A stretch of 64,000 bases of DNA from Bryopsis sp. KO-2023 (lineage: Eukaryota > Chlorophyta > Ulvophyceae > Bryopsidales > Bryopsidaceae): assembly GCA_030272585.1 (NCBI GenBank), contig BSYQ01000007.1:1306001-1370000 (forward strand). Reading direction: 5' to 3'. Position numbers and translations under genes: made by a program. Each line of letters begins with the position of its first letter. Within the stretch, counting starts at the first letter, position 1. The notes beneath the pieces are model-generated. The model saw only the letters and a list, made by a program, of their open reading frames with translations, made no database searches and was not told where the DNA came from. Positions 1 to 64,000 of the stretch are shown here, one piece after another.

Positions 1-187
1 TTGGACTCCGTTCGGTAACCTTCTCCTGGAGTGGATATTACGTGTGCGGAGAAGCGTACCAGACCACCCTCTTTATACTGTATCCAGAGGTCGAGCATTT
101 GTCTGACCACCAACCGCTCAGGAGTCCAGTTTTTTGACCGGTTCGATTGAGCAGACAATCTTTTCCTGTTCTCCTCCTTCTCTACAG

Positions 188-3100
188 CAGCTCCAACATG
201 AAGGGTGAGGACAGCCAGGGAGCCCCAACCCTGCCTGCAGGACCTGCAGGATCCGCGGGAGCGGGCTCGCGAGGAGTCCCCGGCCGTTTGGTCGAGGATT
301 CCTCCCTTCCCAACGCCAACCTCCTCCCTCCCAGCGCCGCTCCCGTGGGGACCGGTCTGCTTCCTGCGGACCGCCTCACTGGTAAGCATTTTGCTCTTCT
401 TTTTGCTCTTTGCTTTGACCTTGTTGTCCCAGGAAACAATCTGTCATTGGTACATCACTTGCAGCTCTCGACAGTGGGATTCCCAAAGGTTTTCATAGAA
501 AAGTCCAGCAGTATCTCTTTCTCTCCACCATTTTCTGTTGCTGCTCAACCCCAGTGGGGATTTCTGGAGAGTGCATGTATGTTGCTGCTGTTCATCTGTG
601 AACAGTAGTTATGGATGTTGAGGGTTCGGGTTTTTGGGATAATCATCATGACCTAAACAAGGATCTCAATCAAGTTGTGTGTGGTGCTTGCACAATTACT
701 TGCAGGCTTGCTGGAAGTCTGGGCCTTCCTTAACAGGTTTGGCCCAGTCTTCGGGATCGGAGCAGTCCCCTCCATCGCAGAGATGGAAAGGGGTTTTGCT
801 GATCCTCGGGAGTACCCGCAGCAATGCCAGCAGGTAATTGCTGCGCAGGTGTGTCTGGCCAACACCCTGCTCCAGGAGGCCTTCCAAGCTGCGCGGGATG
901 CGCTGCGGGTGGGAGGTAAGCCGATGATCACATTATGTTGAGAATTTTGCATGTGTGGATTGTACTCCCTGTGATGATGTTACATGATCTCTGGATCAAT
1001 GATAAGTGAACGAAGGTGGAAATCTTGATTTGCTTTGTTTGACTGTGTATGTGGATTCCATTTATTGCCAGTTGATAAATGAAGGAACTAGAAATCATTA
1101 CCAACAGTCGATTGTACATTTGATGGGATGCATCAGCTCCTGTTTTGGGTGCGATTTCTTTTGCTGACCACAAGAATATGTTTTGGAAATGGACCTTGGA
1201 AGTGTGGTCATCAGATGTATACGGTCAGCGGTTGTGACCATATTGTTGTGATATCTTGATTCTGTGGGGCATCCATGTGAATGAAGGGATCATGAGGGAA
1301 ACAGCAAGAAGTAAATATGAATGTGAATATTCAGGTTCTTCGGTGGCCTGCCCAGCGGTGGACGAAACCTGCTGGCAGGAGGGCTTCCGAAGATACCTGC
1401 TGGCGGTGGAGGCAGCCCGGGGGGCGGCGGCGTACCACGCCAAGACCAGCACCGCCCCCCTCCCCCAAAAAATGGATGTGCCGAGCGAGCTGGCCACTCT
1501 GCCCGGCAGAGTGTGCATGGCAATGCTGTGCGGGGGCCTGAACAGCACCATGCTGGGGTGCTCCCCCATGTTCCACGTGCCAGGGGGGAACATGAAGGCC
1601 CTCCACTGCTTGCTCAACCGCAACGATGCGGAGGGGGTGGTGGCTGCCGAGGACTGGCTGAAGGGCAGCTTCCCGGGGGACTGGGCCAGGAGCTGGACCG
1701 AGGAGGAAAAGACCCTCAAGGTCCAGCTGCAGAAGGGGCTGAGGACCTTGATCCACGCCAAGGGTGAGTGGAAATGGATTCCAGTGTGTGCATTGACATG
1801 AACTTGTGCCAGATTTTGCCACCTTGCTGTGATGGCTGCTTCTTTCTTGCCTTGAATACAAACGATTGAATTTGTTGATGAGCGAAACATGGCAGTCGAC
1901 AATCCTGCACCAGAAAAGTGACTTGTTTTTCTCTGGCATGTTTTTTAGACTCGAGGTCGGGTGCCCCAGGGGAGCTGCAGTGCTACCATGGGTCCTCCTC
2001 GGCACCAGGAGCAGGCTGCCCAGTCCAGTGGGATCTGCATCGGGTGGCAGCTTTGGCCCAAGCTGGTGCCTACTCGGGGGAGGATGCCTGGAAGATGATG
2101 CTCTCCGATGTTAGGTCTGGCTGCGACATATTGTCGGAAGCCGTGAAGAATGGAGCGCCAGGCCTAACACGGGAGCAGAAGACTCTCGGTAGGTTTATGA
2201 GTTACAAAACCTGGAAATGACGGAGAATTGAACTGGGTTCCACTTTCTGGCTTTGTTGATTGGAAAGGATGGCATTGAAGGATTGTTTGCATGTGGCAGA
2301 TGTGAATTTGTTAATGGACGTCCAGTTACAGTTTGATTTCCATGAGTGTTGTCGGTGGATGGAACCTTCCTTGAGCATTTCACCATCCATTCTTGCTTCT
2401 GCCAATTCCGATCGACCGTAGCTCTCCAAAAGTTTTGTTCAGTAAGAGTTATCCGATTTTTGCTCCACCTTGGCTTATTGTGTCTGTTTTTTTCCTGCAT
2501 GACAGGGCTGAAGGCAGGGAACGCCGTGCGGAGAACCGCAAACAAGATCGGCGAGGCTGGGGTGGGGGAGGTGAAGGGGATGGACCCAGCCCAACCCTTC
2601 ATGCCTTTCGAGGGTTGCTGCGTCTGCTGGAAGGACGAGGATCGCACAAGGATCCTGTTGTGCGATCGGTGTGAGGAGGAATATCACCTCTACTGCCTGA
2701 ACCCTCCTTTGGAGGAGATTCCAGAAGGTACAGTAACATCAGCTCTGTTGATCTTTCTTTGTTTTCCTTAATGCATGTGTTGTTGGACTTGAAGTAGTCG
2801 GTGCATTTTATCGATCGGATTGCAAATTTGCTGACGCATGTCATACTGGGGTGCAGGTGATTGGTACTGTCCGGTCTGCGTCAAGAAGCTGCAAGAAGAG
2901 TTCGGCGACGGACAAGACGCGACCGGACAAGGAAACCATGGTGCCGATGCGAAAGCACAGGATCCTATGGTCGCCTTGTTGGGCCAGGAAAAATTTGCAG
3001 CAATGTCTGCAGAGGATCGACTCGACATATCCTTGAAGCTGTGTGAGTGTGTGCTCAGCGCCGACAAATTGAGGTAAACCTTTGATGGAGATTGCAGCTT

Positions 3101-5643
3101 GGTGTTGTGGTTAGCAACGTCTTGCAGAATTCGTTGATGCGATGGGGCATCCTTTCGCCATGAATGTACTTTAATTGATGTTGCCTCTTGGTTATTGGGA
3201 GGAAAAATGTGTGCGCGTGTGTTTTTTTTTGGGGGGGAGGGAGATTCTTCTTTTTTTTCTTTTTGAAGGGGGGTTGAGCTGGGTTGTCTGTGTTCAGGAA
3301 ACATCTCAATGAGAGTGTCAATAAGCAGAGGGAGGCGAACAAAAGCCTCGGTGGGCTTCGCAGCAAATTTACCAGTGAAACTGCTGCAGCGGAGAAAGGT
3401 GCTGCTGGAAATGGATCTCTCAGTTATGAAAGCGATGAATTCCAATCGGAGCTTTTGAGATTGAACCAAGTGGTTGCCGCTGCTTGTCTCCGACCACAGG
3501 AGTTAGGTAAGTAAAAAAGCATTTGTTTTTGCTAGAATGTGTATATATATTTTGTCGGGGGCTCTGGATTGCGTTAAATTAGCTTTTTCCAACCCAGAAA
3601 GGGGAAAGTAAAGTGATGGTTCCATAACAACCAGAAAATAAATAGCCTTGTTTCTCTGACCAACGTAATTTTGGATTTTCAACCGACACATTCCACAACA
3701 AAAAAAGGGAAAAGGGTTTTGAGGAAAACCGTGATTTTTTTCTTGAATTTTGGTGCAGGCTGGGATCGACACTACAATCGGTACCTGTTGTTTGGCAGCA
3801 CCGAACCCACCATTTTTGTTGAAAAGAGTGATTACACGAGCTGGCGATACGCCACCCAGCAGGGGAAACCATGCGACTGTGGCAACGGGCATTCCGACCC
3901 CTACCAAGATCTCCAATCAGATCCTTATGGGAAAAGACCGGCACATCCAATCGAGCCGGATCCCTATGGCAAGCAGCCAATCGGTCGCCAAACCACGAAT
4001 GCCAAATGGACGATGTACACCAAAAAGCAAGAAATCGTGCAATTGATCAAGTACTTGGATGAGCATGGCAAGAAGGAGTATACCCTGAAAAGAGCCCTAG
4101 TGAAGCTTGTCATGTGTGCGGAATTCCCGGACGAAAGGGCGCCGGAATCGATCGAGACGAGCGATGATAGTGAGAAAAACGGGGCCAGGAGGAAGAGCAC
4201 CAGAATAAGGAATTCTGTTGGAGCTGGTGGATCGAGTGGTGCTGGTGGATCCAGCAGTTCGAATGGTTGGTATGACCCTGAAGCGGACTCCCAAATATCA
4301 CAAATCAGGCAAGAGCTGCGCAACATTGCCGATAATTACCCAGAGGAAGCGTTTGATCCCATAAGGGGTTCTGCACACCGGCGTTCCATGTGGAAAGACC
4401 GTTTCTGCGATGCTTCCACACCTCAGGTGAGCCCCCTTTTTCATTTTATGAACTATGTTTATGAGCTCTGACAATTTTGAGGTGGTGAGGGAGGCAGTGC
4501 CACTTTTTTTCTTCCTGGTCGATAGTGCCTGTTTCTGGTTTTGAAAAACGATTGAAATTTTGCCTTTTCTATGTATATATCGACACCAATTACAATCGTT
4601 TTTTTCACAGAGGCATAAATATTTCAAAAATATTTCATGCTTTTGGCTTACTTTCAAAAAAATGTTCTGATACTTGTTGAAATGGAGGTGGGCTGATCGC
4701 ATATGCTATCGTTGATGCACGAAAGAAACCCCAGTTTTCATTTTGCACAGGAACTTATGGCAGGCCTTGTGTCGCTGTTTGGAATGATCGATGCCTCACA
4801 TTTAGCTCCCCATTGGTGGCTGTGGGGTTTCCCTGCACAAGATGCATCCAAGGTCACCTCCCTTTCGGGCGTCTTCTATCACCTTAAAGCTGCAAAGAGC
4901 GCCCTTAAGCGAGTAAAACCCCCACACATGAGGAAACCCGCCACCGAAAAGCAAGACGCTACGAAGGCAAAACCGCAACAACCAACAGGGTTGAGACGGT
5001 CCAGCCGGAATGCCCAAGTCATATACAAGGAAATTGATGAGGTCGAGGGTGGAGAAGAAAGACGGGTGAATGGAAAGAAGCAACAACCAGGTCGCGTTGG
5101 CGATCAAACGAATGAGACGGTTCAGAAGCAGAAAGCTAGAGCAAGTCCTTCGCTGGGCGATGGGTCTGACAGGAGGAGGTCGTTGAGGAAAAGAAATGTG
5201 GCTGTCCTGAAAGAGGAATCAACGAGTGGCGAAGATGATACGATGGAAGTTGATGAGGAGGCTACAATTTCCAGACCATCGCGGAAAAGGTAAGGAGGAG
5301 GAGGAGGGATTTGTGGTCGTTTGCAAAAAAAAAAAAAAAAAGCTCGTGTGTTTTTTGGGCTGGTGGTGGATCCCTTTCAGGAGCTATATTTGGCTTATGC
5401 AGAAAATGTGTGAAAGTTCAAAATTCATGGGTGAAAATGCAAAATACGGTTTGGTATTCATCTATGTGTTGGGAAGGGCTGTCTGTCCTGTGGTGGGTGA
5501 ATCCTCATGTGTGCCTCCTTGTTTTTTGAATTTATTTTTTTTTTGAATGTGAATTTTTCAGGAAGGCACAAACAGATGAGGAAATTGCGAGGGAGCTGCA
5601 CAGATCCTTGAATTCGCGAAGGACGCGTGCGAAGAGGAATTAG
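188..5643 (+). CDS. DDT-WHIM-PHD chromatin-remodelling subunit (MBD9/BAZ-like), 5' partial
   Basis: Likely nuclear protein that reads chromatin, as in ISWI/SWR-associated DDT-PHD proteins. Exons read as 188-381, 706-915, 1335-1763, 1949-2188, 2506-2727, 2857-3073, 3298-3506, 3759-4426, 4751-5289 and 5562-5643; every junction keeps phase. The 706 exon opens a DDT domain (LLEVWAFLNRFGPVFGI). Exons 2506/2857 encode a complete C4HC3 PHD finger (CCVCWKDEDRTRILLCDRC, then EYHLYC and DWYCPVC), split by an intron. Exon 3759 starts with the WHIM2/WSD signature WDRHYNRYLLFGS. The C-terminus is basic, low-complexity and nuclear-like. The gene probably begins upstream: no in-frame ATG is convincing, and codons from base 3 to 134 (SVTFSWSGYYVCGEAYQ) resemble part of a FYRN/FYRC region as found in plant MBD9. 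Domain calls are strong; the exact orthologue is inferred. Confidence 0.85.
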
Positions 5644-6737
5644 AAACTTGAAAAAACTACGGAAAAGAAAGTTTATATGGAAAAAGTCAGAAGGCATCAA
5701 GGTGGTGACCTATTCTGAACAACAAGAGGTTTATGTTTAAAAAAAGTCAAAAAGGGATTGAGAGGAAGAGAAAATTCAGAGGGGGAGAAAAAATATAGAG
5801 TACATTTACGGGTACTATAACACCACTTTGCGTAAAGTGGTCATTTGACACTTACATGATTGTTTAGATGATGTATGAAAAAGTTTGGAAGGGGGTCGAT
5901 ATTTTGACGGGGGGTATTTTGACTGGTGGGGTGTTTGTGAAAACACAAAACAAAACAAAGGAATACAAAAACAAATATTCATGATTATTGGAGCGCTGAA
6001 ATAGGAACAGAAAACATCAAGGAAACAAGATTCTTTAGTGTGCTATATACCATGATTATACAGAAAAGAAAAATAAAAAGAAAAGACTAGAGGGGGGGGG
6101 GGGGGGGAGTTGGGAAGAAAAAAAAAACTTCAAGAAAAGAAAACAAAAAGAGGAGAAAAATTTGACATTCTTACTTCGGAATTTGTTTTTGTTCGGGGCT
6201 TCGCAAGCCAGCAACTCGGATGGTGTCGAAGGAGGAGGTGTTTTGAAGGAGGAAAGTACCGAGATTTCCCAATGGTGTGAAGGGTTGTCTTTTGCTTGGC
6301 GAGTTTCGGCAAATTCATATAGTGGGGGAGTAGAGGGATGTTCAAAGTGTTCAGGTGTAAAAACCGTTGTGTGTCATTCTGTGTGCGTGGCAATTATTCT
6401 ATCCAGACCTTTGTACTTGGTGATGACTACGGTTTAGTCACTGTCCTTCTCACATAATTTTCTCCAAGCTTGAAACATCTGTCAATATGAACATATTCCA
6501 GTTCTGTATTGAAGAGGAAAAGGAAAGAGTGCTTTGCAATAATTTCCTTATGGAAACAGGAAGAATGTTCTTTCTGTGTTTCCTGACCATGTTGAAATTT
6601 CTGATGAAATTTGTTCATTTTTTTTGGTATTGAAAAACCCAATGGAATTGGAGCAGATTTCACATTACATAATGATTTATTGCAGAATACAATACTTATT
6701 ACTCGCATTCACCCCACAGATAAAAAGGAAAAAAGAG
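5644..6737. other. intergenic, convergent 3' ends
   Basis: This stretch lies between the ends of two converging genes. It is A-rich with a pure G run near 6092-6107 and no conserved open frame. I see only probable 3' untranslated sequence of the PHD gene and of the aminotransferase. Confidence 0.6.
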
Positions 6738-8393
6738 CTACTCATCCAAAACTGAAAATGACTCCGCTAGGATTTCACAACATCGATCGATTTCCCCTCT
6801 GTCTACAACCAAAGGCGGAACCAGTCTGACGACGTCCCCCTTCCCAGCAGTAATTGCAATCAAGCCCTTCTCCAGGGCCCTCCCGACAACCTTCCCTCCA
6901 GCGCAATCCAATTGCACCCCCACCAGCAACCCCATACCCCTCACTTCCACGACATGCTTGCTGGGCAAAGCCCCACGCAGCTTCTCCCTCAAATACTCGC
7001 CTTTCGAAGCGACATCGGCCAGAAATTCAGGTTCACTCACGATGTCAAACACGGTGCAAGCTGCTCCACACACCAAAGGGCCACCAGCAAATGTGGATCC
7101 ATGATCTCCAGGTGCCATGACGGCATTGACAGCATCCGTCACAAGAACAGCACCGATCGGTAGACCTCCAGCGAGAGGTTTCGCCAGCGTCATGATGTCA
7201 GGCGTGACACCGAAATTTTGGTGAGCCCACAGCGTTCCTGTCCTTCCGAGGCCGCATTGAACCTCGTCGAACACCAGCAGGCAGCCCGCAGCGTCGCACA
7301 ATTCCCTCAAGCCAGCCAGAAATTCCTTCGTTGCCGAGTTCACACCTCCTTCACCCTATCAACAGTCCATGCTTGGGTAATCACCAACTGGTGCATTGTC
7401 AAGATCAAGGGGGCAGCCATTGGCTTGCTGGTTCTACTGAACCAACATACCATTTGAAGAAACTAACAAATAACTTTCGATATTACGATTTCGATTTCGA
7501 TTTCAAGCCAGAAACTATGGAGATGAGTGCCCCCTTGTCCATCAAAAGAGTCCATACTTGTACTTTCACCATTCGACGCCCTCAAATTGAAAACGTACCG
7601 CCCCTGAATACAGTATTGCACACATTCCCACCTGAACAGGCTCCACGAACACAGCACAAGTCCTGCCGGCCTGAATGGCTTCTTTGGCTGATTCCAAATT
7701 CCCCCATTCAGCATATCGTTGACCCGGCATCATTGGTCCAAACGGAATTTGATACTGTTGCTTAGCAGTCAAAGCCAGAGCCCCCATTGTCCTCCCATGA
7801 AATCCAGCACTGAATGACACACACTCAAAAGGAGGGTCGCCATTTCCATCTTGGGGATCCACTCCAGCATTCACCCTAGCCCACTTTCTGGCAAATTTGA
7901 TGGCAGCTTCGTTCGCTTCAGTTCCAGAGTTGCAGAAAAACACTTTATCAGCGAAGGAATTCTCCACCAGTTTCTTGGCCAGTTCCACAGCAGGCAGCGT
8001 GTGGAAGAGATTACTGGTATGGGTCAGCTTTGAGGCTTGATTGACGACGGCATTCACCCAGCGCGGGTCGCTGTGGCCCAGGGCGTTCACTGCTATCCCA
8101 CCGGAAAAGTCCAGGTATTCCCCACCAGCGGTGTCGTACAGTTTGCATCCTGCTCCATGCGTGAACACGACGTCTGGGCGCACATACGTCCCCACTGTGT
8201 ATTTTTCAAAATCTTCCACAACTTGGCTCGTCGACGCGACGTCGGCCGTTGCGGCGGACCCAACCCAAGGCTTCCCCAAGCGACTGGGGGATCTTTCGGG
8301 CTTCGCGTTGTGGCTGCGCGCAGCCAACGCGGAGCGTCCAAACAAAGGTGGAGCGCTCGATCCTTTCGTCAATATCGAACCGAAGCTCTCCAT
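6738..8393 (-). CDS. ARGD: acetylornithine aminotransferase, organelle-targeted
   Basis: Class-III PLP aminotransferase that converts N-acetylglutamate semialdehyde to N-acetylornithine in arginine synthesis, in plastid or mitochondrion. Two exons, 8393-7632 and 7355-6738, both whole codons, give 459 residues. The junction reads [16 protein letters not shown], as in the family. Visible motifs are the phosphate-binding [31 protein letters not shown], the aspartate block [15 protein letters not shown] and the PLP-lysine block [14 protein letters not shown]. The first ~55 residues ([11 protein letters not shown], then S/A/R-rich) look like a transit peptide. The ATG at 8393 is the first in frame near the domain; the frame is open further up, but without a better start. 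Ornithine aminotransferase is less likely given the overall ArgD-like sequence. Confidence 0.92.
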
Positions 8394-8814
8394 CGTGTCG
8401 ACCTTTGAAACAAACGTGCGTCTGCTTCCGGAATAAAACTCGAAAGCAAGCGTCTTGGTGGCTCCATGACAGTTTCGCAGTCGCTGGCGCGTTTGTCTCA
8501 GTACGACAAACCATTTTCTTCCAATCGCAAATCTTCCCACTTTTTCGAATCTCTGCCAGCGCCCCACATTTCCGACAGCCGGTGGTCCATCAGGTGGGCG
8601 TCTTCTTGGCCAATCAAAACGACTCCCTGGCCTGCACCACGGCAAACATAGAACACAGCCGTTCTACTCGTGGCGACTTACCCAGGTGTTACCACGCTCC
8701 CTCCCCTCCACGTGGTCCAGAGCTCGTTTTTGATCGACTTCGCGCAGAGTCACGACGAAACCACCACTGCTCGATTTTTCACACCTGTTCTGATTTGTCA
8801 TGCAGATCCTGGCC
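8394..8814. promoter_or_regulatory. divergent intergenic / 5' region
   Basis: The aminotransferase reads left and the RAP gene reads right from this region, so it should hold both promoters and 5' leaders. No specific element could be recognised. The minus frame stays open through much of it, so the aminotransferase leader may extend here. Confidence 0.4.
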
Positions 8815-10972
8815 ATGTCTCAGTGGGCACTGGAAGCCAATCGTGGTGGCGTATATCGAAAGGAATTCGTGCCATGCAGAAGGTGAATTCTTGATCTGGC
8901 AAGCCTTTACTCTGTCTGACATCCGGCAGCAAATCTGATTATGTTGTTTTGGGGTGCATGTGAAGGTTGCATCTTAGCTCTGGCTTAAATGCCGGACAAA
9001 GACCATGTGGTCAGTCCAGGGCGGTGGCTTCCGGTCAAGTAAGAAAAGGTCAACCCACTGCTGTTTTTCACGGATGTGCTGGAGATACTCATCATATATA
9101 TTTTTTCTGTCAATATGCTGTAGCACTATCTTTAATCGTACAAACATGGGTTCAAGGTTAAAACATCCGAGTTAACCTGTATGGTGAATGCATGCAAGAT
9201 GAGGGCAGGGGATTTTGCCATATCCATGGAGGAGTTTCACTAGTTTCACTCGTGGGGTTTAATTCGCTTTTGTCTTTCTGCTTGGAAAAATTCAGGATGA
9301 TGCCATACTGCACAGACCATTGGCAAGACCTCAAAAGCCCGATCAAGATCGGAATTCCTCGACGGGCGTGACTTCCCCGCCGACGTTTCGACCGACCTCC
9401 AACTCATTTTCCCAAGCCGACTTTGAGGATTTGGTCGAGGAAGCTTGCACCTCCTTGGACAACGGGGGCAACACGAAGGAAATCATAACCCTCTTCTCCA
9501 CGAAATTTCTTCACATGCTCGAAAACGGTCGATTCAGATCTTCTCGGCTGGTTCATATGATGGAATGTGTGTCGACCGTGATCACGACAGCGGATGTTCA
9601 AGTTTCGCTGGTCCCAGAATCGAGTCGCCTGGTTTTGAACCTCACACGCCAGATTGACGATAATTTGCAGGAGTTTTCGGGGAGGGAACTGTCGACGATA
9701 TTCCGGTGCTATGGCAAGCTGGGTTCAGGGGTAATTGAGCTGCATGGGAACGGCGTTAGGGTGCGGGAAATGATGTCGCATCTATGCTTGCAGACAGAGT
9801 CTGTGTTGCACACGATGGACCCTGATCAGGTGTCCCAGATGGTGTGGGGGTTGGCCAGGATGAAATTCACTCATTGTGATGGACTGCTGGAAGATCTTGT
9901 GTACAGGGCGGCTCCGCAAGTCAAAGAAGGAGCTTTTTATCCACGTCAGATAGCAACCTTGGCTTGGGCGATCGGAAAATTGGGGTTCCGAAAAGGGCCC
10001 ATGTTGATCAAAGCGCTGAGCCGTCAGGCAAAGGGTCACATGGGGGAATTCACTCCGCAAGAGATCATGAGGTTCTTGTGGGGGATTTCTCAGCTTGGGT
10101 TTCGAGGGGTGCCCAGCGTACTGGATGCTGCTAGAAATGAGGTCAACCGTCGAGCTGAGGAATTCAACATCAGCGATCTCATTGATGTGACGTTTGCCTT
10201 TGGCCGGTTGGTGTTCAATCCTGGGCTGGAGTATATGGACAGAGTTGGGGCACGGTTGTGTCGAGAAAACGACGACCTCTCAGCGGAAGATGTAACAAAA
10301 CTGTTGTACAGTTTTGCAGTTCAGGGATATTCGTCGGATTGTGTGATGACTTGGACCAGGGAGAATTTCCTATCCAATGTTGGGAAATACAGAGTGAAAA
10401 ACGTGGCGACATTTCTGTGGTCCTATGCGATTCTAGGGGGGCTTGATGGAGAAATCTTTGCTCTGGGGGTCAACCGGATGGCACACAGCTCCGAGGAGCT
10501 GGATGCCACTGCTATGAATCAGGTTTATCAGAGTTGGCTGCATCTGACATACATGAGTGATGAGGTAGTCCCAGAGGGAAGCATCCCTGCCGACTTTTTG
10601 GCTCGATGTCGAAAAGCTTGGTTGAGTCAAAGGAAACAGCCGCCCGTCCGGGCTGCTGGCTCCATTATGGAAGTGCTGAGAGGGCTGGGGTATACTTGCC
10701 ACAAACGAATGAGTATCAAGGGTGGGGATTTTTGCATGGATGCGATCGAGGATGGAGAGGGTCGGAGTGTTGTGGTGGATGTGACCATCCTGACTCATTG
10801 CTTCGTGAATGACCCAGATCGAGTGAGGCCATCCCGGGAATGGTTTTGGAGAGTGTACGAGAAGTTGGGGTTCAAAGTTTTGCAAATCAAGGAAGACCAG
10901 TGGAAGCAGGTCCCAGTGGCTGCTAAAGGGAAATTCATTCAGCGAAAGCTGGATGAGGTGTTGCAGTCATAG
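8815..10972 (+). CDS. RAP-domain protein (FASTK/OPR-like, organellar RNA factor)
   Basis: The main exon 9316-10972 encodes about 550 residues of repeated helical units followed by a C-terminal RAP domain (VVVDVTILTHCF ... REWFWRVYEKLGFKVLQIKE). Units carry the FASTK-like pattern, for example LSAEDVTKLLYSFAVQGY and VSQMVWGLARMKF. Proteins of this kind bind organelle RNA and act in its processing or translation in algae and plants. The 5' end is less sure: I join a short exon 8815-8882 (ATG, donor gtgaat) to the acceptor at 9315 because phase is kept; a second candidate first exon ends at the donor gtaaga near 9040. An acceptor at 9295 is also possible. The stop is at 10970-10972. Function is inferred from the domain. 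Confidence 0.75.
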
Positions 10973-11547
10973 CAGCTTTGGTGGAAGTTTTTTCTCATTT
11001 TTGAAATTTCTTTGAATGCTGTGATGTGGGGGGAAATTTTTGTTCATGAACGTTGAATGTAATGATAGAAAGGGTAACGTATGCATTTCACAGTGGATTG
11101 TAACCCAATCAAGTCGATATTGCCAGGATGAATATACCAATATTTGTTGAACTTGTTCATACAATTCGAACAGCAAGCCGCGTGAACATGCTTCTTTTAA
11201 GAAAAACAGTGATTAACATCTCCTCATATTTGTCACGATTTACAAAGGTCCAAATCCAAACCCCATCACGAATTGTACGTGGAGGAAACTCCACCACACC
11301 GATTTTTTTGCAGCAAACCCAGTCATAGAATATGTATAGACGTCACCTCCAACGGGAGGAAGCAACGGGAAGAAAATGAGTAAAACGATCCCCAAATAAG
11401 AAAGTTAAAACGCCGAAGAAAGAGTACAAAGGACACATTTATGTATAGAATCGTCTGTCCATAAACTCGAAACCTTGTTCATGAACTCAAGATATCTACT
11501 TGGTTAAGAGCACTCTCGGCAGGAAAAGGGAACAGACTAAGATAAAT
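10973..11547. other. intergenic, convergent 3' ends
   Basis: Spacer between the RAP gene and the Cys-rich gene, which converge here. AT-rich, no conserved reading frame; probably two 3' untranslated regions. Confidence 0.55.
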
Positions 11548-13052
11548 CTAAGCTTCGCATTGTGGAGTTTCTCCGAGCTCCAAAGTGATGTCGTCCTTGC
11601 ATTTGCCACATCCAGGGAGGACAGATTCGCAAAGCACGCACTCGTAAGGCCAGCCGACGTCCTCCCTCTGTCTGAAGTAACCAGGAAGGCAAGCGTCGCA
11701 ACCGTCCAGGTCGACGCAAGAGCCCTCACCGCAGGACTTGTCGCAGGGTTGGCAACCGCGGACCTCGACCTTCTCCATGAAAAACTCGCCAACAGGGCAA
11801 GCTCCCTGCGAAAACACCAAGACCGTGTTTCGTCAACAAAGCATTCCACTTGAGCGCACACCTTCCAGTTTTGCAGTGTTACAAAAACAATGATAAAAAA
11901 GGACCAGCCTGGGCGACACTCGTACCACACTTACAGGTGCTTCAGGCTCCACAGGTTCTGGGACGACCTGGACCTCGACCTCAGGAACTGGCTCCTCGGG
12001 AACAGGCTCCTCAACTGGGGTCTCAGGAACAGGCTCCACAGGCTCGGGGACGACCTCGACCTCGACCTCAGGGACTGGCTCAACAGGGACTGGCTCAACA
12101 GGGACAGGCTCTTCAGGGATTGGCTCTGCGGGGGAGGGAGCAGGGGCAGTGGCCTCCTCCTCTGGGACCACGACAGCCTCGACGACGGGTTCCTCAACGA
12201 TTGGAGGCTCAGCAGGGACAGTCACGCTCTTGACCTCAGGAACGTCCGCTTCGCACTCCTTGGTGTCTCCGATCTGCTTGAAGCCCTCAGGGCAAGTGAA
12301 AGGAACGTCCTCTTCGCACTCCTCAGTGTCTCCGATCTGCTTGAAGCCCTCAGGGCAAGTGAAAGGAACATCTTCTTCGCACTCCTCAGTGTCTCCAATC
12401 TGCTTGAAGCCCTCGGGGCAGACGAAAGGAACGTCTTCTTCGCACTCCTCAGCAGTTCCGATCTGCTTGAACCCCTCAGGGCACACGAAAACCTCAGGAA
12501 CCTTTTCGCACTCCATAAGGTCTCCGATCCTCGTGAAGCCCTCCGGGCACGCGAAAGCGCACACAGTCTTTCCGTCTGGGCCCTCCTGGGCAACCGTTGT
12601 CTCTGGGCATGCAGAGAATACGCAGACGAGCTTTCCGTCTGGACCCTTCTCAAGAATCTCCCATTCTTCGCATTTTCCTTTCTTTTTATTAATGCACTTG
12701 AAATATCCGTTGTCGGCACTGACAACAACCTTTCCCGCGCCACACTTGGGTTTTCTTACCACCTTCAGACTGTGGTTTCTGGGTTCATAAAATTTCACCA
12801 CCTTGCTGGCAGGCCTGAAGTCCAGTGCGACAAAGTCGAGAGCACTGCTCTTCACAGATGAGTAAGAGGACAGGTCTCTTACTGCGCCCACCTGCAGGAC
12901 CATTGCGAAACCCGACGTCACAACCCAACGCAATTTACAGTATAGTTGAACGAGACTGCGATACCAAAAAAACCGACAGCAAGCACGGCTGCCCTTACCG
13001 CAACAATAGCGGCCAGTAGGGCGAGTGAGATTGCCACACCACGAGAGCCCAT
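11548..13052 (-). CDS. secreted Cys-rich repeat protein with Pro/Glu/Val linker
   Basis: Three exons (13052-12999, 12891-11935, 11805-11548), all whole codons, give 422 residues. Exon 1 encodes only a signal peptide (MGSRGVAISLALLAAIVA) ending at a gtaagg donor. The mature part has two related Cys-rich units (around CEEWEILEKGPDGKLVC), then five tandem copies of CPEGFKQIGDTEECEEDVPF. A long acidic linker of V-E-P-V-P type follows, and a C-terminal Cys-rich module (GCQPCDKSCGEGSC ... CVLCESVLPGCGKC) resembles furin/growth-factor-receptor Cys repeats. I infer an extracellular or wall/scale-associated protein; no enzyme domain is seen. The repeats vary little at DNA level, which suggests recent duplication. 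Longer minus-strand frames starting before 13052 begin in the non-coding frame of the intron. Confidence 0.78.
12232..12549 (-). repeat. tandem 63-nt coding repeat (about 5 copies)
   Basis: Copies of a 63-nt unit encode CPEGFKQIGDTEECEEDVPF plus one residue. The central three are nearly identical in DNA; the outer two have diverged (CPEGFTRIGDLMECEK and a final copy ending ECEADVPEV). Confidence 0.85.
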
Positions 13053-13233
13053 GCTTGCAGCAACAGCTCAACTTCACAGCCAACTGAACCGGACCACAAA
13101 TACTTCAGCAACGGAAATGCGCGTGGCTTTCCGACAGGGGCAAGGTAGGGTATGCTGGAAAAACGAAAGGTGAGAGAATGGCAATACGAAAGTCCATGCT
13201 GTGGACTCTGGAAAAAATGCGCTCAGGTTGGAG

Positions 13234-13743
13234 CTAAACATGCTTCGACGCACGGATAGAAATATGCGTGGTCTGAGCTCCACCTGGTGTCCTGAAAGGT
13301 TGTGCTTGACGATAAAGTCCTACCTCACAGGATTCTTCGACACCCGTTTCCTCTTGTCCTGCGAGATTCTCCCTGGCACAGTGGCGAATGCCCAGAATGC
13401 TTGAACCGCACGCTAAAACAGGAGGGAGCCGTGGAAATGTGATCAATCACTGTCACAGGACAGACATAGAGGTAAATATCTTGTTGAAATGGCGAGTGGA
13501 GGGAAAATAGAACCTGTACTGCCCTGTCTTGCGCTGGGTTTTTGGGGGCGCTCTCAAAGCAATTTCATCCAAGCGATCTTTCGAAGCGATCAAGACAGTT
13601 GCACAGGTGGTGGCCACCAGTTCCGGAATGTGGAACTGCTGAGGATTTGAGGTCGCAATTGAAACGTGGGAAGATAGCAAGGCGGACATTGGTATGACTG
13701 GAGTTGCAACGACCAGCAAGAACAGGGGGAGATTGCTCGCCAT
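13234..13743 (-). CDS. small putative secreted protein, unrecognised
   Basis: Candidate gene with exon 13743-13514 and exon 13372-13234. The first starts with a signal-peptide-like segment (MASNLPLFLLVVATPVIP). It ends at CAG|gttcta in phase with the acceptor gtgccag at 13373. The second exon reads ENLAGQEETGVEESCE and onward to a stop at 13234. A further GT-AG pair (13323-13292, only 32 nt) would change the end to a stop at 13223, but that intron seems too short. No family was recognised. Phase agreement and the leader support it; no conserved domain does. Confidence 0.35.
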
Positions 13744-14430
13744 AGCAGTGGCATGTTTGGGATTAAATGGAGCGTCCGTTTCTCAGGGCGTATTGTGAGG
13801 TTCTCCAGCAGCAAAACGAATATCCACATTCAATGCCCATGCTTTATGGAAATAAAGCCTTGGAGCAACATGGATAGACACCATGCTACGTTGCTGAACT
13901 GAGGTGTCACGCAACACTTTGCCCCTCATTCTCACTATCGTTGAAACTTGGCTTTCGCAACAACACAAAAAACAACTTTCTGAGAAAGGAAAATGCGGCC
14001 GCTCTCTCCAGGATGCTGTCACTAGGATCCGCCTCGGTCACCAACAATCCCACTGCACTTCCCCACTGTCCTTCTTGTTTTTCTTCTTGTTGTAATTTTT
14101 TGGTTCCCCTCCTTTGCTTCCTCATGATCACAAGGCACAGCCATTCCAGCGATGGAGGTGTCAGTCATAGGGTAGAAAGTACGAGGTATGAACATATTTG
14201 GTTGCGACTCAGAAAAAACATGGTTGACTTGATGTGATCCTCCCATCCATGAGTAAGGGGAGGAATGATATCTTGCACCAACACTAAGGATTCTTTTTTC
14301 TCTACAACCAAACCTGACCAAAAAAACTTTAACTCGAAGAGAACACGCCCGAAATGACTGCGTTTGGATGATCAGTACTCATTTTTGTTGTTGAGGCACT
14401 GTCACGGTTTGAAGGTGCCAGGATGGACGC
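13744..14430. other. intergenic
   Basis: Short frames on both strands show no domain, no convincing splice chain and no RNA gene. It should contain the promoters of the small secreted candidate and the kinase gene, which diverge. Confidence 0.45.
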
Positions 14431-17400
14431 ATGACAAACGCTTTGGTGTTGTCTCCAGCTGACGCACCTGGAGCGTTTTCGGTGAGGGGCCCAACCCGTT
14501 ATCCCGCTCCGCGCGTTCTTCCAGAACTTCACCACGGACCATACGCTGCCGACAGTGTATTCTTACGCCTCCGTACCTAGGGAGCATCCAGCAGAGCTGC
14601 GACTGAGTCGGCCTCCCAGCGGCCTGCGCGTTTGTCGTCCACAACCCCCCACCGCAACGCGAAACATCATCAAGATAGGGTGCGGAAGCTCGAAGGCCAA
14701 CAAGGCCTCAAAGCTTCGTAAGTAAAAATCGTGCAGCATCCTCGCGATCTCCTTGGGAAGTGTGCACATGCTTTTCACGACTGCAACTCGCAACGTCATA
14801 AAAACATGTCTCGAAACAAAAACTGCTTTCGATTTTTCCTGGTCGAACACCGACTTGGTTCTTTTGACGACACAAGGAAAGCTGTGCGTTGTTCGTTTAC
14901 CAAAATGAAGTGAGAGGGGTGATTGTTCATTTCTCTGAGACGTTTTTTTTTCCCTTTTTTTTTCTTTTTTGAATCCCTGCAAGAAGGTGGGAAAAACACC
15001 AATGTAGCGAAGAAGCAAAATGCTCCATCCGCGCCCGTTAAAGTGGTCGAACCTTTGCTGGGCGGGGGTGGAGAATCCCTCCGAGGTTCCGAGCGAGGCT
15101 CCTCGCAAAAATCGATAAACGTTGCGGAGAGCGTCAAAGAGACGAAAAAGATTCAAGTGGATAGTCTCCAGGTACCTCTTGTTTTTTTCCCGTCCAGTTC
15201 GAATTTTTTTTTACTGGAGTGCACTCTAGTGATCAGAAAAACCAAGGATTGTGTTAACACTTTTTAATGATTTTTTTGTTGGAAAAAAAATAGAACTACA
15301 CATTTCGATATTTATTTTTTAACCCCCCCCCCCCAAAAAAAATATGATATTTTTACTTTTGAAGTGAAAACAAAATCAAGAATCTGATTTTTTATTTTAT
15401 TTTTAATGAAAAAACAACTGTAATCTGAAATTGAGAAGATGGTCATGGGTGTCAGTTTCCAGCAAATTTATGTTTTACAGAATATGCACTCGAAAACCCA
15501 GTTTTCAAGTTTATGTTTTTATTTTTTCCCCTTGACGGATGCTTTCAGGGACACACGTTTGTCAACCAATACCTAATCTTGAAGAATTTGGGGAAGGGAG
15601 CCTTCGGCAAAGTCAAACTATGTCTGAACACGGACGACAATACGCTGTATGCAGTGAAGGTGGTGAACAAGAAAAAGCTTAGGGCGTTGGGGTTGGGCCG
15701 AAGACAGAGGGGGTCTTCGGCTGCTGGCTTGTCAAAATCGTCGACCTCGGGGAGGAGGGACCCCATGGTCGAAATGCAGAGGGAAATCGTCGTAATGAAA
15801 AAAATGGATCACCCTAACGTCGTGAGGCTTTTCGAGGCAGGTGGAAAAAATAAATAACTGTAGTTTTTATTTTATTTATATATATAGATACAAATGGAAT
15901 GCAGCCGTAAATTCTTTCGCTGATTTTCTGTTCATCGGCAAAGATTTCATATCAAGAATATGGAACTTTGCTTTTTCTTTTTCTTTGTTTTTTTCGGCAA
16001 CAGATTGGAGAAAAAAAAGTTCTGCCACTTTGCTGTGTTTTTAATCAAGATTGCAACTTATTTTTGAACGACTAATTTTTTATTGACAGGTTGTCGATGA
16101 TCCCAATGATGACAAGATGCTGATGGTGATGGAGTATGTGAATGGGGGGGCTGTGATGGAGGGCTCCGGGGAAGAAATGAAACCAATTTCAGAAGACACG
16201 GCACGAAGGCATTTTAGGGATGTTCTTAAGGTATGTCTGGATCCACCCAGACATCACCCGGTTTAATTTTTTCTCAACTTGTTTGTCATAGCATTAAAAA
16301 AAAAACCAAAAAAACCTATGACAAACTTGCTTTTCTTTTTCTTCTTTTTTTTTCAATGGAAATTGAGGGAAGAGTCTCGAAAAACATGCTGATAACATGT
16401 CGAAATAAATACAACATTTTTGTTTGTGTACGTGAAGTAGGGGGGGCAAATCGAGTAGTTGGCTTGAGTGCCTGGATTTTCATTTTTTCGTCTTTTGCCT
16501 TCCGAAAACGCAGGGTCTAGAATACATGCACTTCAACAACATCATCCACAGGGACTTGAAACCCGAAAACCTCCTTTTAACGGCGGAGGGTTGCGTCAAA
16601 ATCAGCGATTTCGGAAACGCTTGTCACAGAGCCGACGGTGACGATATGATGGATGATACCTCGGGAACCAGGCCTTTTTTTGCTCCGGAAATGTGCTCCG
16701 AGGATGGCCGAAGGTTCTCTGGAAAGAAGGCAGACGTGTATGCGTTGGGGGTGTGCTTGTATATGTTCGTTCATGGCAAAGTGCCTTTTCAGTCTTCGGA
16801 GTCGGTGCTGGAGTTGTTCGAGAAAATCAGGACGAAGGAAGTCGACTTTCCGGACGTCGAAGGGAGGCAATTGTCGAAGCCCTTGAAGGTTAAAAAAAAC
16901 CAACCCCTCCCCCCAAAAAAAGTGATTCTGTGATTATTTTTTCCCTCTTTTTTGATTTTTGCCCGTTCGTTGGGTGTTTGGTGATAAAGGAATCCATTAA
17001 TTTTCCGAGCCAAGTTTCCAACGACAGCTGTTGCGTTTTGCATGGGTCATCCCTAATACAGACCCTGATTTTGAGGTGCACCATCGAAATTCTCCAAAAG
17101 TTCTTCACCAATGTTTGTTTTCCACCCTCTCCCCTTTGTCTTTTTTTATTTTAACATTTTTTTTTTTTGGGGGGGGGGGTGGAGGGCTCCAGTTCCCCCC
17201 CCCTTTTTCACCTGAAATGTTAACATCTGCATGAAAAAATCCCCCCCCCAAAAAAAACAAAATGTGTCCTAGAAGACCTCAGTTCCGCTCCTTTTTCTTG
17301 TGTTTGGTGATTGAATCTCTTTGGTGCATCTCATTTTGTGCAACAGAATTTATTGAAACGGCTACTGGACAAAAACCCAGACACCAGAATCGGTCTGGTG

Positions 17401-19482
17401 GAGACCATGGAGGACGACTGGGTGACCAAGGGCGGATCCTTGGGGCCCATCCAATCTTCTTGGAGAATGGAGCTTGATCACATTAATGTGTCCGAGGAGG
17501 AGAGGACGGCGGCGGTCACCCCCAGCATCGAGGCAGTGTTCGATAATCTACCGGAGATGTCGGAAAGGACTTACAAAAAGGGGCAGTACATCGTCCAGAA
17601 AGGGTTACCGACGGAAGGGCTTTTCCTAATCAAGGTGACGTTTCTTTTTTTTAAGATATAAATTTGATCGGCGTTCAGTGCACCTTTCACTAATCTGAGA
17701 AATAACTAAAGGTTGCACCAACTTTTATTATAATAAAGTAAAATAAAAAAATTGAGCTGCTTGTTTGTTCAATTGTTGGAAGAATACCTGTTTGCTCAGC
17801 TGAATTAACTGGTGTTTTTTTTCTCCTGTTTTTTTTTTGGTGAATATCAGGAGGGAATGTGTGAGGTGGTCGCTAAGGACGATGGAGAAGATGATGACCC
17901 TTTGAGCAAAATGGTCAGCGTGGATTTAGATTTCGCAACCAACGTGGAGCCGGACTCCGACACTGAATCCGAAAACTCTCAGGACATGGACACGGCCAGC
18001 ACTGGCAAATCCTCAATTAGATCCCTATCAGGAAAAAATCCACAAATCAAGCAAATCGGTAGCATGGACCGGAGGCACGTGAGAAAACATGTTTTGAAGA
18101 CCACCACCAGGTTAGTTTCTTCTTTTTGTGTGAATGTGTATAGAGGGGGTGCTGTTTTCTTGCATTGGAAAGGTTCCCACAAAATATATATTTATAATGT
18201 ACATTAATTGCACAGTGGCTTGTGGCCTCCACATAACACATTTGAAGAAGAAAATGCTGATGAACCATACGCTTATATTACTAAAATCAGTGCAATGATC
18301 CTCTCTCCCCCCCCCCCCCCAAAAAAAAAAAAAAGAAACAAACAAACAAACAAACAAACAAACAAACAAAAGAAAGAGAAAAAGAAAAAGAAAAGAAATA
18401 ATGTGTGTGTGTGTCAATGCATACTAAAATGTAAAGAAAGAACAATGCTGAAACCGTTTTTTTTTGTGTTTTTTTTGTCCGCTTCCTCGTCCTCTCATCC
18501 ATCTTTCCCCCCAAAAAATAATAAAATAAAATAAAACAGGACGTTTGCGCAGATGAAAGGGTTGGTCAATCAATCCTTCAACGACCGAATCGTCAACGTG
18601 TCGGAAAAATCTGGGAACGAGGAAAACACGGTGTCGAGGGGGCCAGGCAGCATCCTGGGAATTTTGGCTTTGGAAAATGATGGCAGACGGGTGCCAGCGA
18701 AAGAAACCATCGTTGCTGTACAGCAAATGAAAGTGGCTTTCGTGTCGCATGAAGCCCTGTGCAAGTATTTCAAAGGCCAAGACTCCCATTTGCAGGCATG
18801 TTCATCAGAATTTGAATGTTTTTTTCTTTTTCACAAGAAAAAAGTCGATGATTTTGAACATGATTGTTATGCAAATGCATTTAACAAGCCAAGGCACACT
18901 ATCCGATTGACCATTTGGATGTTGCGCATTGATTTTCAGAGAGGAGTGATTGTGGTAAAATTCAGGTTTTCCATAATTGTGTGAAAATCCTGATTGCACA
19001 CCAATGCTTCTTTTTTTTCTCTAACTGGGGAATATTTTTTGGGTTCAGGTACGCCTGCTGATGATGAAATTGCAGCATGTCGCCTTGATGAGAAACACGG
19101 TGGAAAAATTTGCTGTGCTCAATTCTGAAATGCAACAGATAGAAGAGCTCCGAAAAGTTTCCAGACACAAGGTAGAGTAAGAACTCAAAAGAATGAGGGT
19201 GTGTCGATGTACTTTGCCCTGTTTAAGAGAAAAATTGTCGGGACAAGTTACTTTCTCAACTTCTTGAGTTGGTTTTGGCCATCAATTTGAGCACCACCAG
19301 TCGAGGCCTCAATTCAAAGAAAATAAAGAAGAAAAAATATCATTTTCCAGGATATTTCTATTATTTCTGTGATGATTTAGCACACCTCGCGTGAATTTGA
19401 CTGTTTGTGTTTTTATTTTATTTTTGTTTCCTCCACTATGTAGGTGTCAGTTCCCCCTGTAGCAGAAACGGGAACCAGCTGA
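14431..19482 (+). CDS. CaMKK/GRIK-like protein kinase with cyclic-nucleotide-binding-like domain
   Basis: Ser/Thr kinase of the CaMKK/LKB1-kinase/GRIK group, which activates SnRK1/AMPK-type kinases. Exons: 14984-15171, 15549-15836, 16090-16230, 16514-16888, 17347-17634, 17851-18110, 18540-18795, 19049-19171, 19444-19482. Upstream, 14525-14717 (containing [14 protein letters not shown]) and a start exon 14431-14481 are phase-compatible but weaker; together they give 733 residues. Kinase motifs are [36 protein letters not shown] (the CaMKK hallmark), [15 protein letters not shown] and FFAPEMCS. After the kinase comes a CNBD-like region ([11 protein letters not shown] ... EGLFLIKEGMCEV). A ~110-residue acidic insert interrupts it before [14 protein letters not shown] coiled tail follows. 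The phosphate-cassette Glu and Arg look replaced. Two introns (15837-16089, 18796-19048) use GC donors. Confidence 0.85.
18335..18370 (+). repeat. (AAAC)n microsatellite in intron
   Basis: About nine AAAC units follow directly on a C14 run (18307-18320) and an A14 run, within an intron of the kinase gene. Confidence 0.9.
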
Positions 19483-22400
19483 AAGAGCCGTCTTTCCTGA
19501 AATCTTCCGGGGGGGTTTCTTCGAATTCCCCATGTCATACAAGCAAAATTTGCATTCCAGACAAAAAATGAGATCAGGGGAGTGCATCCATTCACTAGAA
19601 AAGGCCAAAAAAAAAAAATCAGAAAAAAAGGCATGCAGGGGGGTTTGGGGGTGGTAAGGGAAAAAAAGGTAAAGATGATCAATTCTTTAGTTTTTTTTTG
19701 TCCAATGTACATTGAGGGGGTGGGGGAGGGGAAAGGAAGATATTGCATCTCCTGGATTGATTTTTCGGAAATTTGAACTATTAGTAAAAATACACACACA
19801 TGCATTTGCTCTGTATGGATATTGTGGCTAGGATTTTGTATGTGTGTGTGTGTCTCTGCATTTCTTTCTTTCTCCCTCTCTCTCTTTTTTCTTTTTAATT
19901 TTGAACTTTAATTTCAAAAGCAAACCAAGGAAATTGTGTAAAAAGTTAAGGACAAAAAGAAAAAAAAAAACGAATGGGTGTGAAGGGGCGGAAAAAAAAA
20001 AGCCCAATGAAAAACAAATTATAGCCAAAAAAAGAGAGGGTGTTCAGGTGTTTTGTTTTTTTTCTCGGTGTTTGAACGTCCCTTGTTGCTTTCATTTGTT
20101 TCGTTTTTGTTTTTGGTGATTTTTTTGTTTTTTTTTGTTTCTCCTTTTAATGTAGCTTTTGATTTGGGAGTTTAATTTTCATGTTTAGTAATGGAGCTAC
20201 CGTTGTTTTTTGGGGGTTCTATCTGGGTCCTTACGAAAATTCCAAAATTGAATATATTAGTGTGTGCTTAAGGGGTTAGATGGGAGTTTTCCTGAAAAGA
20301 TTATCGTTTTCGTCTTTTATTGGCATGGTATATTCTGGGTGCACTTGTACATCGATATATATAGTTCTTTTTCTCTCTCGGAATTTCTAGCCAAACACAA
20401 ATGAAAGGGAAAAAAAAAAAGGAAGAGATGCCTGTAGCATTACCCCTCCCCCAAAAAAGAATTCTAAGTTCAGCATTTAGTCTTCTGAGTCAAGAGTTGC
20501 AAATTAAAAAGGAGAAGACATCGGACATCGGGTTGTGTGCGGTTTTTGTAATGATGAAAGTGGGAGGAGGTATGTTGTATTTTTCTTTTTCTGTTTCGGT
20601 GTTTTTTTTGTTTTGGGGGGGAGGGGCGGAGGGGTGTTTCAAATGGACAAAACATGGCCAACGTGCCCTTCCTAATTAATTGGAGTTGCGTTTGTTAAGT
20701 CAGTAAGGGAGAATTACTAAGGGAAGCACTCCAGGATATCTCGTCCTTTCTCAAGGTTTCGTGTTTCAAGATTTGGGATGTTTTTGTTTACTGCTGCTAT
20801 TAGTTAATAAGAAAAGAAAGATAAAGTCTGGAGAAAAAAGATGCTGATCGATGTTAGCTGCGTCGAGATATAATCCCTGGTAATAGAAATGTGCCACTGC
20901 TCTGTGTATGCGTTTCTTGTCGGGCGGGGAGGAGTGCAATATATATCGTTGGGCCTACCCTGCTTATTTCTCTACATTTTTGATAAATTATAAAACCACC
21001 ACCACCATGAAACTCTCTATTTGTTGTGAAAATCAATGACAGTACATTATTTTGTGCGGTATCTTGAATAAGATAATAATAATAATAATGACATTCTGAG
21101 AAGCACATAGGAGATTCAAGCAAACGCAAGCAAACGCAGTTTTGAGGGCTGTGGTTGCCTCTTTTCATTCTTTCAGAAGTACAGTGCGCATGGGGAACCC
21201 CATTTACAAAGAATAGCATAGCAACACATCATCCCCCAATCAAGAAAATAAAGGCTTAAATCCATTTTCGAAAACCCACTCTCGTTCAGCACACCGATGC
21301 TCTCTCTCCCTGTCCCACTGAACATGAAGGAATGACAGCACAGTGCCAACATCAATAAAAATATTCTGAATCCACCTACCGTTATGAAATTAAATCACAG
21401 ATGCACACAGCAGCATACAGCCGGGACCTCTTCAAGCACCGGCTGTACTGCTTTGCTCCAGTCCCATCCACCATTGTGATAAAACAACGCCTCAGAAAGC
21501 TGGGATCTGCTGCCTTACATTGCCTTGATCTGAATTCCCCAGAAAAAAACACACACATGCACACACACACAAACGCCCACTAGAATGAGTTGCTGTTGAT
21601 CAAGAAGCGTCCAAGCATCTTATATACTACGTCAGAATATCTTTCATTTCCCCTTTGCCCAACCAATCCAATGCAGATCTCTGGCACCTCACCTTTCAAG
21701 AATTATAAATTATTGAAAAGAAGAAAACGAAAAAAAAAGGCCCTTTGTTCATCTCCAACGATCGGTCGGCCTCCAGAGAGAACAAGTGATTTTCCATTTT
21801 GAATTTAATCCTTCTCCATTTTTTTCTTTTTTTTTTCACTATACCTGAGCTTGCACTGCCATTAATATTCCTTCAGTCACTCTTGCAACTTGTTCGCCAG
21901 TGTTTACCTAAACGTATAGACAAAAAGCAAAAAATCAGTGCCTATCCATGTCAATGTTTGAAAGGGGTGCATGGGGAATAAAGATGCCTTCACACTTTCT
22001 CTGGATGATACAGCGACCTGGCAAAATCCAGAAAAGTCTCCATTGTATTTTCACAAGGACTGGCAAATGTGCTAACTAGAGAATCAGGGAGCAGCTTACC
22101 GCGGTGTCGAAGGCAAATCGCACCGACTCATTTGTTATGCTTCTGGAGTTCACCCTGAAATCATTCAATATCAATTATGGGGGTTGTGCAATTCACTTCT
22201 CTTGTGACGAAAAGGCCCACATCAATGAAAGTCTTCAACGATGCTCAGAAAAAGAAGTGCATGCATTGTTTCTTTGGCAAAGGAGTTGTTTCAGATGAGT
22301 GGTTGATTAATTATCAAAGAAACGAAGGAAAACCCCTCCCCAGCTCGGCAGATTGGTGCATGCATTTTCTCAATCTCTAATCATGAAGTGTTTCTTCAAC

Positions 22401-23422
22401 CCTTTACCACACACCCTTTTCTCGAAAAGAAGTTTTCCCTATTTCCTCAGGGAATACAGATCAATGGCAACAGAACGGACAAATTGACATCAACAATGCG
22501 GGATATGAATAAAATTAAAAATTAAAAACTAAGAATTCCACAAAAATTCCGCTCTCACTCTATGACGCCTTTTCTTTTAAGAGCCCCCAACGCCACGCTC
22601 GTGATAAACGTCTGGGAAACGATCCACCCGATGAACCCCATTCTGATCTCGAACGGTTGGCGAACACTCGACGATCCTGGGGTCGGGTGCTAGGCAGGTG
22701 TCAATTCACACCAGGGGTCCACCCGGCCTAATTGCGCTTCTCGGACGCCATTATTCTCTTCAACATTGAGCAATCTTCCCGAGTTTCAGCATTAATCAAT
22801 GCAGTCACAACCACAAGGGGGAGAGGGGCCAACAAAAAAGGGGCTTTCCTTTCTTTTCTTTTAAATATTTTTTAAAAGGGAAGGTTATTCTTGAGGAAGA
22901 GAACGGGGACACAGGGAGGAATCTGATATCATTATCCATCTTTCTTTCTTTCCAATTTTAACGAGGGAGTACATCCAACAGACCCATTCAATCGAAGCAT
23001 TCAAACATGGACACCACCACACTTCCACCTGTGGATCGATTGAGTAATCTTAGGAATCTGCTTACACTTGAGCAGGTGGCTATGGCTGTACACAAGGGGC
23101 CTGTTTCAATTCTCAATCAATCGGCTGTTCCTGCGCAGCGGCGTCTGAGTGCTGTGTGGTGCCTTGCGTTGTATCGTTACTGAGGCTTCCGGGTTTCACA
23201 GAGTCCAGAATGTGGATGTGAATACACCTACTTGCTGCTATTGGCCTGCGCCAAAACACTGTCTTTTTTAAAAGACCCTTTGAGTTAGGGTGGACATCTA
23301 TCTTTATAAGTCCCTACATAACAGCTGATTGATGCAGTGTGTTCCGGACTCCCCCTGTTTTCCTCTGGCGCAGACGCTTAATTCACTGCATCAGCTCAGA
23401 CATGAAGAAAACATGTGTGCAG
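19483..23422. other. long region without a supported gene
   Basis: Nearly 4 kb of AT-rich sequence with homopolymers and short frames only. The left part is probably the kinase 3' untranslated region. Two places deserve notice: a minus-strand exon-like piece at about 21385-21540 with weak uDENN resemblance, and a GC-richer island at 22555-22740 holding a 28-codon minus frame (22641-22555). Neither could be tied to a gene. No tRNA or rRNA was seen. Confidence 0.5.
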
Positions 23423-25147
23423 TCAAGAAGGAAGCGATTTCTCGGTAAATTCCGAAATGAACATCCCAGCCGTGGTCGAGAACGAATTTTTGGGGGTTCT
23501 CTGAGCAATTCTCATCAGCCGGAACACCCCGGATGCCGATCCAGCAGCTAACCAAGCCACGTTGCTTCCGTTGGGACTGAACCTCACACAATGAATCAGC
23601 TGGTTTTCGTTCATCCGATAAGCCCTCTTTCCTTTGCCTCTTCCCCTCGGAATCCTGCCACTTTCAAACCTGTAGAACGATCCCCCCAAGTACATTCCGC
23701 CGATCGCCATCACCTCCTGTGCATTCAGCAACCTCAAACAATCGTTTTCGAACCTCATAGAGCCTGCGCACATGTGGGGCTTTCTGTACCTAGAATCCGT
23801 ACAGTTGGACATTTCAAACACGCCGATTTCACCGTCTTCCCCACCGTACGCCCCCAAACCCATCTGCTCGGAGTGCGTCATCGACCAGATTGCACCCTCG
23901 TTGTTTCCGCCAAAAACGTAAACCACATTGCTGTCCCCCTTGTCAAAGCACCCCCCACCGATCGGGATTTGCCTCAGAGTGGCATCCTCAAGAGCGATAT
24001 ACAAGGTTAACGGGTTGCCTGGGGTCATGGCATCCATCAACCAAGATCTGGAAAGCGTCCTGGTGAACACCGGCTCGTATATGCTTCTCATGTCCCATAT
24101 CTGTATTTTCCCAGAATGCCCGATAGTGCAGAAAGTGTATCTGAATATGGGATTTGGGTTTTCGGTGCCCAACTGTGGCCTCAGCCACAGAGCTCGACGA
24201 ATCGCCAAGACCTCACATGAATGGTACATCAGCAACTGGGCCTTGCCCCTCGTTCCTTGGGGAAGCTGCCAGATCGAGACGCACCCATCCCAACAGCCCA
24301 GCAGCACCAAGTCATGCGGCAAATGAGGTAACCAATCCACGCAACTCACCACACTGTTGCACATGTCTGCCCTCGTGATTTTTACCGCTGGTTTGATGTT
24401 TACAGCCACAGCTAACCCAGTCGAATCCGATCCTTTACCTGCCGCCACTTCCTCAGGTTTCGGAACGCACAGAAAATGGACTTCGCCATTTCCGAGCGCA
24501 ACCGCGAGAATCCCTAACAGAGTGTAATCGTTGGAGCCAGTCACACTCCCTGTGTAAGCGGTAGGGTCCGGACACCACCGAACATCCCAAGCCACCGCCC
24601 CATCATGCATGATCGCCATCGCCATTTTAGTTTCCCCTTCCTCCCCATCTGAGCCTTTCTGGCAAACCGACCAGATTTGCACCGCCCCTGGAGCTTCCTT
24701 AGTGGAGCCGATGATGTTTTTCTCGTGGGCTTTGCTGTGCACGCTGACCGCCAGAAATTCTTCCAAATCATGCAAATCGGGGGACCTCGTGACAGCATCG
24801 TTGCGCAGCCAATCCATGGCCCATATCCTACCCCCAGCAAAACCAGCACAATCCAGCAGCCATCGCTGAGGTTTCCCCCTAGTTCTCTTTTTGGTTTCCG
24901 AAATCAGCACTGGCATGGATTCGAAGAGGTTCATGGGATCGCCTTCGCCCTCGGTGGTGGAACCCAATACAACATTCAACGATTGAGGATTGAATATCTC
25001 CAAAGGGTCCCATTCTGATTTCAAAGTGACCGTTGAGTGATCCACCTTCCAGATTTGCTGTTCGATGGTGGGCCTCTTGGATTGGGAGGGTCCCTCATCC
25101 CGATTGCCATCCTGATTGAAAGCAAAAGAACATGTAAAATCTGACAT
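23423..25147 (-). CDS. WD40 protein resembling TFIIIC subunit GTF3C2
   Basis: Intronless frame of 574 residues from the first in-frame ATG (25147). The frame stays open upstream to about 25270 without another ATG, so a short upstream exon cannot be excluded. The N-terminus is acidic and includes QIWKVDHSTVTLKSEWDPLE. Degenerate WD40 blades follow: AMAIMHDGAVAWDVRWCPD, VVSCVDWLPHLPHDLVLLGC, DGCVSIWQLP, TIGHSGKIQIWDMRS, EDGEIGVFEMSNC and IHCVRFSPNGSNVAWLAAGS. This order and the phrase pattern fit the GTF3C2/TFIIIC110 beta-propeller, part of the complex that binds the B-box of tRNA genes for RNA polymerase III. The family call is from memory of its general features; another WD40 scaffold is possible. 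Its start faces the STK19-like gene. Confidence 0.6.
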   Translation of the reverse strand: MSDFTCSFAFNQDGNRDEGPSQSKRPTIEQQIWKVDHSTVTLKSEWDPLEIFNPQSLNVVLGSTTEGEGDPMNLFESMPVLISETKKRTRGKPQRWLLDCAGFAGGRIWAMDWLRNDAVTRSPDLHDLEEFLAVSVHSKAHEKNIIGSTKEAPGAVQIWSVCQKGSDGEEGETKMAMAIMHDGAVAWDVRWCPDPTAYTGSVTGSNDYTLLGILAVALGNGEVHFLCVPKPEEVAAGKGSDSTGLAVAVNIKPAVKITRADMCNSVVSCVDWLPHLPHDLVLLGCWDGCVSIWQLPQGTRGKAQLLMYHSCEVLAIRRALWLRPQLGTENPNPIFRYTFCTIGHSGKIQIWDMRSIYEPVFTRTLSRSWLMDAMTPGNPLTLYIALEDATLRQIPIGGGCFDKGDSNVVYVFGGNNEGAIWSMTHSEQMGLGAYGGEDGEIGVFEMSNCTDSRYRKPHMCAGSMRFENDCLRLLNAQEVMAIGGMYLGGSFYRFESGRIPRGRGKGKRAYRMNENQLIHCVRFSPNGSNVAWLAAGSASGVFRLMRIAQRTPKNSFSTTAGMFISEFTEKSLPS

Positions 25148-25615
25148 CTGCCTTTTCTGAAAACCTGTTCTTGCTTGTCTGCTTTTCTTGTTGTGTGCAG
25201 GGTCGATATCGATTTCAGGGGTGTCCACCAAAAAAAATCTGGAATATCCCCCAAGCCAGTGAAAGATTCACAACCCAAACTCCGTTTTTCTATTTCCAGT
25301 CTTGGGAGAACTTGCCTTGCCCGTCGGTTTTCTCCTTTTCCTCATTTGCTCCGCTTGCCAATCGGAAAGAAAATCAAACGAACGCGCGACAGAAAATCGA
25401 GAAAGGCTCCTGGTGTTTTCGAGAATTCTGTCTAGAGTGATCAGACAGGTGGTCCACGTGGAAAAGCAATATCAACGTAAAGTGCGCGTGGTGAAATTGC
25501 CGACATCGCGCGCGAGAGGTTCGCAGTGGGGAGGATTTCGCGATTGTAGAGTTCTAGCGGTTGGGAGGTCAGCGTTGGCTGGCTCGGATTTCGAAAAAAG
25601 AGGATAAGGTTCGAA
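25148..25615. promoter_or_regulatory. bidirectional promoter region
   Basis: Only 468 bases separate the divergent starts of the WD40 gene and the STK19-like gene. The right half (about 25440-25600) is GC-rich with several CG dinucleotides, unlike other spacers. No TATA box could be recognised. Confidence 0.5.
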
Positions 25616-26584
25616 ATGAGGAAATTTGGCGACAGCGGATTGGAAGAGGAGCATGGGGCTGACAGAAACGCCAAAAAGCAACGACTGTGCGTACCGACTG
25701 AAGGTTTCTTGAGCGCGAGCGTGGCCAGCGGAGGGAGTTCCGTTTTGAAAGATGGCTCCTATGCGCCTGGGGGGCTTCTCTCGACGCTGGGCGGCTGGGA
25801 TTCTGACTCGGATGCGGAGGATCTGCCTTGCGACACCCTTGCTGCGATTTTGTTGCTGAAGTCCGAGTTCGAGTTAACGAGGGAAGTGGATTCGGTGGTC
25901 TATCCTGTTGTGTTGAAAACGCAGCTGTACTCTATCGTAGAGAATAGAACCACTGTCGATCGAGAGGTGGACGTTTTACGTCACGAAAGGAAAATAAGAT
26001 GTTTCAAGTTGGGTATCGGCCCCGACGAGTACGCCATGATGCTGGCTGACGACTACGAGAGGGAACTGAGGGATTGCTCGTCGGGCAGAGCGACGCTGTC
26101 TCGCGACGATCACGGCATGTTTGGCAAGTTCGTGGAGAAAGTCCTTCCGCAAGTCGAGGACGTCTCTGTGTCCCACGACGACTTGCTCGCATGCCTATCC
26201 GGTGCGAATCTGGGGGGATTTCCGCAGGGCTCTATCAAACCAAAGCACGACGCTGCAGCAGATTCGGGGGTGTCGGCGCTGTTGAACGAGGGATTCCTGA
26301 CGAGGACGTCAGAGGGACGACGGGGTTATTATTTCAGCTCGCCGAGCGTCGGGAAGATCATATCCAGCGTGGTCAAGGGCCGAAAAGAAATCGTGGGTCT
26401 GCTCAACAGGAAGAGAAAGCATCCAGAAATGTTTGAAAGGGACCTGCTGGGGGCAAAATGTAAGCTGAAACAGAGCATTTTGGCAATGAAGTTTCATTTG
26501 AGGGATTTGGTTGGCAAAAGGGTTTTGGTGGAGATGAAAACTACCAGGGGCCTTGTGCTCCGTGTTGCAAACAGAGTTCTTTGA
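25616..26584 (+). CDS. STK19: STK19-like winged-helix protein
   Basis: Single-exon gene of 322 residues. STK19, despite its name, is a winged-helix DNA-binding factor linked to transcription-coupled repair. Family features visible here are QLYSIVENRTTVDREVDVL, HERKIRCFKLGIGPDEYAMM and the C-terminal block RKEIVGLLNRKRKHPEMFER followed later by FHLRDLVGKRVL. A disordered N-terminus (to about residue 70) contains WDSDSDAEDLPCDT, an acidic patch with possible casein-kinase sites. ATG at 25616 is the first in frame after the shared promoter. No kinase motifs are present, as expected. Identification is by pattern and order of conserved blocks. Confidence 0.78.
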   Translation: MRKFGDSGLEEEHGADRNAKKQRLCVPTEGFLSASVASGGSSVLKDGSYAPGGLLSTLGGWDSDSDAEDLPCDTLAAILLLKSEFELTREVDSVVYPVVLKTQLYSIVENRTTVDREVDVLRHERKIRCFKLGIGPDEYAMMLADDYERELRDCSSGRATLSRDDHGMFGKFVEKVLPQVEDVSVSHDDLLACLSGANLGGFPQGSIKPKHDAAADSGVSALLNEGFLTRTSEGRRGYYFSSPSVGKIISSVVKGRKEIVGLLNRKRKHPEMFERDLLGAKCKLKQSILAMKFHLRDLVGKRVLVEMKTTRGLVLRVANRVL

Positions 26585-27557
26585 GAAAGCTTGGGAATAG
26601 GAATGCGGAACAAATAAAAACCTCTGGTCGGAAGCAAAGCTAAGCTTTGTGTTTGATACGGCCGTGAGCTTTTTTTGGGGGAGGGTGGGGTGGGGTGAAT
26701 TACATGTTTTTTTGGAGGGTGAGGGGTGATTGTGTAATATGATCCCATGAGGGTAGCCCAACCTCTTTGTTTCTTTCTATAATTTCTTTTCTAGGAACAG
26801 ATCTAGATCAGATCTGTTTCTGGGAGGGGGTTGGGCAAGCATCAGAATAGTAGAGGGACGTGAATGTGGGGATGGAAATTTGTTCAAGACTGAATGTCTA
26901 AGGGGGGAGAATGCACAAAAAATATTGAATCACTTTGCATTGCATTGTGCTTCCGATGGCGGCAAGTGGAGTTTATGTTAAAAGAGCACTTTGGATGTAT
27001 TTGAATGTTTTAAGTTTTCTTCCTCGTCGCATATATTATATATATAGTATGTATTGTGCAATATGTTTCACCACTATTTCCCAGCCTGCTTACAAAATGA
27101 AATCCCTGACGCCTACAATTCTCTTTCACCCCAGCAACGACGAAATTGGATGCATTCATTTTTTTTATGATATTTGTATTTGGATGGATACAGCTCCTGC
27201 CCGTAGAACCTTGGCATCTCGAATCGTTTACACAAAAAGCTTTCTTCCCCAACCCAGCGAGTACCTCTGCGAAGGAGATCGCCGTTGGGTTGGTGCGTCG
27301 ATTCTGGAGTGTAGGTCGAGAACGATGGTTTGCCCGATGACCCCTGTACCCTCCCTTGCATCCTGATCTGCAGAGCATCGTTCAGGGCGCAGGCGATGGG
27401 CCTTGACGCGACAGGGTTGACAGGGATTCGTCACGCGCGCCCTCCAGGAGTACTGCGTGGCGACAGAGGTTTTATGTTTTCTTGACGCCAGGGGAAGGGC
27501 TCACTAGTTCCCCAGGTCGAAGGTTTGGTCGGTTGAGAGTTGAGGCGCGCACATACA
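26585..27557. other. intergenic
   Basis: Mostly AT-rich 3' sequence of the STK19-like gene up to about 27000; 27380-27557 is GC-richer and is the likely promoter/leader of the coiled-coil gene. It holds a perfect inverted repeat at 26796-26818 (arms AACAGATCT/AGATCTGTT, 5-base spacer). No gene was seen. Confidence 0.5.
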
Positions 27558-30500
27558 ATGATGGCTGGCGGGGATGGACGCAGAAGGTCGGCACGGACTC
27601 GACAAGAGGAGGTCGTGCAGGCCAAACAGGATTGTCGAATATGCGGAACACCAGCTGGAGAACCGGTAAGTGGAGCGCGCACAGGGTAGATCTATTATTG
27701 CTGCGCAGGCACCAAGACGCTCAAGGAATGGATATCCGATCTGTGAAGAGGGGTGCTGCACAATATATTCTGGCGCTGTTTCAATATTTGAAAAGCCTCT
27801 TTTCCCTTCGGTAGACGCGAAACTTGTTTCTGGCCCGCCACAGGAGTTATTGCCAGACAAAAACAGGCTGCGCATGCAGTCCCAAGCGCGTTTTAGAAAA
27901 CACATTCTCGCTTTTACCCTCATTTCCCCGACCTCCCTTTACTCTTCACAGTTCTGGGACTGTTTTGTATTATCCTGGAGTGGGCGCCACCTTTTTGCGC
28001 TCAGTTGACGATTCTGTAAAACGGCGGCTGTCCTCGAAACTTAAACTGGCAGTTGTGCTCTACAGGAGGGCTCGGAAACGTCACAAGGTAGCGTTGGTAA
28101 AACCTTTAACGCCTATCAAAGCGCCGCCAGAAAGAGCTTGGAGCTGAGCGAACAGGCGATCAGCGGGGTGAAGCGCCGCGAGGGAACTTTGACGAAACTG
28201 CAAGCGGATGTGGAACGGAAGAGGAAGGAGGTGGATGCCGATGTCGAGCGTCTCAAGCGTGACCGCGAGGCGTTATCAGAAAAGTAGGCGTTTTAATTAT
28301 CCCTGCCGCTTGATTCTACTAAGATCCTTTTTAGTCATGGAAAATGAGGGGCTGTGTTTCGAATCTTGAAGGTCCACCCTTTTTTGTTGATGTTTTGGAA
28401 ACTCTGGTCTTTTGTCCAAGTTAATAACTGCATTTTTGGTTCCAGGGAAAAATCTCTTGATGCTCAGTACAAGAAAAGCTTCGAGGATCAAAAGAAGTGA
28501 GTGGCCTATTGAACAATTCATTTTCGTTCATTCTCACCAATTAGACTTACTGATGAGTTCAATATTAAGACATCTGAATTGTGGGGTACCAGTTTTGTTT
28601 TTGTCAGTCAGGATGAAACCTCGCTGTGTGCCGTCATGTCATGTTCGAACAAAATTTTTCCTTTTTGTAATTCTAACCAAATACTAATATGTGTTCACCG
28701 AGACACACAAATAAATACTTTTTTTGCATTTTTGTGGGGAATAAAAAAAACAGACGAGAAGAGCTGTTGGTGAAGAGGGAACACACTGCTGAGAATATGG
28801 CCACTTCTCTGCGAAACAAGGAAACCAGTTTGAGGGAACTGCAACAAGACATCGAAGCCAGGTAAAAACACAACAGACTAGTCCTTTTCCTCCAGCATCT
28901 CTATTTTATATTTACTTCCGTGATTCCAGAGCTTTTTTTCTGTTCACATTGATTGGGCAACTAGATGAGCAAATCCCCCCACCAAAAAAAATAGAAAATC
29001 AAGTGCCCTCAAATTGAGTGGAGGTTTGACCGAACCGTCATGTACAGTAATAGTTTTCGATTCAGTTTTGAGTTTTCTGCAGAAAAGTGTGAGGCCGCCA
29101 CAATTTGTCTGACATTGGATGTGCAGAATTGAAATGCTCGACGGTTAGTAATATCTGTTAATTCTCTTTTTTTTCTCATTCCAGGCTAAAGGCACTCGAG
29201 CTCCGGGACGTAGAAATGAAAGAATCCTACTCAAGGTGATGGCTGGCCTGTATGTCTCACTGAAGGGAAAATTGTTTGAGGGTTTGAATCCTGTAATCAT
29301 ATGTATTATAAAGTAACTGACATTATACACCGTCTGAAAATTGCAGAATATTGCCAATGGATAAGTCTGGCCTTTCTGGAGTGGATTGTGGAGTGGAGTA
29401 GGGGTGCCCTGTATTTATCAACACTAATATGGGGATTATTGTTTCTTGTTTTTTTTCAGGCGAGAAAGGTCTGTTGTTGACAAAGAAGGAAGGCTGCGGG
29501 AAATGGAAAGGGACATACACTCCAGACAGAATGAGCTCTCTGAGCAGAGTCATCGACTCACCCACAGGTTGGTAATTTTTGTCTTATGATGCCGCACAGA
29601 TCGGTGTTATTTTACTTTCTTCGTTTCTACCATTTTTTTGATATACACATGAGCTCGTGAAGTTTCAAGTTTTTATTCGCTGGGGGGGGGGGGGGGGTTG
29701 ATGCACATTTCCTTCATTTTTCAAAGCAAAAAACTGTAAATGTATATACGTATATGTGTTGGTTTGGTGTGTTGTGGATTGCTTGGTGCCAACGTGCTTT
29801 CAATTAATTTTTTCAACTGGTTTGTTTTTCCAGGGAGCAGGAGATCGTGACGAGAGAAAATAGCTTCACGGAAGATATGGCAAAGTAGGCAACAGGGCTG
29901 CTCTGTTGGTCAATTTAGTGTTGACTATCCTGCATTGCTCGTTGAGTCGAAATAAACGACCAGATTTTTAGATGAGATAATTTTTTTGTCAGATTGCTTT
30001 TCATGCAAATAAATTCTGGAGACGTCATCATTTCTTTTTTCCACAAGGTTTAGATTGAAAGTAAAGAGATTGGAATCTGTTCGATCTTTTTTTAAAGAAG
30101 AGACTGGATTTTGAAATGTAGACGAGAGGATGCTATGAGAATTAGAGAGCGAGATGCCCGCCGAATTTTGAGTGATGCCGAAGAGAAATCCAAAGTCTTG
30201 GCAACACAGGAAAAAGAATTCAACGCACGAGAAAAGACCTTCCGAGAACTGGAGCACTCCACCATTCAAGAACTGGAAAGGTAACCCCAACTATCAACGT
30301 ATAATATTTTTTGAGGGTCGATTAAAATCGATCAGTCTTAAAGAAAAAAAAACTTATTTTTAATGCAGCTTATTTCTCATCTCCTTTTTTTTCTTCCTAA
30401 ACACTAGCTTTTGAAAACTCTGAAAAGGATGTTGCATGCAATCAATCAGTATTAATCAAAAAGGAGAAGCTGAAATTTCACACGCTCGGCTCTTTAAAAA

Positions 30501-33500
30501 CTTTCAAATCAAATCTAGGAAGGAGAACCTGTTGATCCAGCGTGAGACTGACGTGGGCGACGCCCAAGAGGAGTTGAGACTGAAAGCTTCTGAGCTGGAG
30601 CGTCTGAGAGAAGAGTTGAACAAAAGAGTTGGCAAGTTTGAGACCAAGGAAAGGGCCTTCGAGTCTGACATGAAGAGAAGGGAGGAATCTGTGTCGACCA
30701 AAGAATCCAGCTTGACTCTCAGAATCCATGAGATCGACCACAAGGAGAAAGACCTTGTCGAAAGAATGTCTGAAGTCCAGAAAAGGTGTTGCTGGTGAAT
30801 GCTTGCTTGGCATTTAATTTCATCTATGTGTTGTGTTTAGGAGTGAAAGAGGGGGGAAAGAGCAAAAAAAAGGAAAAAATGAGAGAGAAAATTTGGTCGT
30901 TTTGGCCTTGAATGGCTCATCAGTGGAATTGTGATATAAAGAATGAACCGAAAAACACAAATTTTTTCATCCCAATAGTATAAGAAAAAGTATGTTATTA
31001 GTATTATAGAACGAATAATATATAATTCTTGTATACATGATTGATAATTTGATTGATGCTCTCACAGGGAATCCGAGTTTGCAGCTCATAGAGACAATAT
31101 TCTGAGAGACTTGGACAGGTGTGAAGTCCACTCGGAAATCTTACGCTCCAGAATGCATTGATTTTGAAAATTGAGCTTCTTACTACACTCAGCAAACGTC
31201 TTCATGACTCGATTGCGTCTGGGTGTGTTTTTTTTCCCACCCCAAGTTTTTCTTGTCTTAATTGGAAGTCGATATTTGAGATGCTGCTGTGAACTATCTT
31301 TTTTTGGCAATGCAGGAGGGAGAGTGCAATTTCTGAGAGAGAGAATTTGGCGAAACGATCCGAATCAGCTGTCGTCGAAAGAGAAAAGGAGGTTCAAGCT
31401 CTTTATGCGGACATCAGGACTAGGCAAGTTTTCGTCCGTGCCTCATGGGCCCTCCTTTTGAAATTGAACCTTTTTCATTTCTTGCGTTCCTGTTGGGTAG
31501 GAATCAGGGTTCTTACATAAAGCCTGGCATTGTGCTTGCGCATATCAGCCTATTGGGGGTTTCTAGAGCAATTATCTGATGGTTTCAACCGCTGCTGTAC
31601 TGGATCGAAATACAATATGCCTGTGTTTTTGTTCCTGAATGCTGACTCATGAGCATACCCGAGCGTGGGTATGTTTTATCTTCTATTTGATGCTGGGGCC
31701 TCAACTTCAGGTTCGGTTGCAGGGAAGAAACCTTCAAGAAGGAGCACTCTGTGTGGAAAATCGAAATCGAGAGGTGATGCTCTTTTGTGAAAAGTGACTG
31801 CTCACATCCACCCGTAGGAAAAACACAAGCCGAGGATTTGGATTGGTGCAAATCTTTTTTTTTTCAATTTTTTTGGCTCCCCCTAAAAATGAGTATGCAC
31901 TTAAAACAAGACTGTGACGTTTTGAGAAGAACATACGTCCAGTTTTCACATTCATAAAGCCAAGAGCAGACGCCATGAAAACTTTTCGGAAATTCAAGAA
32001 TCGTTTTGGAAGATCTTCTAAAGAAAAAAAGTTTTCTGCTTTTTTTTTCTTGTAACTGTGTGAAAAATGACTAATGCCGCTTGATGATTTCTCATTGAAT
32101 GAATTTAGGCGGGAGCATGTGGTTGTGACAAAAGAGGAAAGCATCAAGAGGCTGACGGATATGTCCTCCGAAAAATTGGCATCTCTCAAGACGGCCGAGA
32201 AGGAAATCGAAAACAAGTAGGAATTTGACTGCGATCAAAATTTGGTGGTGGTGCTGCTGGTGGTTTTCACCATCAACAGGTCTCATTTCATTCACTCAGC
32301 TATTTGTTTCCCAGGAGCCCGTCAAAAAAATAAAAATAAAAACTTTTTTCCAAAAGCTGATCCAATCGTTTCTTATTCCAGAATCTGTAGTGCACTTGCC
32401 CCCTACACGAGAATGTTGTTTTTTTTTACCACCACGATCTCTTGAGAAACTTTCCTTAGCAATAGAAATAGATTGTGTTTGAAAACTAGTGTGGCGTGTT
32501 TGTGTTATGGTGTGTTTGTTTGTTTTTTCTACCATGTAGGCGATTGTTGCTCACCCGGGAGGAGGCAGAAATGAAGAGAAGATTGCAAAGGTACTGATTT
32601 ACCACCGCACAGATATTTTTCATGTTTTTTACAAGGTTTTTTCCCACAGATCTGCACCGTTCATCAGTTTTGTGTGGTTTGTTGTGGGACCTCAATTTTT
32701 TTATTTTCTTTTGCTCGAAGCTAGTGAGCCCGTGATTTTTTTTTGTTTTAGTATCTTTTGTTTTATTAATTTGTTAGTATATTTTTTTCATTTCAGTGAT
32801 AAGACCAAGCTTGAGAGGCTGGACCTGGATCTCAAGGAGATGAACAAACGACTGGCAGCTGAAAAGAAAGAGCTGCAAGACTGGGAGGTGGATCTCGCGA
32901 AAAGGTATGTTTCGTCTAAAATGAAGTAGGAACGGCTATTTTTCTTGTTAATGGCATGAAGCATCCCTGGTGATTATGTAATGGTGAGAAAGAAAGAGAG
33001 AGAGAGAGAGCGACAAGGACAGGGTATTTCAGAATATACGTTTTTTGGGGGATTTTTTCTGATGTGTTTCTTTTTTTATGCGTGTCAGTATTTTTTTGTA
33101 CCTCAAAATTATTCAATGACCCTGCTTTACCTTTGTTTTTTTTCTCCTACGGTGGATTTTCTGCAGGGAACAGTCTTTGGGGGAGAAGACTGGGGAGCTT
33201 GACAGAGATATGAGGAGGTGAACTCTTTGTTCATACATTCTGAATAATTTTCTAAACATCTAGATACTACTCTTCAGCATAGTTTGTCTTGTTGTCCCCT
33301 TTTTCTAGCATGATATACGCATGCTAGCTGGTTTTTATTGTAGAGCAAGCATATATAAAATAAAAATAAATAAATGCATTTCGCCCCCTGCTGCTCTGTA
33401 TACTAGACACGCTCAGTGATAACTGAGGGCTTTCTTCTTTGTGTTGTGATATTGATGCATCTCTTTTTTTTGAACAGACGTGAGGACCAGCTGGTTGCTC

Positions 33501-36500
33501 GAGAAACCAAGGTTTTCAAGGCAGAGGAGGAAACGAAGGTCAAATTCAGGAGCCTGAAAGAAACAGAGGAGGATCTTATCAAAAGGTATGGATCCAGTAA
33601 CCCCCCCCCAAAATAAAAATAAAAATAATAAAAATAAAAAAAATAAAAATAAAATTGTCAGTGTGCATTTTGTGAAATGCTTTCTGGTTATGCTATAATA
33701 TGTCTTGGATTGCTTGAGCTGAAAATTTGGCTGCCAGACCTTTTTTTTTCCCAACACTTTGTTTTTTTCTTTTCCATTCAATTTGGGGTCCCTGTAAATG
33801 TACTCAAAAGTGTGTGTTTTTTTTTCCCAATAGGGAACAGATTTTCTTGAAGATGGAGCGTGATCAGACGAAAGACTTGTCAAAGTAAGTATCGACACTT
33901 CTATTTTTTTTTCTCCCTTGGAAGAGAATGGAAGAATGCACCAGTTCAAACATCAGGATGCGGTTTTCTCTCCGATATCTCCTCTACACAAAAAGTAGGA
34001 TAAAATTGGTATCAATTGAAAGAATATTTTAGTCGTGGTGCAATCTGGCTAAGGAAAAAAATGAAAATAAATAAATATATATATATATTTGTATATATCC
34101 GAATCCTTTTTTTTTGGGGGGGGGGGGGGGATTTTAAGAGTGGGCTGTGATCGTATGTGTGTTTGTGATTGATATAGGCGCGGTCGAGCAACCAAGGAAA
34201 AAGAAACCATCCTCGCTGAAAAAGAGCGCACGCTTTCTGTTCGTGAAAGAGAAGTGGAAGCAAGGGAACGCGACATTGGAAAGCGAGCGAGTGAATTCAC
34301 AGATCGAGAGCGCAAAGCAATTGTGACCATCGAAAGGTAAGACCCAACCTAATGAAAATCTCTTGCTAAAAAAAGTCTATGTATAATACTGAGAGCTGAT
34401 ATTTCTGCCTCGTTGCAAACAGTATCTGTTGATCTATCTATCTATATATATATATATATATATTTTTTTTATCGGAGTTCTTTTTTATTTCATTGCTGAT
34501 TTGTTTTTGAAAAATTGAGTGAGCTGGTGCAAACAGGCGTGAAGGGGATGTCGCTACCCGTGAAAGGAAGTTGAGAAAAGATGAGACCACCATCAAGGAA
34601 AAGCAAACGCTTTTGGAGCAGCTGCAAGAGGATCTTCAGGGAAGGTGACAAATATAATAATAATTATTATTCTTATTGGGCTAAATCACGTCGTCGTGGA
34701 CGACCTTCGTTGGGCAAGTTTTGCCTAATGTAAATTGAACATTCATTCAATTTTTATTATTATATATATAATTCCAGCTCAGCTTAAAGCTTGGCATTAA
34801 GATCATGGCTGTTGATCTTTGTGCATGGATCCCCCCCCAAAAAAAAAATTGAAAAAATCAAAGACACTGTTGCACAGTGATGGTGGGTTATTTTTTATTA
34901 TTTTTTTTATTTTTTTTCACTGATACTGTTGATTCAAAAAATTGATGAAGCGTGTGGATTGGTCAGGGAGAAAGAGTTCGTTGTGAAGCGAGATCGTACC
35001 CTGAAGGAAATTGAGAGGTAACATTGTGGCAGTATCACCTATTCTCAGAATTGCTGTTGGTTGCATGTTTTACAGATGGTATGAATTTTTGGAAAAAACA
35101 AATTATGTAGTGCTGTAGCTCTGAAGATCGTTGATCTGAAAGATGCTCAAAACTTACAGGCTTAAATTTCGTGCGAATTTTTTTTTTTGGCTGGATTCTG
35201 TCAGCAATGTTTCTTGATCGCATTGGTTTATTTTTTTTGGTGTTTGTGAATAGGCGAGATCGTGAGCTCCGAAGCTCTGAGACTGACATCGGGAAGAGGA
35301 TGAGGGAGTTGAGAGAGAGGGAAGAAGACATCGGAAAAATCAACAACGATTTGAAAATCAGACTGGAGAGCATCGAGCAAAGAGAACTGAAAGTCTCCAC
35401 CGTGCTTGACAAGTAGGATTTTGAAAAAATAAAGAAAGTATGATTTAAGGGGGGGAAATTCGAAAAAGTAGGATGCTTAAGGAGGTCCTTTAATTTAAAA
35501 AAAAAAAGGAACAAAATCAAGAAAGAGAATGAATGGTATCAAAACATGTGATAATTTCTTGATGCTAAGAATTCTCGTGCTTGTTTTGTCTGTGATTTTT
35601 TTTTAGAGAGAAGAGGTTGGAAGATAGGGAGAGAGTTGTGCAGAGGTGAGCGAAAAATTTCATTTTTCAGACAGTGCATGAAACATTCTAACCACTTGTG
35701 CATTATTTAGGCTCGATATCGACCCTGGCTAAGAAGTTCTGGTGTATCGCATTTGTCCCACAGGAAATACCAGGAAATTCAAAACCGCGAAAGCGAAATT
35801 GCTGCTCGAGAAGATGCGACAAGAAGTCTGGAAAGAAATTTGAACGTGCAACTCAAAGACCTTGATGGAAGGTGCAAACTTTTAAGTGAAAACTCTGGTT
35901 TGGTGAATTCTTTCCTCCCGGTGGAAAATGCAAGATATCAATCTTCAGTCTATCTATTTTATTTTTTTTGAGAAGATCATGAGCTGAGTTTTAGTATCAT
36001 TGAGTTGAATAATGCACGTCACATGTGCGCCGAAATTTTGTTTATTTTTAGCTTTAAAGTTTTGTGTTCTGATTGCTCAGAGAGAGAAAAGTTGCCTCTC
36101 AAGAGAAGCGGCTGTCAGTTGAAATCGAGCGACGAGAAACTATTGTTCGCCGATTGGAGATGGAAGTCAAGAACGCCAAGGGCACCATCGACTCCCGTGA
36201 GAAAAAATTGACAGACCGTGAGGAGGAAGTCACGAAGAGGTATTTTCTCCTTCTATTTCTTGCAATACCCCTCCAATATCTTTTGACATAAAAATCAGTG
36301 CTGGAAACAATGTCATGATGTGCAGAGATCCAGTGGCACATATATATATATATATACTTAAGTATATAGGAGGCGGTGGCTTCCTCAAAGGTCGATGTAA
36401 GGTTTTTCCCTATCTCTGTGATCCAGGGAGAATGTGATGTTTTCGAGAACTGCAGAGATGGATCGACGGGAGGAGAGATTGTCCAGTCAAGAGTCGAAAC

Positions 36501-38770
36501 TGAGGGCTTTCGAGGCCGGATTGAAAGATAAAGAGAGCTATCTGGAGGATTACAGAAGGTAAAATCGAATTCTCATTTAATCTGCATGCATGTATGTGCA
36601 TCTCGAAAACGTCCATATCCAGTCGCATCTTTCGCACATGCATTCTGTCATGCATGCATGTAAGCATGTTGAAGATGTCATGCAGTTTCACCACCGAAGC
36701 CGTCCCACCAGGAGGCAATGATATCAGTGATATATTTTGATGGATCGACTCTACCATTATGTTTCAGGGACATCACTAGCCGTGAAGAGAACTACTTGCA
36801 GAAGGAAAAGATTTCCAGGACAGATCTTGAGAAACGCGAGAGGGTCGTTTCCGGAAAAGAGAGGGAACTGGCTGACTTGGAAAACGAAGTGAGGAGGAGA
36901 GAGCGCCACTGGCAGGAACAGAAGGAACTCATAGAATCCAAAAAGGCAGAGATGTTTTCCATTCAAGAAAGGGTAAGAATGATGCAGGATGAACCAATCG
37001 AATGAGTCTTTCTGTTTTTTACTCCCCCCCCCCCCTAAAAAAAAAAAAAAAAGGAAAGTTGGGAAGAACAACCATAGTATGTGTTAGGTTTCTTGAGGGC
37101 ATTTGCTTTTTTCCTGAGTGTATTTCCTGCTCCTACTATCGTCCCCTTTTATGCTGGTCCATTGTTCAAATGGGCGTTTCATTGTTTCACATGCACGATG
37201 ATAAATTGATGGTTTAATTGCATGCATGTCGAATGTGGGAAACATAGATGATGAAGGATCTGAAGAGAAGGGAAAAGCGCATCGAGGATTTGGACAGAAT
37301 GATCAAACAACGCGAAATTTCTTTGAGAGAAGCTGAAAGGCAGCTCCGGGACTACGAAGGAGATATCGTTCGCAGGGCCAAATATTTCCTGAGGCGGAGA
37401 ACGCACGACGATGTTGTCCAGGAAAGCGATGATCCAGGTGAGCTGCCAAAAACGAAACATTGAAATCAGTTTCCAAGCAATCAACAGTTTTCACACCCAA
37501 TAAAAGTAACAAATTTCGCACAAGATTGATTTTTTTTCCCAGTTTTGTGTCGGTTTGTTCATTGAAAATTTCAAATTCGTGTTGCTTCAAATTTTCGATG
37601 AACAGATTTGGATTCTGTAGGTAACATGCAGCTTGGACATGTTGGACATGTGCATGTTGGGGCGGCTTCTGGCGAAAGGTCGGAGGGGGACAGCGATGTG
37701 AGGGGGTGGTATGGAAAGATGCGAAACATTCTGTTTGGATGGAAGCCTACTGATGCAGAAACCCCGAGGACGGCTGAAGAGCTGGAAAGAACAGGCACCG
37801 AGCTGCGAAAAGTCGGAGATGAGCTGGAGCAGAGGGAACTGTTTGTTAGCGCCAGGGAGGATGAGATGAACCAAAGGTAAAAAATGAATAAATAAACTGT
37901 TTTCGCAAAGGTAAAAAATGAATAATCAAACTGTTTACGAGAACATAATGTTAGATATCTCACAATAAAAAAATATACATATCATGCATGGAGGATGAGA
38001 TGAACAAAAGGTAAAAAATAAAAAATAAATGAATGGATAAAGTTCTTACGAGAACATGATGTTAGATCTGGTCTGTTGGTTCAAAAGACAAGCCATATGG
38101 CAGCCAGAGGAGTGAAAAAAGTACCAAACAATTCTGGTTGGGCTGTGCTTCTATTTTCAGACTTCAGACCGAGGGCTACCCATCCAATCCTCAAAGAAAG
38201 AGGCCTTCCCCAAGTTTGGGCGACAGTGGGGGGATCGGAGGTGTTTTTGACTTGAGCAAGCGAACCAGAATCGGAGGCCGCCATGACGACACAGCAAGGG
38301 CCCCAGGTAGATGGAGGAGAACTCTTTCTGGGGATTTGAGGACGCTTGGTGGCCAAAGAGATACCTCTGATGGCCTGGAGACGTTTGGGGCAATCGAAGC
38401 GACCAGGAGAGTTGCTGTAAGCTGCTCACGAGTGGGAAATATCCTTTGCTTGAAATGTGTGTGTGTGGGGGGGGGGGAGATCAGCATTTCAAGAACCGAG
38501 ATGATTGATTTTTTGTACATGGTGCAGGGACAACGAGAGGGCAGCGAAGATTGGAATGACTGGAGCGACCGGTTGCGTCAAACCAGCAAGATCAGGGCTA
38601 CTACATATACCAGAACCACCACCAAGACTCACACTATGATTGGGGGCTCCAAGAATGAAACTCCAGCCGGCCCAAGCAATGTCGACAAAGGACCAGAGGT
38701 GGTTGAGATAGACACTGGTGCTGAACCGAGAGTTGAGGGGCCTACTGATACTGACAAGCAGGGAGGTTGA
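27558..38770 (+). CDS. giant modular coiled-coil protein, 31 exons, ~1295 residues
   Basis: Unrecognised protein, Glu/Arg/Lys-rich coiled coil from about residue 60 to 950. Exons: 27558-27665, 28066-28283, 28446-28496, 28754-28861, 29185-29235, 29460-29567, 29834-29884, 30122-30280, 30519-30785, 31068-31118, 31316-31423, 31723-31773, 32109-32216, 32540-32590, 32797-32904, 33167-33217, 33478-33585, 33834-33884, 34178-34336, 34537-34644, 34967-35017, 35254-35412, 35607-35645, 35764-35871, 36081-36239, 36427-36558, 36768-36972, 37248-37437, 37606-37876, 38161-38416, 38528-38770. Their sum is exactly 1296 codons. Most coil exons are 51 or 108 nt, or 159/267 (fusions), all cut in phase 2 inside Arg/Lys codons. 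The N-terminus is basic with CRICGTPAGEP; the tail is disordered and Ser/Thr-rich. I infer a filamentous or scaffold protein (nuclear or cytoskeletal). Confidence 0.85.
37856..38067 (+). repeat. duplicated exon end/splice donor inside intron
   Basis: The last bases of exon 37606-37876 plus its donor (GAGGATGAGATGAACCAAAG then gtaaaaaatg) recur within the following intron at about 37990-38019 with one change. A shorter piece (caaaggtaaaaaatgaataa) recurs at 37906-37925. The segment acgagaacataatgttag at about 37937 is repeated at about 38048. These are imperfect direct repeats. Confidence 0.75.
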
Positions 38771-39870
38771 AAATGAACGGGGGTTTGTGAGCGTTTCAAT
38801 AAAGAGAATCGTAATATCTTTCTTTGCTTGGTTATCTGATCAGGACTGTTTCATAGGCTTTTTGGGCAAATTGATGATTTTTTTTTGCAATGCGGGTTGG
38901 GGTGTTCTAATTGCATTTTTGTTGTGTTGAATTTTGATAAATGCTGTTGATCCTTTTATTAGGAAAATATCTGTGAATTGAAGTGGCAAGATTTGTGATG
39001 GATGTTGAGATTTGTTGAAACAAGGACGAGGTTTTTGTTTAAAGGGAAGATATTTTAAGTGGATGATGAGATGAAGCGGCAGTTCTTGGCTGATTTTGTG
39101 CATGTAACGTGGAGGTCTCGGGCCTTCTGTTTCCAGCCAACCATTGATTTGGGGCAACCCAGTACAACTGACTATCCACAAATCCGGCCAATAATGGAGA
39201 TTCATGTACTTCTCTTTCAGTTAGCACTTCCTACGAATCATAATACTGGCTTCAGTTTGACAATAAAACCAATGGTGGAAAACAAGACAATTCAGGTTCA
39301 TTGCGAACATCAGTGTACTTCAGCACATGCATTATCCAACCAAAGCAGCGTACTTATACTGGTTTCTTTGGAGACTCTTTGGTTTCAACAGACACTGCAA
39401 GATCCTGGTGGTGCAACACTAGAAGGGAACTGAATCTTCTGTTTCAAAAAACTGCGTTTTCTTTGGGTTTTTTTCAATTCAGATTATTGCTTTTTTCGTG
39501 TGTTAGGAAGTCGGAAGGCAAGCCCCTCTTTAGAACAAAAAAAAAATGCTCCCTGAAGTTTGAAAGAAAAAACTCGAAAACAACAAGAAAAGCGCTGGCA
39601 CATCCACAGGATTCGATTGCTGAGTTGTGATTGCGTTTGTTCGTTTGAACGAATGAACGAACATCCATTCCAGCCGATATATATGTTCCATCAAATACAG
39701 ACCACTGAAGGGCAAATTTTGAAGTGACAGGTCGGAAGCAGGTTTTTGCTACGAGAGCACGAAGGCCTTTTTCTGTTGATAAGTTGCGGACTGGAAAGCA
39801 AGTTCTTCTTCGTTCGAGTTTTGAGGGAGACGGGCTGACGGGTGGAAAAAAGACGTACAACGAAACAAAC
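38771..39870. other. intergenic and probable 5' leader
   Basis: 3' sequence of the coiled-coil gene, then the upstream region of the exoribonuclease gene. From 39709 the frame of the next gene is open but has no ATG before 39871, so I read it as leader. A possible short upstream exon cannot be excluded. Confidence 0.5.
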
Positions 39871-42800
39871 ATGACACCAACTCCGGATGCTCCCGCAGCT
39901 GTCGCTCCTTTGCCTACGGGGTCCGGAGTGAGTTCCAAGGATGACGACGAGAATTCAAGCGCGCCAGCGGGGAACAGCGGGGATTCTGGAGGGAAAGGCG
40001 ATGCTGCCAGCGCCAACAGCAAGGATGGCAAGAGCGCGACTGTGGTAGAAACCCAAAAACTTTGTGGAGGGGGGGATGGCAACCAGCCAGCTGCTGGAAA
40101 TCAAACTGTTGAGAGTGCAACAGGTGGGGGGTCAACTGAAACCCAAAAGGAAGAGCAAGAAGGAGGGGGAATAACTGAGGGAAAACCGGAGAAGGGGGGG
40201 AGGACACTGGCGGATTTGTTCTCCAAAGATGAGGTCCAGGAAAGCACCACTGACACCAATTCGAATGGGCAAAAATCCAGGAAGCCCAAGTTTCAAGAGC
40301 ACGAGTCCCCCAAACAGATCGCGGAGGGAATAGCATCGGGCAGGCTGTTCACTGGGAAATTCAGGGTCAATCAGCGTGACAGGAGCGAGGGTTATTTCAC
40401 GGTGAAAGGTCTTCCCAAAGAGGTTCTCATCAAGGGCTCCTTCCAGAATCGAGCAATCGCGTACGATGTGGTGGCTGTGAAAGTGCTGCCGGTGTCCTAC
40501 TGGTGGAAAACTCGGAAAAATCCAGCAGATGAGGAAGGAGGGAATGCAGGTAGAGGGAAAGGGGGGGGGGGGATGTTTTCAAGATCGAGTTTGGTTGTGT
40601 GCTGGTTTCTTGTTAGGGGAAAAAAAATGGGGGGGGGGGGGAAACAGCAGGGTTTTGATGTTGTGTTTGACTGAAGCGTGTGGTTTGTTTTGTCATGAAG
40701 AGGCTGAGACTCAGCATGATGGAAATCGCTCTTCCGGATATTCACCAGGTGTGCAAAAATTGCAAAAGCATGAGAGTAGTATTCCTGCGTTTGGTGCTGT
40801 GAAATACGTAAATATGTGTGTCGTGTGTTTTTTCTTGTTTTGCTCCATCTTATGGTGTATTTTTTTTTTTTTACTTTTCTATTTCCGTTTGGGGAGGATG
40901 ATTTGTTGTGATAGCATGATCACAAACAATACGGAAAAAAACACGTTTTCTTCACCTTTTCTTTTCTTTTCTGTTTCTTTTTTTTTTTGGGGGGGGGGGG
41001 GAGGAGGGGAGTTGAAATGAGAGACATCTCCACCTGACAGATGTTGATTGGGTTTTTAGTGCCCAGCCAATCCCCTCTTGTAAAGCAAATGCGGAAGCAC
41101 ATTGGTATGGCTCTCAGAAACGGAAGGGATAAGAATGGCAAACCTCGACTCCCTGTGTACTGGCAAAGAGCATCCTCTCCAAGAGAAGCTTTAGAGCTGC
41201 TCGGAATGGTCTTGTCTGCTTTTCCCGATCTTCGACCCACCGGTGAGACCGAAAAAGAAAAAACTAAAAAACAGGGCTATGAGCATTCCGTATTTATAGT
41301 AGCATTCTTTAAATAGAAAAGATATCGGACAATTGTAAAGTCAGAAAGAAGAAATTATAGTTTATCTTCATGGTGAAAACGCTACCCAAATGCAAATGTG
41401 GTGTGAGTGGGTTTGTTTTCCACATCGGAAGTAAAGTAATGAAAGAAAAAGAAAAAGAAAAGAATATATTTTATTTTATTTTTATTTTTATTTTAAGAAA
41501 AGCAGAGGAGGTTCTCTCCAATTTTTGTTTTCAGAAATTTTTCAAAGTGGTGGACCAAATTTTCCAGGACAGGTGGTGGGAATCGTGAATGGCTCGACAC
41601 GCCGGCAAGCGGTCGTGGGTGTTTTGTCGTACAATCGAAGGGGGTTGCTCCTGCTGCCGGTGGACCCCTTGTTGCCGGGCAAATTCAGGGTGTTTGAGGA
41701 TTCTCTGAACCAACATCGGGAGCGATTGGTCTCAGAGGCCAAAACGCAAAACCTGGAGAAAAGAACGTTGGTCAGAGTCAGAGTGACGCGATGGGACATT
41801 TCCGACGATCTGCCTCTGGGAATGGTGAGTGAGTGAGACTGAGGAACGCTTTTGGGATTTTTTTTGGAAAATATGAAACGATCTTCGATCTTTTTTTTAA
41901 ATAAGTTTGAAGTGGTTTATGGACAGCACACACATGTGGGATTCCTGTTCAATCGTGTTGATGCTTCGGGGGTGTGGGGCAATTGCTCTTTTTTTTTTCA
42001 CATTGAGCAGTCAGGAAATAAAATAAAGGAGGAGTTTGAAAGTCAGGAAAGCCATGGAAATGGCTTTTTTGAGGAGGTATGTAACAGTTTGCTGGGAATT
42101 TGTTGCAGCTTGATGATGTTTTGGGACCGACCGGTGATATTGACATAGAAACGAAGGTAATTTTGGATGGTCAAAGCATTAAAGACGAACCCTTCCCAGA
42201 AGAGGTTTTGAAGTGCTTGCCGAGCACTCCATGGTCAATCCCAGAGGAAGAACGTGAAACAAGATGGGATCTCAGGTAGGCTGTGTTTTTTTCAACACAT
42301 TGATTTTTGCTCTATTTCCACCTTTCGGGCATATCCACCCCTCATTGCCATGAAAACTAGCTTCTCTAGAATGTGGTGCATCAAAAGCATGGTATGACTA
42401 ATAGAAGCTGTTCAGCTGTTGATAAAAGTGGCCTTTCGCAGGATAATTGAGGTTTCATTGTTTTGTGATAATGGTACATTCTGGTGTCTATTTCAGTTTT
42501 CATCCCTGCTTATTTTTGTGAGTGTTTTTGTGATTTTTCGAGCAGATCAAAGTGCATTTTTTCGATCGATCCTCCAACTGCGAAGGACCTTGACGATGCC
42601 TTGTCGATTGAACCTCTAGAAAACGGGAATTTCAAAGTGGGAGTTCATATCGCGGATGTATCACATTTTGTGAAGCCGAATAATGCTCTCGATGCAGAGG
42701 CTAGAAACAGGACCACCAGTGTTTACATTGTTCAGGTGAGATTTTTTGAAATCCTTTGAAATGATGGGCGCCCGCACTCAGCATCCACCCATCATCCCTT

Positions 42801-45298
42801 ATGACCAAAACATCATAATTTAGTTAATGTGCATTTTTGTAAGTATGTACTGTAATACGCAAATCTTTCACATTGCTTTAGGATCGTTGGTCTTTTTTTT
42901 CGCCTACCTTATTTTCGTTTCCAAAGATGGGCACGAAAAAAACGCAGGCGCGAAAATAAAGCAGGCGAAAGAAATGCATGTGATCGACGCATGTGATCCG
43001 ACCGTCAAGTTGATGGACGCGACATCAACGATGCTTTTGCGTTGAATCGATACTTTGGGTTTTCTTGTGCTCGAGGGGTACTTTTGCGTCAAGTCCACAC
43101 GCGCGTGATTGGGTATAATCTGTAGCAACATGCTTGCGTTCCTGAACAACCCTTTTTTTTTCGCCTACTCTAATTTCGTTCCTGCTCTTTTTTCGCCTAC
43201 CTTATTTTCGTGCTTTGGTCCGCGCGCGAAAATAAGGTAGCGCGAAAAGATTTGCGTATTACAGTATGTGTTTAGTTTGTTTTTTTCTTGGAAAAAGGAT
43301 TAAGAATCTTTGAATGTTTTTTTTTTGTTTTTTTTGTTTTTACAAATATTGAGGTGTTTCCTCATGCAAAAACCGGGTTCCCTGCTTGATATTTTTCGTG
43401 GTTTTCGAGAGGTTTGCAAGGATTTTCATCGATTTTTTTGTTTTGTTTTCTTTCAGCGTGTTATTCCGATGCTGCCACATCTGCTGTGTCAAGAGCTGTG
43501 CAGTTTGAATCCTGGTGTGGAGAGACTCGCTTTTTCGGTCATTTGGGAATTGACCGGCGAAGGCGAAATCGTCAGTCAAGAAATAAACAAGAGCATCATA
43601 TGCTCGTGTGCTAAGTTGGGATATCCTGATGCCCAAGCTGTTATCAAAAACGGAGACATGGAGCCACCCACCATCAGCGGTGGACATACATGGCAAGGGG
43701 TAAGATTCCAGCTTCCATTGATTGGTTTTCTTCGGAAAGAGGGGGAAAAAAATTTTGGGGGAGGGGTATGACCTGAATTGTTTTTCCTGTAAGTTGTTTT
43801 TGGTGGGAAAGTTTTTTTGAAGGTTTGATTGCTCGTTCAATGCTTATATGTTGTTGGATTCCTCCAGGTCAAGGATTGTATTTTGAACCTGCACAGCATT
43901 GCCCAAAAACTAAGAGCCAAAAGACACGCGAACGGTGCCCTGAAGCTGAACATCCCAAAGCTGTCCTTCGAATTGGATGAGCTCGGGATGCCTTTGTCCA
44001 CCGCTCCATACGTGACAGCGGAAGCCAATCACCTGATCGAAGAGTTCATGCTGTTGGCAAACATGTCGGTCGCTAAATTCTTGGTCGATGCTTTTCCGGA
44101 TCATTCTTTGCTGAGGTGCGTTCTTCAAGAAATGACCTTTTCGACATTAAAATTTTGGGGGGGTGTTTTGCTATATCTGGGGGTGTTTCAAGAAGAGCAT
44201 GGGTTAAAGAATAAGTGGTTTGATCTGACACATGATTGGTTGTGTTTTCAGGAGGCATCCAAGCCCCGACTCTCGGATGATGTCCGAAGTAGCCTCAGTG
44301 GTGAAAGACATGGGCGTTGAAATGGACGTGTCGTCGGCACTCGGTGTTTCTCGATGTTTGAAACACCTCCAGAAAGAAGTCAAGGACCCTGCTGTTATGG
44401 ATACCATTGTCAACATGGTGACGAAACCCATGCAGTTGGCGGAGTACTATTGCACGGGGAAAGTGCCCCAGAAGAAATGGTGGTAAGCCAGCCGTGATCA
44501 TCATGTTTTCCTGGGCATTTTTGTCTGGCTGGAGAGTTTTCGAATGCATCTTCCCTTCCTGTTGAATGCTCCTTGTTATGTAACCTTTTGTGTCCGTGTG
44601 TGTGTGCTTTTTTGTTGTTGGATTTCTTCAGGCATTACGGTCTGGCTGTGGACATGTATACTCATTTCACTTCTCCTATCCGTCGCTACCCGGATCTCAT
44701 CGTCCACAGGCAGCTCGAAGCTGCCCTGAAGTATGGAAAGGGATTTTCGTCCAATCTCACCAAAACAAACTCCGACGAGCTGGAAAGGGTGGCCAACGAA
44801 TGCAACGCCGGAAAGCTCGGGGCAAGAAATGCACAGGATGCCTCGTCCAAACTGTACTTGATGATACTGCTCGACAACAAGCCGAGTTTCGCAACAGCCG
44901 TGGTGGCGGCTGTGAAGGGGAACATGTTTTTCGACATATACATCCCCGATTTCGCACTCACCCATCGGTTTATGTGCGCGGACTTGCCTGGAATAGTGTC
45001 GGCCAGCTTTGAGAGGGGGACCTTGACCATCGTGCAAGTCGAAGAATCTTCCGCGTTTGACGAGAAGGTGCCTAAGGATGCATCCCAATCGCTAGATTCA
45101 CTCGGGACCGCACCGACAGGTGATGTTGAGGATTTCGACCCCAGCCAGATTGATGTTAGTGGGGAGGAGATGCCAATGCCGATGGGATTCCCCATAATGA
45201 TAACGCAATTCCAAAGAGTGCCTGTCAGGGTGTCTTGTCAACGCTGTGTAGTTTTTGGGCGTCTCATGGATTTCACCATCAACTTGGTATTGGGATGA
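39871..45298 (+). CDS. DIS3L2: RNase II/R-family exoribonuclease, DIS3L2-like
   Basis: 3'-5' exoribonuclease of the DIS3L2 (plant SOV) type, degrading uridylated or other cytoplasmic RNAs without the exosome. Exons: 39871-40549, 40701-40807, 41041-41242, 41535-41824, 42109-42275, 42546-42735, 43457-43699, 43868-44115, 44252-44482, 44632-45298; the sum is 1008 codons. A ~165-residue low-complexity N-terminus precedes the cold-shock domains ([37 protein letters not shown]). The RNB centre keeps the metal-binding aspartates ([14 protein letters not shown]) with [41 protein letters not shown] and [21 protein letters not shown] short S1-like tail ends the protein. No PIN domain precedes it, arguing against DIS3. 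The acceptor at 40700 (gaag) is weak but keeps phase. Confidence 0.93.
42850..43264. mobile_element. MITE of Tc1/mariner type in an intron
   Basis: A 415-bp element inside the intron 42736-43456 of the exoribonuclease gene. It has perfect 19-bp terminal inverted repeats (CTGTAATACGCAAATCTTT) and is flanked on both sides by TA, the target duplication of Tc1/mariner elements. Near both ends there are copies of a subterminal motif, tcgcctaccttattttcg, in direct and inverted form. It encodes no transposase, so it is a non-autonomous element. Confidence 0.88.
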
Positions 45299-46047
45299 AC
45301 AAGTCTTAAATTTTCAGTTGGTGTGGGTTTTTATATATCTTTTTCTTTTTCTTCTTCTTTTTTTTTTTCGGGGGTGGATGAGGTGCTTGTAGTTGTGTGT
45401 GGTGGTGTTTGGTCAGTTTTTTGAGAGGGAGGGGGGGGGGTTGTAGGAGGGGAAGGGGGGGGGGGGGCACCTTCACTTGTTGTACGGGTTTGGAAAACCA
45501 AATCATGGGGACGTGTTTTTGCTTGATGGTATGTTAACTGAGAGACTATGTTGGGCAGGATGGTGATGCTGTACATTATTGATCTTTGGTTGTAACCTGT
45601 GTGACGGCTTGATACGACAGATTTTCGAACACCCAATGCATCGATGAAGGATTGGACAAAACCACCACCTTGTGTGTCTTCCTTTACGGGGTTGAAAGCA
45701 TGTGTGTCAAGAACAGATGGGATTTATTTTGATATTCTGCAAGCATATTCAATGTCTACATATTGGAGGGGTGGAACTGGTTTCTCTTATGTAGTGAACA
45801 CAAAGGCAACTGTGGATTCAACAGCTTTCATACATCAGACTGCAATCAAGATTGCCTGGATATTAGCAGACGACCAAAGATATCCTCAACAAGATATTCC
45901 GGGATCAAGTATTGGCCATGCTGATTTCATCTCCAGTGTGACTTGTAGGACACAAATGCCCTTCAACAATCCCTCTTCCTGAATCAATCTGGTACCCTAT
46001 CAAATGGCTGGACATTCTGAGCTTGGTTTCAAAAAAGTCGACGAGAA
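45299..46047. other. intergenic
   Basis: 3' sequence of the exoribonuclease with long T and G runs at 45355-45470, then an AT-rich spacer. The short frame at 45644-45982 shows no family features and was not accepted. Confidence 0.5.
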
Positions 46048-47744
46048 ATGGCCCCCAACATCCCAGGCACTGTCACTGCAGAAAGCCTCACCAGAAGCGA
46101 GCAGTTGTGGAAGACTTGGGACAGAGACGTGCGTGTGTTCACCAAATCGACTTCTTCCTCAAACTACCTCGCCCTTCAGTGTTCGAGATAAACGGAATGG
46201 AGCGTTCTTCGTTGCTGTTGAAGTCAAACGTTGTCAAAGACGTCAAAGACGTTTTTCTGGACTCGCTGCGTGCTTCGGAATTCTGTCATGGCACATTTCT
46301 GGACCCTTTGGATGGGTGGCGGCTGTCAGACAAAGTTTCCCAGCGGATTATCATTTCCGATAGGGGCACCCCACAACAATCTCTATAAACTCGAAAGACT
46401 GAAATCTGTGCATGTTATTCGAAGGCGAAAAAAGAGGGCGAGCGCCGGACGGTCTACTGGGTTGGCGGAAACAAGTATCTTGGAGAATGGAAAAATAACA
46501 AAAAGCATGGTATAGCGCCACTGTAACGCCCGACAAAAACGCCTTCAGTTGTGCGCGGCGTTGGGAGTTCTGCATTACATGTTGTTGTGGATTCGTCGTC
46601 AGGGAAAGGAACTTTTGTATACAAGAACGGCGACAAGTATGAGGGTGACTGGGTAAACGGAAAGAGACACGGCCTGGGGACACTGTGGCAATTCAGCGAT
46701 GGCAAATATAAGATTCGCTACAACGGGCACTGGAGGGACGATACACCATGGGTATGAAGAGTTTTATTATCCCAGGAATTCACTTCGCTTTCTTCGAACG
46801 CAACGAAATAGCGAGAAGTGTGGAAAGCCTCTATATTTTCAGATGCTAACAGAGCCGCGGGCCTTTTCAGGGAAACGGTCTCTTCTATGATGACAATGGT
46901 AACCTCTACGAGGGGGAATGGGTCAATGGGAAGAGGCACGGAAGAGGCCGTGCAGTGTATGGCGGCCGCAGTATCGACGCCTTTGGTGGTGATGTCTACG
47001 AAGGAGATTGGGAAAACGACTTCAGGTCGTGGACTTACCTCGGAAAATCACAGAATTTCTCCTTTTCGCAACGCTGGACTTGCCGCATTTTGCAGACAAT
47101 TTTTCAACTACTGTTTGTATGTACCGTCCAAAAGGCTGAACGATGGCTTTGATTGATCCAGACAAGGGCACGGAACGATGACCTATGGCAACGGAGACAT
47201 TTTCGAAGGTCACTGGAAAGCTGACATGAAAGATGGCCGAGGCACAATGTACTTCCTGGAAAAGGAGAAAAGGTGCAGGTCACCGATATATATATGAATG
47301 AATCCACAAAGAATTGGCATCCACAGTAATGCGAAAGCACAACCCTCCAAGAAAAAGAAAAAAATCAATGGCGGGGGATGTGCAGAGACACAAGGTTGAA
47401 TGCATACAGAGAGGGAAATATTTGAAGTGGCTCCGATATTCCAGCAACAAAAAGTATCAAGCCATGCCATCATAGCAACAAAAAAATTGTGAAGGTGTTT
47501 AGAAAAAATTTGTGACGGCTGAAACGCACCAATGAGAGCACTTTGAGCAATTGATTCAGTTGAAGCTGTGGTACTCTGTAGGCTGGATGGCATTTGGGTG
47601 ACAGACACTCCCAAATGTGGTACTTACAGTGAACTCAAACCTCACCCTCCCGGGAACGTTGGTGCTATTCCTCCGTTGGAATTGAAATTTCCTCAGCACA
47701 CTCTTGCACAAGCACAACAAAACGCGACAGAGGCCCGATCTTGA
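46048..47744 (+). CDS. MORN3: MORN-repeat protein, MORN3-like
   Basis: Six exons (46048-46128, 46425-46509, 46603-46751, 46871-47025, 47162-47272, 47582-47744) sum to 248 codons, close to the 240 residues of animal MORN3. The start SEQLWKTWDRD matches the MORN3 head, and the tail (DGIWVTDTPKCGTYSEL) matches its conserved end. Between them lie MORN repeats such as YLGEWKNNKKHGKGTFVY, YEGDWVNGKRHGLGTLW, YEGEWVNGKRHGRGRAVY, YEGDWEND and FEGHWKADMKDGRGTMYF. MORN3 is tied to cilia/flagella and sperm in animals; a flagellar role here is inference. The acceptor of exon 2 (cgaag at 46424) is unusual but required by phase and similarity. Confidence 0.85.
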
Positions 47745-48538
47745 TTTTTGATGGCACAGTTTGGATTAATACATGGAACAGAGTGGCTGAACACTTCAGC
47801 CAGAACAAAACCATGTCAATTTTCACCATTCAAGTTCACAATTTGTGTGGAAATGTCCAATGATGGAGGAATTGACCATAAGTGAGAGCGCTGGGGCAAC
47901 TCTTAGATGTCTGTTACTGCCAGGAGAGGCACAAAAACTCGCTGTCAATCTGGCCAAGTTTTCAGCCTTCTTTCCAAATCATAATTAAGATCTGGATTAC
48001 ACTCTGAATTGAGCAACAGTCCACCCAGCAAGTTGATCAATACTGTAGCCAGAAAAGTTTCTGTGGTGGGCTTGTGTTTCTTTTCTACCATTGCACGATT
48101 GATTAATGCACTTGCAACCCACAACCTTTGATCACATTGTAATGTAATTTTAATCGACACTGGCGAATCAATTAACTTCCCATGGGAAATTGCTCATATC
48201 TTACATTCTGCAGGGACTCGTTCATACAAATCATCAATAATGTCTTCTCAGCCAGCAAAAATTGTTCTCTATTGCCCTCTGCAAGCTTTCAGCCCAGTCA
48301 CGAGCATCGAGATAGGATTCATGCGTTTAGGGGTCAAAACCCAGACCCTCCCCTCCCCAACCCAAAGTTTCAAACTCATCGATCAAGGAACGTACAGATT
48401 CCTTCACCTCCAGATAGCTACACAACCCCATAAAATAAAGAGAGAGAAAACCTTTGCCCAAAAACTAAATCTAGACCAGCAACCTTGAGTCGAAACCCTC
48501 CCACTGATGTGCATGTGATTCTCGTTTCGTTGAAATTT
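47745..48538. other. intergenic, convergent 3' ends
   Basis: Spacer between the MORN3-like gene and the minus-strand PLAT gene. No reading frame with family features; probably both 3' untranslated regions. Confidence 0.5.
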
Positions 48539-51222
48539 TCAGAGCCTCTTGTCGAAGGAGATATCTTTCTTGTCGTCGTCCGGAGATACAGCCACACCCA
48601 CGACAGCAACTTTGTACATAAGGAATCCAAGAGCAGCAGTCAAGATGTGCTGCATCCGAGAGTACCTGGCCATCGCTTCAGCATTGTCTGTCACAGAATC
48701 CACTACAGTAGGAGGAGCAAAAAAAACACCACACACACAAGAAAAAGACAATCAGTTTGACATACAGGGACGGAATTTCCACACCTTCAGGCAAACCAAG
48801 TTGCTGAAATACCATCTCAAGTCCTGATGCAATGGTGAGCGCAAAAGTTACTGAAAGGTTATTCTTCAAGGTGTTGATCGACATGGATTCTGTACAGGAA
48901 TGTAAGATAATCATGTCAAGACGTTGTCCATATGGTAAGGTTTGAAGTCAGACCTGGCCCGATGCTCTGCAAAGCCCAGAATGAGAAACCAGCCACCACT
49001 ACCAACACAGCATATCGGAAATACTGGGTGCCGACAATCTTCTCTATGGAACTCTCATGGGATGTCCTCATGACCTGAACAAGCAATTCACCATCAATGA
49101 AATTCCTTCCACTGAACAAAACTCTACCTCTAGCAGCCCCAGGGTATTAAGACATCGACAGGCGATTTTTCACTCCTTTGCCAGCAATGTCGACAGATAT
49201 GACATGAAAAATTTCTTTCCCTTTTTTTTCTTTATTTACGTTTTTTCATGAAGTTTGTTCACTCTTTTTCTTGCTAGAAACTATGTTGTGAAGAATTTGT
49301 CAGGTGACTGCTGATCACAGATAAGCCCCTACAAGGTATGCACCTCATCAGCCAATTCACCCAAACTTCCGGAGGAGGCAGCCAGTCCAGGTGGAACCTT
49401 GACTGAATCCACCCCTTTCTGAAGCAACCATTGGTACATGAAACCGCAGGAGCCTCCAAACGCAAAGGGCAATGCAGCATCTGGGCCTCCCACTATCGCT
49501 GCCAGAGCTCCCCCCCCAGCCACCAGTCCGGCCGTCGTCAACAGCAGTTTCGCCTTGAATTCGTTGTAGTCGTTCATGCTCGCTTGTCTCATTGCCACCG
49601 CCTCACCCTAAACTCACAACATGCAGAATCATTCTGCAATCCTACCAGACCGCTTATTCAAATTTCTTCAAAGCCATGTTTCTGCTGGCATTGGCATTCA
49701 ATTGATAAGCCCCCGAACACGACGTAACAGCAGAGGAAGCTTCCCAGGTCACCCTCACACCTTTGTCAATGTGACAGCCCCAGTTCCGGAGCCATATATT
49801 ACAGAGTCAGCAGGGACAGGTGTCAGAAGCGCAGCCCCGTCATTTCCCCTCTGGCCAAGGTCTTCCCTGCAGGTAAATCGATCCGTGTGTTTTGTTCGAG
49901 AAGAGGACACGGTGATTTCATCCACACTCCAGGAGCCGCTCTCCGGCCCTACCATGAGCGCCCTGAGAGGGCCCAGCTCTGGACCCAGAAAACTCACTTC
50001 ATCGACCGAGCCCTGCAGGAATCTCTGCGTACAGATTGCTGGGCTGGAGGACCTGAGACCTGAAGACTTCAGTGCAAGAGTGCAGTTCGCACCCGCTCGA
50101 ACATCAGCAATCTGAAGAAAGGGACACTTGATTGAGTCAGACAGGGAACGGTTGTTGGTCTTTCCTGGGTTCTTGTCAATGCGGCTGGGCCTTTCGGTGT
50201 GAGGCTGCCATTATGGGGCCCCATTCAATCCCCCTCCCCTTTTTTTTCCACATTTTTTTTCCATATGACCTGTACAGATACTGATGCAGTTCAAAATTTC
50301 CCTATCCCCAGAAAAAGCCACAAGCCATCTTTTACCTGGAGTGGTTCAAATTGTCCTTGAAAAGAGAAAAATTAGCAACGATTGCTACATGCAATTTTTA
50401 TTTCTACAGATGATTGAATGTGAACTCACTTCACAAATGTCATGAAGTTCATCCTCAGCTTCCTCTGGATCAAAAATGGGGGAGATTTTTTGGAGGAAGG
50501 ATTTGTTGTCTTTCCCGATCAGGCACACCCAAACACCGCCCAATGGGTCTGACACAGAAGAGCCCCGTCTGCTGGCGGTGGAAAATCTCAAGGAGTAGAC
50601 AGTGAAAGCCTTGTCGAGTTTCTGTGGATTGGTTCCATGCAAACAACAACACAGGAAAAATTACACATCTGTGTCAGGTCAGACCTGATGTGGTGAAAAT
50701 TGCACCTCATCATCATTCCACATTTTACCAACAGCAGGACTGGCTAAGACGTTTTCAAGCAAAGGGCCAGATTACGCGACAGACGCTTTGCTTCAAGGAA
50801 AAATAGTCCCACGAACGTTTCGAGGAAAGTGAACGGGGTATTTTCCCCAGAAGCACCTTGCTTTCCCCGTCTATCGATAGGAGCTCCTGAGGGACGATGT
50901 CTCCTTCGGATGCCAGCGCAGGCGATTCGAAATGAGGGTTATCTTCAGATCTACTCCCAGCGATTCTATATCTGCGACTGTCGCCTCTCAGCGCGTCTCC
51001 ACGCACGAGCCACGGAAGCTTTCCGAAAGACAGACCTCCTCCGGCGCTGGCGATGGGCAACGCAGCGAAATCTCGCTCGCTCGCTGCGAAGGACGACACG
51101 CGACTGCCGACAAGAGCCATGTTTTTTTTTTCGTGGACGTTCGTAGGGATCAACGATCGAGTTGTTGGTTCGACTGCCCTCGGCGAAGCAACCTTGGAAG
51201 TGTTCTGCACCGTCGTGGACAT
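48539..51222 (-). CDS. putative plastid membrane protein with PLAT/LH2-like domain
   Basis: Exons (minus): 51222-50776, 50621-50430, 50111-49761, 49607-49344, 49074-48954, 48889-48785, 48702-48539; all phases agree. The Ser/Arg-rich N-terminus (MSTTVQNTSKVASPR) looks like a transit peptide. Exons 2-3 resemble a PLAT/LH2 beta-sandwich: FTVYSLRFSTASRRGSS, GGVWVCLIGKDNKSF, and the diagnostic end GPESGSWSVDEITVSS followed by FTCREDLGQRG. The C-terminal half has hydrophobic segments (LLLTTAGLVAGGGALAAIVG, YAVLVVVAGFSFWAL, VTFALTIASGLEMVF, ILTAALGFLMYKVAVVGVAV), likely membrane helices. A 20-nt microexon (50355-50336, GQFEPLQ in one frame) may lie between exons 2 and 3. The exon-1 donor could instead be at 50857. 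I infer a plastid membrane protein; the exact family is not recognised. Confidence 0.6.
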
Positions 51223-51397
51223 TCGTAAGGCTGTCAGACAAAACCCCGCCGACGCATGACCGACACATGACAACGCCAGCTCAAAAAAAAGAAAAAACGG
51301 GGTGCAGACGCAAAACGTTTCCTCCCTGTTTGGAGTAGGCACCGGTTTCTGTCGTCGTGTGCCGCATATTTTCTCTCCGATCTTAAACAAACGCACG
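51223..51397. promoter_or_regulatory. bidirectional promoter, 175 bp
   Basis: The starts of the PLAT gene (minus) and the IGPS-like gene (plus) are only 175 bases apart, so the promoter must be shared or overlapping. Both products have probable plastid transit peptides, which makes co-expression plausible. Confidence 0.55.
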
Positions 51398-52914
51398 ATG
51401 GCGCGTGTCGCAAAGGGCACCGTTCAATTCCAAGCCGCAAGCCTCGCGAAATTTCGTTTTCCCAGGAAACGAACGGTGTGTAGAAGTGGTGGGAAAAATG
51501 ACGAGGGTGCTCCTTTCCAAGTTAACAGGCTGGCTGCAAAGATAAGGTACCCAGGTATTGACTTCATATCCCAACATCAATTTTTTCCCCCTTTTTTTTT
51601 TGCTGGAGAAGCCTCCTCCAATAGTAAAGCTTCCATGGTCCCTCCACACACATATACACACACACCCTTAACAAAAAAGAATCGGGGGTTCTTCTACATC
51701 AATATATGCGATACCATCACATAAATTGCTGGAAATTTCTCGATCGGTTGAATGTCTGTCATGCAGGCAGAAGAAGGATCAAATGAAGGCTACCTTGGAT
51801 GAACTAGGGGAAGAGGGTTTGGAGGAAAAGCTGAAAAGAGCAACAGAAGTCCCTCCGTCGATGCCACACAGATTAGCATATCTTGTGCAGGACATAATGC
51901 ATCCTCAGCCAGGTGTTTTTCGTCAGGTGTAGTAGCCCCACAACAGTTTTGAGCCAAAATTCGGGGATTTAAAAACCCTCATCCCCAGGCAATCCCTGAA
52001 CATATCTGCGAGTTCACATTTGCTTTCACAATGGTGCCTGAAAGCCTCAGGGTCAATTAGTTTTGTCAAATTTAAAAACACGCACCAAATTGGAACAAAA
52101 TGGAAACCTAGTGTGGTCGTTTTTTTTGTGTTTTTTTTTGCTGGTGGGGCAGTGCTTGTGTTCGAGGTCGCTCGCCCCACATCTGCAAGCGAACTGTCGG
52201 AATTAGTCAGCGTTGCGGAGGACTTCGTGAAGAACGGGGCAGAGGCTCTTTGCGTTTCGATGGACTCACCTACAGGCTTGAAAGATCTGTTCGGTGTCTG
52301 CCAAGCTGTCAAGGTCCCTGTTGTTGCACGGGATTGGTTCATCCACCCACTTCAGGTATCAAAGACACCCCTCCCCCAGAAAATCTCATCTGTTGTCATG
52401 TTGATTGGAAGTTTCATTCCCGTAGCATTAGGCGTGGTGGCAGTCCATCGTTTCAGATTTTCAGAGGGACTGGTTGAACTGCACGAGTTTGGTTCGGCCT
52501 TGCATGGAGAAAAAGAACCTTGTTTTTCCCCCTGTGTTTCTGCAGCTTGTGGAAGCAAGGGAGGCTGGAGCAAGCGGAGTGTTGGGTGTAGTCACCTCTG
52601 TTTCATCGAAGGGAACCCCTGTGATGTCCAGTTTTGCAGCAGCCTTGGGGCTGGATTGTCCGGTGGAAGTCGTGAACAAGCAAGAAGTTGATGCGATGGA
52701 TCAAATGGGGGTGCCGTTTTTCGCTGTAAATGTTTCTGTGGGGCTGACCCTGTCGATTCCTGGCATATCCTCTGATATCGCACGGGGAGTGATCAGCGGT
52801 TTGCCTTTTGGGTCGGTGTCACTTGTCGGTGTCCGGAGCATGGAAGAAGCTAGAAGTGCGAGAGAGGTGAAGGCATTTGAAATTATGTTTGGACATCGTG
52901 GTCCTATCTTCTGA
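51398..52914 (+). CDS. indole-3-glycerol-phosphate-synthase-like TIM barrel, catalytic lysines missing
   Basis: Exons 51398-51546, 51767-51912, 52153-52355 and 52546-52914 make 288 residues. The N-terminus (MARVAKGTVQFQAASLAKF) is transit-peptide-like. The barrel follows IGPS (TrpC) order: VLVFEVARPTSASEL for the usual IAEVKxASPS strand; GAEALCVSMDS; VPVVARDWFIHPLQLVEAREAGA for the usual VLxKDFIxDxYQ; CPVEVVNKQEVDAM; and FFAVNVSVGL. The general-acid and substrate lysines at the first and third blocks are Ala and Arg here, while the Glu residues and Asn remain. The end lacks the usual AESGI block. I infer a barrel related to IGPS that probably does not catalyse the normal reaction. It may have another ligand or a regulatory role. 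Confidence 0.75.
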
Positions 52915-53755
52915 ATGGAGGGTGCATGATTACGCATTCAAAATGAATGCGTTTCTCAGTGTCACTATAAGCTTCAAGGTGGTATCATGCTTCAACCAAT
53001 CTCATTGGAAAGTCTGATATTGCCTCTACAGGCCAAAACAAAAGTGATGTGGAGGTTCTGTCCATCACCCCAACAACTTTTTTTCTGCTGCAAAAGAGAG
53101 GGGTTGGATGTCCTAGATGGAACATAGTGACCTGCATGTCGCTCTGAGTGTGTTGAGCAACTTCAAAAGGGATTGTTTTTTTAGTGGGGTCGGTGGTGTT
53201 GTGTGTTTGGTAGGCTGGGGCCGATATCTTGCTGGTGAAGGAGGAATTATCGTCGAGATGGGAAGGCACGACGAAAGAGCTCATCGTTGAGTTAAGGTAT
53301 GTCACGAGCGGAGATGACTGACAGGTAAAAAAAACATATAACGAATGCTTTCTGATGCACAGGGACGGAAAGGGCTGTTGAGCAGGGGGGACATGTAAAA
53401 AGAGAATATGGTGGAACCCATAGAGGCGCTTTTGCTGCAGAACCAGATCATATTAACAGCAACTTCCATTAGCTTTACCCTCATCGGACAGCTTGCCATA
53501 CAGGAAAAACATCCACTAGTCTACAACCCCCCTCAGTCTTCCTCTAGTCTACACCCTCTCAGTCTTTCCCTTAGTTTACTTCACAGCGATTCTTGCAGGC
53601 ATCCCTTTCCCTTTTTTTTCCACCCTGATAAAAAAAAAGGCAGCTTTGATATGTTCACACACCACCACGGTTGCACCCCAGCTATGAGCATCAGGAGGAG
53701 GCATGGGCAAAAATAAGCAAAAAAAATCAACGATTTTGCCTTGGAAGTTGTCACT
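52915..53755. other. intergenic, convergent 3' ends
   Basis: Spacer between the IGPS-like gene and the minus-strand PDK1 gene. It includes a near-duplicate of about 15 bases (cctcagtcttcctctagtctacaccctctcagtc at 53530-53565 contains two ctcagtctt-type copies). No gene seen. Confidence 0.45.
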
Positions 53756-55682
53756 TCACCCTAGTTTCGGATTTGGTACGAAGTCATACTGCACTGGGAG
53801 CGCATTTGCTAGCGTCTTGAGGTCCCAGTCCAAATCATCCTCCTCGGGATTGTGTTCGGGACGTCGTATGAAACCTGGTGCTTTTCCTGATCTCACCTTT
53901 TCCCACTCAATGCCGCTGAAAAATTCATGTTTTTTCAACTCCTCCAAATCGTCGCACCCTGCACAAGCAACCAACCAAACCAATGAGTGGGGGGTTTCGC
54001 TACTTCTGGGTGTGGGATTTCTTTGTTTCCTTGTGAATGTGAAGAAGTGTTTATTGAGCCGCACCAAGTCTGGCCTCTGGCTGGAGCTGAAGCAATGCAT
54101 CGACCAGGTCTTTTGCCAATCCTGGGAAATCGTCTGGATAGGAAAACTCTCGGCTCGATATATTTTGATATGTCAGGTATTCACTTCCCCCCTGCAAACC
54201 ACCAATACTCAAAAAGGTGTAGAAATGTGTAGCTTTGCAAGTCTGTCAATGAGAACATTTAACTATTCAAAGGATTGATTACAATAAATAAATAAAAACA
54301 CATACACTTATTATTTATTAAAATATTGCTAAAGCCTCGGCCAAGCATCACACGGTGTAAGGAAAAAATGGGCGATAGAGCTAACACTCGGATCTTATTG
54401 CAGAATTGGGGAAAAAGCAAAAAAATAAGGGAAAAAAAGAAAGAAAAAGAAAAAACACACTCGTTCTGCTTACATTAATGTGGACTCGACACCCACCCTG
54501 AAAGGCGGTCTTCCTGCAAACATTTGATACACAACGCATCCCAGCCCCCACAGATCCGTTGCGAACGAAACCCGAGTGTTTTCCAAAACTTCGGGGGCCA
54601 CGTAATCTGCAGTGCCGACGAACGAAACTCTCCTTTTCCGCTTGCCTTCGTTCGGTTTTGCATTCAAGTCTTTGGCACACCCAAAGTCGATTATTTTCAA
54701 ATGCCCCTCCTCCGTCATCACCAGGTTTTCTGGCTTGATATCCCTTTCAAAGTGAAACACCACCACACAGCCCCTCAGAGATCGAACAATTTACCAAGCA
54801 ACTTTCGTTGCATCCAGGTTTGCACGCCCACTGACCTGTGAATAATTCCGACCGTCCTGAAATACTCCAGAATTAGAACCACTTCAGCAGCATAGAACAC
54901 CGCACTCTCGAACCCCAGGTTCTTCCTCTGTTGAATTCAAAACAAAAACAAAAATCAGGTTACAACTACATTCATTGAATTGGACTGGTTTCACACGACC
55001 AACAGGCCAAGTGCACCCCGTTCACGGAAAAGAACCACCGTATCATCCCAATGTCCATATCTATACAAATATGTGTGTGTGTGATATATGTTAAGAAAAA
55101 TAGAAAAATACATAGCATGGAGGTGGGTTTGGGATTTGCAACAGGTGTTGCGAAAAACAAGTGCTCACACACGAATATAGAACACGTATGAATCGAATGC
55201 CGTTTTTTGGTGACTCTTACTTGCCTCCAAAATTTGATCGGCCAGCTCTCCTTGAGTGCAGAGCTCTTGCCCAAAATCTAATGCACACATATTTCATCAA
55301 ATACACAGAGGAGATTGGCTTCCACAAGCCATCCAGAAACGTTCCAATCAATTTTCTTAAGAGAAAAGGTCTGATAATGAAATCTAGTGAAGTTTTGTGA
55401 TTAAAATCAGTGCCTGGAAAATCACAATCTGTTTATTATCTTCTTCTTGACTAAATGCTTGTTAATTTTGTCGTTGTTTTCAAGTTGCTGCAACTTTTCA
55501 TTCGATTTTTCTAGGCCACCTTTCACCATTACAATTCCGTTGGTAGGATCCAAATACATATATAAAAACATATGTTTGGTAGGACCCAAATGTTTCAACA
55601 AGAGATTCAAACATATCAAATCACCTAGCAGTGGTCAAGCCCCCAATACTGTTTTGGCATTTGTCAAACAGCCCCCTTTATT

Positions 55683-55726
<44 letters not shown>

Positions 55727-56255
55727 ACACGGAAATAAAACTAACACTCACACAGATGGCAGTGGTCTTGGAAGGTAAAGTAGAGCTTAGCAACTCCGTC
55801 GTCGTCCAGTCTGTCGAGGATGTTCCTTTCTTGAACCACGTACTCCGTCAAATTGTTTCGTTTGATCACCGTTTTGTCGACCATTTTCACAGCGTACTCC
55901 ATTTTGGTGACCTTGTGGATGCAGTGAGCAACGGCCGAGCAGCTTCCCGCTCCAAGTCGACGCACTATTTCGAAATCAGATATTTTCCAGTTCACCCTGA
56001 CGTCAACCACGCGAGAATGTGTTTTTTTCCCCTCTCTTTGTTGATACAACGTTCAAGCCATCTAAAAACTTCGAGGAGGCGTTCCATATGCGACATTCTT
56101 TGAGCGTTGCGGCGTCCTCCCGACAGAACTTCGCCACCTCCGGCAACATGATAACGTCACCAGAATGAATCCCATTCTCAAGTTTCTTACCTAGGCGCCG
56201 AGTAGCTGCGGCTTCCTTCTCTGTCTTTTGGAGCATTTTCCGAGTCCTCGCTCAT
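53756..56255 (-). CDS. PDK1: PDK1-type AGC kinase without PH domain
   Basis: 3-phosphoinositide-dependent kinase 1, the activation-loop kinase for other AGC kinases. Exons (minus): 56255-56191, 55996-55752, 55278-55226, 54927-54836, 54743-54497, 54191-54065, 53958-53756; the sum is 344 codons. Motifs are LGAGSCSAVAHC, YAVKMVDKTVIKRNN, VVQERNILDRLDDDGVAKLY, YFTFQDHCHLYFG, HRDIKPENLVM, IDFGCAKDL and the PDK1 activation loop SFVGTADYVAPEVL, then RPPFRGGSEYLTYQ. The protein ends about 60 residues after the kinase domain, so the C-terminal PH domain of animal and vascular-plant PDK1 is absent, as reported for some basal plants and algae. The first exon was chosen for phase: its AG end fits the acceptor at 55997. 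The intron after 55226 has a GC donor. Confidence 0.9.
55683..55724. repeat. (TTTA)n microsatellite in intron
   Basis: About ten TTTA/ATTT units in an intron of the PDK1 gene. Confidence 0.9.
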
Positions 56256-56443
56256 CGTGGGAAAAAAATTGCGAGACTGTGCCCGACGTCAACAGTTTTT
56301 CAGCTTCTTGTCGTTTTCAACCACGGCTGAACGAACGCTAAAAAGGAATGACAGAATTGCCAGATACTCGTACGACACGCACGGGGCATAAATAGACGTC
56401 ACACAAACGCAACGCGGACTTTGAACTCCCAAAGAGGAGCGCG
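56256..56443. promoter_or_regulatory. bidirectional promoter, 188 bp
   Basis: The PDK1 start (minus) and the start of the basic mitochondrial-type protein (plus) are 188 bases apart. The segment is GC-richer than other spacers and has tgacgtca-like half sites (gacgtcac at about 56394, gacgtcaac at about 56285). That these are bZIP sites is a guess. Confidence 0.5.
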
Positions 56444-57843
56444 ATGTCGTTACTTTTGCCGACGCTAAGGAGCTTGAATTGCGGGGTAGCGTACAGAGGG
56501 GTGAGCGAACTCGGTTTCTGGGCTTCGGGAAAAAGACTGTGCACGACGGACGTGGCATCATCCGAAGCAGCCCCCGACCCATCCCCAGCTCCGCGTAAAA
56601 AAAAAGCCCCCCCAAAGAAGCCTCCACCCCCGCCTCTGTCCAGTGATGAATACAATGAAAAGAAAGCGGAATTTGGGAGAAGCATGAAGGAGTTGAGGAG
56701 GGGGTTGTACAAAGATCTGGAGAAGCGAAGGACAAAGGTTAAAGAAGTCGAGGGCCAGCGAATCGCTGCGGTTCAAAAGGGGAGAGAAATCAAAGCTGCT
56801 AGAAAAAAAGCTGAGAAAACTCGAGGAGCGGACGAACATGCGAAAGAGCTCAAGGAACTCCAGGAACAATGTGTGAGTAGAATTTTTTGTTTTCAATTAA
56901 TTCATTTTAATTTATTTTGTTTTTTTGGGGGGGGGACAAAATGGGCAACATTCAGTGTGCTTGTAGTCTTTTAGAAGAATAAGATAAAGTGAAGTTTGAA
57001 CAGTGACTTTTCAATTGCGAAGAATAGATTTGAGGATATCTGCACTTGGATTGCCATACTGTTTGATCTCTGTTTTTGTGAAACAGTGTCGATGATTGAA
57101 TCAATACATATTCGAATTTCCTTTTTTCTAGTTCTCAGATATATATTTATACCTATGTATCAGAACAGAAATGCTTGTTATTATATATGGTTAACAGCGG
57201 AGTGACTGATTGTGCACGCTTGGCTCGTATACTCAGGCAATCAGCCGAGCTGCTTCGGCAAAGAGACAAGCTATTAGAGAATCCTTATTGGAGCAAGCAA
57301 GGAATGAGAGGTAGGGGAAGTCAGGACTTGCTGATCCAGGTGTGAACCGCTGGGAAACCATTTGGGGTCAACAATACATTCCCCCAAAGAAACAACTCAC
57401 AGAAACAAATAGGCAAAAAAACAACGCCCACATCCATTTTCGAACTGTGCTTGTGATCTGCGATCACGCAGAAGCAATTTGTTGATCTGACCCTAGTCCT
57501 TGAAATCTTCATCAATCGTGTTTGTCACTGCGTCGGCCATTAGATAGGACTCCCCCTCAGAATCCTACAGCTGGTGAGTATCAAATAACAAGGTAACAAG
57601 CAGAGGGCTGGGCAGCTTCTGAAAAATGGAGTGGAGGATGCTTGGTGCAGAGAGATTTTCGGGCTGAACTAGCATGGGTTCGTTTGTGAACACGTCGTTG
57701 ATGGTGGGCTGTTGTGATGTTATTTCAGGAGGGAGTATCTGCTGCTCGAAAGCAAAACATGGATCACCCGAGAGAAGCTGGACCAGAGAATCGACTACGC
57801 TTTCACAATGCCAGATATGTCATTGTATCCCACAACTGGGTGA
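56444..57843 (+). CDS. putative mitochondrial basic protein (mS26-like?)
   Basis: Exons 56444-56872, 57237-57310 and 57729-57843 make 205 residues with consistent phase. The first ~45 residues (MSLLLPTLRSLNCGVAYRG) lack acids early and look like a mitochondrial presequence. A Lys/Pro stretch (RKKKAPPKKPPPPP) follows, then a long basic helix (KKAEFGRSMKELRRGLYKDL to LLEQARNERREYLL). It ends with ESKTWITREKLDQRIDYAFT. A basic helical body with a W-x-LDxRIDxA end recalls mitochondrial small-subunit protein mS26, but this is a weak match from memory. A structural role in an organelle complex is the most that can be inferred. Confidence 0.65.
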
Positions 57844-58350
57844 CCGACATGCTGGCCACAGGTTTCTTTTGATATGAAACCTTCCTTGTTCCAAGCCATT
57901 CAACCGTGATCTTGGTTGCTGCAGCATGTTGCCGCATGCTGGAGATTCGATACCAGTTTGGTCCAATTTGAGATTTAAGGTGTGGCAGGGAGCATTGATC
58001 GACCCTAGGGTCTAGCTTTGAGAAGAGAGTCTTTTTTGATCTGGACTAGCAGTTTTCAAGCGCATTTTGGGGAATTTTCCTCAGTTTTCCGAACGAGGTA
58101 GCCCACCTTACAATAGACTTCACTTTGGGGGGTAACATGAACCCAGCAACTTCCGAACTGTAATACTAATATGGTTTCAACAATGTTCAACCCCTTCCCC
58201 CAAAAACCTTGTTGAATCCATCAACAAACGCCCAGTTTATCTATCTAGCAATCTCTGCACCAAAACAAGCATCCCCCCCATCCCTGCCGACAATGAAATG
58301 AAATCAACTGTTTTACTGCTACCTATCCATACATAACTCCCGGTTCTTTT
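57844..58350. other. intergenic, convergent 3' ends
   Basis: Spacer between the basic mitochondrial-type gene and the minus-strand YABBY gene. No reading frame or repeat worth naming. Confidence 0.5.
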
Positions 58351-60280
58351 TCAAGAACACACTTGGTCGTCTTCCACCGCAACACTCTCTACTTTCATCC
58401 TTTTCCCCGAATGAACGGGGGAATCTGGATCACTTAATCTCTTCGTCCCCGAACTCACTTCCACTTTCTCTCCGATCGGCTCAGGTGCCTCCTCAACAAC
58501 AGGTCCAGGTTTCTTCGCTGATTCTCCATCAGTTTCAGCACTCGCCACTGCACTATCCCCCACAGTCTCCCCAACCTCAACAATAGCTTCCTCTTCGACT
58601 TTAATGCTCTCCAGTGGAGCCAGTGCACTGTCTATTCTCACTATATCCTCCGGAATATCTGGTGTGTCGACCCCAGTCCCAGCACCTTCCCCAGCAGCCG
58701 TTGGTTTCTCGGACTCTGTCGGTTTTTCGGAATCTGTGGCGGGCACTTTTGCAGGCTCATCTCCAGATGCAATCACAGGCGTCCTCTGGTTGCTGCAGTT
58801 ATTTGGGGACTTAGCCCAATTGCTGGCGGCCTGTTTAAATGCCTCCCTGTGATCCAAATCTGGATGTTCGGATTTGATTCTTTTCACTTCCCGGCTCATG
58901 AACAAGTTGTACGGTGAGGGGTTACGAGGCTTGGTCCCAGTTTTGTCCTTTTTCTTTCTGCGAACGGCTCCGAAGCGGTTTTCACGGATTCCCTGGTTGA
59001 AGTGCTTGGGGGAGTGTTCATCGAAACCTCCGAAGTGAGTTGAGGAATATGGCGACCCAGCAGAATGAGGTTGGAGATCCGATGCATGAAATGGATTCAC
59101 AAACGGCTCCATATGTCCAACATACCCTGGTCGCATCTACAGAACACAGATTTCTGTTCATCAGCTACCACAGCATTTCAAACGAGAAGTGGGCTTTCAG
59201 CATCGATGGATCCATTGGATTTGAAAGAATGTGTAAGTATGGATGCCACGTTGATTTGATTAGCCCACCTGATGCCCGGATAAGTTGTGGTAGCGCGACA
59301 AGGGTGGAGGCTGAACGAGATGGTTCGTTAACGACAGCGATCTGGGATCTTGTCCTGGAACTGAAGGATGGTGGTGGTGGTAATGCGAGCGATGGGGCAT
59401 GTGAGGTGTTTGTGCAGCCATCTATCAATCAAAAGGCAAAAAACTCATTGAAAATCAGGCAACACAATGCATCATCTTACGCATTCAGCAGGGTCGAAAC
59501 GGTTTTCACAATTTTTGAAACCCGATGTTCGTTCTCAAGAGGAGTAATTGCCATACCTGAAACGACTGGTGGGCCTGAGCCTGCCGCTGTGCGTACCCAT
59601 GGTTCACCGCAGTCAAGTTGACTTCCAGCAACCTGAATAAAATCATTGACATTTCTCAGTTTCATTAACTGAAAGGTCTTGTCAAATATCCAGCTCAGAT
59701 ATCCTCCAGTTCCAGACATAATGGGCCTTTTCGTGTTCACCTGTGGCAGCTTCCACAGCTGACAATCACAGGAGTGCCTTCTGGGCAATCAGAGGAAACA
59801 GCTACCTGTGGCAACCAGCAAAGAATATATAAGCAGGGGGTCACCACAACAGAAACCAGTTGAGGCGTGTTGCCCACAGAAAAAATCGGACTTTAAATCG
59901 AGCGAAATTCTCGAAATGCAAGAGGTGGACTTTCAAGTCCCCTTGTTGCGAACAAAGTTTTTTCTGATGGACGGTGGGGTCTCCATCACTCGGCCAGCTA
60001 CGCAAACGAATCAAGATACCCAACGCACAAGCCTGGAGCTACGAAGCGATTCGTGGAATCATCGCAAGAAATCAACCTCGATTCCCGCAATTGCAGCTCA
60101 CTGTCGTTAACCCCAAGTCGACAAGCCCAACATTATGGATAGCCTCGAGTAAAAAAACCCGTCCTCGTCCCATGCCCTTACCTCAAGAAGAGCTCTACAG
60201 TCTTTCGCTTCACATTGGACTCGCACGCTGGTCGGCCTGGCCGCCACCGGTTCGCCATTGTTTTGGAAAAAAGCTGCCAT
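58351..60280 (-). CDS. YABBY: YABBY-type transcription factor
   Basis: Complete YABBY architecture in five exons (60280-60182, 59805-59741, 59632-59557, 59421-59269, 59136-58351), 393 codons in phase. The N-terminal zinc finger reads VQCEAKDCRALLEVAVSS then VIVSCGSCHRLLEVN: Cys23/28 and Cys50/53, with the downstream LLxVN of plant YABBYs. The first Cys pair is spaced by four residues rather than two. The C-terminal HMG-like YABBY domain (about residues 202-243) reads RNPSPYNLFMSREVKRIKSE, HPDLDHREAFKQAASNWAKS, very close to land-plant YABBYs. Between them is a His/Pro/Ser-rich linker; a long acidic tail with a KRMK cluster follows. YABBYs are DNA-binding factors of leaf polarity in seed plants. 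YABBY-like genes have been reported in some prasinophytes, from memory. The role here is unknown. Confidence 0.88.
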
Positions 60281-61226
60281 CGTCTAATAAGAAGTCGCCG
60301 TCAAGCGTATGGGACTGCGTTCTGAATAGTGCGAAAGTTGAGTTGAAAGGAACAGCGTAGGAAGGGCAAGCTGATAGTCATCGAACAGACGAAGGATCAG
60401 AAGGAGTTGACACTCGTCCCGTCCAAGAATATGAACGAGATGGGACTGTCCGCGTTACGTTGGAATTTCTGATGTTTTCTATGTCGTCCAACACAAAAAT
60501 CCTGGAGTTCGGAGGCGTCTGCCTCTCTGCCCAGATATTCGCAACCAACAATCAATCAATTACAGCGAAGAGGCCATATTTTTTCGAAACCAACACCAAT
60601 AATTACACACAAAAAAAAGAAGAAAGCGGAAAGGGACCTCAGCACACAGAAGGAGGATAGTATTGGCGGCAAGGATAGTTGAACAGAAGAAAAGGCAAAG
60701 GAAGGGGAAATTCCACAATGCTTCAAGACTGCTTCATCAACAGCTGACCAACAGTTCAGGATTCGTGCATCTCGAAAGCGACATTGATCGGCATCAATCC
60801 AAAGGCAGCTCAGAGTTGCTCAAGCATTTTGTCTTGGGGAAAAGGATTCTTATCGGGTTGTGTTTGAATCGCGGCGTGGGTTGAATCATTGTGCTCTTCT
60901 TTGTGGTTCGTCTTGTAATTATTTGGTTGGTCGTGTCTTTGTTTGTCGTTCTTCTTGTGAGCTCCACTCCAATTCCAATTGGTGTGGAGCCCCAGGAGAT
61001 ATGAACGAAAAAGGCGGCGCTAGGGTTGTCTTAATATATTTCGAGATATCTACGGTTGGCGAAGACGGATAAGAAGACGAGCAACTGACGCACTGGCACC
61101 AACAGCTCGGAATTCTGTTATCCTGGCTGTTAACAGTATAGAGTGTACCCGATGCACAAGTTTCTCTTGCTTTACACCTCACTGTCTCTGAAATCGGGGC
61201 AAAGAGGGCCCTGAGGTCTATGTTAC
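60281..61226. promoter_or_regulatory. divergent intergenic region
   Basis: 946 bases between the divergent starts of the YABBY gene (minus) and the LRR-TSP1 gene (plus). Short frames on both strands lack family features. Both promoters should lie here; no element could be recognised. Confidence 0.45.
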
Positions 61227-64000
61227 ATGGACACGGAAACCAGTCCAAGTAAACGATATCCGTCCATTCATCTTCAGACCCTCGTATTTGCCGCTCTGGC
61301 GGTCGGATTGTGGGCAGACAGATCTGGGGAAGCACTGACCCTTTCAAACTTCAAGGTATCAGTTTACGAACCTCCAATGCCTCGCGCGAATTCTGACGAT
61401 CAACAAGGCGCTATTCTCTTTCGGTTTTTCCTGAGAACAACTGGCTCTTGCAGACAAGTATCGACCCCACTGGAGTTTTATCTTCCTGGACATCAACCAG
61501 TGATCACTGCATCTGGGAAGGCGTCACCTGTGCGAACGACACGGGTGTGATGCTGGTGCAGACATTGAATTTGACACAAAGAGGACTTTCGGGAGAGCTT
61601 GTGCCTCTTCCACTTGAAAACCTGGAGACCTTGTGAGTCCTGGCGGTTCAACAAAAAGCTCCATTAACTAACACTCCCTTTAAGTGAAGCTTTGGTTTGG
61701 TTGAATTGGGGACTTGTTCTACAGGCTGCTACCATCCAACAATATTTCAGGCCCAGTTGTGTTCGTCGGGGAGCTTGCGTTCTTGGAAGAGGTTGACCTT
61801 TCAAACAACTCCTTCACTGGTCACCTTCCAAGTGAGTGGCTAAACCTACCGCGATTAACGAAGCTGTAAGTCCAACACTGCATATTCTTCTGACGTCCAT
61901 CACCAAATGCATGGAGATTGTGAACATGATTAGGGGGTGGCGTGGCTCTCGATGCAGGGATGTGTCAGGAAACCACAATTTCTGTGGTTCTACGGCGGAC
62001 AACACCATTCCAGATTTCCTTAACCCAACAGGTGCAGAGTGAAGGCACAATACGTCTGGCTCCATGACCATTCTCTGTCGCAAAAACTGAAAGAGAACTT
62101 TTGCCACAGGCACTCGACCACTGGAAGCTTGTTATGCTCCCTCTCCCAGGTCTTTCTGGGCGATTTCTGCTTGGAGTGCCTGCACAAAAAAATGCGGGGG
62201 AGGTGTTCGTACAAGAACTGCGGTGTGTGTAGGTGCGATGAATGGAGCAACCTTACAAGAAACACACAGTCGTGCACTTGCGTTCGTTAAGATATCTAAA
62301 TCCGCTTCCCATCACAGACCTTTCTGGACAGCTTGATGCAGAAGGATCGTGCGGTCCTTTGCCCAAGACGACGTCATCGTGCAACAACCATCAGTGCGAC
62401 ACATTCACGCTGAATTATGGGCAATGGGGACCCTGCACATCCGGCTGTGGTGGTGGAGAGAGTCGTCGATCCGTAACATGCAGGAATGACATTTCAAACG
62501 CCTTCGTCCCTCTACATAATTGTGGTGCCGAGAATATTGCTGTTGTTCGCAGCTGCAACACCAGTCTGTGCCCACCAATACATTGGACGTTTGGAGCGTG
62601 GGACAGGTACTCAGAAATCTGCTCCAACAACAGGGTACATTGGGAGCTCCTTTTGCTGTGTTTGTAGTTGTTGGTAAGGAGTGTGTACATAGATTTACTT
62701 GGGGAGCGCTTTTTCATTTATCTCGTGCTCAGAATCCCGATATATTGCTCCCAGGTGCAGCGCAACCTGTGGAAAAGGGCAACAGATCAGAGAGGTACAC
62801 TGCCAGTACATTGATGGAACTCCAACACGCCTATCTTCCGCATGTCCTCCCATGGACGAGCTTGTGAAACGTCCGTGCAACACCCAAGATTGCATCACAT
62901 TCGCGTGGTCGTCAGGGGAATGGACGCCTTGCAATACGACAGAAGCTTGCGGAGAAGGCGGTTTTACCAGGTGCCAGAGGAGGGTGGATGGGCACGAACT
63001 AGTGAAACCATCTCATGGTAGAAAAACAACTTCTGGGAATTTTGCTTGCAGGCTTCATCCGCCAAAATTGGTTTGTTGCTGTGCTTCGTTCCATTCTATT
63101 TGCTTTTCAACGAATAATCTTGTGTTTTCTAGATATCGAGGGGTGCAGTGCTTGAGCTCCACGGGGTTCTGGGTGCACGATAGCTTCTGCTCGAATGAAT
63201 TAAAACCATCCTCCCACCAGCCGTGTGGGATCGTTGGTTGCAGCTTTTGCGACCTGTATGGATGTTCCGAACGCGGGGAGTGTGTGAACGGCCAGTGCCA
63301 ATGTGGAGCGGGCTACAAGGTAACATCGAAGAGAATCGCGCGACAAAAATAGAGAATGCCCAGTGTTGAAGGCCTGAGTAATCCGTTCTCTTTCAGGGAA
63401 TATTTTGCGACCAACCTCCTGGATGTGCCGCGATCAGGGACAAACGCGGGACTTGCTGTCTTTCTGGAATATTCAGTAAAAGTGGCGATTGCTGTCCGTT
63501 CGGCTCGGGGCTCGATCGCAATGGGGATTGTTGCTTTGGTCGACTGGATGCATGTGGGCTCTGTAGCGGCCTTGGGGTCGCCTTTGACGTGAGAGGGACT
63601 TGCTGCCGATCGCCTGGGAAAATAGACGCCTCCGGTATGCTCCGTTCGAAAACAAAGTTACTGTATTTTAAGCATCGCTTCCATCTAGTAAGAGAAAAAG
63701 GCATAATAAACCGTCGCAGACCAGTGAGGGTGTGCCTTCTTTCAGGATTGTGTTGTGAAGATGGGAACTTGGATTTTTGTGGCACGTGCAATGGAGACGG
63801 AACAACTTGCGCAGCTAAACTCCACACAACATTTTCAGTCAAGGGGGCTGAGGACTTTGTTACGTCCACAAGGGAATCCGATACCAAAAGACACGCATTG
63901 GAGGAAGAGCTTGGAAACTTCGCGTCTTGCTCACTAGGTCTGTATCAACGTGCTTAACTACTTGTTAACAAAAAACGTTGGTATATTGACACGGAAGACA
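61227..64000 (+). CDS. LRR-TSP1-EGF surface protein, 3' partial
   Basis: Secreted or membrane-anchored protein continuing past the window. Exons 61227-61355, 61454-61632, 61725-61865, 61958-62031, 62110-62232, 62318-62606, 62755-62970, 63133-63319, 63397-63634 and 63746-63937 keep phase. Exon 1 has a hydrophobic signal (LQTLVFAALAVGLWA). Exon 2 is a plant-type LRR N-terminal cap (SSWTSTSDHCIWEGVTC), then leucine-rich repeats (LEEVDLSNNSFTGHLPSEW). Four thrombospondin-1 repeats follow (ISAWSACTKKCGGGV, YGQWGPCTSGCGGGE, WDRCSATCGKG, GEWTPCNTTEACGEGG). An EGF-like module comes next (CSERGECVNGQCQCGAGYKG). The last exons are CC-rich knots (RGTCCLSG, SGDCCPFG, NGDCCFG, RGTCCRSPG, GLCCEDGNLDFCGTCNGDG). 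I infer adhesion, matrix or receptor function. After 63937 the gtctgt donor suggests further exons. Confidence 0.85.

What the first reader, a model, noticed from the sequence alone, without database searches (positions are those of the whole stretch)
28446..36239. Coiled-coil gene built from alternating 51-nt and 108-nt exons (17 + 36 residues)
Nine exons are exactly 51 nt and eight exactly 108 nt. Four are 159 (=51+108) and one 267 (=108+51+108), alternating almost without error over 7.8 kb. Every one is bounded by phase-2 introns inside an AG|G or AA|G codon. The unit is therefore 53 residues, which equals six heptads plus one hendecad, so each unit carries one stutter in the coil. The sequence has diverged, but the exon frame has been kept. 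This suggests growth by duplication of an exon pair, with some introns later lost (159, 267) and one unit trimmed (39 nt at 35607). I do not recognise the protein; it could be an undescribed filament or ruler-like scaffold whose length is set by exon copy number.
Basis: partly seen in the sequence, partly recalled or inferred. Interest (0 to 1): 0.85.

Follow-up and report, generated by a model that had tools for sequence, protein, structure and literature searches.

The report
Coiled-coil rod from repeated exon pairs
A gene in an alga encodes a very long helical rod protein that appears to have grown by repeatedly copying one pair of small exons (17 + 36 residues), much as animal collagen genes are thought to have grown from small repeated exons.

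Summary
All 24 introns in or ending the repeat are phase 2 and lie at module edges. The protein also repeats at lags 53, 106, 159 and 212, although units share only 21% identity. The hydrophobic period is 3.53 = 53/15; one stutter per unit lies in the 51-nt exon, heptads in the 108-nt exon. No proline occurs at residues 37-1038.

Corrections: the repeat starts earlier (28174); degenerate units continue to about 37,370, out of step with exons; one 159 is 51+108; the 39-nt exon is 13 extra residues where a 36-module is missing; 7 of 26 phase-2 junction codons are not AG|G or AA|G.

Best reading: a coiled-coil rod of roughly 117-142 nm that grew by duplicating an exon pair and later lost some introns, an alpha-helical parallel to collagen's exon rule. 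Transcripts, homologues, assembly and cellular role are untested.

The parts
27558..38770 (+). Whole gene model, 30 exons, 1,327 aa (1,290 aa if an intron at 38417-38527 is real)
   Evidence: Length-blind gene finder; translation; alternative end
27558..27665 (+). Exon 1: basic head with one CxxC (CRIC); followed by a phase-0 intron
28066..28283 (+).
   Evidence: weak: left-out profile score -3.1
28446..36239 (+). Repeat block: 14 seventeen-residue and 14 thirty-six-residue modules plus one 13-residue piece in 23 exons, all introns phase 2
28446..28496 (+). First 51-nt exon (type example: holds the hendecad)
   Evidence: 0 and 1 mismatches in the two C13 fragments
28754..28861 (+). First free-standing 108-nt exon (type example: heptads only)
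30122..30280 (+). 159-nt exon = 108+51; no intron at the inner edge, which reads CG|A
30519..30785 (+). 267-nt exon = 108+51+108; no introns at two inner edges; 88 whole codons modelled as one helix, pLDDT 96.8
31316..31423 (+). 108-nt exon with a GC donor (AG|gcaagt)
34178..34336 (+). 159-nt exon = 108+51; inner edge CG|A
35254..35412 (+). 159-nt exon = 108+51; inner edge AG|A
35607..35645 (+). 39-nt exon: 13 extra residues where a 36-residue module would be expected
36081..36239 (+). 159-nt exon = 51+108, opposite order to the other three; inner edge CG|A
36427..37437 (+). Exons 26-28 (132, 205, 190 nt): degenerate 53-residue units (best starts residues 860, 913, 966) out of step with the exons
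   Evidence: no proline before residue 1039
37621..38770 (+). Tail exons 29-30; possible intron 38417-38527 in exon 30; acceptor of exon 29 may be 37606 instead
   Evidence: exon 30 modelled at pLDDT 35

Best explanation
The gene encodes one very long, nearly uninterrupted alpha-helical rod with a short basic head and a flexible tail. The rod most likely pairs with a second copy as a parallel coiled coil. Its repeat is 53 residues (about 7.9 nm at the recalled helix rise of 0.1485 nm): a 51-nt exon encodes the one hendecad (stutter) and a 108-nt exon encodes only heptads. The rod grew by duplication of that exon pair together with both phase-2 introns, perhaps partly as blocks of two pairs (106 residues); introns at about seven edges were later lost. 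Gaining or losing a whole pair keeps the hydrophobic stripe in step (spacing 7); losing one exon alone would make it 8 or 6, which would tend to keep pairs together. Shown by sequence: exon model (by computation), protein repeat, stutter position, intron placement, lack of proline. Inferred: pairing, order of events, selection for pairs. Most likely role, inferred only: subunit of a cytoskeletal or nuclear filament or scaffold.
For: Same exon list at 6 of 8 length-blind settings. Autocorrelation 0.61, 0.50, 0.50, 0.42 at lags 106, 53, 212, 159; shuffled mean at lag 53 is -0.34, sd 0.08. Mean pair score 41.6 against 12.4 (sd 1.5) when each unit keeps its hydrophobic pattern and the rest is shuffled. 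Fourier peak at 3.53, power 9.5, against at most 2.3 in 1,000 shuffles. 24 of 24 introns at module edges. Left-out profile scores positive for 12 of 13 whole units. Intronless edges lack AG/AA in 4 of 7 cases against 0 of 23 with an intron, P 0.0013. Even separations more alike than odd, P 0.007. Exons 93-100% identical to two 5' fragments on contig C13, introns 85-92%; P 4e-6 for one of the two. 88 residues modelled as one helix, pLDDT 96.8.
Against: No transcript evidence. Introns of like kind share no sequence: one 27-nt match among all introns, E 0.006, so their copying is not seen directly. Module edges were defined from exons, and the finder favours AG before a donor, which weakens both P values on introns. 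Left-out scores are negative for one whole unit (480), for 36-modules at 73 and 497 and for 17-modules at 109, 162, 480 and 745. Lags 46 and 60 also score 0.32 because of the heptads. The even/odd signal is in 36-modules (P 0.012), not 17-modules (P 0.39), and is uncorrected for the number of things tried. The unit at 745-810 and exons 26-28 break the rule. No charge-based stagger stood out. The helix model used one sequence alone.
Confidence: 0.72

Rival explanations
1. The protein repeat came first as intronless tandem copies of 159 nt, and introns were inserted later and in parallel at the same two sites of each copy.
For: Introns sit in arginine, lysine or serine codons that resemble proto-splice sites (16 of 24 at AG|R); like introns share no sequence; 7 of 30 edges lack an intron.
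Against: It needs 23 separate insertions at two homologous places while 200 other AG|R sites of the repeat stayed empty. 4 of 7 intronless edges read CG|, as expected after intron loss, though also if AG was never there.
Confidence: 0.15
2. An ordinary long coiled-coil gene in which equal exon lengths are chance or come from choosing splice sites to fit.
For: The coding sequence is rich in splice-like sites (219 AG|R in the repeat), and gene-finder output depends on the intron penalty.
Against: A finder with no length term gives the same lengths at 6 of 8 settings; the protein repeats at 53.
Confidence: 0.03
3. A lamin-like nuclear filament protein of the plant NMCP/CRWN kind or reached independently: basic head, long Arg/Glu-rich rod, tail with a basic NLS-like stretch.
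For: Same head-rod-tail plan; tail holds NPQRKRP and an acidic stretch near its end. The likeness of rod composition is recalled only.
Against: No [RQ]xYNLR match in the protein, the motif of NMCP1-type tails (passages of PMC8483785; NMCP2 lacks it too). NMCP genes are reported absent from chlorophytes (same passages) and CRWN from Chlamydomonas and Volvox (passage of PMC3922879).
Confidence: 0.15
4. Component of a flagellar root or other striated fibre, working like SF-assemblin, where a short repeat with one register step sets the axial spacing.
For: SF-assemblin rods also repeat a heptad block with one extra step, 29 residues (passages of PMC8435291). SF-assemblin matches over the cut-off lie elsewhere in this genome (C9:441517-441714 and 444005-444178), so such fibres may exist here.
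Against: No Pfam match of this protein to SF-assemblin at E up to 0.1; repeat length and kind of step differ; the genome has its own SF-assemblin.
Confidence: 0.2

Closest known systems
Fibrillar collagen genes (54/45-bp exon rule)
   Same: A rod gene whose exons are 54 or 45 bp or fused multiples (99, 108, 162 bp), explained by duplicating a 54-bp exon and then a 54+45 pair, with length added only in increments that suit the helix (passages of PMC2852846 and PMC4450265).
   Different: Alpha-helical coiled coil rather than Gly-X-Y triple helix; introns inside codons (phase 2) rather than between whole codons; pair is 51+108; an alga rather than animals.
SF-assemblin (striated fibre protein of green algae)
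   Same: Coiled coil with one register step per short repeat (passages of PMC8435291).
   Different: 29 residues with a skip against 53 with a stutter; no Pfam match; exon structures not compared.
Plant nuclear lamina proteins NMCP/CRWN
   Same: Long coiled-coil rod with a tail carrying an NLS (passages of PMC8483785); here a basic NLS-like stretch.
   Different: No [RQ]xYNLR motif; family reported absent from chlorophytes; rods not compared.
Lamins and other intermediate filament proteins
   Same: Long coiled-coil rod that includes stutters (recalled).
   Different: No Pfam Filament match; C-terminus KQGG is no CaaX box; here one stutter per unit.

Membership tests
Fibrillar collagen | Gly-X-Y triplets | tested here: not met
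   Repeat rod has 14 Gly and 0 Pro in 791 residues
Fibrillar collagen | Repeated exon pair of two fixed lengths with fused exons | tested here: met
   51+108, fused 159 and 267; likeness of plan, not kinship
SF-assemblin (PF06705) | Pfam profile match | tested here: not met
   Whole protein at E up to 0.1: only UBA_HYPK, E 0.017, 14.9 bits against a cut-off of 27
SF-assemblin (PF06705) | 29-residue repeat with skip | tested here: not met
   Repeat is 53, period 3.53; lag 29 is not among the 20 highest lags listed
NMCP/CRWN | RYNLRR-type motif of NMCP1-like tails | tested here: not met
   No [RQ]xYNLR match; NMCP2-type members lack it too
NMCP/CRWN | Rod homology to plant members | not testable with these tools
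   No plant protein collection at hand
Intermediate filament / lamin | Pfam Filament rod | tested here: not met
   No match at E up to 0.1
Intermediate filament / lamin | CaaX end (some members) | tested here: not met
   Ends KQGG
Spectrin superfamily | Pfam spectrin repeat match | tested here: not met
   No match at E up to 0.1; the 106-residue length is a coincidence as far as seen
Long coiled coil | Heptad/hendecad hydrophobic period, helix, no proline | tested here: met
Long coiled coil | Oligomerisation | not testable with these tools
   Only single chains were modelled

The most novel reading that the evidence does not exclude
The exon pair is the physical length quantum of the rod. Each pair adds 7.9 nm and exactly one stutter, so only whole pairs can be gained, lost or skipped in splicing without breaking the hydrophobic stripe. 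A cell or lineage could then set filament or spacer length by exon-pair number: an alpha-helical counterpart of the collagen exon rule, in an alga.
Probability: 0.3. Interest if true: 0.75.

Novelty: new variant of a known kind. Interest (0 to 1): 0.58.

Why it matters
Fibrillar collagen is the textbook case of a rod protein whose exon lengths record how the rod grew. Here the same logic appears in a different fold, a coiled coil with one stutter per unit, in an alga. The exon boundaries have outlived most of the sequence likeness (21% mean identity). That makes it a natural test of whether coil register selects which exon duplications survive, and whether such rods change length in whole exon pairs. 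In the ten paper searches made (open-licence PMC papers only) I saw no listing of a coiled-coil gene with this 51/108 exon pattern; that is weak evidence of novelty.

Tried and rejected
Gene finder: (three penalties, not self-trained) lost exons at high penalty; over-predicted because fixed GT/AG bases earned a bonus; one search put this right; one search added GC donors.

Families: Pfam on the whole protein gave only a sub-threshold UBA_HYPK. NCBIfam on residues 1-284 and 977-1327 gave three weak coiled-coil-type matches far below cut-off (FlbB, SMC, TrlF) for the first and none for the second. PHROGs and PADLOC were not searched with this protein. A PDB profile search with 13 units gave 4 chains at E 0.05-0.45, taken as chance.

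Paralogues: search with 931 residues gave 19 matches, 18 in this gene and 1 in a C13 fragment, with 49 of 139 candidates scored, so a distant paralogue is not excluded. A consensus query gave 23 matches, 9 in this gene and 14 elsewhere at E 0.16-9.8; 7 of those 14 lie in open frames of 300 aa or more; their exon structures were not examined. The tail query gave 26, 2 in this gene and 24 elsewhere at E 0.07-1.8.

Charge: balanced (net +1 of 791 residues), no stagger stood out, and staggers of 53n are slightly repulsive. Intron lengths after 17- and 36-modules do not differ (P 0.23). Tail model uninformative (pLDDT 35).

Host: rbcL resembles entries that I recall as green-lineage; polyubiquitin repeats are spaced exactly 228 nt, so they lack the extra junction residue that I recall for Cercozoa; 3 of 4 contig starts read carry CCCTAAA. 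The species was not identified.
Full report
The window is C7:1306001-1370000 of a 91.1 Mb genome in 28 contigs. It is an alga: a plastid-type rbcL lies on C28 and 107 light-harvesting-domain matches were found. The rbcL is closest to PDB chains that I recall as green-lineage (the tool gives no organism). The species is not known.

Exon model. I scored the region with a gene finder that has no exon-length term. With GC donors allowed it returned one list of 30 exon lengths at 6 of 8 settings; the 2 settings at the lowest penalty differed at four places. Earlier versions were penalty-dependent. The model runs from 27558 to 38770 and gives 1,327 aa, or 1,290 aa if a likely intron at 38417-38527 is removed.

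Comparative support. Two broken fragments of the 5' end lie on contig C13. Against them exons 1-4 are 93-100% identical and introns 1-3 are 85-92%; for one fragment this contrast has P 4e-6 (totals worked out by hand). They cover only exons 1-4 and so test two of the repeat exons, not the rest.

Repeat. The spliced protein holds 14 seventeen-residue and 15 thirty-six-residue modules. Its autocorrelation peaks at lags 106, 53, 212 and 159, next 46, 60 and 7. Thirteen whole units share 21% identity on average, range 9-34%, and score 41.6 a pair against 12.4 (sd 1.5) for units shuffled within their own hydrophobic pattern. Left-out profile scores are positive for 12 of 13 whole units, but negative for several single modules.

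Coil. Hydrophobic residues fill position 5 (14 of 14), 12 (64%) and 16 (93%) of the 17-module and 6, 13, 20, 27, 34 of the 36-module (73-100%). Spacings are therefore 7,4,7,7,7,7,7,7 = 53: one stutter per unit, inside the 51-nt exon. Many heptads carry Arg/Lys three and Glu four places after the hydrophobic residue. The Fourier peak is 3.53 = 53/15, power 9.5 against at most 2.3 in 1,000 shuffles. Residues 37-1038 hold no proline, and the 88 whole codons of the 267-nt exon are modelled as one helix at pLDDT 96.8 from a single sequence. At a recalled rise of 0.1485 nm the regular rod is about 117 nm, and about 142 nm with the degenerate part.

Introns against modules. All 24 introns in or ending the repeat are phase 2; 23 lie at 30 module starts and one at the end of the last module. 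Seven starts lack an intron. Of the 7, 4 read CG before the edge, against 0 of 23 with an intron, which all read AG or AA. This fits loss of introns followed by drift between AGR and CGN arginine codons, but the finder favours AG before donors, so it is supporting rather than independent. The simplest history is duplication of a 51+108 pair with both introns, then loss of about seven. Units at even separation are more alike than at odd (P 0.007; 36-modules P 0.012, 17-modules P 0.39), a hint of duplication in blocks of two pairs.

Irregularities. The 39-nt exon adds 13 residues after a 17-module and before a 36-module. Reading the letters, hydrophobic residues there run 749, 756, 759, 766, 773, 780, 787, so the stripe survives with a step of 3 instead of 4. 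After residue 863 degenerate units begin at about 860, 913 and 966, still 53 apart but out of step with the exons.

Kinds. Pfam gives no family. The closest parallel in plan is fibrillar collagen, where exons of 54 and 45 bp, duplicated singly and in pairs and later fused, record growth of a rod (passages of PMC2852846 and PMC4450265). SF-assemblin is the closest algal protein in coil design (29 residues with a skip; passages of PMC8435291), but there is no family match and the genome has its own SF-assemblin. NMCP/CRWN is a possible likeness in plan only (passages).

Function. Nothing here tests it. A filament or scaffold subunit is the most likely role by architecture; nuclear and flagellar-root versions are listed as rivals. 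The ruler idea stays open as the novel case.

Noticed in passing
G000:C13:604232-605428 (+) and C13:690664-689400 (-) (L015, L017): Two broken copies of this gene's first four exons, 86-88% identical over about 1.4 kb, with small deletions and, in one, a stop; the two share further blocks at 89-97% with each other.
   Followed up: partly
window 37853-38067: Imperfect tandem copies inside and beside intron 29, one of which (37987-38025, 90% of 39 nt) repeats the end of exon 29 together with its donor site: a small example of the copying that could multiply exons.
   Followed up: partly
window 31424-31722: GC-AG intron (AG|gcaagt) within the repeat.
   Followed up: yes
G000:C17:134906-198226: Ten matches to ubiquitin at 34-67% identity, in open frames of 145-355 aa within about 63 kb of one contig.
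   Followed up: no
window 58351-59136 (-): Open frame with a YABBY C-terminal domain match (E 2.4e-15, over cut-off) and a weaker HMG-box match; unexpected in an alga as far as I recall.
   Followed up: no
window 11833-13104 (-): Open frame with repeats of CPEGFKQIGDTEECEEDVPF and a Pro/Glu/Val-rich stretch; no Pfam match.
   Followed up: no
G000, 24 places, for example C1:9635971 and C2:665580: Weak matches (E 0.07-1.8) to the tail query, all in open frames of 798-1,916 aa; looks like a repeated element, chance likeness to the query.
   Followed up: no
G000:C4:6122760, 6168305, 6209752: Three light-harvesting-domain matches with identical scores and lengths within 90 kb, probably recent duplicates.
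   Followed up: no
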